Below, piece after piece: positions 1-64,000 of a stretch of 64,000 nt of DNA; position 1 is the first letter of the stretch; every line of letters begins with the position of its first letter. Location of the stretch: the NCBI GenBank assembly GCA_003212795.1, contig QCOV01000001.1, forward strand, positions 339,321 through 403,320. The letters are read 5' to 3'. This DNA comes from OCS116 cluster bacterium AG-435-F03 (GTDB lineage: Bacteria > Pseudomonadota > Alphaproteobacteria > MED-G09). The position numbers and the translations under genes were made by a program. The notes under the pieces were generated by a model that was not told the origin of the DNA, searched no databases, and saw nothing but the letters and a program-made list of their open reading frames with translations.

Positions 1-401
1 ATTATGGGGGTGTTGTCTCAGTAATGCCAAAATTTGCTTTATTTTTAATGGTTTTTACTCTTGCTAATATTGGTTTACCAGGGACAAGTGGCTTTGTTGG
101 AGAGTTTTTAACCATTATGGCGATTTTCTCATTTAATAAGATTTTCGCTTTCTTTGCAGCCAGTGGAGTAATTCTTTCTGCGGTATATGGATTATGGTTA
201 TACAGAAAAGTAATTTTTGAAAAAATAACAAATGATGCTGTAAAATCTTTAAAGGATCTTACATTAGGTGAGAAAGTAACTCTAATTCCATTATTAATAT
301 TAATTATTCTTTTTGGAATTTATCCCGCACCTATTCTTGATCTTATTTCTGTTTCATCGATTGGATTAGTAGAATCTATTAATTTATCTGGAGGTAATTA
401 A
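1..401 (+). CDS. nuoM: NADH-quinone oxidoreductase subunit M (C-terminal part)
   Basis: This is the 3' end of the gene for NuoM, one of the antiporter-like proton-pumping membrane subunits of respiratory complex I. The reading frame is open from the first whole codon at position 3, so the gene begins before the window. The visible part has the conserved MPKFALF and LANIGLPGTSGF stretches of NuoM/Mrp-type subunits, followed by hydrophobic helices. It ends two bases before nuoN, with GGAGG in its last codons serving as the nuoN ribosome binding site, as expected for the end of a nuo operon. Confidence 0.95.
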   Translation, partial: YGGVVSVMPKFALFLMVFTLANIGLPGTSGFVGEFLTIMAIFSFNKIFAFFAASGVILSAVYGLWLYRKVIFEKITNDAVKSLKDLTLGEKVTLIPLLILIILFGIYPAPILDLISVSSIGLVESINLSGGN

Positions 402-403
402 TA

Positions 404-1849
404 ATGGTCGATTTATTTGAAAGTTTAATAATAATTGCTCCAGAATTAATTTTAGCTATAACAGCTATGAGCTTATTAATGATAGGTTCATTTTATCAAA
501 AAAAATCAATAAATTTAATAAACACTCTATCATTCTTAACATTGTTAATTTTATCTTTTAATGAATTGATATTTAATAATATTCAGATTTTTGCTTTTAA
601 TGGTTTCTTTATCGAAGATAAACTATCGAGTTTTGCTAAATTCATTATTTTTCTTACTTCTGCACTATCAATTATTATGTCTGCTAATTGGTTAAGAAAT
701 TATGACAAAACTGCTTTTGAATTCCCTATTTTAATTTTATTTTCGACACTTGGGATGGCGTTAATGGTGTCAGCAAATGACTTGGTGTCTCTTTATCTTG
801 CGATTGAATTACAAAGTCTTCCATTATATGTTCTTGCAACATTTAACAGGAATGACTCTTTTTCATCTGAAAGTGGTGTTAAGTATTTTATATTAGGAGC
901 TTTGTCGTCAGGTCTTCTTTTGTATGGATCTTCTCTAATTTATGGTTTTACTGGTACAATTTTCTTAAATGAAATTTCTCAATTAACTTTATCATCAAAC
1001 CAATTGGGAATTACATTTGGTTTAGCGTTTTTACTTGCGGGTATAGTTTTTAAAATTTCTGCTGTCCCTTTTCATATGTGGGCTCCTGATGTTTACCAAG
1101 GTGCAGCAACTCCTGTTACATCATTTTTTGCATCAGTCCCAAAAATGGCAGCAATAATAATTTTAATAAGAATATTATATGTTCCTTTTGATAACTTTAT
1201 ATCCAGCTGGTCACAAATAATTATATTTGTATCTTTTTCTTCTATTTTGCTCGGGTCTGTGGTTGCTATATGGCAAAAAAATATAAAAAGATTAATTGCC
1301 TATAGCTCAATTGCACATATGGGGTTTGCAACACTAGCTTTATCTACCGGAAACAAGAGCGATATAGAAAGTATATTGGTTTATATGATTATATATATAG
1401 TTGCCAATATTGGATTCTTTTCATGCTTAATAAATATTCAAAATAAGACTGAAAAAAATATTAATAACATCTCTGATTTAGCTGGCTTGTCAGTAAATAA
1501 TCCTAGCTTAGCTATTTCTATAGCTCTTTACATGTTTTCTTTTGCTGGAATTCCACCTTTGGCAGGTTTTTTTGCAAAATATTATGTTTTTATTTCTTTA
1601 ATAAATGAGGGATTAATCTTTTTAGCAACCTTTGCTCTTATTGCTAGTGTTATTGGAGCATTTTATTATATTCGTTTTGTTAAAGTAATGTTTTTTGATG
1701 AAGTTGCTAATACTAAAAAAATTACATTTTCAAGATCTTTAGGATTAATCAATTCAATATGTTTTATTTTTATACTTGGATTTATTTTTGTTCAATCAGT
1801 TACACCTCTAGCAAATATGATAAGTAATGCAACTTTAGCTTTAAATTAA
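404..1849 (+). CDS. nuoN: NADH-quinone oxidoreductase subunit N
   Basis: NuoN is the third antiporter-like membrane subunit of complex I, embedded in the inner membrane and taking part in proton pumping. The 481-residue product is hydrophobic throughout. It contains the family signatures LYLAIELQSLPLYVL near residue 135, FKISAVPFHMWAPDVYQGA near 220, and IAYSSIAHMGF near 300, including the glutamate and lysines expected in pumping helices. Its length matches the family. It follows nuoM by two bases and is the last nuo gene; birA starts seven bases later. Confidence 0.96.
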   Translation: MVDLFESLIIIAPELILAITAMSLLMIGSFYQKKSINLINTLSFLTLLILSFNELIFNNIQIFAFNGFFIEDKLSSFAKFIIFLTSALSIIMSANWLRNYDKTAFEFPILILFSTLGMALMVSANDLVSLYLAIELQSLPLYVLATFNRNDSFSSESGVKYFILGALSSGLLLYGSSLIYGFTGTIFLNEISQLTLSSNQLGITFGLAFLLAGIVFKISAVPFHMWAPDVYQGAATPVTSFFASVPKMAAIIILIRILYVPFDNFISSWSQIIIFVSFSSILLGSVVAIWQKNIKRLIAYSSIAHMGFATLALSTGNKSDIESILVYMIIYIVANIGFFSCLINIQNKTEKNINNISDLAGLSVNNPSLAISIALYMFSFAGIPPLAGFFAKYYVFISLINEGLIFLATFALIASVIGAFYYIRFVKVMFFDEVANTKKITFSRSLGLINSICFIFILGFIFVQSVTPLANMISNATLALN

Positions 1850-1856
1850 ATTATAA

Positions 1857-2609
1857 ATGAGCACAAAAGAAATAGATATTATAATTTTAGATGAGATTGA
1901 TAGCACTAATAATGAAGCTCAAAGAATTTTAGATCATAAAAGTAATTTTCCACTTTGGATTATAGCGAATGAACAAACTTCGGGTCGAGGAAGAAAGAAT
2001 AGATATTGGGTTTCTCAAAAAGGTAATTTTATGGGAACTTTTATTCTAGAACATGAAATTGAAAAGCAATATATACCTCATTTATCTTTTGTTACATCTT
2101 TAGCTCTCAAAAAGACCATTGAAGATTTCAATTCAGGTGTGAGAGATATTTTTTTAAAATGGCCAAATGATATTATAATAAATGACTCTAAATGTGCAGG
2201 TATTTTAATTGAGAGTTTAAGGTCAAATAACAATAAAGAATATTTAGCAATTGGAATAGGTGTAAATCTTATAAAGTATCCATTAAATAGCTCATTTAAG
2301 GCAACTAGTTTAAAAGAAGAATTTAATTTTGATGTTGATAGAGATGAATTCCTAAATAAATTGAATATTAATCTCTTAGAAAATATTAAAAGGTGGGAAA
2401 AAGGAAAAAATTTCTCTCAAATTTTAAAAGATTGGAAAAAATTTGCCTATAAAATTAATGAGAGTATTTCAATGTTGTTGCCCACAGGAAAAAAAATTGA
2501 GGGGATATTTTCTGACCTAAATGATCAAGGAGGGTTGATTTTATCTCATAATAAAGAAACAAGTGTTTTTTATGCCGCAGAAATTATTGAGGAATTGAAA
2601 ATTGTCTAA
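1857..2609 (+). CDS. birA: Biotin--[acetyl-CoA-carboxylase] ligase
   Basis: The enzyme activates biotin with ATP and attaches it to the lysine of biotin carboxyl carrier domains. The 250-residue protein has the GRGRKNRYW adenylate-binding motif near residue 43 and KWPNDIII near residue 100, then CAGILIE and GIGVNL. It has no N-terminal helix-turn-helix, so it is a monofunctional ligase and not a repressor. In many Alphaproteobacteria it lies between nuoN and coaX; here it runs directly into rnj with an eight-base overlap. Confidence 0.95.
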   Translation: MSTKEIDIIILDEIDSTNNEAQRILDHKSNFPLWIIANEQTSGRGRKNRYWVSQKGNFMGTFILEHEIEKQYIPHLSFVTSLALKKTIEDFNSGVRDIFLKWPNDIIINDSKCAGILIESLRSNNNKEYLAIGIGVNLIKYPLNSSFKATSLKEEFNFDVDRDEFLNKLNINLLENIKRWEKGKNFSQILKDWKKFAYKINESISMLLPTGKKIEGIFSDLNDQGGLILSHNKETSVFYAAEIIEELKIV

Positions 2610-4239
2610 AAATTATTTTTTACCATTAGGTGGGACAGGTGAGATTGGAATGAATCTTAATCTTTATGGATACTCTCATGAAAACAATGAAGAGTGGATC
2701 ATGATAGATTGTGGAGTTACTTTTTCTCAATCAGGAACACCAGGAATTGACCTCCAAATGGCTGACCCAAACTTCATTGCGAAAAAAAGGAAAAACCTTC
2801 TTGGTATTATATTAACACATGCACATGAAGACCATATCGGTGCAATGCCGTTTATATGGCCACATCTTCAGTGCCCAATTTATACAACTAAATTTACTGC
2901 TTCTCTATTAGAAGAAAAGTTTAATGAATATAAAATTAGTTTTGATGAAAAATTAATAATTATTGATGACCAGGAAGAATTACAGATTGGTTCATTTAAT
3001 ATTAAGACGATTGGGCTTTCACATTCTATTCCAGAAATGAATGCAATTGTAATAGAAACCCCAAATTTAAAAATCTTTCACTCAGGTGATTGGAAAATTG
3101 ATGATGATCCAATAGTTGGTGGAAAATTTGATAAAAATAAGTCTAGTGAATTAAGTAAACTAAATATTGATTTGCTTGTTTGTGATTCAACTAATTCAAT
3201 TGTCCCAGGTAGATCCGGATCAGAGTCAGAGGTTAGAGACTCATTAATAGACATTATTTCAGATATTGAAGGAAGAATATTTATAAGCACATTTGCATCT
3301 AATGTAGCAAGATTGACATCGGTAGCTGAAGCAGCAGCTATTAACGATAGGCAAGTTGTTTTATCAGGGATGGGAATGCACAAAATTGCTAGAGCTGCTA
3401 AGAAGTCTGGTTACTTTAAAGGTATACCAGATTTTGTTGATGAGGAAGACGCGGGCTACCTTCCTGCTGATAAGACATTAATATTATGCACAGGAAGTCA
3501 GGGTGAATATAGGGCAGCACTATCAAAAATAGCTAGAGATGAGCACAGAAATTTATATGCTGATGAAGGTGATACGGTAATTTTTTCATCAAAAATGATT
3601 CCAGGTAATGAATATGGCATTCTGCGTTTACAAAATACATTTGCAAAAAGAGGTATAAATGTAATTACAGAAAAAGATAGTTTTGTTCATGTATCAGGGC
3701 ATCCATGTGAGGATGAATTAATAGAAATGTTCAATCTTTTGAAGCCTAAATATATGATACCTGTACATGGCGAGCATAGACATTTAAGAGAAAATGCGAA
3801 TATTGCTAGTCAATGCGGGATTCAAGCGAAAGTTATTGAAAATGGAGAACTTATAACTATCAGCAAAGATGGTTTTAGTGATGTAAAGACTGTTGAAAAT
3901 GGAAGATTATATAAAGATGGTAATATTTTAGAGCATGATTTTGAGTCAAATTCTTCTGAGAGAAGTAAATTGTCATTTTCTGGAGTTTTAACAGTAAGTA
4001 TTCAAGTAAATAATAATAAAATTCAAAAAAAATCTATTGTAAACACTATAGGGATACCAGAGTTTGATGAAAAAGGTATACGATTAGTAGATTTGGTTCA
4101 GGAAAGACTATCTCAAATTCTGAAATCAAGTAAAGTAGATGAAAAATTAGAAAATAGAATTAAAAATGCCGTTACAAAAGAAATAAATTATATATGGGGA
4201 AAAAAACCTTTCGTAGAAGTAATTATCCATTACAATTAA
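2602..4239 (+). CDS. rnj: Ribonuclease J
   Basis: RNase J is a metallo-beta-lactamase/beta-CASP nuclease that acts as endoribonuclease and 5'-3' exoribonuclease in RNA maturation and decay. The zinc motif HAHEDHIGA lies near residue 73, with later motif histidines in LSHSIPE and SGHPCEDE, and PVHGEHRHL near residue 390. At 545 residues it is full length. The start is TTG at 2602, inside the end of birA. This start gives the normal N terminus (KNYFLPLGGTGEIGMN), so the two genes are probably translationally coupled. Confidence 0.94.
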   Translation: MSKNYFLPLGGTGEIGMNLNLYGYSHENNEEWIMIDCGVTFSQSGTPGIDLQMADPNFIAKKRKNLLGIILTHAHEDHIGAMPFIWPHLQCPIYTTKFTASLLEEKFNEYKISFDEKLIIIDDQEELQIGSFNIKTIGLSHSIPEMNAIVIETPNLKIFHSGDWKIDDDPIVGGKFDKNKSSELSKLNIDLLVCDSTNSIVPGRSGSESEVRDSLIDIISDIEGRIFISTFASNVARLTSVAEAAAINDRQVVLSGMGMHKIARAAKKSGYFKGIPDFVDEEDAGYLPADKTLILCTGSQGEYRAALSKIARDEHRNLYADEGDTVIFSSKMIPGNEYGILRLQNTFAKRGINVITEKDSFVHVSGHPCEDELIEMFNLLKPKYMIPVHGEHRHLRENANIASQCGIQAKVIENGELITISKDGFSDVKTVENGRLYKDGNILEHDFESNSSERSKLSFSGVLTVSIQVNNNKIQKKSIVNTIGIPEFDEKGIRLVDLVQERLSQILKSSKVDEKLENRIKNAVTKEINYIWGKKPFVEVIIHYN

Positions 4240-4282
4240 ATAATGGACTTAAACAATGAAGTGTTAATAGCAAGAGGTAACA

Positions 4283-5605
4283 ATGTACTGGTCAAAATCT
4301 TTTATTCCGACTAGCAAGGAAAATCCATCAGGCGCGAAGATACCCTCTCATCAATTATTAATTAGAGCAGGTATGATAAAACAAGAAAGTGCAGGTATTT
4401 ATTCCTGGCTACCATTAGGTTTTAAAGTTCTTAAAAATATTGAGTCAATAGTAAGGGAAGAACAAGAGGCTGCCGGAGCAGTAGAAATTTTAATGCCAAC
4501 ACTTCAATCATCAGATTTGTGGATAGAGTCTGGAAGATATGAGGGTTATGGCGAAGAGATGTTAAGGATATCTGATAGACATGATGCAGATTTAATATAT
4601 GGACCAACAAATGAAGAACAAATAACTGAAATTTTTAGGTCATATATTAAATCATATAAAAATCTTCCTTTAAATCTTTTTCATATTCAATGGAAGTTTA
4701 GAGATGAAATCAGACCACGTTTTGGTTTGTTAAGAGGTAGAGAATTCTTAATGAAGGATGCTTATTCATTTGATTTGGATAAAGAGTCTGCAAAAATCTC
4801 ATATTTTAAAATGTTTACTTCATATATGAGGACTTTCAAAAGATTAGGTTTAAATGCAATACCGGTAATTGCTGACAGTGGTCCTATAGGCGGTGAATTA
4901 AGTCACGAGTTTTCCATTATTACGAATACCGGTGAAACAGAGATTTATTATGATAGCAGGATACTTGAAATAGAAGACTATGATTTTGATTATTCAAAAA
5001 AAGATTCCTTAGAAAACTCTTATAATAAATTCACAAACTTTTATTCTTCAACAGATGATAAGCATTCTGAAGATTTGTTCCAAAAAATACCGGAGGAATT
5101 TCAAAATAAGGGTAAGGCAATTGAAATTGGTCATATTTTTTCTTTTGGCTACAAATATTCAGAACCTATGAATGCATTTGTTAATAATGACAAAGGTGAA
5201 AATATTCCTGTCTATATGGGTTCTTACGGAATTGGTGTATCCAGATTAGTATCAGCTATTATTGAAGCCTACCATGACGATAGAGGAATATTATGGCCAA
5301 TATCTGTAGCACCTTTTCAAGTTGGTATAATTAATTTAGGTAAGAATGATGAGAAGTGTAAAAAAGTCTCAGAGGATATTTATCAACAATTAAGAAGCAA
5401 TAATATAGATGTTATTTATGACGACAGGGATGAAAGTGCAGGGAGAAAGTACGCTGATATGGATTTAATTGGAATTCCATATCAAATTATTTTAGGCCCA
5501 AGGGACTTAGAAAGTAATAAATGTGAATTAAAAAATAGATTGAACGACCAAAGAGTGAGTATCGATTTAGATAATATCATTAAAGAATTATTAAAATTAA
5601 TCTAA
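4283..5605 (+). CDS. proS: Prolyl-tRNA synthetase, short alphaproteobacterial form
   Basis: ProRS charges tRNA-Pro. The 440-residue product has class II motif 2 in FRDEIRPRFGLLRGREF near residue 135 and motif 3 in GSYGIGVSRLVSA near residue 315, then an anticodon-binding domain. It lacks the roughly 180-residue editing insertion found in the E. coli enzyme, which is normal for Alphaproteobacteria. An AGAGGT sequence lies just upstream of the ATG. No methylmalonyl-CoA epimerase gene separates it from rnj. Confidence 0.95.
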   Translation: MYWSKSFIPTSKENPSGAKIPSHQLLIRAGMIKQESAGIYSWLPLGFKVLKNIESIVREEQEAAGAVEILMPTLQSSDLWIESGRYEGYGEEMLRISDRHDADLIYGPTNEEQITEIFRSYIKSYKNLPLNLFHIQWKFRDEIRPRFGLLRGREFLMKDAYSFDLDKESAKISYFKMFTSYMRTFKRLGLNAIPVIADSGPIGGELSHEFSIITNTGETEIYYDSRILEIEDYDFDYSKKDSLENSYNKFTNFYSSTDDKHSEDLFQKIPEEFQNKGKAIEIGHIFSFGYKYSEPMNAFVNNDKGENIPVYMGSYGIGVSRLVSAIIEAYHDDRGILWPISVAPFQVGIINLGKNDEKCKKVSEDIYQQLRSNNIDVIYDDRDESAGRKYADMDLIGIPYQIILGPRDLESNKCELKNRLNDQRVSIDLDNIIKELLKLI

Positions 5606-5628
5606 CGGAGTAAATCATTAAAAATTTA

Positions 5629-6864
5629 TTGTTAGAATTATGGATTTCAAAAAGATACCTTCGCCCGAAAGGTAAAGAGGGTTTTTTTTCAGTTATAACT
5701 CTTATTTCTTTTCTTGGTATTGCCTCAAGTGTAGCAGTTTTAGTGGTGGTAATGTCTGTTATGAACGGTTTCAGAACAGAGCTAATAAATAAAATTGTAA
5801 ATATTAATGGACACATATTAGTTTATTCTACTCAACAAGAGGGAATTAAGGATTTTGAATCCATTGAGAGCAAAATCAATGATTTCGAATTTGTTGAGAA
5901 ATCAATCCCTATGATAGAGGCTCAAATTCTAGCTTTAGGGGAAAGTCAATCTTCTGGAGGTTTATTAAGAGGAATTCCTTTAGAAAAATTATCTACGATT
6001 GATATTGTATCTTCAAATATAATTCAGGGTAATCTTATTGAAAGTAATAATGGTGTCGTAATTGGATCTAGATTAGCGTCCTCATTATCCCTTGGCTATG
6101 GTGATAATTTATCTATTATGTCTCCAAGGGGAATTTCATCTCCCTTTGGCACAATTCCAAGATCATACTCCTACGATGTTGATGCGGTATTTGATATTGG
6201 TATGACTGATTATGATTCAACTGTTATTTTTATTGATTTACCTGTTGCCCAAGAATTTCTTAATTTGGGAAATGTTGTCGGTGTAATTCAAATTTTTGTT
6301 GATAAACCTGAGAGGTCGATAATTTATAAACAAGATATAGATAATGCATTAGAAGGATTTAATGTTTTTTCAAGAGATTGGACACAAACGAATGCCAATC
6401 TACAGGAAATGTTAATAGTAGAGAGAAATGTAATGTTTCTGATATTTTCACTATTATTAATAATTACAGGAATCAATATTGTTTCTGGATTAATAATATT
6501 AGTAAAAGATCGATCTAGAGAAATATCTATCTTAAGAGCAATGGGAATGAAAAAAGTAAGTATTGCTAGGTTATTCATAATATCAGGAGCTAAAATAGGT
6601 TTTTTTGCTACAATTATTGGTTTAGTTGTTGGCATTCTTGTTAGTGTCTATGTTGAAAATATAAGATTATTTTTAATGTCTATTTTCGATATTACACTAT
6701 TTAATCCAGAAATTTATTTTCTAATTTCTATGCCTTCCGAAATTCATGTTCCTGAAGTGATAACAATTACTATTTTATCATTATCTTTATCAATAGTTGC
6801 AACAATCTATCCTGCTATAAGGTCTGTTTCTAAAGATCCTGCAGAGGCTTTGAGAAATGAATAA
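5629..6864 (+). CDS. lolC: Lipoprotein-releasing system permease LolC/LolE type
   Basis: This is the membrane subunit of the LolCDE-type ABC transporter that hands outer-membrane lipoproteins to LolA. The 411-residue protein starts with the family signature RYLRPKGKEGFFSVI, has a first membrane helix near residue 25, a long periplasmic region, and three C-terminal helices ending in DPAEALRNE. The TTG at 5629 is used here, but the GGAG at 5607-5610 is 18 bases away. An in-frame ATT at 5617 is six bases from that GGAG and may be the real start. It overlaps lolD by eight bases. Confidence 0.9.
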   Translation: MLELWISKRYLRPKGKEGFFSVITLISFLGIASSVAVLVVVMSVMNGFRTELINKIVNINGHILVYSTQQEGIKDFESIESKINDFEFVEKSIPMIEAQILALGESQSSGGLLRGIPLEKLSTIDIVSSNIIQGNLIESNNGVVIGSRLASSLSLGYGDNLSIMSPRGISSPFGTIPRSYSYDVDAVFDIGMTDYDSTVIFIDLPVAQEFLNLGNVVGVIQIFVDKPERSIIYKQDIDNALEGFNVFSRDWTQTNANLQEMLIVERNVMFLIFSLLLIITGINIVSGLIILVKDRSREISILRAMGMKKVSIARLFIISGAKIGFFATIIGLVVGILVSVYVENIRLFLMSIFDITLFNPEIYFLISMPSEIHVPEVITITILSLSLSIVATIYPAIRSVSKDPAEALRNE

Positions 6865-7525
6865 TATTTTATCTCTAAATAAAGTATCAAGAAGTTATTT
6901 CGTAAGAGAAACACTTATAAATGTTTTTTCAGATATAGATATTGATATTAAGAAGGGAGAAAAAGTTGCAATAATTGGTCCATCTGGATCAGGTAAAACA
7001 TCTATTTTAAATATTGCAGGCCTTATTGAGAGACCTAATTCAGGATCTGTCTATGTAAATAACTCTGAAGTTGATTGGGAATCTGATAAAAAAATTTCTA
7101 ATTTGCGCAAGAAAAACATAGGCTATGTTTTTCAATTTAATAATCTCTTATCCGATTTTACAATACTTGAAAACATTGCCTTTCCTCTAATTATTAATGG
7201 TATGCAGAAAAGTCAAGCTATGGAGATAGCTAGTGATTTTATAAAAAATGTTAATCTTTCAGATAGAGGAAATAATTATCCTAACCAAGTTTCCGGCGGT
7301 GAGCAGCAAAGAGCAGCTATTGCAAGAGCATTAATAAATAAGCCATCCCTTATTATTGCTGATGAGCCAACAGGAAATTTAGATAGCAAAACTGCGATTA
7401 GTGTTGTTAGTTTATTTAATGAGTTAGTTGATGAGTATGATTGCAGTTTGATTTTAGCCACACATAATCTTGGTATAGCAAATCTACAAGATAGGTTAAT
7501 TAATATTGAGGATCTGATAAAATAA
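6857..7525 (+). CDS. lolD: Lipoprotein-releasing system ATP-binding protein
   Basis: LolD is the cytoplasmic ATPase that powers lipoprotein extraction from the inner membrane together with the preceding permease. The 222-residue protein has Walker A GPSGSGKTS near residue 42, the ABC signature VSGGEQQR near residue 147, Walker B LIIADEPTGNLD near residue 167 and an ATHN switch histidine. Length and motifs fit the MacB/LolD family. The start overlaps lolC, and dnaE follows after four bases. Confidence 0.95.
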   Translation: MNNILSLNKVSRSYFVRETLINVFSDIDIDIKKGEKVAIIGPSGSGKTSILNIAGLIERPNSGSVYVNNSEVDWESDKKISNLRKKNIGYVFQFNNLLSDFTILENIAFPLIINGMQKSQAMEIASDFIKNVNLSDRGNNYPNQVSGGEQQRAAIARALINKPSLIIADEPTGNLDSKTAISVVSLFNELVDEYDCSLILATHNLGIANLQDRLINIEDLIK

Positions 7526-7529
7526 CCAA

Positions 7530-10500
7530 ATGAATAATTTAAGTTATATTCCGTTAAGAGCGACTTCACAATATTCCTTGCTAGAAGGAGCCATGCAAAT
7601 AGAAAGTATAGTTGAAAAAGCTATAAACCATAATATTCCAGCTGTTGGTCTTACTGATAGAAATAATTTATTTGGAGCACTTGAGTTTTCTGAAAAGCTT
7701 ATTGATAAAGGAATTCAACCAATTGTTGGATGTAATTTATCATTTTATGATCAAAAAAATTATGGATCGATGGTTTGTTTAGCTAAAAATGAGCAGGGCT
7801 ATAAAAACTTAATAAAGCTATCATCTGAGCTTTTTTTAACAAATGATGATGAAAAATTAAGTTTAAATAGATTATCAGAATTAAATGAAGGTTTAATACT
7901 GCTAACAGGTGGATATGGGGGCTTAATCAATAATTATCTTAAGTATGGTCTTAAAAAAAATGCCTTAGAATTAACAAAAAAATTAAGCTCAATATTTCAA
8001 GATAGGATTTATATTGAAATTCAAAGAATGGGAAAAGATGACTTTGAAAATGACTTACTTGATATAGCTAACGATATAAAAGTACCAGTTGTTGCATCAA
8101 ATACTATATTTTTTGAATCCAAAGATAGGTTTACCTCTCATGATGCGCTAATAGCAATTAAAGATTCGACAACAGTTAATAGCTCTAATCGAGAAATATT
8201 AACTAATGAATTTTACTTTAAATCACCAGAAGAAATGATTGAATTATTTAGCGATATGCCAGAAGCAATTAATAATACATTAGAAATAGCCTACAGGACA
8301 TCTTTTAAGGTAAGTAGGTCTGAGCCGCGATTACCAAGGTTTAGCGGTCTTGACTCCGAAGGCGAAACAAATGAATTGGTTAATCAGGCCAAAGAAGGCT
8401 TAAAAAAGAAAATCTTAGAAAATAAAATTATTAACGAAGAAATGTATTGGGATCGCCTTAATAGCGAGTTAGATATAATTATATCAATGAATTTTCCAGG
8501 ATACTTTTTGATAGTAGCTGATTTTATAAAATGGTCTAAAAGTAAAAATATACCTGTTGGACCTGGAAGAGGTTCTGGTGCAGGATCTCTTGTAGCATGG
8601 GCGCTAACAATCACTGATCTTGACCCAATTAAATTTAATTTAATTTTTGAAAGATTTTTGAATCCTGAAAGAATTTCTTTACCTGATTTTGATATAGATT
8701 TTTGTCAAGATAGAAGAGAAGAGGTTATTGAGTATGTTCAAGAAAAGTATGGTAAGGATAGTGTAGCTCAAATTATTACATTTGGAAGTTTACAATCTAG
8801 AGCAGTACTTAGAGATGTCGGAAGAGTTCTCGGACTACCTTATGGTCAAGTAGATAGAATATGCAAGCTCGTACCAAATAATCCCGCTAATCCAACAACT
8901 CTTAATGAAGCAATTGAAGGTGATATAAGAATTAGAGAAGAGAGAGATAATGATGATGATATCGCTTCAATGCTTAAAATTGGTCTGGAATTAGAAGGTT
9001 TATATAGAAACGCATCAACTCACGCTGCTGGCTTGGTTATAGGTGATGTGCCTCTGCAAAATACTGTTCCACTTTATCGTGATCCAAGATCAGAAATGCC
9101 TGTCACGCAATTCAATATGAAATGGGTAGAGGCCTCTGGCTTAGTTAAATTTGATTTTTTAGGATTAAAAACACTCACCGTAATTGATAAAGCAATAAAT
9201 CTAATAAATCAGAAAAAAGGAATTAATCTAGATATTTCACAAATACCTTTAGATGATAAACAAACATTTGATTTGCTTGGTACTGGAAATACAATTGGAA
9301 TATTTCAACTTGAAAGTAGTGGAATGCAAGATGTTTTGAGAAACATGAAGCCAGATTGTTTCGAGGATATTATTGCCTTGGTTGCGTTATACAGGCCAGG
9401 ACCTATGGATAATATTCCAAAATATATAGCTTGTAAAAAAGGAGATGAAAAACCTGATTATATGGATTCTAGACTTGAAAAAATATTAAAAGAAACATAT
9501 GGAGTGATCATTTATCAGGAACAAGTTATGCAGACAGCCCAAATTTTATCTAATTACACACTCGGGGAAGCTGATATTTTAAGAAGAGCAATGGGTAAAA
9601 AGATTAAAAGTGAAATGGATGCTCAAAAAGAAAGATTTATTTCTGGAGCTATTAATAATGATATAGAAGAAAAAAAAGCAGATTATATTTTTGAACAAGT
9701 AGCAGAATTTGCTGGATATGGATTTAATAAATCTCATGCAGCTGCTTATGCCTTAATTGCATATCAAACTGCCTATCTTAAAACTCATTATTCTGAATAT
9801 TTTATGACCGCATCTATGTCCCTCGAAAAGGATAATACAGATAAATTGAGTGTATTTTTTAATGATGCAAAAAAAATGAATATAAAAATACTACCCCCAG
9901 ATATAAATAAATCAAAAATGGATTTTGATGTTGAAGGAAGCGATATTAGATATGGCTTAGGAGCTATTAAAAATACAAGTCAAAAAGATATGGATGAAAT
10001 AAACAAGGAAGTTTCTAAAAATGGTAATTTCTTAGATTTATATGACTTTTCTCAAAGACTTGATGCATCTATATTATCCAAAAAAAATCTTGAATTTTTA
10101 ACCTATTCTGGAGCGTTTGATTCCATTGAAAAAAATAGAAATAAAGTTTATCAATCTATAAATATACTTTCTAGTATTTCTAATGCTGCAATGGAAAAAA
10201 ACTCTAATAATCAGGATTATTTATTTGATGATGAGTTTGATAATTTCAGTCATATTCCTCTCCCAGAAGTTGATAACTGGACAACTTCTGAACTCTTGGA
10301 AAAAGAATTTTCTGCTATAGGTTTTTACCTTACTGGACATCCATTAAATGAGTATTCACAAATAATAAAAGATAGAAAAATAAAACACTTTAATGATTTA
10401 AATAACACCGAGACTAAATATAAAATAGCAGGAACAATATCCTATGTTAAAGAAAGAAAGTCTCAAAGAGGAAGGAATTTTGCTTTTGTAGGATTAACTG

Positions 10501-10895
10501 ACGAAAATAATCAATTTGAGATAACGCTTTTTTCAGACATTCTTTTTAAAGTTAGAGACTTTTTGATTCCAGGGCTTTCAATAGTTGCTGAGGTAGAAAC
10601 CCAAAGAAATGAGAATAATTTAAGATTACTTGCAATCGATATATTTCCTCTTGAGGAACTTATGAAAAAAAATATTAATACTTTAAAAGTTTATGTAAAT
10701 AATCCAGAAACTATTTTAAAAATAAGAGATAGGGTAGAAGAAAAAGGAAATTCAAAAATATTTGTTCAAATATTAATGAATGGACATGATAAATATAGAA
10801 CAGAATTAAAGTTAGGTAATAATTTTGTTGTTAACCCATCCATTAAAGCATCAATTAAAGAAATTGAGGGTGTATTAAAAATAGAAGAATTTTAA
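7530..10895 (+). CDS. dnaE: DNA polymerase III alpha subunit
   Basis: DnaE is the replicative polymerase of the C family. The 1121-residue protein has an N-terminal PHP domain (about 1-270), the palm with GPGRGSGAGSLVAW near residue 345 and the catalytic aspartates in PDFDIDF near residue 383, the AMGKK fingers region, a beta-clamp binding region, and a C-terminal OB fold. Two PHP metal-ligand positions are not histidine: LRATSQYS and GLTDRNN appear in place of the HS and TDH motifs, so that domain is probably not an active nuclease or phosphatase. The start follows lolD by four bases. Confidence 0.96.
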   Translation: MNNLSYIPLRATSQYSLLEGAMQIESIVEKAINHNIPAVGLTDRNNLFGALEFSEKLIDKGIQPIVGCNLSFYDQKNYGSMVCLAKNEQGYKNLIKLSSELFLTNDDEKLSLNRLSELNEGLILLTGGYGGLINNYLKYGLKKNALELTKKLSSIFQDRIYIEIQRMGKDDFENDLLDIANDIKVPVVASNTIFFESKDRFTSHDALIAIKDSTTVNSSNREILTNEFYFKSPEEMIELFSDMPEAINNTLEIAYRTSFKVSRSEPRLPRFSGLDSEGETNELVNQAKEGLKKKILENKIINEEMYWDRLNSELDIIISMNFPGYFLIVADFIKWSKSKNIPVGPGRGSGAGSLVAWALTITDLDPIKFNLIFERFLNPERISLPDFDIDFCQDRREEVIEYVQEKYGKDSVAQIITFGSLQSRAVLRDVGRVLGLPYGQVDRICKLVPNNPANPTTLNEAIEGDIRIREERDNDDDIASMLKIGLELEGLYRNASTHAAGLVIGDVPLQNTVPLYRDPRSEMPVTQFNMKWVEASGLVKFDFLGLKTLTVIDKAINLINQKKGINLDISQIPLDDKQTFDLLGTGNTIGIFQLESSGMQDVLRNMKPDCFEDIIALVALYRPGPMDNIPKYIACKKGDEKPDYMDSRLEKILKETYGVIIYQEQVMQTAQILSNYTLGEADILRRAMGKKIKSEMDAQKERFISGAINNDIEEKKADYIFEQVAEFAGYGFNKSHAAAYALIAYQTAYLKTHYSEYFMTASMSLEKDNTDKLSVFFNDAKKMNIKILPPDINKSKMDFDVEGSDIRYGLGAIKNTSQKDMDEINKEVSKNGNFLDLYDFSQRLDASILSKKNLEFLTYSGAFDSIEKNRNKVYQSINILSSISNAAMEKNSNNQDYLFDDEFDNFSHIPLPEVDNWTTSELLEKEFSAIGFYLTGHPLNEYSQIIKDRKIKHFNDLNNTETKYKIAGTISYVKERKSQRGRNFAFVGLTDENNQFEITLFSDILFKVRDFLIPGLSIVAEVETQRNENNLRLLAIDIFPLEELMKKNINTLKVYVNNPETILKIRDRVEEKGNSKIFVQILMNGHDKYRTELKLGNNFVVNPSIKASIKEIEGVLKIEEF

Positions 10896-10902
10896 TTTTT
10901 TG

Positions 10903-10931
10903 TTGCAGTTTCCTAATAAATAATATTATAT
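10903..10931 (+). promoter_or_regulatory. Candidate sigma-70 promoter for rpsB-tsf
   Basis: A TTGCAG element (10903-10908) is followed after 17 bases by TTATAT (10926-10931). It lies just after the dnaE stop codon and would give an rpsB leader of roughly 85-90 bases. The match is moderate in very AT-rich DNA, so this is an inference from spacing and context. Confidence 0.4.
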
Positions 10932-10959
10932 CCCTTTCATTACGCACATGAATATAGCT

Positions 10960-11020
10960 TTTCCAGGCAATCCGGTGCCATTAGGTATGTATTCATGGAG
11001 GTTTAACCGGTAAAGGAGGA
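10960..11020 (+). promoter_or_regulatory. Possible structured S2 leader upstream of rpsB
   Basis: A small hairpin is visible: GGCA (10966-10969) pairs with TGCC (10976-10979) around the loop ATCCGG. The CCGG in the loop (10972-10975) can pair with the self-complementary CCGG at 11007-11010, directly before the AAGGAGGA ribosome binding site (11013-11020), giving a pseudoknot-like fold. S2 is known to regulate its own operon through leader RNA in other proteobacteria. The fold here is inferred by eye, not computed. Confidence 0.4.
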
Positions 11021-11024
11021 TAAA

Positions 11025-11891
11025 TTGTCATTACCTGAATTTTCAATGAAAGAATTGCTTGAGGCTGGTGTTCATTTTGGGCATCAAACTCATAGGTGGA
11101 ACCCTAAAATGAAGGATTTTATTTATGGGGAGCACAATAATATACATATAATAGATCTTTCCCAAACAATGGGTATGTTAAAAAATGCTCTAGGCGCTGT
11201 TAAAGAAGTTACACAATCTGGAGGTAGAATTTTATTTGTAGGCACTAAAAGACAAGCTTCGGAAACAATATCTGAAAGTGCATCTCAATGCGCTCAATAT
11301 TATGTTAATCATAGATGGCTTGGAGGAACCCTTACAAATTGGAAAACGATATCAAATACAATAGCAAGATTAAAATCAATTCAAGGAACTTTAGATGAAG
11401 AGGAATCAGCTGGTTTAACAAAAAAAGAATTACTAAAACTTACAAGAGAGAGGGATAAACTAGAATTGTCTATTGGCGGAATAAAAAATATGGGTAGTCT
11501 TCCGGATTTAATTTTTGTCATTGATACTGTTAGGGAACAAATAGCAATTAAAGAGGCCAATAAATTAAATATTCCTATTGCAGCAATAATAGATACAAAT
11601 TGCGATCCTGAGGGAATTACCTATCCTATTCCTGGAAATGATGACTCTACAAAATCAATTAAATTATATTGTGATCTTGTATCACAAGCTGCACTTGATG
11701 GAATTTCTATTCAATCTCAAAAAGTTCAAGAAGAAACACAAGATAAAAAAGAGAAGCCTCAAAAGGAAACTGTTTCTAAAGAAGATAATAAATCCAAAGA
11801 ATTATCAGATACTCCTAAAACTGATGATGGTAAAGAGATTGAAAATCTAGAAGAAAATAATGATAAGTCGAAGAGTGAAGAAAAGGATTAG
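11025..11891 (+). CDS. rpsB: 30S ribosomal protein S2
   Basis: S2 is a protein of the small ribosomal subunit. The 288-residue product shows the S2 signatures [19 protein letters not shown] at the N terminus, [11 protein letters not shown] near residue 69 and [14 protein letters not shown] near residue 97. The start is TTG at 11025, four bases after a strong AAGGAGGA. After about residue 228 there is a low-complexity tail rich in Lys, Glu, Asp and Ser that is absent from the E. coli protein. It precedes tsf in the universal rpsB-tsf order. Confidence 0.97.
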
Positions 11892-11918
11892 TAAAACTTA
11901 ATATCTAAGGAGGTTTAT

Positions 11919-12827
11919 ATGTCACAGGTAACAGCTAGTTTAGTAAAAGAATTAAGAGAAAAAACAGGCGTTGGAATGATGGACTGTAAAACAGCCTTAA
12001 AAGAGAATAACGGCGATATTGAATCATCAATTGATTGGTTGAGAACGAAAGGAATTGCTAAAGCTGCAAAAAAAGAAGGTCGTATAGCTTCAGAAGGTTT
12101 AATTGCAGTTGAAAAAATAGATAATACTGCTTCAATAATTGAAGTTAATTCCGAAACGGATTTTGTAGCTAGGAACGAAGATTTCCAAAATGTAGTGAAG
12201 AAATTATCTATTCTGTCGATAAAAAGTAATAATCTTGAAGAGCTTTTAGATAAAGAATTAGATAATGAAAATATTAAGGTAAAAGATTATATAACAGAGA
12301 TGATTGCATCTATTGGAGAAAATATTAATTTGAGAAGAATTGATAAAATTTCTATTTCTAATGGAGTGATCTCATCTTACATTCATAATCAGGTTATAGA
12401 AGGTATGGGGAAAATTGGTGTTTTAGTTGGTTTAGAGTCTGATGCAGATAATGATCAATTAGAAGATTTAGGAAAAAAAATAGCTATGCATATTGCAGCA
12501 ACAAATCCAATTTCAGTTAGCATTGAAGATATACCAGCAGATGTACTCGAGAGAGAGAAAAGCATTTTAGCAGAAGAGGCCAGATCATCTGGTAAACCTG
12601 AAGAAATAATTGAAAAAATGACTGAAGGAAGATTAAAAAAATATTATCAGGAAAGCGTTCTTCTTGAGCAAATTTTTGTTGTTGATGGGGAAAGCAAAAT
12701 TTCAGATATTCTTAATTCGCTGGACAAACCAGTTAAAATTATTGAGTTTGTTAGAATGGGTCTCGGTGAAGGAATTGAAAAAAAGAATGAAGATTTTGCA
12801 AATGAAGTCGACTCACTGATATCGTAG
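11919..12827 (+). CDS. tsf: Translation elongation factor Ts
   Basis: EF-Ts is the guanine nucleotide exchange factor that recycles EF-Tu. The 302-residue protein has the N-terminal UBA-like domain with VKELREKTGVGMMDCKTAL and the core signature SETDFVARNEDF near residue 78. Its length is typical. AAGGAGGT lies before the ATG. It lies between rpsB and pyrH, as in most bacteria. Confidence 0.97.
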   Translation: MSQVTASLVKELREKTGVGMMDCKTALKENNGDIESSIDWLRTKGIAKAAKKEGRIASEGLIAVEKIDNTASIIEVNSETDFVARNEDFQNVVKKLSILSIKSNNLEELLDKELDNENIKVKDYITEMIASIGENINLRRIDKISISNGVISSYIHNQVIEGMGKIGVLVGLESDADNDQLEDLGKKIAMHIAATNPISVSIEDIPADVLEREKSILAEEARSSGKPEEIIEKMTEGRLKKYYQESVLLEQIFVVDGESKISDILNSLDKPVKIIEFVRMGLGEGIEKKNEDFANEVDSLIS

Positions 12828-12851
12828 TTTGACTAATATAATGGAGTCTTG

Positions 12852-13568
12852 ATGAATGCAGCTAAATTAAAAAGAGTTCTTCTAAAGATATCTGGAGAAT
12901 CTCTAATGGGTGTTGATTCATATGGAATAGATGTTTCTACTGTAGATAGAGTTGCCAAAGAAATTTCACAAGTATGTAAATTAGGAATTGAAATCTGCCT
13001 AGTCATTGGAGCCGGTAACATATTTAGAGGATTATCCGGAGCTGCAGCTGGAATGGATAGAGCTAGCGCTGACTATATGGGTATGTTAGCGACTGTGATG
13101 AATTCTCTAGCAATGCAGAACTCTCTTGAAAGGTTAGGTTTTCAAACAAGAATTCAATCAGCGATTTCAATGACTGAGGTTTGTGAAACCTATACAAGAA
13201 GAAGAGCTATTAGGCATATGGAAAAAAATAGAATTGTTATATTTGCTGCAGGCACAGGGAATCCATATTTTACAACAGATACTGCTGCTGCACTTAGGGC
13301 TAGTGAAATGGATTGTGATGCAATTTTCAAAGGAACAAAGGTTGATGGCATATATGATAAGGACCCTATTGAGTACAAAGAAGCAAACAAGTTTGAAAAA
13401 ATTACTTACAGTGAGGTTTTATCAAAAAATTTAAGAGTATTGGACTCTTCAGCTGTTTCTCTTGCAAGGGACAATAATATACCGATAATAGTTTTTTCCA
13501 TTAAAGAAAATAATGGTTTTTTGAATATCTTAAACGGTAAAGGTAGTTATTCAGTAGTTGAGGGGTAG
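12852..13568 (+). CDS. pyrH: UMP kinase
   Basis: UMP kinase phosphorylates UMP to UDP at the head of pyrimidine nucleotide synthesis. The 238-residue amino-acid-kinase fold protein has [12 protein letters not shown] at the N terminus, IGAGNIFRG near residue 55, and [17 protein letters not shown] near residue 137. A TTG at 12849 is in frame just upstream, but the ATG at 12852 lies five bases after GGAG (12843-12846) and is preferred. It overlaps nothing and is followed two bases later by frr. Confidence 0.96.
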
Positions 13569-13570
13569 CA

Positions 13571-14128
13571 ATGAACGAAATTAATAAAGATGATCTAGTT
13601 AAAAGAATGGATGGAGCTATTAATTCATTTAGCGGCGACTTAGTTGGTTTAAGAACTGGAAGAGCATCAACTAATATGGTTGATGGTATTTTGGTTGATG
13701 CATATGGACAGAAAATGCCTATTGATCAAGTAGGTAGTATTTCTGTTCCAGAAGCAAGAATGATATCTATTCAAGTTTGGGATAAGGGATTAGTGATAGC
13801 AGTTGAAAAAGCTATTCATGAGTCTGGTCTGGGCTTAAATCCTCAGACTGATGGAGAATTAATAAGAATTCCAATACCCGAACTTAACGAGGAAAGAAGA
13901 GAAGAGCTTTCTAAGATCGCAGGTAAATATGCCGAGCAATCTCGTGTAGCAATAAGGAATGTTAGAAGAGATGGAATGGATGAGATAAAAAAAATTGAAA
14001 AAGATGGAACTGTAGGAAAAGATAGGGCTGTAGATTTATCTAATGAAGTCCAAGAACTTACAGATGATTATATAAAAAAAATAGATGAAATGTTGTCTCA
14101 AAAAGAAAATGAAATTCGACAAGTTTAA
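13571..14128 (+). CDS. frr: Ribosome recycling factor
   Basis: RRF splits the post-termination ribosome together with EF-G. The 185-residue protein matches the family length and contains LRTGRAST near residue 28, PEARMISIQVWD near residue 57, and the helical C-terminal half with PIPELNEERREEL and IRNVRRDGMD. It is placed in the tsf-pyrH-frr-uppS cluster. Confidence 0.97.
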   Translation: MNEINKDDLVKRMDGAINSFSGDLVGLRTGRASTNMVDGILVDAYGQKMPIDQVGSISVPEARMISIQVWDKGLVIAVEKAIHESGLGLNPQTDGELIRIPIPELNEERREELSKIAGKYAEQSRVAIRNVRRDGMDEIKKIEKDGTVGKDRAVDLSNEVQELTDDYIKKIDEMLSQKENEIRQV

Positions 14129-14133
14129 GCTTC

Positions 14134-14877
14134 ATGATAAATCATTCCTCTAAAAATGAAGTAAAAAAAGAAATCTCGCATATTGCTTTAATCATGGATG
14201 GTAATGGAAGGTGGGCTAGCTCAAGAGGATTACCTAGATATGAAGGTCATGTTAAAGGTTTAAGAACATTAAGAAAATTACTTCGTGATCTAAAAGATTC
14301 AAAATTAGATTATTTAACTTTATTTACCTTTTCAATTGATAATTGGAAAAGACCAAAAGAAGAAACATCAAAATTAATGCAGTTATTAAGAAAGTTTATT
14401 TCAAATGATCTTTCTGAGTTACATAATAATAATGTTAGAATAAGAGTAATAGGCAGTAGAGCTGAGATTCCTAGAGATATAGTTGATCTTATTAAGGGAG
14501 CAGAAACACTTACCACTAATAATACTGGTTTATATCTTCAGATAGCCTTTAATTATAGTGGGAGACAAGAAATTATAAATGCTACAAAAAAAATTGCTAT
14601 TGCTTCTTCTAAAGGTGAGATCGACCCTAATAAGATTAATAATACAATTTTTGAGAACAATTTATATTCCGCTGGTGTACCTGACCCAGATTTAATTATT
14701 AGAACTGGTTCAGAGAAAAGAATATCAAATTTCCTATTGTGGCAATTATCTTATTCAGAAGTTTATTTTGAAGAATGTTTATGGCCAGATTTTGATAAAA
14801 ATAAGTTAGATATTGCAATTAGTGATTATAAAAGTAGATCAAGAAGGTTTGGAGATATCCTTAATGAGTATAGATGA
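14134..14877 (+). CDS. uppS: Undecaprenyl diphosphate synthase
   Basis: The enzyme makes C55 undecaprenyl diphosphate, the lipid carrier for cell wall and O-antigen units, from farnesyl and isopentenyl diphosphate. The 247-residue protein has the catalytic IMDGNGRWA near residue 20, GHVKGL near 37, FTFSIDNWKRP near 67, and DLIIRTGSEKRISNFLLWQ near 188. It ends in TGA immediately followed by the cdsA ATG. Confidence 0.96.
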   Translation: MINHSSKNEVKKEISHIALIMDGNGRWASSRGLPRYEGHVKGLRTLRKLLRDLKDSKLDYLTLFTFSIDNWKRPKEETSKLMQLLRKFISNDLSELHNNNVRIRVIGSRAEIPRDIVDLIKGAETLTTNNTGLYLQIAFNYSGRQEIINATKKIAIASSKGEIDPNKINNTIFENNLYSAGVPDPDLIIRTGSEKRISNFLLWQLSYSEVYFEECLWPDFDKNKLDIAISDYKSRSRRFGDILNEYR

Positions 14878-15684
14878 ATGTTTTCAGATTTTAAAATAAG
14901 ATCTTTGACAGCAGCTGGATTAGCTTTTCTTTGCTTTCTAGCGCTTTTTCTTGGTCATTTTTATTTAAAATTATTTATTTATTTTCTCTCGGCAATTCTT
15001 TTTTTTGAATGGATGCGTATCATTTCTCAAATTCAGTGGATTATTAGAGGCCTCATTGCCCTAGTTTTTTCATCTTTTGTTTATTTTACTGATGATTATA
15101 CAGCTTTAGATTTATTATTTATAATCTCTGGATCAATATTAATTTCATCCTTTTCTGCTTACTTTAGTATTTCTGCTTTTTGGTCTTGTTTCGGTTTCAT
15201 ATATGTCTTAATTAGCTTGTGTTTTTTAGAATATATAAGAAATTTTGAAAATGGATTACTTGCGATATTATTAATTATTTCAACTGTTATGATTTCTGAT
15301 ACTTCTGGGTATATATTTGGGAAATATTTTTCTGGACCAAAAATTTTTAAAAAGATATCCCCTAAAAAAACTTATTCTGGTTTTATTGCGTCAATAACAT
15401 TAGGAACTCTATGGTTTTCAATTCTATCATTGATTTATTCACTTCATCAGCCAATTACCTTTATTTTAACTGGTCTGCTTATAGTAGTTTTTTCAGTTAT
15501 CGGTGATCTATTAATTTCTTATCTTAAAAGAAAAACAAATCTTAAAGATTCAGGAATTATTTTACCTGGTCATGGAGGGCTATTTGATAGAGCTGATAGC
15601 ATTATAAGTGTTTTCTTTATTTTGTTACCTTTAGCAATCTTAATGGGTCAATTAGATAATCCTATCAAAATTATTTTAGGATAA
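14878..15684 (+). CDS. cdsA: Phosphatidate cytidylyltransferase
   Basis: CdsA makes CDP-diacylglycerol from phosphatidate and CTP for phospholipid synthesis in the inner membrane. The 268-residue protein is mostly transmembrane helices. It carries the family signature at its C terminus: SYLKRKTNLKDSG followed by PGHGGLFDRADS near residue 235. The ATG follows the uppS stop without a gap, so the two are likely coupled. Confidence 0.95.
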   Translation: MFSDFKIRSLTAAGLAFLCFLALFLGHFYLKLFIYFLSAILFFEWMRIISQIQWIIRGLIALVFSSFVYFTDDYTALDLLFIISGSILISSFSAYFSISAFWSCFGFIYVLISLCFLEYIRNFENGLLAILLIISTVMISDTSGYIFGKYFSGPKIFKKISPKKTYSGFIASITLGTLWFSILSLIYSLHQPITFILTGLLIVVFSVIGDLLISYLKRKTNLKDSGIILPGHGGLFDRADSIISVFFILLPLAILMGQLDNPIKIILG

Positions 15685-15688
15685 TATT

Positions 15689-16870
15689 ATGACCAAAAAA
15701 ACTATATCAATATTTGGCTCTACAGGATCAGTTGGCAATACAACTCTTAACATTTTGAGAGAAAATAAAGAAATATTTGATGTGAAAATTTTGACAGGAT
15801 ATAAAAATATTAGTGACCTTGCTTCATTGGCAAATGAATTCAATCCTGAAGCTATATGTTTTGCTAATGAATCTGATTTGGAGCTAATAAAAAACAAAAT
15901 TAATTACGATGAAGTCGAATACTATTTTGGCGATGATGGTCTGTTAGAGTGTGCAAAAGTTAGTGTAGATATTGTGATAGCAGGAATAGTCGGTTTAGCA
16001 GGTCTTCCCCCATTACTTGAGTCCATTAAAAGTTCAAAAAAAGTTTGTATTGCAAATAAAGAGTGCTTTGTTTCAGCTGGTTCTTTAATAATGAATGAAG
16101 CAAATAAATATAAAACTCAGATTTTACCTCTAGATAGCGAACATAGTGCTATTTTTCAAATTCTCGAAAATACAAATAATGTTGTAAAGGATATATTTCT
16201 TACTGCTTCGGGAGGACCTTTTTATAAGTATTCTAGTGATGAACTTTTGAAAGTTAAAGTTGATGATGCTATTAAAAACCCAAATTGGGTTATGGGAAAG
16301 AAAATATCTGTAGATTCAGCCACTTTAATGAATAAAGGCTTAGAAATAATTGAAGCAAAACATTTATTTAATTTAGATGAAAGTAAAATAAAAGTCGTTA
16401 TTCACAGACAGTCAATAGCTCATGGAATAGTTTCATTTGAAGATAACACCTTTTTGACTGTTTTTGGATATCCAGATATGACTCATCCTGTAAAATACGC
16501 TATTTTTCATCCAAAAAACTATAATAATAAAAGTCAAAAAATGAATATTGAATTACTAAATAACTTATCATTTGAATTAGTTAATGAGGAAGAATATCAA
16601 GCTTTAAAGCTTGTTAGATCAGTTTTAAAAGGTAATGATGAAGAGAAATCTATAATTCTCAATTCTTCTAATGAAGTTGCTGTAAAAGCTTTTCTTGATA
16701 AAAAGATTAGATTCATAGATATTTTGGTTGTAGTTGAAGAATCTATAGAATATGTTTCGAAACTATTAGGAAATGAAACTATAAATTATAGCGATAATCT
16801 TGATAATATTTTATATTTAGATAGCCTAACAAGACAAAAAACAGAGGAACTTATTAAATTAAGAATTTAA
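15689..16870 (+). CDS. dxr: 1-deoxy-D-xylulose 5-phosphate reductoisomerase
   Basis: Dxr converts DXP to 2-C-methyl-D-erythritol 4-phosphate, the committed step of the MEP isoprenoid pathway; ispDF of the same pathway lies near 45 kb. The 393-residue protein has an N-terminal NADPH site SIFGSTGSVGNTTL, ANKECFVSAG near residue 130, LPLDSEHSAIFQ near 150, TASGGPF near 175, and the metal-site region SVDSATLMNKGLEIIEA near 210. Confidence 0.96.
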   Translation: MTKKTISIFGSTGSVGNTTLNILRENKEIFDVKILTGYKNISDLASLANEFNPEAICFANESDLELIKNKINYDEVEYYFGDDGLLECAKVSVDIVIAGIVGLAGLPPLLESIKSSKKVCIANKECFVSAGSLIMNEANKYKTQILPLDSEHSAIFQILENTNNVVKDIFLTASGGPFYKYSSDELLKVKVDDAIKNPNWVMGKKISVDSATLMNKGLEIIEAKHLFNLDESKIKVVIHRQSIAHGIVSFEDNTFLTVFGYPDMTHPVKYAIFHPKNYNNKSQKMNIELLNNLSFELVNEEEYQALKLVRSVLKGNDEEKSIILNSSNEVAVKAFLDKKIRFIDILVVVEESIEYVSKLLGNETINYSDNLDNILYLDSLTRQKTEELIKLRI

Positions 16871-17995
16871 ATGGATATAATTCAATTAATAATTCAGTAT
16901 TTACCAACCGCCATACAGTATTTTTTGGCGTTTGCTTTATTAATAACTGTTGTCGTTTTTATACATGAATTAGGCCATTATTCTGTTGGAAGATGGTGTG
17001 GTATAGGCGTTGAAACATTTTCAATAGGAATGGGAAAGCAGATTTGGGGGAAAACAGATAAATATGGAACACTATGGAGAGTAGCTATTCTTCCAATCGG
17101 TGGTTATGTAAAATTTTATGGTGACGAAGACCCCTCCGGAAAAAAATCAGAAGTATCTGAAAATATCAAAGATCATATGAATTTTCACAACAAATCAGTT
17201 TGGAAAAAAATTGCAACTACTGCTGCAGGGCCATTATTTAACTTTATTTTAGCAATTTTTATTTTTTCAATTATTTTCTTTTTTCGAGGAGAAAGCCTTG
17301 TTCAGCCTTATGTAGGTCAAATTGTTGATGAATCTCCAGCTTATAATTCAGGCTTGGAGGCTGGTGATGAAATTATTTATGCAGATACTAAAGAAATTTT
17401 ATATTTTAATGACTTAAGGGATTATGTGCTTGAGAATCCTGAAAATGAAATCGAATTAACAGTTATAAGAGATGGAGTAGAGAAAAAAATATTTTTAACG
17501 CCCGAGGTTGTTTCTTCTAAGGATAGATTTGGAAATGACTATTCAAGCGCAAGAATTGGAGTAATTGGTAGCCAAAACCCTGAGCACATTGAGTTAAAAA
17601 AATATGGACTTATTACCTCTATTTATCGTGGAACATATGAGACATATAATCTTTCTGCAAAAATTTTAAGTTATCTAGGAAAGTTAATTGCAGGTAGAGA
17701 ATCCATTGATCAAATGGGTGGTCCAATAAAAATTATACAAATTTCTGGAGAAATATCTAATTATGGTATTATACCATTATTAGCTTTAATTGCGGCTATT
17801 TCAGTAAATTTAGGAATAATTAATCTTTTACCTATACCTGTATTAGATGGAGGGCATTTACTCTATTATTCCTTAGAAGTTGTTAGAGGAAAGCCTCTTA
17901 GTCAAAAAACACAAGAAATAGGAATGCAAATCGGAATGAGCCTTTTAATTGCTTTGATGATATTTGTTACCTTTCTTGATATAAGTCGATTATAA
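16871..17995 (+). CDS. rseP: Site-2 zinc metalloprotease RseP
   Basis: RseP cleaves transmembrane segments of anti-sigma factors and leftover signal peptides in the inner membrane. The 374-residue protein has the zinc motif HELGH at residues 32-36 in the first helix, a PDZ domain around residues 155-210, and the second catalytic motif NLLPIPVLDGGH near residue 318. The ATG follows the dxr stop directly. The target anti-sigma factor is not in this window. Confidence 0.95.
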   Translation: MDIIQLIIQYLPTAIQYFLAFALLITVVVFIHELGHYSVGRWCGIGVETFSIGMGKQIWGKTDKYGTLWRVAILPIGGYVKFYGDEDPSGKKSEVSENIKDHMNFHNKSVWKKIATTAAGPLFNFILAIFIFSIIFFFRGESLVQPYVGQIVDESPAYNSGLEAGDEIIYADTKEILYFNDLRDYVLENPENEIELTVIRDGVEKKIFLTPEVVSSKDRFGNDYSSARIGVIGSQNPEHIELKKYGLITSIYRGTYETYNLSAKILSYLGKLIAGRESIDQMGGPIKIIQISGEISNYGIIPLLALIAAISVNLGIINLLPIPVLDGGHLLYYSLEVVRGKPLSQKTQEIGMQIGMSLLIALMIFVTFLDISRL

Positions 17996-18024
17996 AATTT
18001 TTGTATAAGAAAAGAAGGATCGAT

Positions 18025-20490
18025 ATGTTTAAATACAATCTGGCAGTATTTATAAAATCTTTACTTTTATTTTCTGTATTTTCATCAATAATATACGCTC
18101 AGGAAACGATTGATAATCAATCTATTCAATCATCACAAATATATGAAAGGATTATGTTTATTGAGGTCAGAGGATCTCAAAGAATTGAATCAGATACAAT
18201 AAAGTCCTACATGACAGTTAAACCTGGCGATCTTTATGATGATGCCGAGGTTGATAGATCTTTAAAGATTCTTTTTAACACAGGATTATTTGCTGATGTT
18301 GCTATCAGATATGAAAATTCTGGTTTAATAGTCTTTGTTATTGAGAATCCAATAATTAATCGTATTGATTTTGAGGGGAATAGCGCCCTAAAAGATGATA
18401 AATTTGAAGAGGAGATTGAATTAGGCCCTAGATCTGTTTATACCAGATCAAAGGTACAAGCTGATGTTCAAAGATTAATAGAGTTATATAGAAGATCAGG
18501 AAGATTTTCTGCCTTTATAGAGCCTAAAGTTATTAGGCAACCTCAAAATAGGATTGATCTTATTTTTGAGATAACTGAAGGCCCAACTACAGGCGTTTCT
18601 TCAATTAACTTTCTAGGTAATAGAAGTTTTCGTGATAGAAAATTGAAAAGTCAATTAGTGACAAAAGAGTCAAAATGGTGGCGTTTTTTCTCTTCAGATG
18701 ATTCATATGATCCAGATAAATTAGCTTATGATAGAGAACAAATTAGAAAATTTTATCTAGATGAGGGTTATGCTGACTTTCAAGTTGTATCTGCTGTTGC
18801 TGAATTAACTAAAGATGGAAACAACTTTGTAATAACATTCGTTTTAGATGAAGGTCAGATTTATGAGTTTGGAGAATCTTCTATTGAGAGTTCTCTTGAA
18901 AATATGAATACAGATGAACTGTTGTATCTTATTGAACATAGAAGAGGCAATCAGTACAAAGCTACAGACATTGATATTACAGTAGATGCATTAACTTTGG
19001 CTGTTGGAGAAGAGGGCTACGCTTCTGCTGAGGTAAGGCCTAGAGTTAGAAGAAAGAGAGAAGAGGGTATTGTTGATATCGTCTACTCTATTGATGAAGG
19101 ACCAAGAGTTTATATTGAAAAGATTAATATTAATGAAAATACACGAACTAGAGATGAAGTGATAAGACGTGAGTTAAGGGTTTCCGAGGGAGATGCATAT
19201 AATAAAGTTTTAATTGATAGATCAGAAACTAAGATAAAATCCCTAGGTTATTTTAGAGAGGTTGAAACATCCATCAGACCTGGGACTGAAGAAGATAGGA
19301 TGATTGTTGATTTTGAAGTCGAAGAACAACCTACAGGTGAGTTAAGTCTAGGTGCAGGCTTTTCCTCAGCCGAAAGCTTATTATTAGAAATAGGAATTTC
19401 AGAGAGAAATTTATTGGGCAGAGGTCAGTCAGTTCGTTTGAACATATCTACATCCGAAAGAAGAAAACAATTTGAAATAGGTTTTACTCAACCTTATTTT
19501 TTAGGCAGAAGATTAACTGCTGGTTTTGACATTTTTCATATTGATAATGATTACAGAAGATATTCATCTTATCGGTCAACTCAATCAGGCGCATCAATAA
19601 GGGCTGTTTGGCCTATGGCGGAATATGCGAGTCTTTCAGTATTTTATAGGTACTTAAAAGAGGAGATTTCAAGTTATTTTTTCCAAAGTGGTTATAATTT
19701 AGCTGATGACTATAATGCTAACAAATCTGAAATTGGATATAGTTATGTTATTGATACAAGAGACGATCCAATTGATACAACTCGTGGATGGACATTTTCT
19801 TTTGGCCAAGATATTGCAGGCCTAGGCGGTGATTCTGAATATATTAGATCAAGCCTTGGCGGAAGATATTATTATGAAATAGCTCGTGATTGGGTTTTAA
19901 GTGCAGGAGCAAATGCAGGTTACATATATAATTATGGTAGTAAGGATTTAAGAATTAACGATAGATTTTTTAAAGGTGGAAACACTTTTAGAGGATTTGA
20001 TAGAGCTGGAGTGGGTCCAAAAGAAAAAATTACTGACCGTCCTAGAGGAGCAGAATTTTTTGCTATTGGTACACTTGAGGTGACAGTTCCATTGGGTCTA
20101 CCTGATGAGTTTGGTCTTAGAACTGCATTATTTACTGATTTTGGTATCATAGGAAAAAATGATGATGAGGATAGAGTTTTAAATACATATAGGGCTCAAG
20201 AACTGATGGGAGATATTACTAGTCCATTTTATAATCTATCAGAATTACTTAACCAAAATTATTCCGCTATTGATGCAGCATGTAAAAATGATAGCGCAGG
20301 TTTAAATGAAATTTATGGTACTTTATGTACTAGATTTGTTGATGATGCAACTTTTAGAGCTACTGTCGGTGTAACACTTAACTGGAATTCACCTTTTGGA
20401 CCTATTCGTTTTGATATCGGAAGAGCTGTAGTCAGTGAAGACTATGATGATGCTAAATTCTTTAGATTTAGTGGTGGAACAAGATTCTAA
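18025..20490 (+). CDS. bamA: Outer membrane protein assembly factor BamA
   Basis: BamA is the core beta-barrel of the complex that inserts outer membrane proteins. The 821-residue protein has a signal peptide ending in IIYA-QE, five POTRA domains through about residue 410, and a 16-strand barrel with FKGGNTFRGF near residue 650 and a terminal aromatic residue (GGTRF). An upstream in-frame TTG at 18001 is rejected because the ATG at 18025 follows GAAGGA and gives a proper signal peptide. skp and lpxD follow, as in other proteobacteria. Confidence 0.95.
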   Translation: MFKYNLAVFIKSLLLFSVFSSIIYAQETIDNQSIQSSQIYERIMFIEVRGSQRIESDTIKSYMTVKPGDLYDDAEVDRSLKILFNTGLFADVAIRYENSGLIVFVIENPIINRIDFEGNSALKDDKFEEEIELGPRSVYTRSKVQADVQRLIELYRRSGRFSAFIEPKVIRQPQNRIDLIFEITEGPTTGVSSINFLGNRSFRDRKLKSQLVTKESKWWRFFSSDDSYDPDKLAYDREQIRKFYLDEGYADFQVVSAVAELTKDGNNFVITFVLDEGQIYEFGESSIESSLENMNTDELLYLIEHRRGNQYKATDIDITVDALTLAVGEEGYASAEVRPRVRRKREEGIVDIVYSIDEGPRVYIEKININENTRTRDEVIRRELRVSEGDAYNKVLIDRSETKIKSLGYFREVETSIRPGTEEDRMIVDFEVEEQPTGELSLGAGFSSAESLLLEIGISERNLLGRGQSVRLNISTSERRKQFEIGFTQPYFLGRRLTAGFDIFHIDNDYRRYSSYRSTQSGASIRAVWPMAEYASLSVFYRYLKEEISSYFFQSGYNLADDYNANKSEIGYSYVIDTRDDPIDTTRGWTFSFGQDIAGLGGDSEYIRSSLGGRYYYEIARDWVLSAGANAGYIYNYGSKDLRINDRFFKGGNTFRGFDRAGVGPKEKITDRPRGAEFFAIGTLEVTVPLGLPDEFGLRTALFTDFGIIGKNDDEDRVLNTYRAQELMGDITSPFYNLSELLNQNYSAIDAACKNDSAGLNEIYGTLCTRFVDDATFRATVGVTLNWNSPFGPIRFDIGRAVVSEDYDDAKFFRFSGGTRF

Positions 20491-20604
20491 TAATATTTAG
20501 AATAGTAACTTGTTGTAACATATATTCATTGGAATATTTTTATTGATTGATTTAAGGAAATTCTATAGTTATCTTGCAATTCGTAATTATCTGGAGGAGA
20601 CATT

Positions 20605-21144
20605 ATGAAAAAATATTTTATTATAGCTTTATCAGCAGTATTCTTATTGAGTTTTAGTGAAAAACTATCAGCTTCAGAAGATATACTTTTTATTAATTTG
20701 CAATATATTGTTGGGCAATCTAAAGCAGGTTCCTCTCTTAGAGAACAAAGTGAAGAGCTAAATAGTGAAATTATTAAACTTAGAGATGAAATAACCAAAT
20801 CTCTTCAAGATAAAGGAAAAAAGCTTGAAGATGAAAGAACTCTTCTGTCTCCAGATGTTTTTCAGGAAAGAGCTGATGAATTAAGAAAAGAAGCAGAAGA
20901 AAAACAAAACGAATTAAATGTTAGGCTTCAAAAAATTCAACAAGCTATTCAAAGGGCTTCAAATTCTATTGATTCAGTAATCAGTCCAATTTTAACTGAA
21001 ATTGTTAATGAAAAAGGCGCTAAAATGCTTCTTGAAAGGCAATCCTTATTATTCGCTGACCCTAAATTAGATGTATCTGCAGAAGTTATTAAAAAATTAA
21101 ATAAAAGACTTCCAAAGATAGATGTTATTGTTGATCAGGATTAA
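20605..21144 (+). CDS. skp: Periplasmic chaperone Skp/OmpH
   Basis: Skp holds unfolded outer membrane proteins in the periplasm on their way to BamA. The 179-residue protein begins with a signal peptide ([16 protein letters not shown], cleavage near residue 24), followed by long charged helices (residues 55-125) expected for the tentacles of the trimer. GGAGGAGA stands before the ATG. It is placed between bamA and lpxD, which supports the call because sequence conservation in this family is low. Confidence 0.88.
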
Positions 21145-21155
21145 AACTATTATTT

Positions 21156-22184
21156 ATGAGTGAAAAGAGTTTTTTTGAAAAAACTGGCCCTTATAAGCTA
21201 AAAATTTTATCAGATCATATTAATGGTAAATTAAGTTCTATTGAGAATTCTGATATTCTAATAGACGATATTTCATCATTAAAGAATGCCAAGGGCAGCG
21301 AAGTAACTTTTTTTTCAAACCTTGCATTAAAAGAAGATTTAAAACATTCTTCAGCTGGAGCTTGTGTAATAAACGAATTAAATATTGATTTTGCTCCAAA
21401 AGGCATGCCTTTAATCTTCTGTGATGATCCATATATGGGTTTTGCTTTAATAGCGCAAAAATTTTACCCAAAAGAACTAAAAGCTGATTATCTTACAGGA
21501 CAAAAAAATAATATTACTAATAATATTCCCGATAATATTACTTTAGGTAAAGATGTTATAATTGAGTTTGGAGCTGTAGTTGGCGAAAATGTAATAATTG
21601 GTGATAACACTTTTATTGCTTCAAATTCGGTCATTGGAGCCAATGTTAAAATAGGAAAAGACTGCTATGTTGGTCCTAATGTTTCAATCACTCATTCATA
21701 TGTTGGCAATAATGTTAAGATTCATAGTGGTACAAGTATTGGACAAGATGGTTTTGGTTTTGCTATGTCATCATCGGGTCACCAAAAAATTCCACAATTG
21801 GGTTTAGTTGAAATTCATGATGATGTTGAGATAGGTGCTAATTGCACTATTGATAGAGGTGCTTCAGAGAACACCATTATTGGAGAAGGTACAAAATTAG
21901 ATAATTTAGTTCACATAGCACATAATTGTAGAATTGGAAAAAACTGTATACTTACGGGGATGGTTGGTCTAGCTGGTTCAACGGTTTTAGAGGATTTTGT
22001 AGTTATGGGGGCTAAATCAGGCGCTGTCGGTCATTTAACTATTGGAAAGGGTTCACAAATTGCAGCTAAAACGGGCGTCACTAAAGATTTACCTCCTGGA
22101 CAGAAATGGGCTGGATGGCCAGTTAAAAGAATGGATGTGTGGAAAAAAGAGTTAATTGCTTTAAAAAAAATTATTAAAAAATAG
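21156..22184 (+). CDS. lpxD: UDP-3-O-acylglucosamine N-acyltransferase
   Basis: LpxD adds the second (N-linked) hydroxyacyl chain in lipid A synthesis. The 342-residue protein has an N-terminal uridine-binding domain (to about residue 110) and a left-handed beta helix of hexapeptide repeats. The catalytic region [13 protein letters not shown] lies near residue 190, followed by [19 protein letters not shown] and the HIAHNCRIG histidine. It is the first of the lpxD-fabZ-lpxA-lpxI-lpxB run. Confidence 0.96.
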
Positions 22185-22193
22185 GTTAATAAA

Positions 22194-22661
22194 ATGAAAA
22201 CTGATGATCCAATAAAAAAAGCGCAAGAGGTAATGAAGTTAATTCCTCATAGATACCCATTTTTACTTTTAGATAGAATTCTGAGTTACGATTCAGATAG
22301 TTTGGTTGCAATAAAGAGCGTTTCAATTAATGAACCTTTTTTTCAAGGTCATTTTCCCGATAGACCTATAATGCCCGGGGTTTTAATTGTTGAAGCTATG
22401 GCACAAGCTGCCAGTTGTCTTGTTGTTTTGGAAAATGAGAATAAAGATTCAGAAAATTTATCAGTTTTTCTTATGAAAATTGATAAAGCAAGATTTAGAA
22501 AACCTATAACTCCAGGTGATCAAATTAGAATTGAAGTGCAAAAAGAAAAAAGCAGAGGAGATATTTGGCAATTTTACGGTAAATCTTTTGTTGAAGATCA
22601 ACTAGCATGTGAATCAAGTTTTGCTGCTATGGTTGTAAGATTGGATGATGATAAAAAATGA
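22194..22661 (+). CDS. fabZ: 3-hydroxyacyl-ACP dehydratase FabZ
   Basis: FabZ dehydrates beta-hydroxyacyl-ACP in fatty acid synthesis and competes with LpxA and LpxD for the same substrates, which explains its place in this operon. The 155-residue hot-dog protein has IPHRYPFLLLDR near residue 17 and the active-site histidine and glutamate in QGHFPDRPIMPGVLIVEAMAQ near residues 50-72. Its end overlaps the lpxA start by four bases. Confidence 0.96.
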   Translation: MKTDDPIKKAQEVMKLIPHRYPFLLLDRILSYDSDSLVAIKSVSINEPFFQGHFPDRPIMPGVLIVEAMAQAASCLVVLENENKDSENLSVFLMKIDKARFRKPITPGDQIRIEVQKEKSRGDIWQFYGKSFVEDQLACESSFAAMVVRLDDDKK

Positions 22662-23452
22662 CAAATATTCACGAAACATCAATTATCAGTCCTGATGTAA
22701 AAATTGGAGATAATGTCTCAATAGGACCCTATTGCAATATAAATGGAGATGTAAGCATTAAAGATAATGTTACTCTTATATCTCACATAAGTATTTCAGG
22801 ATCGACCACTATTGGTGAAAACACAAAAATATGGCCTTTTTCTGTTATAGGCTCTGAACCTCAAGATTTAAAATATGACAGTGAAGATGGAAAGCTTGTA
22901 ATAGGCGCTAATAATAAAATTCGTGAACATGTAACTATGCATTCTGGAACAAAAGAAGGGGGAATGCTTACCGAGATTGGTGAAAATAATTTATTTATGG
23001 TAGGTGCCCATATTGCTCACGATTGTAAAGTTGGAAATAATTGTGTTTTCGCTAATAATGCTACATTAGCTGGACATGTTGAGGTTGGTGATTGGGCAAT
23101 TTTGGGTGGTTTAGCTGCAGTCCATCAATGGAGTCGCATAGGCTGTCATTCATTTATTGGAGGATTAGCCGCAGTAACCCGAGATCTATTACCATTTGGT
23201 ATGGCTGTAGGCAATAGAGCAAATCTTGAAGGCATAAATCTTATTGGAATGCGTAGAAGAAATTTTTCAAAAAGTGAAATAGATGAAGTTAAAAAAGTAT
23301 ACTCAATTTTATTTAATGCTAACGATCTTGAGTTTAAAAATAAGATAAATAAACTAAAGGAAGAAAAATTTTCATCTGATCCAGCCAAAATAATTACTGA
23401 TTTTGTTAATGTTGAAACGAACAGAGCTTATGTTTCGCCAACTGAGATATAA
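22658..23452 (+). CDS. lpxA: Acyl-ACP--UDP-N-acetylglucosamine O-acyltransferase
   Basis: LpxA performs the first step of lipid A synthesis. The 264-residue protein consists of hexapeptide repeats (KIGDNVSIGPYCNI and similar) with the catalytic histidine region in MVGAHIAHDCKVGNN near residue 112, IGGLAAVHQWSRIG near 145, and a helical C-terminal domain. The length is usual. The ATG overlaps the fabZ stop. Confidence 0.96.
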   Translation: MTNIHETSIISPDVKIGDNVSIGPYCNINGDVSIKDNVTLISHISISGSTTIGENTKIWPFSVIGSEPQDLKYDSEDGKLVIGANNKIREHVTMHSGTKEGGMLTEIGENNLFMVGAHIAHDCKVGNNCVFANNATLAGHVEVGDWAILGGLAAVHQWSRIGCHSFIGGLAAVTRDLLPFGMAVGNRANLEGINLIGMRRRNFSKSEIDEVKKVYSILFNANDLEFKNKINKLKEEKFSSDPAKIITDFVNVETNRAYVSPTEI

Positions 23453-23455
23453 AAA

Positions 23456-24286
23456 ATGTCAATGAAAGTTGGATTAATAGCAGGAGATGGAAATTTTCCT
23501 CTTGAAGTAGCAAAATCTATTTATCAACAAGAAAAAAAAGTATTCATTATTGCTTTGAAAGGTTCTGCTTCTAAAAATATTGAACAATATCCTCATTTAT
23601 GGATAAGACTAGGCCAAATAGGTAAAGCAATTAAAGCCTTAAAAGAAAATCATTGTGAAGAATTAATAATAATTGGAGGCGTTAAAAAACCTAATGTCTG
23701 GTTTTTGAATCCTGATTTTGGTGCTTTAAAACTTTTCATTAAGCTTATTATGCTTCCCGTTAAAGGCGATGCTTCTATTTTAAAAACTCTTCTAAATTTT
23801 CTTGAAAGGGATAATAATTTTAAAATTATTGGAGCTGAAAAATATATACCGCATTTACTTATGGATAAAGGTTTAATTACTGGTCACAAAATAGAGGATA
23901 AAACAAGAAACGATATCAATATAGCAATTAAGAGATGTAAAAATATCGGCTCTAAGGATATTGGCCAAGCTTGCGTTGTGGCAAATGGTAAAATCATAGC
24001 TTCTGAAGGTATTTTAGGTACTGATAAGATGTTAAAAGATATTATTTTAAGAAAAATAAGATTTAAAAATGAGGGTGTTCTTGTAAAATTAGCTAAACCT
24101 ATTCAAGATAGAAGAGTTGATTTACCAGCAATAGGAATTAGAACTATTCAACTTATTAAAGAAATAGGACTTTCCGGAATAGCACTAGAAGAAAAGTCTT
24201 CCTTTATATCAGAAAAAGAAAAAGTTATTGAATTTGCTAATAAGAATAATATTTTTATTTTTGGAATAAGCAATGGAAAAACTTAA
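23456..24286 (+). CDS. lpxI: UDP-2,3-diacylglucosamine pyrophosphatase LpxI
   Basis: LpxI hydrolyses UDP-2,3-diacylglucosamine to lipid X; it replaces LpxH in Alphaproteobacteria. The 276-residue protein matches the DUF1009/LpxI family: VGLIAGDGNFPLEVA at the N terminus, a central IIGGVKKPN, and the conserved C-terminal AKPIQDRRVDLPAIGIRTI followed by LSGIALEE. It is flanked by lpxA and lpxB and overlaps the lpxB start by 14 bases. Confidence 0.93.
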   Translation: MSMKVGLIAGDGNFPLEVAKSIYQQEKKVFIIALKGSASKNIEQYPHLWIRLGQIGKAIKALKENHCEELIIIGGVKKPNVWFLNPDFGALKLFIKLIMLPVKGDASILKTLLNFLERDNNFKIIGAEKYIPHLLMDKGLITGHKIEDKTRNDINIAIKRCKNIGSKDIGQACVVANGKIIASEGILGTDKMLKDIILRKIRFKNEGVLVKLAKPIQDRRVDLPAIGIRTIQLIKEIGLSGIALEEKSSFISEKEKVIEFANKNNIFIFGISNGKT

Positions 24287-25418
24287 TAGCCCAAAAATTT
24301 ATATAGTAGCTGGTGAACCATCCGGGGATATATTGGGTGACAAGTTAATTAAAACATTACAAGCAAAATTTAATTCTCCGATATTTAATGGTGTTGGAGG
24401 AGAAAGAATGCAATCAAATAACTTTATTTCATTGTTTGAAATGAGTGATATTTCTATTTTTGGTATTTTTCCAGTTTTAAGAAAATTATTTTTCTTAATT
24501 AATAGAATCAATGATGTTGTAAACGATATCATTCAAAAAAAACCTAATATTATAATTCTTATTGATAGCCCAGACTTTAATCATAGAGTCGCGAAAAAGG
24601 TAAAAAGACATTTACCTGATGTTCCTATAGTTTGTTATGTGGCCCCAACTGTTTGGGCTTGGCGGCAGGGTAGAGCAAAGAAGATGTCAAAATATTTTGA
24701 TCATCTATTATCAATTATTCCTTTCGAGGTTAATTTTTTTAAAAAATATGGGCTAAAAACTACTTATATCGGGCATCCATTCATTGAAACTATTAAAAAA
24801 ATAGACGACACAAATTTTAAGAAAAAATATGATTTATATGATGGTAAAACTATTATTTTTTTACCAGGAAGCCGTAGTGGTGAGATTGATAGGCATTCCC
24901 CAATAATGTCTGAAGCAATAAAATATTTAAAAGAACAAAATTTTAAATTTAATATTCTAATAGCAGCAGGGCAAAAACAATTAAATCAAATGAGAGTTTA
25001 TTTTCCTGATGTTAAAATAATTACAAATGATAATGAAAAATATTCCCTTTTTAAAAATGCAGATTTTGCATGCGCTGCTTCTGGAACAGTTGTTTTAGAA
25101 TTAGGTTTAACCGATACCCCTACTATTGTTATTTACAAGATGGATAAATTTACATGGTTTTTCGTATCAAAAATGGTCAAGGTACAATTTGTTTCGCTAG
25201 TGAATCTTATTTTAGGAAGAGAGTCTTCAAAAGAGCTATTGCAAGATAGATATACAAAAGAAAATTTGATTAATGAATTGAATAAATTGTTATTAAATGA
25301 AAAAATTCAAAAAAAACAGATTAAAGATTTAAAAGAATTTAACATGATTATGAATAAAGGTATTAATGACCCAAGTGAAAATGCAACTAGAATTATAAGT
25401 AAAATATTAGAAAATTAA
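24273..25418 (+). CDS. lpxB: Lipid A disaccharide synthase
   Basis: LpxB joins lipid X and UDP-2,3-diacylglucosamine to form the tetra-acyl disaccharide. The 381-residue GT-B glycosyltransferase has the N-terminal VAGEPSGDILG, IDSPDFN near residue 92, YVAPTVWAWR near 122, FLPGSRSGEI near 197, and AASGTVVLELG near 270. It is the last gene of the long plus-strand block; its stop codon directly abuts the convergent gltA stop codon. Confidence 0.95.
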   Translation: MEKLNSPKIYIVAGEPSGDILGDKLIKTLQAKFNSPIFNGVGGERMQSNNFISLFEMSDISIFGIFPVLRKLFFLINRINDVVNDIIQKKPNIIILIDSPDFNHRVAKKVKRHLPDVPIVCYVAPTVWAWRQGRAKKMSKYFDHLLSIIPFEVNFFKKYGLKTTYIGHPFIETIKKIDDTNFKKKYDLYDGKTIIFLPGSRSGEIDRHSPIMSEAIKYLKEQNFKFNILIAAGQKQLNQMRVYFPDVKIITNDNEKYSLFKNADFACAASGTVVLELGLTDTPTIVIYKMDKFTWFFVSKMVKVQFVSLVNLILGRESSKELLQDRYTKENLINELNKLLLNEKIQKKQIKDLKEFNMIMNKGINDPSENATRIISKILEN

Positions 25419-26717
25419 TTATCTTTTATGCATACCAATATATTGTCTATGTTCATTTCCAATATATAATTGACGAGGTCTTCCAATTCTTTGACTTGTA
25501 TCCTCTATCATTTCATTCCATTGAGAAACCCATCCAACCGTTCTTCCAACTGCAAACAAAACTGTAAACATATCCATTGGAAAACCTAATGACTTCATAA
25601 CAATGCCTGAGTAAAAATCTATATTTGGATAAAGTTTCTTTTCTACAAAATAATCATCTTCTAGTGCAATTTTTTCGAGTTCAACTGCTATAGCTAGCAA
25701 TGGATCATCTTTTATTCCTAAATGATCTAAAACTTCATGACATATTTTTTGCATTACTTTAGCTCTTGGGTCAAAATTTTTATAAACTCTATGACCAAAA
25801 CCCATTAATCTGAAAGGGTCATTTTTATCTTTAGCTTTTTTTACATATTCAGGAATATTGTCTACGTTATTAATTTCTTCTAACATTCTTATGCATGCTT
25901 CATTTGCACCTCCATGTGCAGGCCCCCATAAACAAGCAATTCCTGAGGCAATACAAGCAAAAGGGTTTGCTCCGGAAGATCCAGCTAGTCTTACGGTTGA
26001 GGTAGAAGCATTTTGTTCATGATCAGCATGTAAAATTAAAATTTTATCCATTGCTTTTGCTAATGTAGTATCTACTTCTTTATCTTCAGTAGGTAACCCA
26101 AAACACATATTCAAAAAATTTGCGGCATAATCAAGATCATTTTTTGGGTACATAAAAGGTTGCCCCAAAGAATGTTTATATGCCATTGCAGCTAGCGTTG
26201 GCATTTTAGCGATCAATCTATGACAAGCTATTCTTCTTTGTTCTGGATCATTTATATCAATAGAGTCATGGTAAAAAGCCGAGAGGGCGCCAACAACTCC
26301 ACACATTATTGCCATTGGATGTGCATCTGGTCTAAATCCAGTAAAAAATCTATTTAATTGTTCATTAACTAATGTGTATTCATTAATTGTTTCTTCAAAT
26401 TTATTATATTCATCTTGATTTGGTAGTTCACCATTTAACAGAAGATAACATGTCTCAAGATAATTACCTTGTTCTGCAAGTTGATCAATAGGATAACCTC
26501 TGTATAGAAGTGTTCCTTCTTCACCATCAATGTAAGTTATTGTCGACTTACAGTTGGCTGTAGATGTAAAACCTGGATCATATGTAAATTTTCCTGATTG
26601 AGCGTATAATTTTGATATATCTAGAACATCAGGACCAATTGTACCCTCATGAACATCAAAGTCATAAAGGTCACCATTTAATTTTAGATTAGCTTTTTCT
26701 TTAATTTTATCAGTCAT
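25419..26717 (-). CDS. gltA: Citrate synthase
   Basis: GltA condenses oxaloacetate and acetyl-CoA at the start of the TCA cycle. The 432-residue protein is a hexameric-type bacterial citrate synthase with [14 protein letters not shown] near residue 65, [14 protein letters not shown] near 230, [10 protein letters not shown] near 265, and the catalytic [14 protein letters not shown] near 307. It is convergent with lpxB and follows gltX on the minus strand by five bases. Confidence 0.96.
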
Positions 26718-26722
26718 TTATA

Positions 26723-28024
26723 TTATTTAATTATATCCTCTATTCTACCCAACACTTCATCCTTCCCAAGAGATTCGATAATTGTGTTTATTCCGATTGG
26801 AGACAAAAAACCTACCAAAACTACTCTCAAAGGTAACCCAATATCCTTAAAGTTAAGTTCTTCATCTTTCAAAAATTTTTTAATAGTCTGTTCTATCTCA
26901 TTAGCATCCCATTTATCAAGTTTTTTCAATATTTTTGATAGTTTTTCTAAACAGCTTATTGACTCACCATTTATTAAATTTGTTACATCTTTATCAATTT
27001 TGATAGGTCTTTTATTTGTTATAAAACTAATATTCTTCTTAATATCTTTTATATTTTTATAACGCTTTAAAACTTCAGGCATAACAATACTAATGGATTT
27101 AATTTTATCCTTAGTAAGATTGCTGTATGAAGTGTCAATTCTAGCTATCAGAGATTCAAAGGAGGAGTTTTTTAAATAAATTGAATTAATATCATTTAGC
27201 TTTTCAATATCGAATTTAGATGGTGATTTTCTTATTTTTTCAATTGAAAAATAATTTATCATTTCCTCTAAACTGAAAATTTCTTGATCTCCATGACTCC
27301 AGCCTAACCTAAGAAGATAATTAATTATTGCTTCAGGCAGATAGCCCTCTTCTTTATAATATTCAATACCGAGAGAACCATGTCTTTTAGATAGCTTTGA
27401 TCCATCTTGCCCATGAATTAAAGGAATATGACTAAAAGTTGGGCAATCCCATTTAAGAGAATCATATATCAATTTTTGTTTTGCTGCATTGGTGAGATGA
27501 TCATCACCCCGTATGATGTCACTTATATTCATATCATAATCATCAACTACTACTGACAGCATGTATGTCGGCGTTCCATTTGATCTTAATAAAACAAAAT
27601 CTTCAATTTCTTTATTTTGAATTACAACATCTCCTTGAACTTTGTCATTAACTATAGTTTCTTCATCATCAGGTATTTTGAATCTAATGGCATGAGCTTT
27701 TTCTAGATTACCAAAATCATCCTCAAGTTCCCAATCTCTATAGGCAAAACCAGATTCTAACAACATATGCGCTACTTCAATATGTCTTTTCTCATTTTTA
27801 TGTTGGTAAACTATTTCTCCGTCATTTTCTAAGCCTAGCCATTTTAAACCATCGATAATTTTTTCAATTGCCTCATTACTAGATCTTTCTCTATCGGTAT
27901 CCTCTATTCTTAATAAAAACTTTCCTGAGTTATTTCTTGCATAAAGCCAATTAAATAACGCAGTTCTTACTCCGCCAATATGCAAAAAACCAGTTGGGGA
28001 TGGTGCAAATCTTGTGATAATCAT
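26723..28024 (-). CDS. gltX: Glutamyl-tRNA synthetase
   Basis: GltX charges tRNA-Glu. The 433-residue class I enzyme has the HIGH-type motif PSPTGFLHIGGVRTALFN at the N terminus, RIEDTDRERS near residue 40, and KMSKS as SKLSKRHGS near residue 231. The length is slightly short for the family, with a reduced anticodon-binding domain. Many Alphaproteobacteria carry two GltX paralogues, one of which charges tRNA-Gln; which this is cannot be told here. In related genomes comEC lies between gltX and lexA, but it is absent here. Confidence 0.92.
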   Translation of the reverse strand: MIITRFAPSPTGFLHIGGVRTALFNWLYARNNSGKFLLRIEDTDRERSSNEAIEKIIDGLKWLGLENDGEIVYQHKNEKRHIEVAHMLLESGFAYRDWELEDDFGNLEKAHAIRFKIPDDEETIVNDKVQGDVVIQNKEIEDFVLLRSNGTPTYMLSVVVDDYDMNISDIIRGDDHLTNAAKQKLIYDSLKWDCPTFSHIPLIHGQDGSKLSKRHGSLGIEYYKEEGYLPEAIINYLLRLGWSHGDQEIFSLEEMINYFSIEKIRKSPSKFDIEKLNDINSIYLKNSSFESLIARIDTSYSNLTKDKIKSISIVMPEVLKRYKNIKDIKKNISFITNKRPIKIDKDVTNLINGESISCLEKLSKILKKLDKWDANEIEQTIKKFLKDEELNFKDIGLPLRVVLVGFLSPIGINTIIESLGKDEVLGRIEDIIK

Positions 28025-28098
28025 TTTTTAAGATCAAATTTATTCATTTGTGAATTGATATATCAATTTTCAAAGAAAATCACTACAATTCGATTCAA

Positions 28099-28779
28099 CT
28101 AATAAGATCTTAGTATACCAACCAGAATACCTTGAATTTGAATTCTTTCAGGACCATAAATTTTTGTTTCGTATGCAGAATTAGCAGGCTCAAGAGCAAT
28201 AGTATTTCCTTTTTTTCTAAGTCTTTTTAATGTAGCTTCCTCTCCATCAACTAGTGCCACAACTATTTGACCTGATAAGGCATCATCAACCTTTTTTATA
28301 ATGGCTTTATCCTTATCAAGAATTCCTGCTCCAATCATTGAGTCACCTTCAATTTCTAGTGCATAATGATCTCCAGTACCAACCATACTACCCGGAACAG
28401 ATATTTTATTTTTTTCATACTCAATTGCTGCAATTGGAGTTCCTGCTGCTATTTTACCCATCATTCTAACCTCTATGGACTCTTCATTTAGGCTAAAAAG
28501 ATCTTTTTCTTTATTGCCTTCAATTACTTCAGGCTGAAAATTACCTTTTGGGTTTATAGTGCTTGAAGTAGGTAATTTGATAATTTCAATCGCTCTAGCT
28601 CTATGAGCTAATCTTCTTATAAATCCTCTTTCTTCAAGAGCATTTATTAATCTGTGTATTCCAGATTTAGATCTTAAATCTAGAGCATCCTTCATTTCTT
28701 CATAAGAAGGAGCAACACCAGTTTCTCTTAAATTTTGATGTATATATATCAATAATTCATTTTGTTTTTTTGTTAGCAT
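28099..28779 (-). CDS. lexA: SOS repressor LexA
   Basis: LexA represses DNA-damage genes and cleaves itself when RecA is activated. The 226-residue protein has an N-terminal winged helix (about 1-65), the cleavage site Ala112-Gly113 in KIAAGTPIA, the catalytic Ser147 in EGDSMIGAG, and Lys185 in EATLKRL. An alphaproteobacterial LexA box lies 24 bases upstream of its start, indicating self-repression. It sits at the end of the trp-moa-moe series as in other Alphaproteobacteria. Confidence 0.96.
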
Positions 28780-28803
28780 TACATAACCTCCAAAGTAAAA
28801 ATA

Positions 28804-28818
28804 GAACTTAAGTAGAAC
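28804..28818 (-). promoter_or_regulatory. LexA (SOS) box
   Basis: The plus strand reads GAAC-N7-GAAC, which on the lexA coding strand is GTTC-TACTTAA-GTTC. This is an exact match to the direct-repeat SOS box GTTC-N7-GTTC known from Alphaproteobacteria. It lies 24 bases upstream of the lexA start codon, where repressor binding would block transcription. A weaker plus-strand copy (GTTT-N7-GTTC) is at 28822-28836. Confidence 0.85.
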
Positions 28819-28854
28819 ATTGTTTTACTTTTGTTCTTTTTAAAGGTCAATAAT

Positions 28855-30069
28855 TTAATTATTTAGTAAAAAAACCTTAACTTTAGAGCCTTTTCTCAGT
28901 TTTTTTTCATTTGGCTCTAATATTATTAAAGAATTTGCTTCTGAATAAGGAAGAAGTGATGCGCTATCTTGATTATTTAAAGATTTTACTATCATTTTAT
29001 TTTTCTTATGATCGAAATATAATTTTCCTCTTAAGTAATGTCTTCTTGAGCCATTCTTATTTAAGTCATTATCAAGAGTTGCTATCAAAATTGTGTCTTT
29101 ATACTTTATACCTTGGAGAGCATAAACTGCTTTCTTCAAAAATATTTCACTGCAAACTAATGCTGAAACAGGGTTTCCCGGTAGTCCGATTATTGATGTA
29201 TTCTTATTTATCCCAAACATTAGAGGTTTACCAGGTTGCATAGCTAATTTCCAAAAATCCAATGTGAAGCCTTGATTTGATAAGCTCTTCTGAATTAAGT
29301 CATACTTTCCAACGGAAGCGCCTCCAATCGTAACAAAAAGATCAAATTTTCTTCCTTTTTTTATATTTCTAATTAAGTCTTCAGAATTATCTCTAGCTAT
29401 TCCCATATCAATTGGTTCTCCGCCCCAGTTTTTTATAAGAGAGATAATAGAAGGTTTAGATGATGCAGGCTGATTAAAATTATTGGTCTTATCGCCTACT
29501 TCTATAATTTCATCACCAGTTGCTAATATTCCTACTTTAGGTTTTCTATAAACATTTATTTTTTTATGATTCATAGCGCCTAATAATGCAATATCTCTTG
29601 TGCTGATGAGCCTAGGTGCTTTTAGAGTGAATTTTTTACTAATATCATGAGATTTCTTCCTAATATAAGTTTCTTTATTTTCTTTTTTTATTAAGACCTC
29701 TTTTCCATCTTTTAGACAATTTTCTTGCATTATAACTTTATTAGCGCCATTAGGTATTGGGGCTCCGGTAAATATTCTGAAGGTTTGGTTTTTTTTAACG
29801 GCTTTGCTAATCGTATCACCAGCTTTTATTTCTCCAACTAATTCAAATTTTTTTGGTAAACTTGATAAGTCCCTCTTTCTGACTGCATATCCATCCATAG
29901 CCGATAAATCTAACTCAGGCTGATTTCTTTTTGAGTTTAAACTAGATATTAAAACTCTTCCAAAAGAGTCTTTAATATCAATTTTTTCTTTACCTTTTAA
30001 TGGTTTAACTTTTCTAAGAATTATTTTTTCAGCTTTTTCAACATCTAAAAGTTTTACTTTCTTTTCCAA
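28855..30069 (-). CDS. moeA: Molybdopterin molybdenumtransferase
   Basis: MoeA inserts molybdate into adenylylated molybdopterin. The 404-residue protein has SAMDGYAVR near residue 62, FTGAPIPNGAN near residue 103, ILATGDEI near 183, VTIGGASVGKYD near 246, QPGKPLMFG near 278, and LPGNPVSALV near 294. It overlaps the moaC stop by 16 bases. Other molybdopterin genes and the enzymes that use the cofactor are not in this window. Confidence 0.95.
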   Translation of the reverse strand: MEKKVKLLDVEKAEKIILRKVKPLKGKEKIDIKDSFGRVLISSLNSKRNQPELDLSAMDGYAVRKRDLSSLPKKFELVGEIKAGDTISKAVKKNQTFRIFTGAPIPNGANKVIMQENCLKDGKEVLIKKENKETYIRKKSHDISKKFTLKAPRLISTRDIALLGAMNHKKINVYRKPKVGILATGDEIIEVGDKTNNFNQPASSKPSIISLIKNWGGEPIDMGIARDNSEDLIRNIKKGRKFDLFVTIGGASVGKYDLIQKSLSNQGFTLDFWKLAMQPGKPLMFGINKNTSIIGLPGNPVSALVCSEIFLKKAVYALQGIKYKDTILIATLDNDLNKNGSRRHYLRGKLYFDHKKNKMIVKSLNNQDSASLLPYSEANSLIILEPNEKKLRKGSKVKVFLLNN

Positions 30070-30524
30070 TCTCCTGATTTACCTCCGCTTTTACTTATAA
30101 GCTTAACAGAATTAATTTTCGCGTGTTTATCTATGCTTTTAATCATGTCATATATGGTTAAACAAGCTATATTTACCGCTATTAAAGCTTCCATTTCTAC
30201 TCCAGTTTTACTTGATGTAGAAACTATTGCTAATACATTGATATTATTATCTTCAATATCAAAATCAATTTTTATAGCTTCAACAGGAATAGGGTGGCAA
30301 AGAGGAATTAAATCTGAAGTTTTTTTAGCAGCCATAATACCAGCTATTCTTGCGGTATTTAAAACATTTCCTTTAGAGATTTTTTCTTTTTTAATTTCAT
30401 TTATAGCTTTTTTACTCAGTATTACGGTTCCTGTTGCGGCTGCCTCTCTTTTAGATTCTTTTTTGTTATTGATAGCAACCATATTTGCTTCGCCCTTATC
30501 ATTTATATGGCTTAACTTTTTCAT
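30054..30524 (-). CDS. moaC: Cyclic pyranopterin monophosphate synthase
   Basis: MoaC completes the first step of molybdenum cofactor synthesis, giving cyclic pyranopterin monophosphate. The 156-residue protein has HINDKGEANMV at the N terminus, KKTSDLIPLCHPIPVEAI near residue 68, TGVEMEALIAVNIACLTIYDMIKS near 108, and SGGKSGDWK at the end. Length and motifs are typical. It overlaps trpC by four bases. Confidence 0.96.
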   Translation of the reverse strand: MKKLSHINDKGEANMVAINNKKESKREAAATGTVILSKKAINEIKKEKISKGNVLNTARIAGIMAAKKTSDLIPLCHPIPVEAIKIDFDIEDNNINVLAIVSTSSKTGVEMEALIAVNIACLTIYDMIKSIDKHAKINSVKLISKSGGKSGDWKRK

Positions 30525-31321
30525 GAAAATTTTCCAGTTAATAATTCTAATTCATTAATTATATTAGATGATTTCATAATACTTTCTCCAATAAGAAAAT
30601 TTTTTATATTATTTTCAAAAAGTAATTCAATGTCTTCTCTTTTAGATATTCCGGACTCGCTTATTAATGTAATTTCTTTATCGATTTTTTTGGAGAGAAT
30701 AACACTATTATTAATATCTGTTTTAAAAGTTCTTAGATCTCTATTATTAATTCCTATAATTTTTGGTTCTAAATCAAGAGTGTTATTTAATTCACTTTCA
30801 TTATTTATCTCAAAAATCACATCCATATTGATTTTTTTTGCTGTTTTATATATTTCATTGGCTTTATCCTGCTCAACCATTTTCATAATTATTAATATGC
30901 AATCAGCGCCGTAAAGTTTTGCTTCATAAACTTGATAGGGATCAATCATAAAATCTTTTCTAAGTAATGGTAGATTAACATTATCTCTTATATCTTTTAA
31001 AAACTCTAGTTTTCCTTGAAAAGATGGAAAGTCTGTCAATACAGATATACATGCTGCATTTCCAATTTCATAATCTTTAGCAATATCAATATGATTGAAA
31101 TTTTGTTTAATAATCCCTTTTGAAGGGCTTGCCTTTTTTACTTCCGCGATAATTCCTGGGAAACCTTTATCGTTTTTCTCAATAAGCTTATCTTGAAACC
31201 CCAGTGTTTTTTTATCATCTTTAATTAAATCAATTATATCATTTTGAGGAAAATTTATTTTTCTCTCTTTAACTTCATTAATTTTGTAATCTCGGATCTT
31301 ATCAAGAATATTATTTTTCAT
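30521..31321 (-). CDS. trpC: Indole-3-glycerol phosphate synthase
   Basis: TrpC closes the indole ring in tryptophan synthesis. The 266-residue TIM barrel has PGIIAEVKKASPSKGII near residue 52, LPLLRKDFMIDPYQVYEA near 110, and IGINNRDLRTF near 180. The reading frame stays open upstream to 31387, but the ATG at 31321 begins the normal family N terminus (KNNILDKIRDYK) and overlaps trpD by 11 bases, so it is taken as the start. Confidence 0.94.
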   Translation of the reverse strand: MKNNILDKIRDYKINEVKERKINFPQNDIIDLIKDDKKTLGFQDKLIEKNDKGFPGIIAEVKKASPSKGIIKQNFNHIDIAKDYEIGNAACISVLTDFPSFQGKLEFLKDIRDNVNLPLLRKDFMIDPYQVYEAKLYGADCILIIMKMVEQDKANEIYKTAKKINMDVIFEINNESELNNTLDLEPKIIGINNRDLRTFKTDINNSVILSKKIDKEITLISESGISKREDIELLFENNIKNFLIGESIMKSSNIINELELLTGKFS

Positions 31322-32327
31322 TTGAGGCCTTAACAAGTCTTTCAAGTGATGTTTTAGCATTACCATTATCAATTGAAGTATTTGCAAACTTTAATCCATG
31401 TTCAATGCTTTCTGCAATACCAGCAATATAAATTGCTGCTGCCGAGTTTATAATAACGATATCTCTAAAGGCACCTTTTTCCCCATCTAAAAGTTTTAAA
31501 ATTTTTTGTGCATTTACTTTGGGTGTATCGCCAATTAATTCATCAGGATTAGCTCTATTAATACCAAAATCTTCAGGTTTGATTGTATAGTTTGTAATTT
31601 TGTTATTCTTTAATTCAGCAATGTAAGTTTCTGAAGTAGTAGTAATTTCATCTAGTCCATCTGAGCCACAAACTAACATAACATCAGTTGAACCTAATTC
31701 TTGTAATGTTTCTATTAAAGGGTTTAACCATTTTTTATTATATACTCCTAATAATTGTTTTTTTACACTTCCTGGATTAATTAGCGGTCCTAAGAGATTA
31801 AATATTGTCCTAACCTTCAATTTTTGTCTTATAGGGCCAACATATTTCATTGCAGAATGATGGTTTGGAGCAAACATAAATCCAACATTAGATTTATTTA
31901 TACAATCCGATATTTTATTTGGTTTAATATTTATATTGATGCCTAATTCTTCTAAAACTTGAGAAGACCCTGATTTTGATGATAGGGCTCTATTCCCATG
32001 TTTTGCAACAATAGCACCTGCCCCAGCAGCAACAAATGTTACGGCTGTAGAAATATTAAATGTTCCAGAGTTATCTCCACCTGTTCCGCATGTATCTATT
32101 GCATCGACTGGCACTTCTACTTTAAAAGATTTTTCTCTTAGAACTTCAACACCACAAATAATATCATCTATGGTTATACCTTTATTATTCAATCCAATTA
32201 AAAAATCTTCTATTTCAATATCATTAGCTTTTCCATCTAAAATAAAATTATAAGCAAACTTTAAATCTTCCCTGCTTAAATATTCAGATTTTTGAATTTT
32301 AATTAAAATATCTGAGAATTCGTTCAT
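31311..32327 (-). CDS. trpD: Anthranilate phosphoribosyltransferase
   Basis: TrpD transfers phosphoribose from PRPP to anthranilate. The 338-residue protein has the PRPP-binding DTCGTGGDNSGTFNIST near residue 78, KHGNRALSSKSGS near 108, and FNLLGPLINP near 176, all typical of the family. It overlaps trpG by four bases and trpC by 11 bases in a tightly coupled operon. Confidence 0.96.
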   Translation of the reverse strand: MNEFSDILIKIQKSEYLSREDLKFAYNFILDGKANDIEIEDFLIGLNNKGITIDDIICGVEVLREKSFKVEVPVDAIDTCGTGGDNSGTFNISTAVTFVAAGAGAIVAKHGNRALSSKSGSSQVLEELGININIKPNKISDCINKSNVGFMFAPNHHSAMKYVGPIRQKLKVRTIFNLLGPLINPGSVKKQLLGVYNKKWLNPLIETLQELGSTDVMLVCGSDGLDEITTTSETYIAELKNNKITNYTIKPEDFGINRANPDELIGDTPKVNAQKILKLLDGEKGAFRDIVIINSAAAIYIAGIAESIEHGLKFANTSIDNGNAKTSLERLVKASNEK

Positions 32328-32896
32328 TTGATTAGACCTAAGAAATTATCAAGTATCTTATGACCAAATTCTGTAGCAATACTCTCTGGATGAAATTGAA
32401 TTCCTTCAATAATATTATTTTTGTGGCGGATACCCATTATTGTTCCTTGTTGAGTTCTAGCTGATACAGTAAGGTCTTTAGGAAGGGTGTCTTCTTCAAC
32501 AACCAAAGAATGATACCTTGTTGCGTTAAAGTTTTTAGGTAAATTAGTAAATATACCTTTTTCATCTGTAATGATTTCACAAATTTTACCATGAAATATA
32601 TTTTTTGCTCTAATAATACTGCCCTTAAGTGCGTATGCAATTGCTTGATGACCAAGGCAAACTCCGAGTAAAGGAATACTAGATTTAATACACTCATTAA
32701 CTAATTCAACACTTATTCCAGCTCTGCTCGGCTCTCCAGGCCCTGGAGAGATTACAAATCCTTTTGGATCTAGATCTATTAGTTCATTGATATCCGCTTT
32801 ATCATTTCTAATAACTTTAACATCCTGTCCTAAATCACCAAGGAAATGATATAAATTCCATGTAAAGCTATCATAATTATCAATTAGAATAATCAT
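32324..32896 (-). CDS. trpG: Anthranilate synthase glutamine amidotransferase subunit
   Basis: TrpG supplies ammonia from glutamine to TrpE. The 190-residue class I amidotransferase has IDNYDSFTWNL at the N terminus, ISPGPGEP near residue 50, the nucleophile in LGVCLGHQAIA near 76, and the histidine-glutamate pair in FHPESIATEFG near 168. It lies between trpE and trpD with four-base overlaps on both sides. Confidence 0.96.
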   Translation of the reverse strand: MIILIDNYDSFTWNLYHFLGDLGQDVKVIRNDKADINELIDLDPKGFVISPGPGEPSRAGISVELVNECIKSSIPLLGVCLGHQAIAYALKGSIIRAKNIFHGKICEIITDEKGIFTNLPKNFNATRYHSLVVEEDTLPKDLTVSARTQQGTIMGIRHKNNIIEGIQFHPESIATEFGHKILDNFLGLIK

Positions 32897-34380
32897 TTCT
32901 TACTCTTTTCATTAAAAACATCCCTTGCAGCTGTGAATAATGCTTGAGCTTTATTCAATGTTTCATTGAATTCATACTCTTCATCGGAGTCATAAACAAC
33001 TCCTCCTCCGGCTTGAACATACATTTTATTGTCTTTTATAATTGCTGTTCTTAGCGCGATAGCTGTGTCCATATCACCAAAGGATGAAAAATAACCTACT
33101 GCTCCAGAATATATACCTCTTTTTCTATCTTCAATTTCATTAATTATTTCCATGGCCCTAATTTTAGGAGCTCCTGTAACTGTTCCAGCCGGAAAACCTG
33201 CACATAAAGCTGTTACTCTGTCTTCTTTAGGGTTTAATTCGCCTTCAACAGTAGAGTATATATGATATAAATGTGATGTTTCCTGGATTTGAAATGACTC
33301 TCTAACATTTATTGAGCCAATTTTTGAAACTCTTCCGACATCATTCCTTCCTAGATCAAGGAGCATTAGATGTTCTGCTAATTCTTTAGGATCAGACAAT
33401 AAAGATTCCTTTATTTCATTTTCTTTTCCTTTTTCTTTAAGTCTTGTTCCTGCAATTGGTTTAATTATAACTTTATTTTTTTCAACTTTGACTAAGGTTT
33501 CAGGGCTAGATCCAACAATATAAAAGTCTCTAAACTTTATATAATACATGTAAGGAGATGGATTAATTCTTCTTAATGACTCATATAGTAAAAATGGATG
33601 TGCTTTAAATTCAACAGACAGCCTTTGACTAGGTACAACCTGAAATATATCGCCAGCTTTGATATATTCGCGAGCTTTTCTAACATTTTCAAAATATTGT
33701 TCTTTAGTAAAATTAGATCTGGACTCGCCTAAATTTTTTTGTTCTTTTTTTAATTCGATAATTTTATCAGATTGAATTTTATCTTTAATTTTATTTATTT
33801 CATCAAGAGCAAAATTATATGCATTATCTGCATCAACACCATCAACATACCAAACTGCCTTACATATAAGGATTTCTTTTAACTCTTTATCAAAGACAAC
33901 TGTTATTGAAGGGCGCAATAAAATGCTATCAGGAACATCAAACTCATCAATTTTTTCTTTAGGAAGATCTTCAATATTTGCTACAAAATCATAACCAATA
34001 TAACCAAATATACCTGATGCTATCGAAGGAATATCATCATTTTTTTTTATTAAACTACTATTAATGAAATACCTAATTGCTTCGATTGGGTTATCATTAA
34101 TAACTTCTTCAATATTATTATCTATATATATTTTGGATGTTTTATTTGTGATTTTTAAAATTTTGTCTGGTTTTATTCCAATAACAGAGTATCTTCCGCT
34201 TAAATCACCATCTTTTAATGATTCAAAAAGAAAGCTATTTTCCATATCATCAGATATCTTCATGAAGCTGTTAACTGGGTCCACAAAATCTGAACTAAAT
34301 TTTAGAATAATTAATTGAGGTTCTTTTGAATTATAATTTTTCTTAAAATTCTTATAATCAATGGAAATTTTTTTTTCCAT
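32893..34380 (-). CDS. trpE: Anthranilate synthase component I
   Basis: TrpE makes anthranilate from chorismate with ammonia from TrpG. The 495-residue protein has the chorismate-binding core with SPSPYMYYI near residue 273, GSSPETLVKV, PIAGTRLKEKG near 312, DLGRNDVGRVS near 342, and FPAGTVTGAPKIRAM near 398. No trp leader peptide or attenuator was recognised; ppiD ends three bases upstream, so the gene is probably transcribed from the ppiD promoter. Confidence 0.95.
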   Translation of the reverse strand: MEKKISIDYKNFKKNYNSKEPQLIILKFSSDFVDPVNSFMKISDDMENSFLFESLKDGDLSGRYSVIGIKPDKILKITNKTSKIYIDNNIEEVINDNPIEAIRYFINSSLIKKNDDIPSIASGIFGYIGYDFVANIEDLPKEKIDEFDVPDSILLRPSITVVFDKELKEILICKAVWYVDGVDADNAYNFALDEINKIKDKIQSDKIIELKKEQKNLGESRSNFTKEQYFENVRKAREYIKAGDIFQVVPSQRLSVEFKAHPFLLYESLRRINPSPYMYYIKFRDFYIVGSSPETLVKVEKNKVIIKPIAGTRLKEKGKENEIKESLLSDPKELAEHLMLLDLGRNDVGRVSKIGSINVRESFQIQETSHLYHIYSTVEGELNPKEDRVTALCAGFPAGTVTGAPKIRAMEIINEIEDRKRGIYSGAVGYFSSFGDMDTAIALRTAIIKDNKMYVQAGGGVVYDSDEEYEFNETLNKAQALFTAARDVFNEKSKK

Positions 34381-34383
34381 TTT

Positions 34384-36288
34384 TTAAAATGATCCTTGAG
34401 TATTTATGGTTTCAAATAAAAAATCTAATCTTTCAGGATAAATTTCACTTGATAACTCTTTTTGTAATTCCTCAGATAGAATAATTAAAAGTTCGTTTTT
34501 TAGATTATCTTCATTTCTTTGATTTAGAGCTTCAATATCAGCTTCTTTTTGCTCCTCTATTGAAATTTTTGTAACCATACCAATAATTATACTATCTCCA
34601 ATACCAACATTTGCTTTAAATGCCTTATTTACATTGGTTTTAAATATCTCTTCTATTGCAGATCTAGAAAAAACTTCATCAAAAGAATATCTACTTAGAT
34701 TATCTCTTTTTAGTATTGCAACATTAAGATTATCTGCAATCTGTTCTAAATTATTAATGTTGTTATTTATGTCATTTAAATATTGAAATGATATATCTTC
34801 TAAATCCTTCTTTTGACGTTGATTTATAATATCCAATCTAACTTCATTTTGAACGTTATCAAAATTAAGAATTGTTTCTTCATCAATATTATCTACTCTT
34901 ATGAAAACAACATTACCATTTTGGTCTTCAAGAGGGTCCATCTCAAGCCCTATATCTGAATCAAATATGGTTTCAATAATTAAATTCCTTAAAGCTAAGT
35001 CTATACCTGAATTGCTAAAATTACTTCCATTATCATTAACAGATGAATATTGAGAGAGTTTTAAATTATTTTCTAAAGCTATTTCCTCAAATGTTAAACC
35101 TGCAGCTCTTTGATCCTCGATGACATTATAAATTTCATAGATCTTATCTTGAGTTTCTTCAGATTTATAGTCTTGTTCTATTTTTTCTTTTACCTCTAAA
35201 AAAGTTTTTTTGAGGGATGACTCTATCTTTGTAACATAAATTAAAGTTGGACCAAAAGGACCTTGGACTGGACCGGCTAATATATTTTTATCTACCTCAA
35301 AAGCTTTATTAGAAATAGCCTCGTTTAGACCTTCTTCTAATGAAATTGACGATTGAAGTACATCTTCTACTGAAAGTCCTCTTGAAACTATAATATTATT
35401 TATATCAGTGTTTTCTTTGAAATTATTTAAAGCTGAATTAACTTCTTCAGACGAATTAAAGGGGATAACATAATATGTTCTTTTTTCTGGGGTTTCATAA
35501 TCGCTTAAATTATTTTCATATATTTCTTTTATAATTTCTTCCTCAACTTCAATAAGTGAACTTATCTCTGATTTTAAAAGTGTTAATAATGTAAAATCTC
35601 TTTTAGACTCTGATTTGTAATTATCTTTATTATTATTGTAATAACTAAGTAATTCTTGATTATTAATTTCGTATGGGTCTACATTTTTGGTATTTGTATT
35701 GAGTACTAAATAATCAACACTTCTATCTTCATTTTGAAATCTATGAATTAAGTTACTAAATTCTTTAGATATATTTAAATTTTCAAATAATGCTCTATAT
35801 ATTTGAGCTTGAGCAATGGAATCTCTCTCCATGCTGAAAAAAAGATCCTCAGTAATTCCATTTTGCCTTAAAACTTGATTAAATACATTTTTATCAAACT
35901 GATTAAATGCATTTCTAAAAGAACTGGTATTCTTTAATCTCTCTGTAAGAGAATTATCTGAAGGCCTTAATTTCATTTCATCTGCAGAAGAATTAAGAGT
36001 TTTTTCAACTAAAAGATTTGTTAAAATTTGAATATCTATTCCAGAATCCCTTGCCTCTTCATTAGAGACAAATCTTTCTAATTCATTCGATATTCTATTG
36101 ATTTCTCTATTGTAACGAAATAAAAATTCTTGTGAGTCTACCTCTCTATCTCCTATCCGGGCTAGAGTTCCTACATCATAATTTCTAAAAATATCTCCTA
36201 TACCCCAGACTGAAAATGCAAGAACAAGCAAAATTATTAGTGTAAGTCCAAATGGCCCAGAAGCATTTCTTCTTAATAAATCTAACAT
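34384..36288 (-). CDS. ppiD: Periplasmic folding chaperone PpiD (SurA N-terminal/PPIase type)
   Basis: PpiD is an inner-membrane-anchored chaperone near the Sec exit site. The 634-residue protein begins with LLRRNASGPFG, a single membrane helix (about 15-32) and a SurA-like N-terminal domain, followed by a parvulin-like region near residues 225-370 and helical segments. Catalytic PPIase residues are not clearly recognisable, so chaperone activity is more likely than isomerase activity. It heads the ppiD-trpE-trpG-trpD-trpC-moaC-moeA operon, an order seen in other Alphaproteobacteria. Confidence 0.88.
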   Translation of the reverse strand: MLDLLRRNASGPFGLTLIILLVLAFSVWGIGDIFRNYDVGTLARIGDREVDSQEFLFRYNREINRISNELERFVSNEEARDSGIDIQILTNLLVEKTLNSSADEMKLRPSDNSLTERLKNTSSFRNAFNQFDKNVFNQVLRQNGITEDLFFSMERDSIAQAQIYRALFENLNISKEFSNLIHRFQNEDRSVDYLVLNTNTKNVDPYEINNQELLSYYNNNKDNYKSESKRDFTLLTLLKSEISSLIEVEEEIIKEIYENNLSDYETPEKRTYYVIPFNSSEEVNSALNNFKENTDINNIIVSRGLSVEDVLQSSISLEEGLNEAISNKAFEVDKNILAGPVQGPFGPTLIYVTKIESSLKKTFLEVKEKIEQDYKSEETQDKIYEIYNVIEDQRAAGLTFEEIALENNLKLSQYSSVNDNGSNFSNSGIDLALRNLIIETIFDSDIGLEMDPLEDQNGNVVFIRVDNIDEETILNFDNVQNEVRLDIINQRQKKDLEDISFQYLNDINNNINNLEQIADNLNVAILKRDNLSRYSFDEVFSRSAIEEIFKTNVNKAFKANVGIGDSIIIGMVTKISIEEQKEADIEALNQRNEDNLKNELLIILSEELQKELSSEIYPERLDFLFETINTQGSF

Positions 36289-36342
36289 AAATCTTTACCT
36301 TCAGTTATTTGTAAAACTAATTTTTGCTTAATGTATCTTCTG

Positions 36343-36372
36343 TTAACAAAAACGCAAGAAATAGCTTATATT
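36343..36372 (+). promoter_or_regulatory. Candidate sigma-70 promoter for tpiA
   Basis: TTAACA (36343-36348) and TATATT (36367-36372) are separated by 18 bases in the 112-base gap between the divergent ppiD and tpiA genes. The predicted transcript would start about 20 bases before the tpiA ATG. In AT-rich DNA such matches arise by chance, so this is tentative. Confidence 0.4.
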
Positions 36373-36400
36373 ATAATTAAATAATGTAGGATAAATAATA

Positions 36401-37153
36401 ATGTCAAAAAAATTACTAATAGCAGGAAATTGGAAACTAAATGGTGAAAAAAAAGATATTTCTTTCATTAAAAATTTATTGAAATTTCATTCAAAAAAAT
36501 TAACTAAGAAAGTTGATATCCTTATTTGTCCACCATTTACATTGATTGATAAATTTTGCCAACTTACTCAAAGATCTAATATTGAAATTGGTGGGCAAGA
36601 TTGTAGTGAAAATGAAACCGGTGCTTATACCGGAGAAGTTTCTGCAAATATGTTAAATGATTTAAATGCCACTTATTGCATTGTTGGTCATTCAGAAAGA
36701 AGATTGTACCATAATGAGAACAATAATCTTTTAAACAAAAAAATATTAAATATTCAAAAAAATAACATTAAGGCAATTTTATGTATTGGCGAAAGCTTAT
36801 CAGACAGAAAACAATCAAAAACATTAAGAGTTTTAGGAAATCAATTAAAAGGGGCTTTAAAAAATAACATTAATCCAAATCTATTAGAAATTGCTTATGA
36901 ACCAATTTGGGCTATTGGAACTGGTTTGGTACCAGAATACTCTGATATTGAAGAAGTACATGATTATATTTCTAAGAAACTTGAAGACTTCTATGGAAAA
37001 AGATCAAAAAAAATTAGAATTCTATATGGAGGTTCAGTTAACGCAAAAAATGTTTTTTCAATATTATCTTTAAATAATGTTAACGGAGCATTGATCGGTG
37101 GAGCTAGCTTGAAAATAAAAGATATGAAATCAATTCTTAAGCAATTCATTTAA
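36401..37153 (+). CDS. tpiA: Triosephosphate isomerase
   Basis: TpiA interconverts dihydroxyacetone phosphate and glyceraldehyde 3-phosphate. The 250-residue protein has the catalytic lysine in GNWKLNG at the N terminus, the histidine in IVGHSERR near residue 95, the glutamate in AYEPIWAIGTG near 166, and phosphate-binding YGGSVNAKN near 208. It is followed by secG and pyrG in the common alphaproteobacterial order. Confidence 0.97.
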   Translation: MSKKLLIAGNWKLNGEKKDISFIKNLLKFHSKKLTKKVDILICPPFTLIDKFCQLTQRSNIEIGGQDCSENETGAYTGEVSANMLNDLNATYCIVGHSERRLYHNENNNLLNKKILNIQKNNIKAILCIGESLSDRKQSKTLRVLGNQLKGALKNNINPNLLEIAYEPIWAIGTGLVPEYSDIEEVHDYISKKLEDFYGKRSKKIRILYGGSVNAKNVFSILSLNNVNGALIGGASLKIKDMKSILKQFI

Positions 37154-37196
37154 TGATTTGAAATATTTTTAATCATCGTTTAAAAGCATACATATT

Positions 37197-37514
37197 ATGT
37201 TGAGTTTTATTTTAGTTATTCATCTTATTATCGCTATTGTTTTGATAGTTCTAGTGCTTTTGCAGAGATCTGAGGGCGGTGGTCTTGGAATAGGTGGTTC
37301 AGGAGACTTTATGTCTGGTAGAGCTGCTGGAAATGTCTTGTCAAGATTAACTGCCATATTTGCTACTATTTTCTTTATCACTAGTCTCTCCCTTGCCTTA
37401 TTATCAAGTTCAAATCAAAACTCATCAATTGTTGATAATATCGCCTCCGATAATCTTCCTCAAATTGATCTAGATTTAGATGAAGATACCAATGAATTAC
37501 CTGATCTAAATTAA
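37197..37514 (+). CDS. secG: Protein translocase subunit SecG
   Basis: SecG is the small non-essential subunit of the SecYEG channel. The 105-residue protein has two membrane helices (about 2-20 and 55-72) with the family loop QRSEGGGLGIGG and GRAAGNVLSRLTAIFA between them, and an acidic C-terminal tail. The position between tpiA and pyrG supports the call. Confidence 0.93.
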   Translation: MLSFILVIHLIIAIVLIVLVLLQRSEGGGLGIGGSGDFMSGRAAGNVLSRLTAIFATIFFITSLSLALLSSSNQNSSIVDNIASDNLPQIDLDLDEDTNELPDLN

Positions 37515-37527
37515 TCTATCTTTATCT

Positions 37528-37555
37528 TTGTAATTTCTTTTCTATTTGTTATAAT
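37528..37555 (+). promoter_or_regulatory. Candidate promoter for pyrG, possibly giving a leaderless mRNA
   Basis: TTGTAA (37528-37533) and a perfect TATAAT (37550-37555) are 16 bases apart. The pyrG ATG begins at 37564, only nine bases after the -10 element, where transcription would be expected to begin. No Shine-Dalgarno sequence is visible between them. Confidence 0.45.
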
Positions 37556-37563
37556 TAACTTCC

Positions 37564-39207
37564 ATGACACAGTATATTTTTATAACTGGTGGCGTGGCAT
37601 CTTCTTTAGGAAAAGGACTCACATCAGCTGCGTTAGGCGCTCTTTTGCAATCAAGAGGTTTTAATGTAAAAATTAAAAAACTTGATCCATATCTTAATGT
37701 TGATCCAGGTACAATGAATCCATTCCAGCACGGTGAAGTTTTTGTTACTGATGATGGTGCAGAAACTGATCTTGATTTAGGACATTATGAGAGATTTACT
37801 AATGTTCCCTCATCAATTAACGATAACATTACAACGGGCCAAATTTACAAGAGAATTATTAGCAAGGAAAGAAAAGGGGATTATCTAGGAAGAACAGTTC
37901 AAATTATTCCTCATGTTACTGATGAAATAAAAGAATTTATACTTTCTAATAATGATAATATAGACTTCTGTTTATGTGAAATTGGTGGAACAGTTGGTGA
38001 TATTGAGGGGCTACCTTTTTTTGAAGCGATAAGACAGTTAAGTAATGAGTTAAAAAAAAATATGACCTGTTTCCTTCATTTAACTCTTGTCCCTTATATT
38101 AGTGCCGCTGGCGAAGTTAAAACGAAACCTACTCAACATTCTGTTAAAGAATTAAGATCAATTGGTATTCAACCTGATATACTCGTTTGTAGGTGTGATA
38201 GAGAAATTTCAAAATCTGATATAAGAAAAATTTCAGTTTTCTGTAATGTGAATGAAGATTCAGTAATTCAAGCAATTGATGTAGATACTATTTATGCAGT
38301 TCCTAAGGATTTAAAGACTAATGGTTTGGATGTTGCTGTTTTAAATGCGTTAGGAAAAAATTCTTTTCCAAAATCAAACTTGAGAAAATGGAATAAAGTA
38401 GTTGAAAGAATTCGTAAACCAATTGGAGAAGTAACAATTGGTGTTGTTGGAAAATATTTAGATTTGAATGATGCATATAAATCCTTATTTGAGGCTCTTA
38501 CACATGGAGGTATATCAAATAATGTTAAAGTAAAAATTAAAAATATTGATACAGATAAATTAGAAAAGGATAAAAATAAAACTGTTTTTAATGGCATAAG
38601 CGGCATACTGGTTCCCGGTGGATTTGGTAAAAGGGGGTCAGAGGGAAAAATTTTTGCATCAAAATATGCAAGAGAAAATAAGATACCTTTTTTTGGGATT
38701 TGCTTCGGTATGCAAATGGCAGTTGTTGATGTTGCAAGAAATTTATTAGAATATAAATCTGCTAGCTCAAGTGAATTTGGTAAAACAGATACACCAGTAA
38801 TCGGATTGCTTACTGAATGGATAAAAGATGAAGAAATTCAAAAAAGAGACCTTCAAAGCGAATATGGTGGGACAATGAGATTGGGTTCATATCCTGCAAT
38901 ATTAAAAAAAGGCTCTAAAGTAAGGAATATTTATGGTTCTAAAAAAGTTAATGAAAGACATAGGCATAGATATGAGGTTAACATGTCGTTTATTGACGAC
39001 CTTGAGAGAGTAGGGCTAAGATTTGTTGGTATGTCCCCAGACGGATTATTGCCTGAAATAGTTGAGTTAAAAAATCATCCTTGGTTTATAGGCGTTCAAT
39101 TCCATCCTGAATTAAAATCAAGACCATTTAATCCTCATCCCTTATTTTCATCTTTTATAAAAGCTTCTGTTAAAAAGTCTAAAATTTCTGGTAAAGTCAA
39201 AAAATGA
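37564..39207 (+). CDS. pyrG: CTP synthase
   Basis: PyrG aminates UTP to CTP using glutamine. The 547-residue protein has the synthetase domain with [20 protein letters not shown] at the N terminus, [21 protein letters not shown] near residue 39 and [12 protein letters not shown] near 139, then the amidotransferase domain with GICFGMQMA near residue 379 and [10 protein letters not shown] near 513. It overlaps kdsA by four bases. Confidence 0.97.
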
Positions 39208-40031
39208 AAGAAATTAAAATAAAAGAAATAAATTTATCCAATAACTCACCCATGACAATTATTGCAGGATTAAATGTATTAGAGGATGAGGATATGGCTC
39301 TTGATGTCGCTGAAAAACTCAAAGAAATTACAACTAAGCATAATATTCCTTTTGTTTTTAAAGCTTCTTTTGATAAAGCCAATAGATCATCTATCGATTC
39401 TTACAGAGGTCCTGGACTTGAAGTTGGTAAAAAAATTTTTGAATCTATTAAAAAAAATATTAGTGTACCAATAATAACCGATATTCATGAAAAGGGTCAA
39501 ATTGAAGAAATCTCTCAAGTGGTTGATATATTACAAATACCAGCTTTCCTCTGTAGACAAACTGATCTAATTAGTGCGGCATGCAAAACTCAACTTCCTC
39601 TCAATATCAAAAAAGGACAATTTTTATCTCCCTATCAAATGAAAAATATAATTGAAAAATGTAATTCATTTGGAAATAATAATATTATTCTCTGTGAGAG
39701 AGGATCATCTTTTGGTTATGACAATCTTATTGTGGATTTTCTTGGGATATCAGAACAAAAAGCCTTTAATTATCCAATAATTCTTGATGTTACTCATTCA
39801 CTTCAGCTTCCAGGAGGACAAGGTAATTCTGCTGGAGGAAGATCACATCAAGCGGAAGATCTAGCTAGAGCAGCAATAGCCTTAAAAATTTCAGGACTAT
39901 TTATTGAGGTTCACCCAAACCCAGATAAAGCGCTATGTGATGGACCTTCAGCCACAAAACTTGAGGATTTTGAAGATATGATAACAAAAATAAAAAAAAT
40001 AGACGATCTTGTTAAATCAGAAAAATTTTAA
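39204..40031 (+). CDS. kdsA: 3-deoxy-8-phosphooctulonate synthase
   Basis: KdsA makes KDO 8-phosphate from arabinose 5-phosphate and phosphoenolpyruvate for lipopolysaccharide. The 275-residue TIM barrel shows [12 protein letters not shown] near residue 53, SYRGPGLE near 68, TDIHE near 93, [13 protein letters not shown] near 111, and [11 protein letters not shown] near 196. It converges with queF, leaving three bases between the stops. Confidence 0.96.
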
Positions 40032-40034
40032 TAT

Positions 40035-40472
40035 TTATCCTCTTCCTCTATAATTTTCTACACCTTGATCAGGTATCCACAAATTTTTTGGAGGCTCCGA
40101 TGATTGCCAAAATACATCAATAGGCATACCACCCCTTGGGTACCAATAAGATCCTATCCGAAACCATTTAGGTTTTAATAATTTAGTTATATCTTTTGCA
40201 ATATGCATTGTTACATCTTCATGGAAAGATTGATGGTTCCTGAAACTTTGAAAATACAATTTCAAAGATTTTGACTCAACAATCCATTTACTTGGGACAT
40301 AATCAATAACTATATGAGCAAAATCTGGTTGTGAAGTAACAGGGCAAATACTTGTAAATTCTGGTTGAGAAAACCTCACAAGAAAATTTTCTTTTTGTTT
40401 ATTTTCTATTTTATCTAGTATTTTAACTGATGGTTCTGTAAATTTTTTATTTTCTTTTCCTAGGTGTTTCAT
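40035..40472 (-). CDS. queF: NADPH-dependent 7-cyano-7-deazaguanine reductase
   Basis: QueF reduces preQ0 to preQ1 for queuosine tRNA modification. The 145-residue protein is of the short (YkvM-like) type. It has the catalytic Cys43 in [13 protein letters not shown], the NADPH motif as ESKSLKLYF (Glu66-Ser67), and [10 protein letters not shown]. It stands alone on the minus strand between kdsA and eno. No preQ1 riboswitch was recognised in the 98 bases upstream. Confidence 0.93.
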
Positions 40473-40570
40473 AATTATTATCTAAATCTAAATATTTATA
40501 TAGTAGCCTATGTGGCAGTAAATTGTTATTTAATAGTAATAATGAATAAGATGTAGTAATAAATTTTTCA

Positions 40571-41845
40571 ATGTCAAAAATTAAAAAAATTAAAGGAAGG
40601 CAGATTTTCGATAGTAGAGGTAATCCCACTATTGAAGTTGATATTACACTTGAAGATGGTAGTTTCGGTAGGGCATCAGTTCCTTCAGGAGCTTCTACAG
40701 GAGCATATGAAGCTTATGAGCTTAGAGATGGAGAAAAAACTTTATCTGGAAAAACTGTATTAAAAGCCGTTGAGGGTATCAATACTGAGATAAGTAATGT
40801 GCTTTGTGGAATGGAAGCATCTGCGCAAGAAGAAATCGATAATAAAATGATTGAGCTAGACTCAACAAATAATAAATCTCGATTAGGAGCAAATGCGATA
40901 TTGGGTGTTTCACTGGCATCATCAAGAGCTCAAGCTAATTCAGAGGGTAAGCATTTATTCGAATATTTAAACTCATCAGATTCATATATTTTACCTGTTC
41001 CTATGATGAATTTGATTAATGGTGGGGCGCATTCTAATAATTCATTATTTATTCAAGAATTTATGATTATGCCAGTATCTGCAGAAACATTTAATCATGC
41101 AATTATAACTGGTTCTGAAATTTTTCATTCACTTAAAAGTTTATTAGAAAATGATGGATTTAGCACTAATGTTGGAGATGAAGGTGGTGTAGCGCCAGAT
41201 TTAAAAACAAGTGAAGATGCATTATCCTATTTGTGTAAAGCCATTGAAAAAGCGGGTTATAGACTTGGAGAGGATATAGTCTTTGCTTTAGATATTGCTG
41301 CATCAGAGTTATACAATGATGGCCAATATTTTTTATCTAATGATAATGCATCTAGCAGTGATGATTTAATTGATATGTGGGAAGAGCTAACAAAAAAATA
41401 CCCAATTTTCTCAATTGAAGACCCTTTGCACGAAGATGATTGGGATGGGTGGGTAAATCTAAATGAACGAATTGGAAAAAAAACACAGATAGTAGGTGAC
41501 GACCTTTTTGTAACTAATTCAGAAAGGTTAAAAATAGGTATAGAAAAGAATGCAGCTAATTCAATACTTATTAAAGTTAACCAAATAGGCACTATCACTG
41601 AAACATTAGAAACAATTAATATTGCTAAAAATAATAAATATTCATGTGTCATTTCTCATCGTTCTGGGGAAACAGAAGACACATTTATAGCGGATTTATC
41701 TGTTTCAACAAATTCTGGTCAAATCAAAACAGGCTCAATGACTAGGTCCGATAGAGTTGCAAAATATAATCAATTAATTAGAATTGAGAGCGATCTTAAG
41801 AATAATTCCAGATATGCAGGTAAATCAATTTTAAAGAAGAATTAA
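40571..41845 (+). CDS. eno: Enolase
   Basis: Enolase converts 2-phosphoglycerate to phosphoenolpyruvate in glycolysis and is a degradosome partner in some bacteria. The 424-residue protein has RQIFDSRGNPTIEVD at the N terminus, SGASTGAYEA near residue 38, the catalytic region NVGDEGGVAPDL near 200, SIEDPLHEDDW near 281, VGDDLFVTN near 307 and VISHRSGETED near 358. The usual neighbour ftsB follows. Confidence 0.97.
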   Translation: MSKIKKIKGRQIFDSRGNPTIEVDITLEDGSFGRASVPSGASTGAYEAYELRDGEKTLSGKTVLKAVEGINTEISNVLCGMEASAQEEIDNKMIELDSTNNKSRLGANAILGVSLASSRAQANSEGKHLFEYLNSSDSYILPVPMMNLINGGAHSNNSLFIQEFMIMPVSAETFNHAIITGSEIFHSLKSLLENDGFSTNVGDEGGVAPDLKTSEDALSYLCKAIEKAGYRLGEDIVFALDIAASELYNDGQYFLSNDNASSSDDLIDMWEELTKKYPIFSIEDPLHEDDWDGWVNLNERIGKKTQIVGDDLFVTNSERLKIGIEKNAANSILIKVNQIGTITETLETINIAKNNKYSCVISHRSGETEDTFIADLSVSTNSGQIKTGSMTRSDRVAKYNQLIRIESDLKNNSRYAGKSILKKN

Positions 41846-41874
41846 TTTTAACTATTGACCAATTATAGTCTTTT

Positions 41875-42228
41875 ATGATTCTTTGGTTAATGATTCGTTT
41901 TTTTGAATATTTTCGAAGCTTGCTATTTAAGGCAAATTATAAAGAACTTTTAATTAGCTCTTCTCTAATAATTTTCTTTTTATTTATAAATTTTTTTGCA
42001 TTAACTAATTTAGTTTATTCCTCTAGAGGAGTGCTTTCCTTAAATAATCTTAATCATGAAATAACCTTAAATATTAAAGAATTACAAAAAATTAAAACTA
42101 ACAATGCCACAATGGAAGTTAAAATAAAAAATATAGTGGAATTTAATGATTCTGATCTTGTGGATCAGACTATAAGGGAATATTTAGGTTATGCTCAGGA
42201 AGATGATTATATTATTAAATTAAACTAA
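41875..42228 (+). CDS. ftsB: FtsB/DivIC-like cell division protein
   Basis: FtsB-type proteins link FtsQ and FtsL in the divisome. The 117-residue product has one membrane helix (about residues 27-46) followed by a short coiled-coil-like segment with the RGVLSLNNLNHEI pattern and a C-terminal REYLGYAQEDDYII that fits alphaproteobacterial septum formation initiators. Sequence conservation is low, but the position directly after eno is diagnostic. An alternative ATG lies at 41890. In many relatives pdhA-pdhB-pdhC follow; here lipA follows. Confidence 0.78.
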   Translation: MILWLMIRFFEYFRSLLFKANYKELLISSSLIIFFLFINFFALTNLVYSSRGVLSLNNLNHEITLNIKELQKIKTNNATMEVKIKNIVEFNDSDLVDQTIREYLGYAQEDDYIIKLN

Positions 42229-42295
42229 CTTAACACTAAATTGCTTATATTTAATTTTTTTGATAAATTACTATTAATTATAAGGATTTATAAAA

Positions 42296-43222
42296 GTGTC
42301 TTCAATTCGTCACCCTGAAAAAAGAAATAATAAAGAAACATCTCAAATTAAAAAACCAGATTGGTTAAGAGTGAGAGTTTCTGGATCAAAGAAATTTCTT
42401 GAAACAAAAAAAATACTATCTGAGTCTAAGATTGTAACTGTTTGTGAAGAAGCTAATTGTCCAAATATTTCAGAATGTTGGCAAAAAAATCATGCTACTT
42501 TTATGATTATGGGAGATACATGTACTAGAGCTTGTGCATTTTGTAATGTTAAAACAGGGCTACCTGATAAATTAGATGTATTTGAACCATATAAAATTTC
42601 ACAAGTTGTGAAAAAAATGAACTTAAGTCATGTAGTAATTACCTCTGTTGATAGGGATGATCTCGATGATGGTGGAGCAGAGCATTTTGCGAAAACTATA
42701 AACGCTATCAGAAAAACATCTCCTGAAACTACTATAGAGATATTAACTCCCGATTTTTTGAAAAAAGAAAATGCGCTAGAGAAAATATTGAAAGATTATC
42801 CTGATGTATTTAATCATAATCTTGAAACTGTTCCGCGTTTGTATTTATCCATTAGGCCTGGGGCAAGATATTTTAACTCTCTTAAATTATTAAATGATGT
42901 TAAGGACAAAAATTCTAATATATTTACTAAATCAGGTTTAATGTTAGGGCTTGGGGAGGAAAAAAATGAAATTATGCAGGTTATGGACGATTTAAGAGCT
43001 GCAAAGGTCGATTTTTTAACTTTGGGTCAATATTTGCAACCAACAAAAAAGCATGCTCCAGTCGCTAAATATATCACTCCAGATGAATTTAATAGTTATA
43101 AAATAATAGCTGAATCAAAGGGATTCCTTATGGTTTCATCTAGTCCCTTAACACGCTCCTCTCATCATGCCGAAGAAGATTTTAAAATCCTCAAACAAAA
43201 TAGAATTAAAAAAATAAGTTAA
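42296..43222 (+). CDS. lipA: Lipoyl synthase
   Basis: LipA inserts two sulfurs into protein-bound octanoyl groups. The 308-residue radical-SAM protein has the auxiliary cluster cysteines in [13 protein letters not shown] near residue 44, the radical-SAM CxxxCxxC in [11 protein letters not shown] near residue 74, and the C-terminal RSSHHAEE serine motif. The start is GTG at 42296. The genes for its usual lipoylated targets (pdh) are not adjacent as they often are in this class. Confidence 0.95.
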
Positions 43223-43651
43223 TTGTTAAAAATTGAAAAAAAGGTTCATTCAAATTCATCAGCTGAAAATCTCTATGGTTTAGTTTCGGATGTTGAATCC
43301 TACTCTGAATTTATACCTTGGTGCGAAAAATCAATAATTGAAAGAAGAGTCCATGATTATTTTTTTGCTAAGCTAAATATGAAGTATCTTCTTTTTTCAG
43401 GTTCATTTGTAAGTAAAGTTACGCTTTATGATTATGAGAGAAGAATTAATGCATTAGGAGTAAAGGGTTCTTTTCGTTATTTAGAAGCAAATTGGGTTTT
43501 TGATGAATATGATGACGGAACTCTAGTTTCAGTTAATTTAGAATTAGATTTGAATAATATTATATTAGAAAAAGCTATAGATAGTGCATCAGGGATTCTA
43601 ATAAAAGAAACAATTTCATCTTTCGAGAAAAGATTGCTATCTACTTCTTAA
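43223..43651 (+). CDS. ratA: RatA/Coq10-type START-domain protein
   Basis: The protein belongs to the Coq10/RatA polyketide-cyclase family; Coq10 members bind ubiquinone, and RatA was described as a toxin acting on ribosome assembly in E. coli. The 142-residue product has LYGLVSDVESYSEFIPWCEKS near residue 14 and VSVNLELDL near 106. The start is TTG directly after the lipA stop, so translation is probably coupled. In Alphaproteobacteria this gene regularly follows lipA. Its 3' end overlaps convergent cinA. Confidence 0.88.
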   Translation: MLKIEKKVHSNSSAENLYGLVSDVESYSEFIPWCEKSIIERRVHDYFFAKLNMKYLLFSGSFVSKVTLYDYERRINALGVKGSFRYLEANWVFDEYDDGTLVSVNLELDLNNIILEKAIDSASGILIKETISSFEKRLLSTS

Positions 43652-44132
43652 GTTTGTTAAACAACAATAATAATGCTGCATAAACAGATTCCTTCCTTAT
43701 AAATTCTCTACCTTTATCAGGAAAATTAAATTTTTTTATATCGCTTTTATCATCGACCATTACAGCAATATACACAGTTCCAACTGGATTAACTGATGTT
43801 CCTCCGGCTGGTCCAGCTACTCCAGTTATTGAGATTGCCAATGAGGCGAGAGAATTTTTTATAGTTCCTTCGACCATTTCTATTGCTGTTTCTTTAGAAA
43901 CTGCACCAAATTTTTCTAGTGTTTTCTTTTTTACATTTATTAAATCAATTTTTGCATCATTGGAGTAAGTAATAAATCCTCTATCAAAAATCTTTGATGA
44001 GCCTGAAATTGATGTTATATGACTGCTTAACATTCCGCCTGTACAGCTTTCAGCTACAGCCAATATTCTTTTTTGCTTTTCACATTCTTTGACAACTTTT
44101 TGAGTCAGTTTATCAATTTTGACTTTATTCAT
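43641..44132 (-). CDS. pncC: CinA C-terminal domain / nicotinamide-nucleotide amidase PncC
   Basis: The family deamidates nicotinamide mononucleotide in NAD recycling. The 163-residue protein consists only of the C-terminal amidase domain, with AVAESCTGGMLSSHITSI near residue 26, the YSNDAKI region, and ITGVAGPAGGTSVNPVGTVYIA near residue 102. The N-terminal MoaB-like domain of long CinA is absent, as is common in Alphaproteobacteria. It overlaps pgpA by four bases. Confidence 0.92.
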   Translation of the reverse strand: MNKVKIDKLTQKVVKECEKQKRILAVAESCTGGMLSSHITSISGSSKIFDRGFITYSNDAKIDLINVKKKTLEKFGAVSKETAIEMVEGTIKNSLASLAISITGVAGPAGGTSVNPVGTVYIAVMVDDKSDIKKFNFPDKGREFIRKESVYAALLLLFNKLKK

Positions 44133-44590
44133 AAATCAATACCAAAGATATTTAAAAATATTATTATACCAGCAGTCATTAATCCTGCCACAATATCATC
44201 CGCTAAAACTCCTATCGCTCCTGGTATTTTTTCTGCCTTATTAACCGGATAAAGTTTGGTAATATCAAAAAACCTAAACAATAAAAAACTTAATAGTAAC
44301 CCTAAAAAACTATTTGGAATAAAAATTAAAGCAATAAACTGGCCAATAAACTCATCAATAATAACTTCTTTTGGATCTTTTGATTCATTTGATATTAAGT
44401 ATTTTGATATAGCAAAAAAACTAACTAAAATTAGAAGGATGATTATGAGAATAAATGTCCAAAAACCAAAAAATTTTAAAGTTATATAACCTAAGGGGAG
44501 TGAAACTAATGAACCAATAGTTCCAGGCATAAATTTTACAAAACCCAAATTGAAGAGAGTACAAAAATTAACTATTAATTTATTAATCAT
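44129..44590 (-). CDS. pgpA: Phosphatidylglycerophosphatase A
   Basis: PgpA dephosphorylates phosphatidylglycerol phosphate in the inner membrane. The 153-residue protein has GFVKFMPGTIGSLVSLPLG near residue 16, VIIDEFIGQFIAL near 80, and EKIPGAIGVLADDIVAG near 121, with about four membrane helices. It complements cdsA at 14878 in the same pathway. It lies between cinA and ispDF, with eight- and four-base overlaps. Confidence 0.92.
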   Translation of the reverse strand: MINKLIVNFCTLFNLGFVKFMPGTIGSLVSLPLGYITLKFFGFWTFILIIILLILVSFFAISKYLISNESKDPKEVIIDEFIGQFIALIFIPNSFLGLLLSFLLFRFFDITKLYPVNKAEKIPGAIGVLADDIVAGLMTAGIIIFLNIFGIDL

Positions 44591-45746
44591 AATTAAAAAC
44601 CCTAAGAGAAATCACTGTTTGGCAAGCTATACCTTTTTTTGTATTAATAAACCCCTCATCCTCAGTTGATGTGGCCTTGATATTAATAATATCTTCATTA
44701 ATTTTCAGAATTTTTGAAAGATTTTTTCTAATCTTATTTCTAATGGGGTTAATTTTTGGATAATCACATATGATATTTAAGTCCAAATTAATAATTTCAC
44801 CTTTTTTGTCCATAAGTAGTTGAAGAGCTTTATTGATAAAAATAATTGAATTTGCATTTTTATATTTCTTATTATCTGGTTCAAAATGAAAACCAATATC
44901 TTTTTCATTCAATGCCCCTAAGATAGCATCAGTAATAGAGTGTAAAATGGGGTCACCGTCAGAATTTGCTTCCAAAGAAAACTTACTTTTAATTTTTAAA
45001 CCACCAATCTTGATTGATTTTCCTTTTTTAAATTTATGAAAATCAAATCCATTTCCAATTTTATTTCTATAATATTGCTCTATTAGCTTTTCATATATTT
45101 CAATGTCAGAAGGATTTGTTATTTTAAAATTTAACTTTGATCCCTCGATTTTTTTTATTCTTAATCCACACTCATTCGCAATAGCAATGTCATCAGAATA
45201 ACTTTCTTTAACTCGCTGATAAGCCATATAAATTTTATCAAATTTGAATGCTTGAGGTGTTTGTGAGCCAATAATGATGTTTCTATCATAAGGATTTAAG
45301 TTTTTTTTGTTTCTAAGGGTATCATCCATATTCAAAGCAGGAAAAATTCCATCATATTTTTTTAACTGAGAAATACAATTTTTAATAATTTGATCTTCTA
45401 AAAATGGCCTAGCAGCATCGTGAATTAAGACTATATCATTTTTGGTTTTTACTCTTTTTTTACGAATACTTTTAAGAGCTATGAAGGCTGATTGTTGACG
45501 GGTGATACCGCCGTTAATAATAGTATTTAACTTATGGTATTTTTTTTTAAGACCTACTATTTCCGATCTATCACCCTTATTTATAACCAAAGTGATTGAG
45601 TTTATTAATTGGTTATTTGAGACTGATTTCATTAAATGTTCTAGAGGTGAAACTCCATTAACTTTGAAAAATTGTTTAGATAATTTATTCTTTTTCTTTT
45701 TGAAACGTTCGCTTTTTCCTGCAGCTAATATAATAAAATGTATCAT
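44583..45746 (-). CDS. ispDF: Bifunctional IspD/IspF enzyme of the MEP pathway
   Basis: This fusion carries CDP-methylerythritol synthesis (IspD, residues 1-225) and MEcPP synthase (IspF, about 228-387); the fusion is common in Alphaproteobacteria. IspD has FIILAAGKSERF at the start and VLIHDAARPF near residue 105. IspF has GNGFDFHKF near residue 232 and DPILHSITDAILGA near 265. The usual AHSDGD loop reads ANSDGD, so a histidine in the flexible active-site loop is replaced. dxr of the same pathway is at 15689. Confidence 0.94.
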   Translation of the reverse strand: MIHFIILAAGKSERFKKKKNKLSKQFFKVNGVSPLEHLMKSVSNNQLINSITLVINKGDRSEIVGLKKKYHKLNTIINGGITRQQSAFIALKSIRKKRVKTKNDIVLIHDAARPFLEDQIIKNCISQLKKYDGIFPALNMDDTLRNKKNLNPYDRNIIIGSQTPQAFKFDKIYMAYQRVKESYSDDIAIANECGLRIKKIEGSKLNFKITNPSDIEIYEKLIEQYYRNKIGNGFDFHKFKKGKSIKIGGLKIKSKFSLEANSDGDPILHSITDAILGALNEKDIGFHFEPDNKKYKNANSIIFINKALQLLMDKKGEIINLDLNIICDYPKINPIRNKIRKNLSKILKINEDIINIKATSTEDEGFINTKKGIACQTVISLRVFNYD

Positions 45747-45769
45747 GTATTTTTTTTATAAACATAATT

Positions 45770-45814
45770 TGCCTAATTATTAGGCATAATATATAAATGC
45801 TTAAAAATTAGGCA
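45770..45814. promoter_or_regulatory. TTAGGCA inverted and direct repeats between ispDF and ntrB
   Basis: TGCCTAA (45770-45776) and TTAGGCA (45780-45786) form a perfect inverted repeat with a three-base centre. A third copy, TTAGGCA, is at 45808-45814, seven bases before the ntrB start. The 74-base gap separates two divergent genes, so this is a plausible operator; the AT-rich stretch 45787-45799 between the copies could hold the -10 element of ntrB. It does not resemble the known NtrC site. Confidence 0.5.
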
Positions 45815-45820
45815 ATTAAA

Positions 45821-46906
45821 ATGATTAGTGATACTAATATACATAAGCAAGTCATAAATTCAATTACCTTTCCAATTATAATAATTGATGAGCATAAGCT
45901 TATAAACATGGTGAATTCAGCTGCTGAAGATTTTTTTAAATTAAGCTCTAAAGTGTTGTTAGAAAAATCAATCGAAAGCATTCTTCCTTTTTCATCTCCA
46001 ATTTTATCTTTAATAGATAATTCTCTTAATACAGAAACAACTTTTAAAGAATATAGAGTTGATCTATCAACTCCAATTTCTGGTTCACATAAAGATATAG
46101 ATGTCGAGGTAACTCCAGTGATAGGGTCAGACAATTACTACCAAATTATTTTGATAGAGGGCTTTAATGAAAAAAAATTAATACTCCAGAATGAAAATCA
46201 GAAAAATAAAATAGCAATGTCAAATATGTCTCAAATTCTTGCGCATGAAGTTAAAAATCCTTTGGCTGGTATTAGAGGAGCTGCACAGATTTTAGAGAAG
46301 AATATTGAAAGTAATGAAACTGTTATGACAGATCTTATAATAAATGAAGTAGATAGAATTAAAAGACTGGTAGATAACCTTCAAGTTTTTGATGCATCAA
46401 CTCCTATTGATTTAAAGCCAATTAATATTCATTCAATTTTACGACATGTTAGAGATGTTATGATTAATTCAAGTGAAAAGAAAATCAAAATAACAGAAGT
46501 ATTTGATCCTTCGATTCCAGATGTTATTGGTAATGAAGATCAATTGATTCAAGTATTTATTAATCTTATTAAAAACTCAATAGAGGCATTCAGTGATGAA
46601 TCAGACTCTGATAATGAAATTATCTTATCAACTAATTATGAGCATGGATTCATTATTAAAGAAAAATTAAGTGAAGAAAGAGTAAAATTACCAATTAAAA
46701 TTTCTGTGATGGATAATGGTCCAGGTATTCCAGCTTCAATATCACAAGAAATCTTTCAACCATTTGTAAGTACTAAGAAAATTGGCCAAGGCGGGCTTGG
46801 GTTATCAATAGTTTCCAAAATAGTTAGTGATCATAATGGAACTATTGAGCTTGATTTAACTGATCAAGGAACAAAATTTATTATTAGATTAATGGCGGAG
46901 TCATAA
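45821..46906 (+). CDS. ntrB: Nitrogen regulation sensor histidine kinase NtrB
   Basis: NtrB phosphorylates NtrC when nitrogen is scarce and is controlled by PII. The 361-residue protein is soluble, with an N-terminal PAS domain (about 10-115), the phosphoacceptor His142 in ILAHEVKNPLAGIRGAAQIL, and an ATPase domain with NLIKNSIEA near 248, DNGPGIP near 297 and GQGGLGLSIV near 324. No membrane helix is present. It is paired with ntrC one base downstream. dusB, the usual upstream neighbour in this class, is missing. Confidence 0.93.
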   Translation: MISDTNIHKQVINSITFPIIIIDEHKLINMVNSAAEDFFKLSSKVLLEKSIESILPFSSPILSLIDNSLNTETTFKEYRVDLSTPISGSHKDIDVEVTPVIGSDNYYQIILIEGFNEKKLILQNENQKNKIAMSNMSQILAHEVKNPLAGIRGAAQILEKNIESNETVMTDLIINEVDRIKRLVDNLQVFDASTPIDLKPINIHSILRHVRDVMINSSEKKIKITEVFDPSIPDVIGNEDQLIQVFINLIKNSIEAFSDESDSDNEIILSTNYEHGFIIKEKLSEERVKLPIKISVMDNGPGIPASISQEIFQPFVSTKKIGQGGLGLSIVSKIVSDHNGTIELDLTDQGTKFIIRLMAES

Positions 46907-46907
46907 T

Positions 46908-48344
46908 ATGAGTAACAAAACTTTAATAATAGCTGAGGATGACGAGTCTATTAGATTAGTCACTTCTAGATATCTTCAAGACTTGGGTTATGAAATTTTT
47001 ATGGCAACTAACCTTAAAGAGCTATGGAAATTAATCGAAAGCAATAAGGGGGATGTATTGATTACTGATGTAATGCTTCCTGATGGAGAGCTTTTTGATA
47101 TTTTACCCCAAATAGTTGAATACAGAGAGAACCTGCCTGTAATTGTAGTTAGTGCGAAAAATAATTTACAAACAGCAATTTCTGCAACAAAACAAGGAGC
47201 TTATGAGTACTTGCCTAAGCCATTTGATTTAGATGAGCTTCAAAAGCTGATCAAGAAAGCATTAGAAAGTAAACAAAACCTTAAAAACAAAACAAAAATA
47301 AGAAATGAATCTGAAAAACAGCTTATTGTTGGTAGATCACCTGCTATGCAAGATTTATACAAATCTATAGCAAGGTTATCGCAAAATGATCTTACTGTTA
47401 TGATTTATGGCGAGAGTGGTACAGGAAAGGAATTGGTAGCTAAAGCCTTACATAAATATAGTACAAGGTCAGAAAAGCCTTTCATAGCTCTCAATATGGC
47501 TGCCATTCCTAATGATTTGATTGAAAGTGAACTTTTCGGACATGAAAAAGGATCTTTTACAGGCGCTCATCAAAAGAGTGATGGTAAATTTAAATTAGCC
47601 GAAAAGGGAACGCTATTTTTAGATGAAATTGGTGATATGCCTATAGATGCTCAAACGAGGTTGTTAAGAGTTTTACAGGAGGGTGAGTTTACACCAATTG
47701 GAGGGAAAGAAAAAATTCAAGCAGATACAAGAATTATAGCTGCAACACATAAGAATCTCTCTAACCTCATTGAGAAAGGTGAATTTAGAGAAGATTTGTT
47801 TTATAGACTCAATGTAGTCCCAATTAGCATACCCCCGCTTAGAGAAAGAAAAGAAGATATTCCAGAATTAGTTAATCATTTTTTAGACAAAGCAAAAGAT
47901 CTGCAACTTGAGCCAAAAAAATTTACTACTGAGTCTTTTCAAATTTTAGAGAAATACCAATGGCCGGGTAATGTAAGAGAGCTTGAAAATTTTATTCTGA
48001 AATTATGTGCTCTTTATACAGATGAAAATATAATGAATGATGATCTCGCCGAAGAAATATTGAATCTCCAAAAGCTTGATCAGCAAATGTTAGATACTGA
48101 CAATCAATTTTCAAAAATTTTGGAAAATTATCTTTCAAGAAATATAAATAAAATTAATAAAGAGTATCAAGGAGATGTATATAACTATTTTGTAACTGAA
48201 CTTGAAAAGGTTTTACTTTTGGAGGTCTTAAAAAATAAGAATGGCAATCAATTGAAAGCTGCTGAGTTATTAGGTTTAAATAGAAATACATTGAGAAAAA
48301 AAATTACTGAACTTAATATTAGCATAGATCAGGAAAGCAACTAA
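46908..48344 (+). CDS. ntrC: Nitrogen regulation response regulator NtrC
   Basis: NtrC activates sigma-54 promoters of nitrogen-assimilation genes. The 478-residue protein has a receiver domain with the phosphoacceptor Asp54 (LITDVMLPDG), an AAA+ domain with GESGTGKE near residue 174, the sigma-54 contact loop as GSFTGA (usual form GAFTGA) near residue 222, and a Fis-type helix-turn-helix ending in NGNQLKAAELLGLNRNTLRKK. It requires RpoN, which is not in this window. ntrY-ntrX, which often follow, are not here. Confidence 0.94.
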   Translation: MSNKTLIIAEDDESIRLVTSRYLQDLGYEIFMATNLKELWKLIESNKGDVLITDVMLPDGELFDILPQIVEYRENLPVIVVSAKNNLQTAISATKQGAYEYLPKPFDLDELQKLIKKALESKQNLKNKTKIRNESEKQLIVGRSPAMQDLYKSIARLSQNDLTVMIYGESGTGKELVAKALHKYSTRSEKPFIALNMAAIPNDLIESELFGHEKGSFTGAHQKSDGKFKLAEKGTLFLDEIGDMPIDAQTRLLRVLQEGEFTPIGGKEKIQADTRIIAATHKNLSNLIEKGEFREDLFYRLNVVPISIPPLRERKEDIPELVNHFLDKAKDLQLEPKKFTTESFQILEKYQWPGNVRELENFILKLCALYTDENIMNDDLAEEILNLQKLDQQMLDTDNQFSKILENYLSRNINKINKEYQGDVYNYFVTELEKVLLLEVLKNKNGNQLKAAELLGLNRNTLRKKITELNISIDQESN

Positions 48345-48354
48345 GGGAGAAAAT

Positions 48355-49464
48355 ATGAGTGGACCATTAAATAATGTAAAAGTAATTGAATTTGCCGGAA
48401 TAGGGCCAGGCCCTTTTTGCGGCATGCTTTTGGCTGATATGGGTGCTGAAGTGTTAAGAATAGATAGATCTCCAAAAGGAGGATCAAAACACATAATAGA
48501 AGGACGTGGAAAAAAATCCGTTGTACTTAATTTGAAAGACCCTCTTCATCTAGATATTTGTCTTGATCTTGTCTCCAAGGCAGACATACTTCAAGAGGGA
48601 ATGCGACCAGGAAAAATGGAAAGTCTGGGTCTTGGGCCTGAGGATTGCTTTAAAGTAAACAAGAAATTAGTCTACGGGAGGATGACAGGATGGGGTCAGC
48701 ATGGAAGCTTATCTCAAGCTGCAGGTCATGATATTAATTATATTTCCCTTACTGGGGCATTAGATGCTATTGGAAGAAAAGGAGAAAAACCCGTACCACC
48801 TTTAAATCTTATCGGTGATTTTGGCGGAGGAGCGCTTTATCTTGCTATGGGAATGTTAGCAGCCCTACATGAGGCTAATAGTTCTGGTGAAGGTCAAGTT
48901 GTCGATTGCGCTATGACTGATGGTGCGGCTTCATTAATGTCTATGTTTTATGGTTTTACAAGCTCAAAAATTTGGCAAAACGCACGTGGTTCTAATTTAT
49001 TAGATACAGGCGCTCATTTTTATGATGTATACGAAACTAAGGATAAAAAATATGTTTCCATTGGATCAATTGAGCCACAATTTTATGCATTATTATTAGA
49101 AAAAGCCAATATTCAAGACCCTGACTTTGATGATCAAATGAACCGTGAAAAATGGCCTCTTTTAAAAGATAAAATTGAAGATATTTTTCAAACAAAAACA
49201 AGAGATGAATGGTGTAATTTAATGGAAGGAACAGATGTATGCTTTAGTCCTGTCCTTTCAATTAATGAGGCACCAAAACACCAACATAATATTGATAGGG
49301 AAACATTTGTAGAAATTGATGGAGTTGTTCAACCAAATGTTGCGCCAAGATTTTCAAGAACAGAGTCAAAAATCAATGGTCCTTCAGCTATAAACGGTGA
49401 GCACAATGAAACTGCTTTAATGGAATGGGGAATAAGTGAGGAAAAGGTTAAATCTATTTTTTAA
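48355..49464 (+). CDS. CoA-transferase family III protein, alpha-methylacyl-CoA racemase type
   Basis: The 369-residue protein belongs to CoA-transferase family III (CaiB/BaiF). It resembles alpha-methylacyl-CoA racemases: VIEFAGIGPGPFCGMLLADMGAEV at the N terminus, GRGKKSVVLNLKD, the GRMTGWGQ segment, the catalytic His in GHDINYISLTGAL near residue 125, and Asp in IGDFGGGALYLAMGM near residue 155. The His/Asp pair favours a racemase over a transferase. GGGAGAAA lies before the ATG. It may act with the acyl-CoA genes that follow; the substrate is unknown. Confidence 0.85.
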   Translation: MSGPLNNVKVIEFAGIGPGPFCGMLLADMGAEVLRIDRSPKGGSKHIIEGRGKKSVVLNLKDPLHLDICLDLVSKADILQEGMRPGKMESLGLGPEDCFKVNKKLVYGRMTGWGQHGSLSQAAGHDINYISLTGALDAIGRKGEKPVPPLNLIGDFGGGALYLAMGMLAALHEANSSGEGQVVDCAMTDGAASLMSMFYGFTSSKIWQNARGSNLLDTGAHFYDVYETKDKKYVSIGSIEPQFYALLLEKANIQDPDFDDQMNREKWPLLKDKIEDIFQTKTRDEWCNLMEGTDVCFSPVLSINEAPKHQHNIDRETFVEIDGVVQPNVAPRFSRTESKINGPSAINGEHNETALMEWGISEEKVKSIF

Positions 49465-50228
49465 TCACCTCTTTTTGGAAATACTAGAGTTCTAATCCAA
49501 CCTAAAAAGGAATTATTTTTTAGATCTTCTTTTAGTAAGTATTTCATTAATTTATCATAGTCATCAGAAATAAAGAGATCCTCTCTTTTTTTTATCTCTT
49601 TATCAATATCAATTGATTTAATTTCTTTTGCAGGATTGCCAGCGTATATTTTATTATCTGGAACATCTGTTGTCACTATTGATCCTAAACCAATAATTGA
49701 ATTTTCTCCAATTATTACTCCTTTAGAAATTTTGGATCCTTCACCTATCCAAGCGTTTTCTTTTATTATTATTTTTTTACTTTTACCTGGAGTTTTAATT
49801 CTATCATAAACATTATGCCAATCTGAGTCGCTTATATAAACATTACTTGCTAGCATAACATTGTTACCGATTGTGATTTCTTCTGCTGCCAATATTCTTA
49901 CTCCAGGAGATATTAAAACATTATCACCAATTAGTATTCTTGCATTAGTATCATTTCTATTCCATGAACAAATTTGTGTTATGATATTTTTTGAAGTTCT
50001 AAAGTGAACATTATCTCCTACAAAAATATCATCTCCATATATATCTAAATTCCAAGGTTTGTTGATATCGAGATTTTTACCTACAGATCTAAATTGCGGT
50101 TTAATAAAATAATAAGTCCAAAATTTATAATAACTTTCTATTAAATTTCTTATGTAATAAGGTCTTCTATCTTTTATCAAAATTAAAAAACCCTTTAATG
50201 CATTTTGCTTGATTGAATTTCGTAACAA
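49461..50228 (-). CDS. Hexapeptide-repeat acyltransferase
   Basis: The 255-residue protein has a left-handed beta-helix domain (about residues 70-195) made of hexapeptide repeats such as IFVGDNVHF and VLISPGVRI, and ends the helix with IYAGNPAKEIKSI as in sugar O-acetyltransferases of the maltose acetyltransferase/colanic-acid type. The substrate cannot be deduced; an O-acetylation of a surface sugar is an inference. The ATG lies 34 bases inside the end of hspQ. Its stop overlaps the convergent racemase gene by four bases. Confidence 0.75.
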   Translation of the reverse strand: MLRNSIKQNALKGFLILIKDRRPYYIRNLIESYYKFWTYYFIKPQFRSVGKNLDINKPWNLDIYGDDIFVGDNVHFRTSKNIITQICSWNRNDTNARILIGDNVLISPGVRILAAEEITIGNNVMLASNVYISDSDWHNVYDRIKTPGKSKKIIIKENAWIGEGSKISKGVIIGENSIIGLGSIVTTDVPDNKIYAGNPAKEIKSIDIDKEIKKREDLFISDDYDKLMKYLLKEDLKNNSFLGWIRTLVFPKRGD

Positions 50229-50521
50229 CCATTTTTAAAAGTACCAAAAATTTCGTTGACTTGAGGGTGTCTTACTGGTTCACCAGTTTCATCAAAAAGT
50301 AAATTTTGTTCAGATACATATGCGACATATTCTGTTACTTCATTCTCTGCTAATAGATGATAAAAAGGTTGATCTTTTTTTGGTCTGATATCCTCAGGAA
50401 TAGATAACCACCATTCTTCTGTATTATTAAATGTTGGATCAACATCGAAAATTACACCTCTAAATGATAAAAATCTATGTTTAACGATTTCACCTATTTT
50501 GAACTTAGCATCTCTTTCCAT
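50195..50521 (-). CDS. hspQ: Heat shock protein HspQ
   Basis: HspQ (YccV family) binds hemimethylated DNA in vitro and acts as a specificity factor for Lon protease. The 108-residue protein has the family pattern KFKIGEIVKHRFLSFRGVIFDVDP near the N terminus, then QPFYHLLAENE and AYVSEQNLLFDETGEPVRHP. Length is typical. A GGAGAATA sequence precedes the ATG. It overlaps the acyltransferase by 34 bases. Confidence 0.9.
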   Translation of the reverse strand: MERDAKFKIGEIVKHRFLSFRGVIFDVDPTFNNTEEWWLSIPEDIRPKKDQPFYHLLAENEVTEYVAYVSEQNLLFDETGEPVRHPQVNEIFGTFKNGCYEIQSSKMH

Positions 50522-50612
50522 AATATTCTCCAGAACATCGAATTAGATATGATCTACCTTAATCTTTTTCTCATAATTTGTAAGTATTATTATTTCTAAA
50601 TTAACTAACCAA

Positions 50613-51665
50613 TCAAGTTAAATACTTAGAAAAACTCTTCGATAGCTTAGGGTCCTTTTTTCTAATTTTTTTGGCTAATTCAATAATTACATTAGCTTGT
50701 TTAACAGTCGCTTCATCTTGCATTTTACCATCAACTTTTACTGCCCCAGTTCCGTCACCCATCGCTTTAATAATTTTTGCTGCTTTTTCAACCTCATCTT
50801 CACTAGGACAAAAAACTTTTTTTGCGATATCGATTTGTGATGGATGAAGAGACCATGCTCCATGACATCCAAGAATAAAAGCATTTCTAAATTGTATTTC
50901 ACATCCTTCAGCATCGTCAAAATCTCCATAAGGACCAAAAAAAGCCTTTATATTATTTGAAGCACAAGCATCTATCATTTTAGAAAGGGAATAGTGCCAA
51001 AGATCTTGTTGAATAAATTTTCTTTTAGTTGTTTTATCTTTTGGGTCAGATAAAATTCCGTAATCAGGATGGCTTCCTCCAACTCTAACTGTTTTCATGC
51101 CTCTTGATGCAGCAAGATCCGCCGGACCTAAACTAAATCCATGAAGTCTAGGACTGCAAGCAGCTAAAGATTCTACATTCATAACACCTTCCGCTGTCTC
51201 AAGAATTATATGGATTTTAACTTGTTTTTTTAACTTATTTTGAGCCTCATTAAGAGCAATAATTCTATCAGCAAATAGAATTTCTTCAGGTGTATTTATC
51301 ATTGGTAGCATAATGACATCTAGAGTATTGCCCAATTCTTTTATAAGAAAAGATATATCGTCTAAAAACCACTCGCTTGATATAGCATTCACTCTAGTCC
51401 ATAAGCCTGTATTTCTGAGATTTATTTTTTTTGATTTTTTAACAAACTCTTTTCTTGCTTTAATTTTATCTTTAGGCGAAATTCCATCTTCTAGATTACC
51501 AAGTATTACATCTGATTTTTTTGAAATTTCATCTAACTTGTCTGTAACTTTTTTTAAATGCGGAGGAAAGAAATGAATTACTCTCTCTAAATCATTATTT
51601 ATTTCTGATTTAGGTTTCGGGGCACCATCAGCCAAAGGCTCATAAAATTTTCTTCCAAAAGTCAT
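50613..51665 (-). CDS. CitE-like / malyl-CoA lyase family enzyme
   Basis: The 350-residue protein belongs to the HpcH/HpaI-CitE TIM-barrel family, close to L-malyl-CoA/beta-methylmalyl-CoA lyases. Features are NLEDGISPKDKIKAR near residue 57 (magnesium and substrate region), LWTRVNAI near 85, IILETAEGVMNVESLAA near 150 with the metal-binding glutamate, GPADLAASRGM near 175 and WSLHPSQI near 275. Such enzymes cleave or form beta-hydroxyacyl-CoA esters, or act as thioesterases. The exact substrate is not clear. Confidence 0.8.
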   Translation of the reverse strand: MTFGRKFYEPLADGAPKPKSEINNDLERVIHFFPPHLKKVTDKLDEISKKSDVILGNLEDGISPKDKIKARKEFVKKSKKINLRNTGLWTRVNAISSEWFLDDISFLIKELGNTLDVIMLPMINTPEEILFADRIIALNEAQNKLKKQVKIHIILETAEGVMNVESLAACSPRLHGFSLGPADLAASRGMKTVRVGGSHPDYGILSDPKDKTTKRKFIQQDLWHYSLSKMIDACASNNIKAFFGPYGDFDDAEGCEIQFRNAFILGCHGAWSLHPSQIDIAKKVFCPSEDEVEKAAKIIKAMGDGTGAVKVDGKMQDEATVKQANVIIELAKKIRKKDPKLSKSFSKYLT

Positions 51666-51777
51666 TTTTTTTCTCAGTTTAATTTCTTAGACATACATCA
51701 ACTTACTAAAAGGAGCAAATATCTTCTTTTTTAAAAAAACAAATTGTCTTATTAATATCAAAAAAAAGGATTTTCAT

Positions 51778-52158
51778 ATGAAAGACTTAACTATAATACC
51801 ACCCATTGGTGAATTATTGGATAGAGAGCATGTAAAAATAGAAAAAGGCCGTGTAGTTCACAAATATAAATTAGATAATCGTTTTGCCAATAGAAATAAT
51901 GTTATAACTGGCGGTATTTTATCCACTGCATTAGATATGCTATGTGGTCATGCGCTTCATACAATGCATGATAATAAACATGCAACAATTGAACTTAAAA
52001 CAATTTTTTTAGCTTCTGCATATCCTGGGGTTTTTTATGGAGAGGGTAATGTTGTAAAAATTGGCAAATCGATTGGATTCGCAGAGTCAATTTTACGTAA
52101 TGAAAATGAAGAAGAAGTAGCTGCAGCATCTGCAACTTTTCGTATATTTAGTCAGTAA
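51778..52158 (+). CDS. PaaI-type hot-dog thioesterase
   Basis: The 126-residue product has the hot-dog thioesterase pattern: NNVITGGILSTALDMLCGHAL near residue 38 (substrate and active-site helix), TIELKTIFLASAYPGVFYGEG near residue 70, and the closing strand AAASATFRIF. Family members hydrolyse aromatic or acyl-CoA esters. AAAGGA precedes the ATG. It is divergent from the malyl-CoA-lyase-like gene and convergent with the acyl-CoA ligase, with an 11-base overlap, which suggests a role in the same acyl-CoA metabolism. Confidence 0.82.
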   Translation: MKDLTIIPPIGELLDREHVKIEKGRVVHKYKLDNRFANRNNVITGGILSTALDMLCGHALHTMHDNKHATIELKTIFLASAYPGVFYGEGNVVKIGKSIGFAESILRNENEEEVAAASATFRIFSQ

Positions 52159-53836
52159 TATTTAATTTTGCTTTGGTCTCATCTCTCAATCTTAATTTAT
52201 AAATTTTACCCGAAGCTGTTCTTGGAAGTTTGTTTTCATGTAAATCATAATATTCAGGTATTTTAAAATTAGCGATGTAATCTTTAAGATATATATTGAA
52301 CTCACTTTCATCAAAATCATTTAATTCTTTTAAAGAAATTGAACAGCAGAGTTTCTCTCCTAATCTTTCATCAGGAACGCCATAGACACTTGCTTCAATT
52401 ATATTAGGGTGTTTATTAATTGCATCTTCTACTTCAAGGCACGAAATATTTTCTCCACCCCTAATAACTATATCTTTAGCCCTATCAACAATATATAAAA
52501 AATTGTCCTCATCTAGATAACCTAAGTCGCCTGATCTAAACCAATCATTAAAAAATGCTTCATTTGTTGCTTCTTCATTATTCCAATATTTACTAAAATT
52601 AGTAATTGATTTTATCCATACTTCGCCGACTTCATTTTCATTACATTCTTTGTGATTACTATCAACAATTTTAATTTTAGTTAATGGAGGTGTAGGTTTT
52701 CCAGTAGAACCTGGTCTATTAAGATAATCATCGCCAGATATTACAGCGCCGGCCGCATTAGTTTCTGTCAATCCATAGCCTAAACCAGGAGAGGCATTTG
52801 GAAATTCATTCTTTAATTCTTTTACATGAGAAGAGGGCCTTGCTGCTCCTCCCCCAGAAAGTTCCTTTAATGATGATAAGTCATATTTTTTTCTACTTTC
52901 ATCACGCATAACTTCTAATGTCATAGTTGGAACACCATTAAGTGTCGTTATTTTTTCTTTTTCTATTAGAGATAATGCTTTTTCTGAGTCCCATTTATAC
53001 ATTATGACCATCTTCCTCCCTGATAGAAATGAAAGCATAAACTGTGCATGGCTTCCAGTGACATGAAATAAGGGTACAGTTAAAAGACATGAAGGTTGCA
53101 TCTCTTCATTTGTTATTATGTCATCCTTAATATTTCTTGCCGTGGCAACAACCATCCATTGAAGTAAAGTAGAAATAATAGATTTATGTGACGAGCATAC
53201 TCCCTTTGGGTGTCCTGTTGATCCAGAGGTATATAAGATTGTAGCGTCATCAACAGGATTAATATCAAATATTGGCATTTTTTCAGAAAGATATTTTCTC
53301 GAATATGATATCCAATTATTTTTATGATTTTTATCATCAGGTCTAATAACAATAATATTAAGATTATTTTTTTTATAGAGACTGCTAATTCTATTTAATC
53401 TTTCTTCATCAACTATCAGTATTTTAGATTCGCTATCTTTAATGCCATATTCAAGTTCTTTAGATGTCCACCAACTATTCATTGGAACAGCAATAGCTCC
53501 AATGCTAGTTATTGCTATGAAGCTAAAAATCCATTCTGGGTAATTTCTTGATGCTATGGCAATTCTATCTCCTTTTTTTACCCCGAAATCATTAATTAAA
53601 GAATTAGCGAAAGCTGATGAAAATTCATAAGCCTCCCTATATGTCCATCTTTCATCTTCATAGACAATCATTTCTTTGTTTTTATGATCTTTATAAAGAT
53701 TAAAATATTCAAAAAGAGTTTTTGGGCCCCAATCAAATGCTAAATACTCATATCCATTTAATTCAACAATTTTTGTCGGAAATTCACCATTAGGTGAACA
53801 AAGTTCTTCTACTATTTCTTCTATTTCTTTTTTCAT
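52148..53836 (-). CDS. Acyl-CoA ligase (AMP-forming)
   Basis: The 562-residue protein is an ANL-superfamily ligase that activates a carboxylic acid through an acyl-adenylate to its CoA ester. It has the P-loop-like ILYTSGSTGHPKGVCSSHKS near residue 202, GLGYGLTETNAAG near 352, the hinge RSGDLGYLDEDNFLYIVDRAKD near 436, and the catalytic lysine in PRTASGKIYK near 544. The substrate is unknown; medium- or long-chain acids are the likeliest. The ATG is only seven bases from the 3' end of tRNA-Ser, with no ribosome binding site. Confidence 0.88.
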   Translation of the reverse strand: MKKEIEEIVEELCSPNGEFPTKIVELNGYEYLAFDWGPKTLFEYFNLYKDHKNKEMIVYEDERWTYREAYEFSSAFANSLINDFGVKKGDRIAIASRNYPEWIFSFIAITSIGAIAVPMNSWWTSKELEYGIKDSESKILIVDEERLNRISSLYKKNNLNIIVIRPDDKNHKNNWISYSRKYLSEKMPIFDINPVDDATILYTSGSTGHPKGVCSSHKSIISTLLQWMVVATARNIKDDIITNEEMQPSCLLTVPLFHVTGSHAQFMLSFLSGRKMVIMYKWDSEKALSLIEKEKITTLNGVPTMTLEVMRDESRKKYDLSSLKELSGGGAARPSSHVKELKNEFPNASPGLGYGLTETNAAGAVISGDDYLNRPGSTGKPTPPLTKIKIVDSNHKECNENEVGEVWIKSITNFSKYWNNEEATNEAFFNDWFRSGDLGYLDEDNFLYIVDRAKDIVIRGGENISCLEVEDAINKHPNIIEASVYGVPDERLGEKLCCSISLKELNDFDESEFNIYLKDYIANFKIPEYYDLHENKLPRTASGKIYKLRLRDETKAKLNITD

Positions 53837-53843
53837 TTTTTTT

Positions 53844-53933
53844 TGGCGGAGGGGGAGGGATTCGAACCCCCGAGACGGTTGCCCGCCTGCTGGTTTTCAA
53901 GACCAGTGCCTTCAACCACTCGGCCACCCCTCC
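53844..53933 (-). tRNA. tRNA-Ser (anticodon TGA)
   Basis: The minus strand folds as a class II tRNA: acceptor GGAGGGG pairs with CCCCTCC, the D arm follows (TGGCCGAGTGG), the anticodon stem CTGGT/ACCAG encloses the loop CTTGAAA with anticodon TGA (plus-strand 53897-53899), a long variable arm follows, and the T arm contains GGTTCGAATCC. Discriminator G and an encoded CCA (53844-53846) complete it. It reads UCN serine codons. It sits 19 bases after the epoxide hydrolase gene and 7 bases before the acyl-CoA ligase. Confidence 0.97.
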
Positions 53934-53952
53934 GCAGGTATTTAATTAATGA

Positions 53953-54981
53953 TTATATTTTAGCTAAAAAGTCCATCAAAATCTTGTTTACCTCATCAGG
54001 TTTTTCTTGTTGTGTCCAGTGACCACATTCTTTAATTATTTGCAATTCTCTTAAATCAGAATAATTTTTATTTATGTGATCTTTAAATAACTCGTCATCG
54101 GATTTATCCTGTCCTGACGATTTTAAGCCGTTTAATACCATAAAGTTTACCGGATCTAGATCGCCAGTAATAAAACAAGAGGGTTTAGAAATTTTTTCAT
54201 TTGAAAGGTGATTTAATTCCTCCCAATCTAAATCTATACATCTATATCTATTTAATGGGCCTCTCATACCGCTATTTAAAAATTGATCGGTATAAAATAT
54301 TAAATCATTTTCCTTCAACCACTTAGGTAAAGTTTCAAAATTTTTCATTCCATCTAGAAAGCCTTCTCCTTTGAACTTTTTTTGATTAATCATTGATTCA
54401 ATATTTTTTAGCATTCCCTCATAATCTGAGTTTGAAAAAACTAACCTTAGAGTGTTTTTCATATTCTTTTCAAACTCCTTTTCAGCAACACCTTCTTTTT
54501 GAAAATACAATATGTAAAAGAAATTCTTTTTATAAAGCTCTTTAAGCATTTCTGTTGGTTTAATATCACTACCAAGGAATGAATGAGGAACTGAAAGCCC
54601 AGAAACTGATAAAATTCTTTCAGGATATAATAAGCTTGTATACCATGAGATTGGCGCCCCCCAATCATGTCCAACTATATGTGCTTTATTTTCACCAAGA
54701 TAGTCAAGTATTCCAATTAAATCAGTTGTTATTTTCTTCATAGAATAATCAGATATATTTTCTGGCTTATCAGAGCTACCATACCCACGTACATCAGGAA
54801 CAATAACTTTATATCCAAGCTTAGAAAAAAAATTTATTTGATGTCTCCAACTATAAAAACTTTCAGGCCAGCCATGAATAAAAAATAAAGGCACACCAGA
54901 ACCTTCGATCACAGTATTAATATTTATATTGTTTGTAGGAATTTTTATTTGTTTAAATTTCATAACTTTCAAATATCTCAA
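53953..54981 (-). CDS. Alpha/beta hydrolase, epoxide hydrolase type
   Basis: The 342-residue protein has an alpha/beta hydrolase fold like soluble epoxide hydrolases. The oxyanion motif FIHGWPESFYSWRHQ is at residues 34-48, the nucleophile Asp106 in VGHDWGAP, an acid residue in ITGDLDPVNF near residue 275, and the catalytic histidine in CGHWTQQEKPDEV near residue 323. Asp as nucleophile argues against an esterase; a haloalkane dehalogenase is an alternative. A second ATG at codon 7 may be the true start. It is cotranscribable with tRNA-Ser. Confidence 0.85.
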   Translation of the reverse strand: MRYLKVMKFKQIKIPTNNININTVIEGSGVPLFFIHGWPESFYSWRHQINFFSKLGYKVIVPDVRGYGSSDKPENISDYSMKKITTDLIGILDYLGENKAHIVGHDWGAPISWYTSLLYPERILSVSGLSVPHSFLGSDIKPTEMLKELYKKNFFYILYFQKEGVAEKEFEKNMKNTLRLVFSNSDYEGMLKNIESMINQKKFKGEGFLDGMKNFETLPKWLKENDLIFYTDQFLNSGMRGPLNRYRCIDLDWEELNHLSNEKISKPSCFITGDLDPVNFMVLNGLKSSGQDKSDDELFKDHINKNYSDLRELQIIKECGHWTQQEKPDEVNKILMDFLAKI

Positions 54982-55019
54982 TATTTTAAATAACGAATCC
55001 TGATAATAATTCTAAATAT

Positions 55020-55808
55020 ATGTTTTTTTTCAGATTCATAATATTTGCTCTAATTTTTATATTAGTTAGTTGTACATCAAATAATTCTAATCAAAAATAT
55101 AAAAGCAACAATAATCCATTTTATGGGGGGATTTACAAAATTGGCGATCCTTACTTGATTGATAATAAGGTCTATTATCCGAAAGAAGAAAAGGCATACG
55201 ATGAAATAGGGATAGCATCTTGGTATGGAAAAAAATTCCATGGAAAACCCACAGCTAATGGAGAGACATTTAATATGTATAAAGTTAGTGCTGCTCATAA
55301 AACCTTGCCTTTACCATCTCAAGTTAAAGTTACAAACCTAGAAAATAATAAATCATTGATAATGAGAGTTAATGATCGTGGTCCATTTGCTAAAGAAAGG
55401 ATTATTGATTTATCGATGAAGGCTGCCGATTTATTAGGATTTAAAGAAAAAGGCACACAAAGAGTAAGAGTGCAATATTTTGCTATGGCTAATATTTATG
55501 ATAAATATGGAAATGTAATTTCGAAAAAGAAATATATTAATCAATCTAATGCAATCAAACATTCAAATAACAAAGAAACATATTCATTAGTTATTGGAAG
55601 CTTCACCGATATTGAAAATGTGAATAAACTTAAACAAAGTTTAAAAAGTTTTACTAAACTAAATATTAAAAAAAAAGAAATAAATAATAATCGCTTTTAT
55701 AAATTGTCTATTGGACCTTATTATCGAAAAGAATATGTTATTAAGCTTCAAGAGACCATTAATTTTATTGGCATTCAGGATACTAAAATAGTGAAAAATG
55801 AAAACTAA
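55020..55808 (+). CDS. rlpA: RlpA family septal lipoprotein with SPOR domain
   Basis: RlpA is an outer-membrane lipoprotein; in Pseudomonas it is a lytic transglycosylase of naked glycan strands at the septum. The 262-residue protein has a signal peptide with lipobox LVSC (Cys at residue 18), the double-psi beta-barrel with GIASWYGKKFHGKPTANGE near residue 64 and RVNDRGPFAKERIIDLS near 116, and a C-terminal SPOR domain (YSLVIGSF near residue 190). It begins the rlpA-carboxypeptidase-tmk-holB-metG block. Confidence 0.92.
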   Translation: MFFFRFIIFALIFILVSCTSNNSNQKYKSNNNPFYGGIYKIGDPYLIDNKVYYPKEEKAYDEIGIASWYGKKFHGKPTANGETFNMYKVSAAHKTLPLPSQVKVTNLENNKSLIMRVNDRGPFAKERIIDLSMKAADLLGFKEKGTQRVRVQYFAMANIYDKYGNVISKKKYINQSNAIKHSNNKETYSLVIGSFTDIENVNKLKQSLKSFTKLNIKKKEINNNRFYKLSIGPYYRKEYVIKLQETINFIGIQDTKIVKNEN

Positions 55809-56928
55809 ACTAAATCTATCTTTAATATTTTTATTGTTTGCTTTTAATTGTCAGACCTTACTCTCGTTTGATACTTCCGCAAAAAATGTACTTTTAATGG
55901 ATTTTGATACAAATCAAGTTCTATTTTCAAAACATGCAGATAAAAAGATTTACCCTGCATCAATGTCAAAATTAATGACATTATACATTTTATTTGACTC
56001 ATTAGATAAAGGAATAGTCTCATTGGAAGATACATTCTCTGTATCCAGAAATGCATATCAAAAAGAAGGCTCTACAATTTATGCAGAGCTAGAAACAGAA
56101 ATATCTGTTGAGAATTTAATAAAAGGAATTGTTGTATCATCAGGTAATGATGCTTGCGTTATAGTTGCAGAGGCACTTTCTGGTTCGGAAGAAAGCTTTG
56201 CTCAGCAAATGAATTATTATGCCTTGGAAATGGGTTTGAATGATTCTAATTTTAAAAATTCATCCGGTCTTCATGATGTTGATCATTACACTACAGCAGA
56301 AGATCTAGTAAGGCTTGCTAAATTTATTATTACTGATTTTCCGGAATATTATAGTTTTTTCGCTGATAGATCTTTTACATGGAATAATATCACTCAATAT
56401 AACAGGAATAATATATTAAAATCTGATCTTGGAGTCGATGGACTAAAAACTGGTTATACAAGTGAGTCAGGTTTTGGCATTATTATATCTTCAAAAAAAA
56501 ATGATAGAAGGTTAATTGGCTTAGTTACAGGTTTAGATAATATTGATGAAAGAACTACTGAAATAACTAGATTAATTAATTACGGATATCGAGGATTTAA
56601 AGGCTATTCTATCTTTAAAGATAACCAAATAATTGACTATGCAGCAGTTTGGAAGGGAAAAAAAGATAATCTACCATTAATTGTAGCTAATAACTTAGAT
56701 TTATTACTTGATATACCTGGAAGAAGGGGCATTAGAGTTGAATATAAATATTCTGAACCTTTGTATGCCCCTATAACCAAAGGTGATATTATCGGCTCTA
56801 TGGAGATTATTATCCCGGGAAGAAAGAATATTGAAATAAATTTACTTGCTGGAGAAAATATTAATAAAGTTAATTTTTTTACTGGTTTTATAAAATCTTT
56901 TGATTATTTTTTATATAAAGATGAATAA
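55798..56928 (+). CDS. dacC: D-alanyl-D-alanine carboxypeptidase
   Basis: This low-molecular-weight penicillin-binding protein trims the terminal D-Ala of peptidoglycan peptides. The 376-residue protein has a signal peptide, the active-site SMSK in YPASMSKLMTLY near residue 59, SGN in VSSGNDACV near 117, and KTG in DGLKTGYTSESG near 219, followed by a C-terminal beta domain and an amphipathic end that may anchor it to the membrane. It overlaps rlpA by 11 bases. The symbol follows dacC/dacF-type naming. Confidence 0.92.
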   Translation: MKTKLNLSLIFLLFAFNCQTLLSFDTSAKNVLLMDFDTNQVLFSKHADKKIYPASMSKLMTLYILFDSLDKGIVSLEDTFSVSRNAYQKEGSTIYAELETEISVENLIKGIVVSSGNDACVIVAEALSGSEESFAQQMNYYALEMGLNDSNFKNSSGLHDVDHYTTAEDLVRLAKFIITDFPEYYSFFADRSFTWNNITQYNRNNILKSDLGVDGLKTGYTSESGFGIIISSKKNDRRLIGLVTGLDNIDERTTEITRLINYGYRGFKGYSIFKDNQIIDYAAVWKGKKDNLPLIVANNLDLLLDIPGRRGIRVEYKYSEPLYAPITKGDIIGSMEIIIPGRKNIEINLLAGENINKVNFFTGFIKSFDYFLYKDE

Positions 56929-57550
56929 TTTATTTATAACTTTTGAGGGAGGGGATGGCTCAGGTAAATCAACTCAAGTTAATTTATTAAAAGACTATTT
57001 AGACAATTTAAATTTTGAAACAATTAAAACGAGAGAACCTGGAGGAACCCCTTCTGCTGAAATTCTAAGAGATTTACTTACTACCGGAGAGGTAGAAAAA
57101 TGGACTCCTATGTCTGAAGCTCTATTAATGTGGGCTTCAAGATATGAGCATTTAATTCAAGTCATTGAACCCGCTCTCAATTCGGGAAAGAATGTAATTT
57201 GTGATAGATTTTATGACTCAACTTACGCTTATCAAGGAGTAGCTCATAATTTAGGTATTGATAAGATGGAGAAATTAAAAAAAATAATAATTGGAGACAT
57301 TGAGCCTGATGTAACTTTTGTCCTGGATATTGATCCTAAAGTAGGACTTAAAAGATCTCTTGATAGACCTAATCAAGAAAATAGATTTGAAAGTTATAAT
57401 ATTGATTTTCATAATAAAATTAGGAGTGCATTTTTAGAAATAGCCAAAAAAAATAAAAATCGTTGTATTGTTGTTGATGCTTCACTTAATGAACAGGAAA
57501 TTAATAATTTAATTATAACTGTAATTGATAATCTTATAACTGATAAATAA
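56921..57550 (+). CDS. tmk: Thymidylate kinase
   Basis: Tmk phosphorylates dTMP to dTDP. The 209-residue protein has the P-loop FEGGDGSGKST at residues 7-17, TREPGGTPSAE near 38, CDRFYDSTYAYQG near 95, and VLDIDPKVGLKR near 134. The frame is open upstream, but the ATG at 56921 gives the normal N terminus and overlaps the preceding gene by eight bases. It lies next to holB as in many bacteria. Confidence 0.95.
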   Translation: MNNLFITFEGGDGSGKSTQVNLLKDYLDNLNFETIKTREPGGTPSAEILRDLLTTGEVEKWTPMSEALLMWASRYEHLIQVIEPALNSGKNVICDRFYDSTYAYQGVAHNLGIDKMEKLKKIIIGDIEPDVTFVLDIDPKVGLKRSLDRPNQENRFESYNIDFHNKIRSAFLEIAKKNKNRCIVVDASLNEQEINNLIITVIDNLITDK

Positions 57551-57564
57551 GAGGAATAACTAAA

Positions 57565-58536
57565 TTGGATAACCCTATAAAAGAAACATCTAATTTTATT
57601 GGAAATAATAATATTGAAGAATTTATGCTTAATTCAATAAATACCAATAAATTGCATCATGCTTATCTTCTAAGCGGAATAAAAGGTCTAGGTAAAGCAA
57701 CTTTTGCTTATAGGTGCGCAAAATATATTCTTTCAGATACTTTTAAGAAAAATATGAATGTAGATAATTCTGAAAAAGTTTCTAAGTTAATTGAAAGTGA
57801 CAGCCATCCGGATTTTATAGTTCTTAAAAAAGATATCGAAAATGAAAAATCATTAATAGAGATTGATCAAGTAAGAGATTGTATCAATTTTTTTAATCAC
57901 ACTCCAATCTTTGGGGGCTATAAGATTTGCATTATAGACTCTCTTGATGAAATGAACATAAATTCAACAAACGCACTTTTAAAAATACTTGAGGAACCAC
58001 CACAAAATAGTCTTTTTTTTATTATTTCTCATAATAAAGATTCAATAATTCCAACAATAAAATCAAGGTGCCTAAATCTTCAATTTAGAAAATTTTCCAA
58101 TGATGCAATTGAAAGTTTTCTTAAAACAAAAATTTCAATTGATGATGTATACGATCTAAAAGAAATAATAGATTTATCTAATGGCAGTTTTGGAAGGGCT
58201 TTAGAGTTAATAAAGGAAGATTCACAAGAAATAAATTTAAAGATAAGAAAACTATTTACTGAATACTCTGATGAAGATTTATATGAATTGGAGAGTTTCC
58301 TTAGAAGATCAAATAAATTAGATTTGTTTTTTGAGTTATCAATTATAAAGATCGATAAATTAATTAAAGAATTTGCTCTCAAAGAACATAAATACGAAAA
58401 TAAAAAAATAGATAAATTTTTTCATATTAGAGAAAAGATTCAAAAAATTTATTATGAAGGTAAAAAATATAATAATTTAAATAATCATATTATTTTAGAC
58501 TTAATTTTATTAATTAAGAAATCACTATATATTTGA
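57565..58536 (+). CDS. holB: DNA polymerase III delta-prime subunit
   Basis: Delta-prime is part of the clamp loader that places the sliding clamp on DNA. The 323-residue protein has HHAYLLSGIKGLGKATFAYR near residue 31 (P-loop-like), DQVRDCINFF near 104, CIIDSLDEMNINSTNALLKILEEPP near residue 122, and SRCLNLQF near 167. The SRC arginine motif is present. The start is TTG at 57565, preceded by GAGG. Most of the C-terminal half is poorly conserved. Confidence 0.9.
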   Translation: MDNPIKETSNFIGNNNIEEFMLNSINTNKLHHAYLLSGIKGLGKATFAYRCAKYILSDTFKKNMNVDNSEKVSKLIESDSHPDFIVLKKDIENEKSLIEIDQVRDCINFFNHTPIFGGYKICIIDSLDEMNINSTNALLKILEEPPQNSLFFIISHNKDSIIPTIKSRCLNLQFRKFSNDAIESFLKTKISIDDVYDLKEIIDLSNGSFGRALELIKEDSQEINLKIRKLFTEYSDEDLYELESFLRRSNKLDLFFELSIIKIDKLIKEFALKEHKYENKKIDKFFHIREKIQKIYYEGKKYNNLNNHIILDLILLIKKSLYI

Positions 58537-58545
58537 GAAAGACTG

Positions 58546-60078
58546 ATGACTGATTCATTCTATATTAGCACTGCAATATCTTATACCAATGGCTCTCCTC
58601 ATATAGGCCATGCTTATGAGGTAATAGCCGCTGATGTAATTGCAAGGTTTAAAAAATTGGATGGTTATGATGTCTTCTTTTTAACTGGAACCGATGAGCA
58701 TGGTTTAAAGGTTCAACAAAAAGCAAAAGAATTAGGTATTAACCCTAAAGATTTTGTTGATAAAGTATCAAAAGAATTTATTGAATTAGCTAAATCTTTA
58801 AATTGTTCATATAATTATTTTATAAGAACAACTGATGACAGACATAAAAAAAATGTCCATTCAATTTGGAAGAATCTTTCTGATAAAGGGGATATTTATC
58901 TCGATCAATATTCTGGATGGTATTCAATAAGGGATGAGGCATTTTATAACGAAGAAGAATTGGTAAAGTCTGATAATGATTCATATTTGTCACCTAATGG
59001 CAATCCCGTTGAATGGATTGATGAAGAGAGTTATTTCTTTAAATTATCCAAATATGAAAAACAATTATTAGATCTCTATGAAAAAAATAAAAGTTTTATA
59101 CTTCCAAATTCGAGAATGAATGAAATAAAAAATTTTGTCCAATCCGGTCTTAAGGACATTTCTATTTCAAGAAAAAATATTTCTTGGGGAATTCCAGTTG
59201 AAGAGAATAATGAGCACTCCATTTATGTATGGCTTGATGCGTTGACTAATTATATTTCTGCACTTGATTGGTGTGAAGGAAGTAAATCTTTTGATAAATA
59301 TTGGCCTGCCGATATTCACCTTATTGGAAAAGACATCACTAGATTCCATGCAGTTTATTGGCCTGCATTTCTTTTTTCAGCTGGACTTGAAGTTCCTAAA
59401 ATGATTTTTTCTCATGGCTTTCTTCTTAATAAGGGTGAAAAAATATCAAAAAGTGTTGGAAATACTGTAGATCCTATTAAGTTATTAGAGTTATACGGTG
59501 TTGATCAATTAAGGTTTTACTTACTTTCAGCAACTCCATTTGGAAATGACGGTAATTATAGCCATGAACTTATTGTCAATCATTCAAATGCATTATTATC
59601 AAATGATTTAGGAAACCTATCTCAAAGATGCCTTAAAATGGTATTTTCAAAATGTAATGGAAGAATACCTAATAAAGGTGATCTAGATAACAATGATTTA
59701 TCTCTATTAAGTAATGCTTATGATCTATATCAAAAGTCTCTTGAATGTATGGCTGATTATCAGATCCATGCTTATTTAAATTCTATTTTTGATGTTATTT
59801 CGTTGGCAAATAAGTATTTTAGTGACCAAAAACCCTGGGAACTTGATAAAGATAATCCCGATAGAATGCATACTGTTCTATGGGTTACTTGTGAGATCCT
59901 TCGTATTACTTCAATTTTATTGCAACCTGTTATTGTTGATAGTTCCAATAAGCTCTTAGATTTCCTGAATATTGATTCAAAAGAAAGATCTTTTATCAAT
60001 TTAAATTCTAGTTTTGCAGTTAAATCAGGATTGGAGATTAAGGAGCCAGAAGTTATTTTTCCCAAAATTAATTTGTAA
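58546..60078 (+). CDS. metG: Methionyl-tRNA synthetase
   Basis: MetG charges tRNA-Met. The 510-residue class I enzyme has the HIGH-type motif SYTNGSPHIGHAYEV at the N terminus, FLTGTDEHGLKVQ near residue 45, and KMSKS as GEKISKSVG near residue 299. The zinc-knuckle cysteines and the C-terminal tRNA-binding domain of the E. coli enzyme are absent, as in the short alphaproteobacterial form. tatD, which often follows, is missing. Confidence 0.95.
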   Translation: MTDSFYISTAISYTNGSPHIGHAYEVIAADVIARFKKLDGYDVFFLTGTDEHGLKVQQKAKELGINPKDFVDKVSKEFIELAKSLNCSYNYFIRTTDDRHKKNVHSIWKNLSDKGDIYLDQYSGWYSIRDEAFYNEEELVKSDNDSYLSPNGNPVEWIDEESYFFKLSKYEKQLLDLYEKNKSFILPNSRMNEIKNFVQSGLKDISISRKNISWGIPVEENNEHSIYVWLDALTNYISALDWCEGSKSFDKYWPADIHLIGKDITRFHAVYWPAFLFSAGLEVPKMIFSHGFLLNKGEKISKSVGNTVDPIKLLELYGVDQLRFYLLSATPFGNDGNYSHELIVNHSNALLSNDLGNLSQRCLKMVFSKCNGRIPNKGDLDNNDLSLLSNAYDLYQKSLECMADYQIHAYLNSIFDVISLANKYFSDQKPWELDKDNPDRMHTVLWVTCEILRITSILLQPVIVDSSNKLLDFLNIDSKERSFINLNSSFAVKSGLEIKEPEVIFPKINL

Positions 60079-60142
60079 ACGAAAATAGTGACAACTATAA
60101 ATTTTTGTTGTATTGAAGCAACATATTATTGGGAGATGTATT

Positions 60143-60358
60143 TTGGATAAATTCCTTGTTATAGATTTAGAAATGGATTTACGATCTGCAAGAGCTGATT
60201 TTGAAAAAAAGTATATTACTGCTCAAATTAATAATTTTAATGGAAATATAAGTAAAACGGCTAAATTTATAGGGATGGACAGATCAGCATTGCATAGAAA
60301 GTTAAATGATCTAAATATTGGGCCTAAGAAAAAATTGCAAAGTTTAATAAGTAAATAA
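60143..60358 (+). CDS. Stand-alone NtrX-type Fis DNA-binding domain
   Basis: The 71-residue product corresponds only to the C-terminal DNA-binding end of NtrX: SARADFEKKYITAQINNF then NGNISKTAKFIGMDRSALHRKL, which is the helix-turn-helix signature of that family. The receiver and AAA+ domains are absent. TTG at 60143 is chosen because GGGAG (60131-60135) lies seven bases before it; a further upstream TTG at 60113 has no such site. The gene keeps the place of ntrX directly before trkA and hfq. It may be a functional Fis-like regulator; its target is unknown. Confidence 0.75.
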   Translation: MDKFLVIDLEMDLRSARADFEKKYITAQINNFNGNISKTAKFIGMDRSALHRKLNDLNIGPKKKLQSLISK

Positions 60359-60380
60359 CAAACACATAATTGGAAAATAA

Positions 60381-61757
60381 ATGAAGATCATTATTTGTGG
60401 TGCTGGGTTAAGCGGAAGGGCTATTGCTGAAAAATTATCTCAGATTGGTAATGAAGTAACTATTATTGACTCTTCAAAAAAATTAATTGAAAAACTTGGT
60501 AATAAACTTGATATTAGAGGAATTGTTGGTCATGGGGCCCATCCTGATATTCTTGGCGAAGCTGGAGCTGAAGACGCTGAAATGTTGATTTCAGTAACTC
60601 CGTCTGATGAAATAAATATGATGGCTTGCCAGGTTGCGCATTCTCTATTTGAGGTTCCTAAAAGAATTGCAAGAGTAAGGGATAAATCTTACTTGAATCC
60701 TTCTTATCAAGATTTATTTACAAGCTCTAATTTACCAGTGAATATAATAATATCTCCGGAAAAAGAAGTTGCTAAATCAGTATTTAGAAGATTTGAGTTA
60801 CCAGGTGCTTTTGAAAATGTTCCTTTTGGAGATAATAATTTGAGATTTTTGGGTGTAAAGATAAATGACGATTGTCCAATAAAGAATACTGAGATAGGTT
60901 CATTAACTGAATTATTTCCTGATTTAAATACAGTCATCGTTGGTTTAAGAAGAGGTGATGATATAATTACTCCAAAATTTAATGATAAATTATTGGAAAA
61001 TGATCTAGCGTATCTAATTTGTCCAAGCGATTTTGCTGCTAGGACTCTATCAATTTTTGGCCATCAAAATGAACAAGCAAGAAGGATAGTTTTAGTTGGC
61101 GGCGGCTCAATTGGTAAAGAAGTTGGAAACTTAATAGAAAGCAAAATAGACAATATATCTCTTCGTATAATTGAAAAAGATCAAAACACTGCTGATAACC
61201 TATCTGATAAATTTGATAAAAGCTTTGTTATACTTGGATCTGGAATGGATAAAGATATTTTAAATGAAGCTGAAATATCAAATGCAGATATTCTAATAAG
61301 TTTAACAAACAGCGATGAAACCAATTTTATTTCTGCTGCATTTGCAAAAAGTGATGGTTGTGACAGGGTTATAGCCTTGTTAAATAATAAGGATTTTCAA
61401 GGTCTTATAAGATCAGTAGATATAGGCGATTTTTTAGATCCTAAAGCTATAACTGTATCATCTATTTTAAGGCATGTTAGAAGGGGCCATATTAGAAATA
61501 TATATACTTTATCAGATGGGTCAGCAGAGGTAATTGAAGGTGAGGTTTCATCATCATCTGAATTAGTTGGTCCTACAATAGAGGAGCTTCATTTATCAAA
61601 TGGTTTAAGAATTGGTGGTATTTTGAGAGATAAAAATATAATTATGCCAAGAGGTGATACAAAAATAAAAGAAGGTGATTATGTAACAATTTTTTCTACT
61701 CCTGAGAAAATTCATGAAGTTGAACAGTTGTTTAGAGTAAGCGCTAGTTATTATTAA
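60381..61757 (+). CDS. trkA: Trk potassium uptake regulator TrkA
   Basis: TrkA is the cytoplasmic NAD-binding gating subunit of the Trk potassium transporter. The 458-residue protein has two RCK units. The first begins with IIICGAGLSGRAIAEKL (Rossmann motif), and the second with RIVLVGGGSIGKEVGNL near residue 235; each is followed by a TrkA-C domain. The channel subunit TrkH is not in the window. The trkA-hfq order after ntrX is standard for Alphaproteobacteria. Confidence 0.94.
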   Translation: MKIIICGAGLSGRAIAEKLSQIGNEVTIIDSSKKLIEKLGNKLDIRGIVGHGAHPDILGEAGAEDAEMLISVTPSDEINMMACQVAHSLFEVPKRIARVRDKSYLNPSYQDLFTSSNLPVNIIISPEKEVAKSVFRRFELPGAFENVPFGDNNLRFLGVKINDDCPIKNTEIGSLTELFPDLNTVIVGLRRGDDIITPKFNDKLLENDLAYLICPSDFAARTLSIFGHQNEQARRIVLVGGGSIGKEVGNLIESKIDNISLRIIEKDQNTADNLSDKFDKSFVILGSGMDKDILNEAEISNADILISLTNSDETNFISAAFAKSDGCDRVIALLNNKDFQGLIRSVDIGDFLDPKAITVSSILRHVRRGHIRNIYTLSDGSAEVIEGEVSSSSELVGPTIEELHLSNGLRIGGILRDKNIIMPRGDTKIKEGDYVTIFSTPEKIHEVEQLFRVSASYY

Positions 61758-61830
61758 TATTTAAAATATAAATAATTCTAATTTATAATATTAATTTTAT
61801 AAAAGTATTAGCCCAAGGTATATATGCATT

Positions 61831-62049
61831 ATGTTAGATACTACTAATGATGATATAACGCAATTAGATGAAGTAAGCTTTATCAAAGATTTAATAGATC
61901 ATCATAAGTTGGTTACAATTTTCCTAATTAGCGGTATTAAACTTGAAGGCACTATCACCTCCTCCGACTCCAATACTTTAACATTAAAAGGTACGAATAA
62001 TATCCAATTAGTATATAAGCACGCAATTTCTACTATTTTACCTGTTTAA
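61831..62049 (+). CDS. hfq: RNA chaperone Hfq (divergent)
   Basis: Hfq is a hexameric Sm-like RNA chaperone for small-RNA regulation. The 72-residue product has the Sm1 motif with VTIFLISGIKLEGTITSSDS and the conserved Sm2 YKHAIST near the C terminus. By eye alignment with E. coli Hfq the rim arginines 16, 17 and 19 are Ile, Asp and His, Phe42 is Asn, Phe39 is Ser, Gln8 is Glu, and a residue is inserted before Sm2. There is no C-terminal tail. The gene lies after trkA as expected; hflX is missing, and its end overlaps mazG by 17 bases. Confidence 0.88.
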   Translation: MLDTTNDDITQLDEVSFIKDLIDHHKLVTIFLISGIKLEGTITSSDSNTLTLKGTNNIQLVYKHAISTILPV

Positions 62050-62848
62050 TATCTATTTTTGCTTGATTCCATAATTTTTCTAATTCAATTAAATTGCTTT
62101 GATTAAATTTTTTATTTTCTTTCTGAAGTTTTTTTTCAATATAATTTATTCTTTCTGAGAATTTATTGTTTGTTTTTCTTAATGCATTTTCAGGGTCAAT
62201 TTTTAATTTACGTGATAAATTTATAACTGAGAAAATTAAATCACCAATTTCTTCTTCTATTGCCTCCTTTTTTTGTTGAATTAATGCAATTTCAAGTTCA
62301 TTTTTTTCCTCCTCTATTTTTTTTAAGGTATCTTTGGGTTTTTTCCAATCAAAGCCATTTTCGGAGGCTCTTTTTTGTAACTTCAGCGATCTAGTCATTG
62401 CGGGAAAATTTTTTGGGATATCATCAAGCATGCCGATATTACCTTTAGCTATTCTTTCCTGTTGCTTGATATTGACCCAATTTTTTTCAATTTGTTTTTT
62501 TGAGTTTGTATTAGAATCTTTTTCAAATACATGAGGATGCCTTCTTATTAATTTTTCATATAAATTATCTATTACATCTATTATACTAAAATTACCTTTT
62601 TCATTATTAATTTCGCTATGAAAAATAACCTGGAATAATAAATCTCCTAATTCTTCACATAAAGCTTCATTATCATTATTCTCTATTGCCTCAACAACCT
62701 CGTAAGCTTCTTCAATACAGTAACTTTTTATACTATTAGAATCTTGATCTTTATCCCATTCGCATCCAGTTTTTGGATCTCTTAAAGCAGACATAATTTC
62801 AAGAATTTTAACAAAAGATTTACCTGTATTTTTATCTATTTTAATCAT
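62033..62848 (-). CDS. mazG: Nucleoside triphosphate pyrophosphohydrolase MazG
   Basis: MazG hydrolyses (d)NTPs to monophosphates and pyrophosphate, removing aberrant nucleotides. The 271-residue protein has two MazG domains: DPKTGCEWDKDQ then EEAYEVVEAIENND and EELGDLLFQVIFHSEI near residues 23-78, with RRHPHVFE near 98, and a second EEEIGDLIFSVINLSRKL near residue 197. It is convergent with hfq. Other Alphaproteobacteria have hflX between hfq and mazG. Confidence 0.94.
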   Translation of the reverse strand: MIKIDKNTGKSFVKILEIMSALRDPKTGCEWDKDQDSNSIKSYCIEEAYEVVEAIENNDNEALCEELGDLLFQVIFHSEINNEKGNFSIIDVIDNLYEKLIRRHPHVFEKDSNTNSKKQIEKNWVNIKQQERIAKGNIGMLDDIPKNFPAMTRSLKLQKRASENGFDWKKPKDTLKKIEEEKNELEIALIQQKKEAIEEEIGDLIFSVINLSRKLKIDPENALRKTNNKFSERINYIEKKLQKENKKFNQSNLIELEKLWNQAKIDIKQVK

Positions 62849-62927
62849 TATTTACCTTATTTGTTCTAATATTTATCATTTATACCTTAATTTAATATTA
62901 CTTATTGTTTATTTTATTTTCATAAAA

Positions 62928-62957
62928 TTGACATAAAATATATATAAATGCTATTAT
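62928..62957 (+). promoter_or_regulatory. Candidate sigma-70 promoter for the TonB-dependent receptor
   Basis: A perfect TTGACA (62928-62933) is followed after 18 bases by TATTAT (62952-62957). It lies in the 145-base gap between divergent mazG and the receptor gene, giving a predicted leader of about 30 bases that holds GGGGG at 62985-62989. No Fur-box-like palindrome was recognised. Confidence 0.55.
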
Positions 62958-62993
62958 CTCTTTGATTTAAAATAAAAAAATGATGGGGGTCAT

Positions 62994-64000
62994 ATGATAT
63001 ATTTTAAAAAACTTAATAAAGTAATTTACACTTTTGTTTTTGCTTTTATGTTTTCACTTTCCTTTGAATTATATGCTCAAAATGAAGTTGATGCAGTAGA
63101 AGAAATTATTGTTACAGGTTCTAGAATTAAGACAACGGCAACAGATAGTTTTTCGCCTGTTTCTATTGTGGATCAAGAAGATATTCTTCTTTCAGGTAAA
63201 ATTTCTATCGGCGAAGTTTTATTAGAACTACCTGGACAAGGATCAGGTTTAAATAGAAATTACAATAATGGTGGAGATGGTTCAGTTAGAATAGATTTTA
63301 GAAATCTTGGCTCACAAAGAACCCTTGTTCTTGTTGATGGAAGAAGATGGGTTAATAGTGGTGAGGGAGCAAATGGTTCAGTTGACATTAATACAATACC
63401 TACGGCTGCAGTAGAAAGAGTTGAGGTTCTTAAAGATGGTGCATCATCGATTTATGGTTCAGATGCAATTGGTGCAGTTATAAACATAGTTACCAAAGAC
63501 TCCTATGATGGATTAGATGTCTCTTTTCAAAGAGGAGAATACTTTGATGGCGGCGGAGTAGCTGATAATTTTTCAATTAGTATGGGATCAACTTTTGATG
63601 GAGGATCATTCATTATGGGTGCTTCATATGTTGATGTTCATGAATTAGGTAATTGGGAAAGACAAGAAACAGCTGCAAGACCAAGTTTTGGTGGATCCTC
63701 TGGAACCCCGCAAGGTAGATTAGCATATGGAGGTGTTGTACCAGGTTGTAGTAATTTTCAACCAAATGAGGGCACATCAGGATCTTCCCCTAGCGACTTT
63801 AGATGTTGGACAAGTCCTGATGATCGTTTTAATTATAATCCATATAATTATGTAGAAACCCCAAGTGAAAGAAAAAACTTTTTCGCTAAAGGAACATTTG
63901 AAATAGCAGAAGATACCTCAGTAACTTTATTTGGTGTTTATCAAAATAGAGTTTCAGATCAGTTATTAGCACCAATGCCATTATTTTATGGATTTGGTGA
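62994..64000 (+). CDS. TonB-dependent outer membrane receptor (N-terminal part)
   Basis: The frame runs open to the window end, giving 335 residues of an outer membrane receptor for active uptake. A signal peptide ends in ELYA-QN; then comes a TonB box-like EEIIVTGSRI near residue 38, a plug domain with FRNLGSQRTLVLVDGRRW near residue 102, VERVEVLKDGASSIYGSDAIGAVINIVTK near 141, and the first barrel strands. The start is ATG at 62994, four bases after GGGGG. Cysteines in the first barrel segment may form a disulfide. The substrate cannot be told. Confidence 0.92.
   Translation, partial: MIYFKKLNKVIYTFVFAFMFSLSFELYAQNEVDAVEEIIVTGSRIKTTATDSFSPVSIVDQEDILLSGKISIGEVLLELPGQGSGLNRNYNNGGDGSVRIDFRNLGSQRTLVLVDGRRWVNSGEGANGSVDINTIPTAAVERVEVLKDGASSIYGSDAIGAVINIVTKDSYDGLDVSFQRGEYFDGGGVADNFSISMGSTFDGGSFIMGASYVDVHELGNWERQETAARPSFGGSSGTPQGRLAYGGVVPGCSNFQPNEGTSGSSPSDFRCWTSPDDRFNYNPYNYVETPSERKNFFAKGTFEIAEDTSVTLFGVYQNRVSDQLLAPMPLFYGFG

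Follow-up and report, generated by a model that had tools for sequence, protein, structure and literature searches.

A short gene carrying the DNA-binding domain of NtrX is conserved beside trkA in the marine PS1 clade

The short gene and its locus

The window, by which we mean the whole stretch of 64,000 nt that was analysed and to whose positions all coordinates refer, lies on contig C1 of a 1.44 Mb alphaproteobacterial genome that is 96% complete (about 4% may be missing) and whose family, placed via its named relatives, is the marine PS1 clade. Its genes run in the order ispDF, ntrB-ntrC and, after about 12 kb, rlpA-dacA-tmk-holB-metG-short gene-trkA-hfq-mazG, with the following features:

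45821-46906, plus strand: ntrB, intact (best NCBIfam model NR(II), below its cut-off)
46908-48344, plus strand: ntrC, intact and full length (NCBIfam ntrC, 599.9 bits, above the cut-off of 558.6)
60088-60093, plus strand: -35-like element GTGACA ([GA]TGACA-N17-TAWTNA in 15/15 family genomes)
60107-60122, no strand assigned: operator-like palindrome GTTGTATTGAAGCAAC
60111-60116, plus strand: -10-like element TATTGA, a consensus match within the palindrome
60131-60135, plus strand: ribosome binding site GGGAG, 7 bases 5' of the TTG at 60143
60143-60358, plus strand: short NtrX gene, 71 aa, TTG start (ATG in genus g2)
60143-60184, plus strand: codons 1-14 (MDKFLVIDLEMDLR), putative remnant of the NtrX receiver N-terminus (NtrX profile)
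60173-60316, plus strand: Fis-type DNA-binding domain of NtrX, three helices (NCBIfam NtrX 404-451; AlphaFold2; PDB 5m7o)
60381-61757, plus strand: trkA, 22 bases 3' of the short gene, an order kept in all PS1 loci read
61831-62049, plus strand: hfq, after trkA

The open frame of the short gene runs from the TTG at 60143 to a stop codon ending at 60358. An alternative TTG upstream, at 60113, would yield an 81-aa product; we took 60143 as the start because the codon aligned with it is a start codon in all three genera (ATG in g2, TTG in g1 and g3), and because the N-terminus MDKFLVIDL is fixed in 15/15 genomes. A purine-rich stretch occupies the position of the ribosome binding site in nearly all PS1 relatives. 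The short gene and trkA probably share one transcript, and placing beside trkA was also seen for full-length ntrX in SAR11 and many other outgroups. The ntrB-ntrC pair (45821-48344) is located some 12-13 kb upstream of the short gene with unrelated genes between them, and ntrBC adjoins ntrYX in many outgroups. Downstream, genus g3 has no hfq between trkA and mazG (G008, L039:16181-16187); in g1 and g2 the gene is present there, that of g1 being short and fast evolving.

HTH_8 was the sole Pfam domain above cut-off in the 71-aa protein (45 bits, cut-off 22), and the best NCBIfam model was NtrX, matched over positions 404-451, the last 48 of its 452 positions, with a score of 69.7 bits against a cut-off of 600. 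The AAA+ central domain is absent from the protein, in which Pfam recovered nothing but HTH_8 above cut-off, as is the receiver domain with its phosphorylatable Asp, of which residues 1-14 alone are left according to Pfam and the NtrX profile. AlphaFold2 modelled three confident helices (core pLDDT 90-96) and was unsure of the N-terminus and the C-terminal tail; the first helix is long and begins at residue 12, and residues 1-10 are unstructured at low confidence. The best match among solved structures was the DNA-binding domain of Brucella NtrX (5m7o; 0.5 A rmsd over 49 columns, 63% identity), followed by NtrC4 and then Fis, and the recognition helix is nearly NtrX's own (RSALHRK/RTALHRK). 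The original prediction had described a 71-residue gene that matches only the Fis-type end of NtrX, has its own ribosome binding site and TTG start and keeps NtrX's conserved place before trkA-hfq, and each of these points was borne out, the last of them in the window, in the other PS1 loci and by the full-length ntrX-trkA arrangement of the outgroups.

Conservation, selection and origin of the short gene

Fourteen other PS1 genomes, belonging to three genera, also carry the short gene (15 genomes in total; 63-98% identity); its frame is intact wherever it occurs, and at each locus inspected closely it sits between metG and trkA. Searches of G005, G011 and G017 (61-83% complete) did not recover it, probably because the sequence is missing from these assemblies. 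Pairwise dN/dS of the short gene within genera was 0.016-0.057, compared with 0.03-0.07 for trkA, 0.07-0.13 for metG and 0.09-0.29 for hfq, and was generally no higher than that of trkA, metG, tmk, holB and hfq, showing that selection on the gene is not relaxed. The conservation in 15 genomes, the fixed start and N-terminus and these low ratios together argue that the gene is not decaying DNA, in agreement with what had been proposed from the window alone.

Outside the family, almost all of the matches listed in a survey of 385 genomes of the class (the best ~170 of >327) were full-length NtrX with frames >440 aa, the listing also containing a few shorter frames in fragmented assemblies, and in 72 further named loci, mostly of SAR11, NtrX was full length or cut by contig ends. 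Short frames in SAR11 and in G044 (85 aa) were set aside as products of contig edges. One full-length NtrX (455 aa) was encoded in a PS1 assembly, on an ntrY-ntrX-trkA contig (G015:C34, L035); we consider this contig a probable contaminant, because its trkA shares only 41% identity with the trkA of the window and because the same assembly also has a normal PS1 short-gene locus.

We found no full-length NtrX in the source genome by searches for HTH_8 and receiver domains at its 96% completeness. Its three HTH_8 matches were NtrC, the short gene and a 188-aa receiver protein that we took as RegA, and all six of its receivers lie within longer response regulators. A HATPase_c search yielded six kinases, four with best models ChvG, PhoR, EnvZ and a heavy-metal sensor and a fifth that is NtrB; the sixth, beside the RegA-like protein, was taken as RegB from its place, and further matches of 839 and 648 aa were taken as GyrB- and MutL-like. 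NtrY was not recognised among the five scanned kinases of this 96% complete genome, the sixth having been assigned by place. An intact ntrYX was thus not found, in accordance with the original prediction; sigma-54 is present and the NtrBC pair is intact. The short NtrX is predicted to escape kinase control, as follows from the missing receiver and the missing NtrY.

The origin of the N-terminus was evaluated with a profile of 459 columns made from 42 NtrX proteins. The first 14 residues fit best at profile position 2, which is NtrX's own N-terminus (MDKFLVIDLDMDIR vs AHDILIVDDEADIR), scoring 15.2 bits for g2 and 14.8 bits for g1 there and at most 2.2 bits elsewhere, and only 0.2-0.3% of shuffles reached the position-2 score. 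With 12 residues the fit was weaker (P 0.03-0.35), and each of the three genera still had its best fit at position 2. After this stretch the protein reads (L/I)RxAR..FEKKY, for which the NtrX equivalent is LREAREAFEREY. Derivation of the N-terminus from the linker before the DNA-binding domain was rejected, since that region scored at most 1.1 bits against about 15 for NtrX's own N-terminus. The simplest reading would be that the short gene arose by an internal in-frame deletion of ntrX that kept the original start; any receiver could supply such an N-terminus, NtrX being the economical source. The proposed reduction of a response regulator to a Fis-like DNA-binding protein was in this way supported in substance and revised in detail: as residues 1-14 align with the beginning of the NtrX receiver, an internal deletion is a better account than a last domain that had acquired a new start.

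The promoter palindrome and its candidate targets

The pattern GTTGTAWTNAAGCAAC lies over the -10-like element in 15/15 promoters of the short gene, across three genera, with the spacing from the -35-like to the -10-like element fixed at 17 bases in 15/15 genomes, while the remaining intergenic sequence varies. The copy at 60107-60122 is the only exact match to GTTGYN6RCAAC within the window. This layout resembles a repressible sigma-70 promoter, and the fixed palindrome suggests autoregulation. The short protein is probably a homodimer, with which the palindromic candidate site is compatible, and it probably binds GTTGTA-N4-TACAAC.

A genome-wide search for GTTGYN6RCAAC in eight family genomes returned few sites, many of them intergenic and 5' of genes for TonB-dependent receptors or of gltB (recognised by Pfam Plug and GATase_2). 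Sixteen exact sites in five genomes lay away from the short gene's own promoter, and nine of these were intergenic, intergenic DNA being a few percent of the genome. The count itself was rejected as proof of a regulon: the pattern had 32 exact matches and its reversed control 19, and with one mismatch the pattern had 27 and the control 57, most of the one-mismatch hits lying inside genes. As the genome-wide count is hardly above control, the case for a regulon rests on the position and conservation of the sites.

The gltB gene occurs in 9/18 family genomes, and GTTGTA-N4-TACAAC is found upstream of it in 9/9, seven of these sites matching at 12/12 positions, one at 11/12 and one at 10/12; a 12/12 match arose in 1/3000 shuffles of one upstream region. 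The site lies 5' of the likely -35 element. One TonB receptor gene, present in six genomes, has a site upstream in 6/6, with 9-12 matches in five genomes and the sixth (G008) coming from the GTTGYN6RCAAC search. None of the outgroup gltB copies carried the gltB site (0/29), so that gltB as an ancestral NtrX target is unsupported.

The distribution of gltB itself is patchy, the gene not being found in several genomes that are 96-97% complete (G003, G007, G009). In genus g2, a Fur- or Irr-like box (such as TTGAGAATGATTATCAATT) adjoins the gltB site (L222-L226), which suggests a possible joint iron control of glutamate synthase. A further, conserved palindrome copy (L068:1474-1489; G000 C2:218473), also seen in G001 and G003, is located between a tRNA gene and the cobalamin riboswitch (RF00174) that separates it from a BtuB-like receptor gene. 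We rejected the PII gene as a likely target of this copy, because the tRNA separates the two. The PII frame there (L068:773-1279, minus strand, G000 C2) has a 57-residue N-terminal extension resembling a small ribbon-helix-helix protein; this extension may be separate from PII, as the PII part starts with an ATG of its own that is preceded, within the frame, by a purine-rich stretch.

In outgroups that retain full-length NtrX, GTTGYN6RCAAC occurred five times in 347 kb, and four of these occurrences fell in windows at the start of ntrY (4/60 windows of 320 bases each; P ~4e-5). With two of the four genomes coming from a single family, these amount to about three independent cases.

A proposed route and known systems

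We think it fairly likely that the short gene is an internal-deletion remnant of ntrX encoding a Fis-like, palindrome-binding protein that represses its own gene and regulates gltB and TonB receptor genes. The deletion would have occurred in a PS1 ancestor and joined about 14 receiver codons to the last ~57 codons of ntrX at a shared 'IR/LR' stretch ('DIR' to 'LR'), so that both the phosphorylated receiver and the AAA+ sigma-54 motor disappeared; ntrY would have been lost too. The product would be a small, Fis-like and probably dimeric DNA-binding protein independent of phosphorylation, its activity being set by protein level instead. It probably binds GTTGTA-N4-TACAAC, and at its own sigma-70 promoter would thereby cover the -10 element and repress transcription; at gltB (glutamate synthase) and the TonB-dependent receptor genes, where the site lies 5' of the likely promoter, it may activate. 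Dimerisation, palindrome binding and the sign of regulation at these genes are all points that we infer. The regulon and the autoregulation are good hypotheses, and the conservation of the gene and the purifying selection on it are well supported.

It is also conceivable, if rather unlikely, that the short gene is functional and that the palindrome belongs to another PS1 regulator which also controls the short gene, in which case the short NtrX would act at other sites or as a DNA-bending nucleoid protein. Iron regulators typically target TonB receptor genes, and the Fur- or Irr-like box beside the gltB site in g2 points the same way. Such a regulator would also be consistent with a gltB site that is specific to PS1 and not inherited from NtrX targets, and with a published NtrX site whose layout differs (PMC9223101). 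However, the most invariant copy of the palindrome is found at the short gene's own promoter, as autoregulation predicts, and the same palindrome is enriched 5' of outgroup ntrY. We give little weight to the idea that the palindromes are not operators but repeats, or hairpins of an attenuator or terminator: GTTGTA-N4-TACAAC can fold as a 6-bp hairpin and many of the sites are intergenic, but the stems are weak, A+T-rich and without a consistent T run, the own-promoter copy overlaps the -10-like element and so would not be transcribed as a leader, and the gltB copy is upstream of the likely -35 element. That the gene is a decaying ntrX remnant kept by chance or by translational linkage to trkA is scarcely credible, since its short length, the TTG start in two genera and the retained trkA synteny, which would suit such a remnant, stand against dN/dS of 0.016-0.057, an intact frame in 15 genomes and a fixed start and promoter, and decay would not outlast synonymous divergences >1.

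The reading of the short gene as an autoregulated remnant of ntrX can be set beside NtrX itself (NCBIfam NF051870; PDB 5m7n, 5m7o, 5m7p), with which the protein shares the DNA-binding domain, the 14-residue N-terminus and the place before trkA-hfq, and from which it differs in lacking the receiver, the AAA+ domain and NtrY and in having 71 residues as opposed to ~450-510. The NtrX proteins of Brucella, R. sphaeroides and Caulobacter bind 5' of the operon that encodes them, and NtrX autoregulation has been reported in these other genera (PMC7240162, PMC9223101, PMC11005374). Footprinting and gel shift established CAA-N2-5-TTG as the NtrX site of Brucella and S. meliloti (PMC9223101), and GCA-N9-TGC was proposed by comparison for R. 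sphaeroides (PMC7240162); the PS1 site that we propose, GTTG-N8-CAAC, has the same half-sites as CAA-N2-5-TTG in the opposite order. In Caulobacter, NtrX represses RusT, an iron-starvation sRNA; a pulse of RusT expression reduces glnA and several TonB receptors (PMC11005374). The recurrence of receptor genes in PS1 would fit this role of NtrX elsewhere, though by a direct route.

A stand-alone NtrX DNA-binding domain was also seen in G048, a 63% complete genome of another alphaproteobacterial family, as a 95-aa frame with an ATG start (L036:4347-4634) whose product is 53% identical to the PS1 protein. This frame is not beside trkA, was seen in one incomplete genome, and has an N-terminus with no significant match anywhere along the NtrX profile; it is probably an independent reduction of NtrX. 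We tentatively propose, as a possibility short of likelihood, that one deletion converted a response regulator into a kinase-free, autoregulated Fis-like factor throughout a clade and redirected its regulon towards glutamate synthase and TonB receptors, and that the step proposed to have led from NtrC to Fis was so repeated independently in Alphaproteobacteria, at least twice (PS1 and G048). Genome reduction usually deletes a regulator or leaves it whole. Here the middle was excised, and the DNA-binding end was retained under strong selection together with a conserved operator-like site. If true, this would reveal a route from a phosphorylation-dependent to a concentration-dependent regulator and a second case of the kind of origin proposed for Fis, and gltB and the TonB receptors would make a concrete candidate regulon in a little-studied marine group.

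Morett and Bork (1998; cited in PMC7166090) proposed that Fis derives from NtrC. The short NtrX resembles Fis, a nucleoid-associated protein of 98 aa, in being a stand-alone Fis-type helix-turn-helix of similar size from an NtrC-family regulator, and in its palindromic site of ~15-16 bp. It scored below the curated Fis cut-offs (PRK00430, 15.5 vs 99; PRK01905, 16.5 vs 122), and its model is missing the N-terminal beta-hairpin and helix A that serve Fis in dimerisation and Hin stimulation. Unlike Fis, it is an NtrX-derived protein of Alphaproteobacteria, would have arisen by internal deletion, and has few specific candidate sites in place of Fis's many degenerate ones. Phage lambda NinH is likewise a very small, stand-alone, Fis-like homodimer, with the palindrome G-N13-C (PMC7166090), but it is a phage protein that is not derived from NtrX and carries its helix-turn-helix on the N-terminal side.
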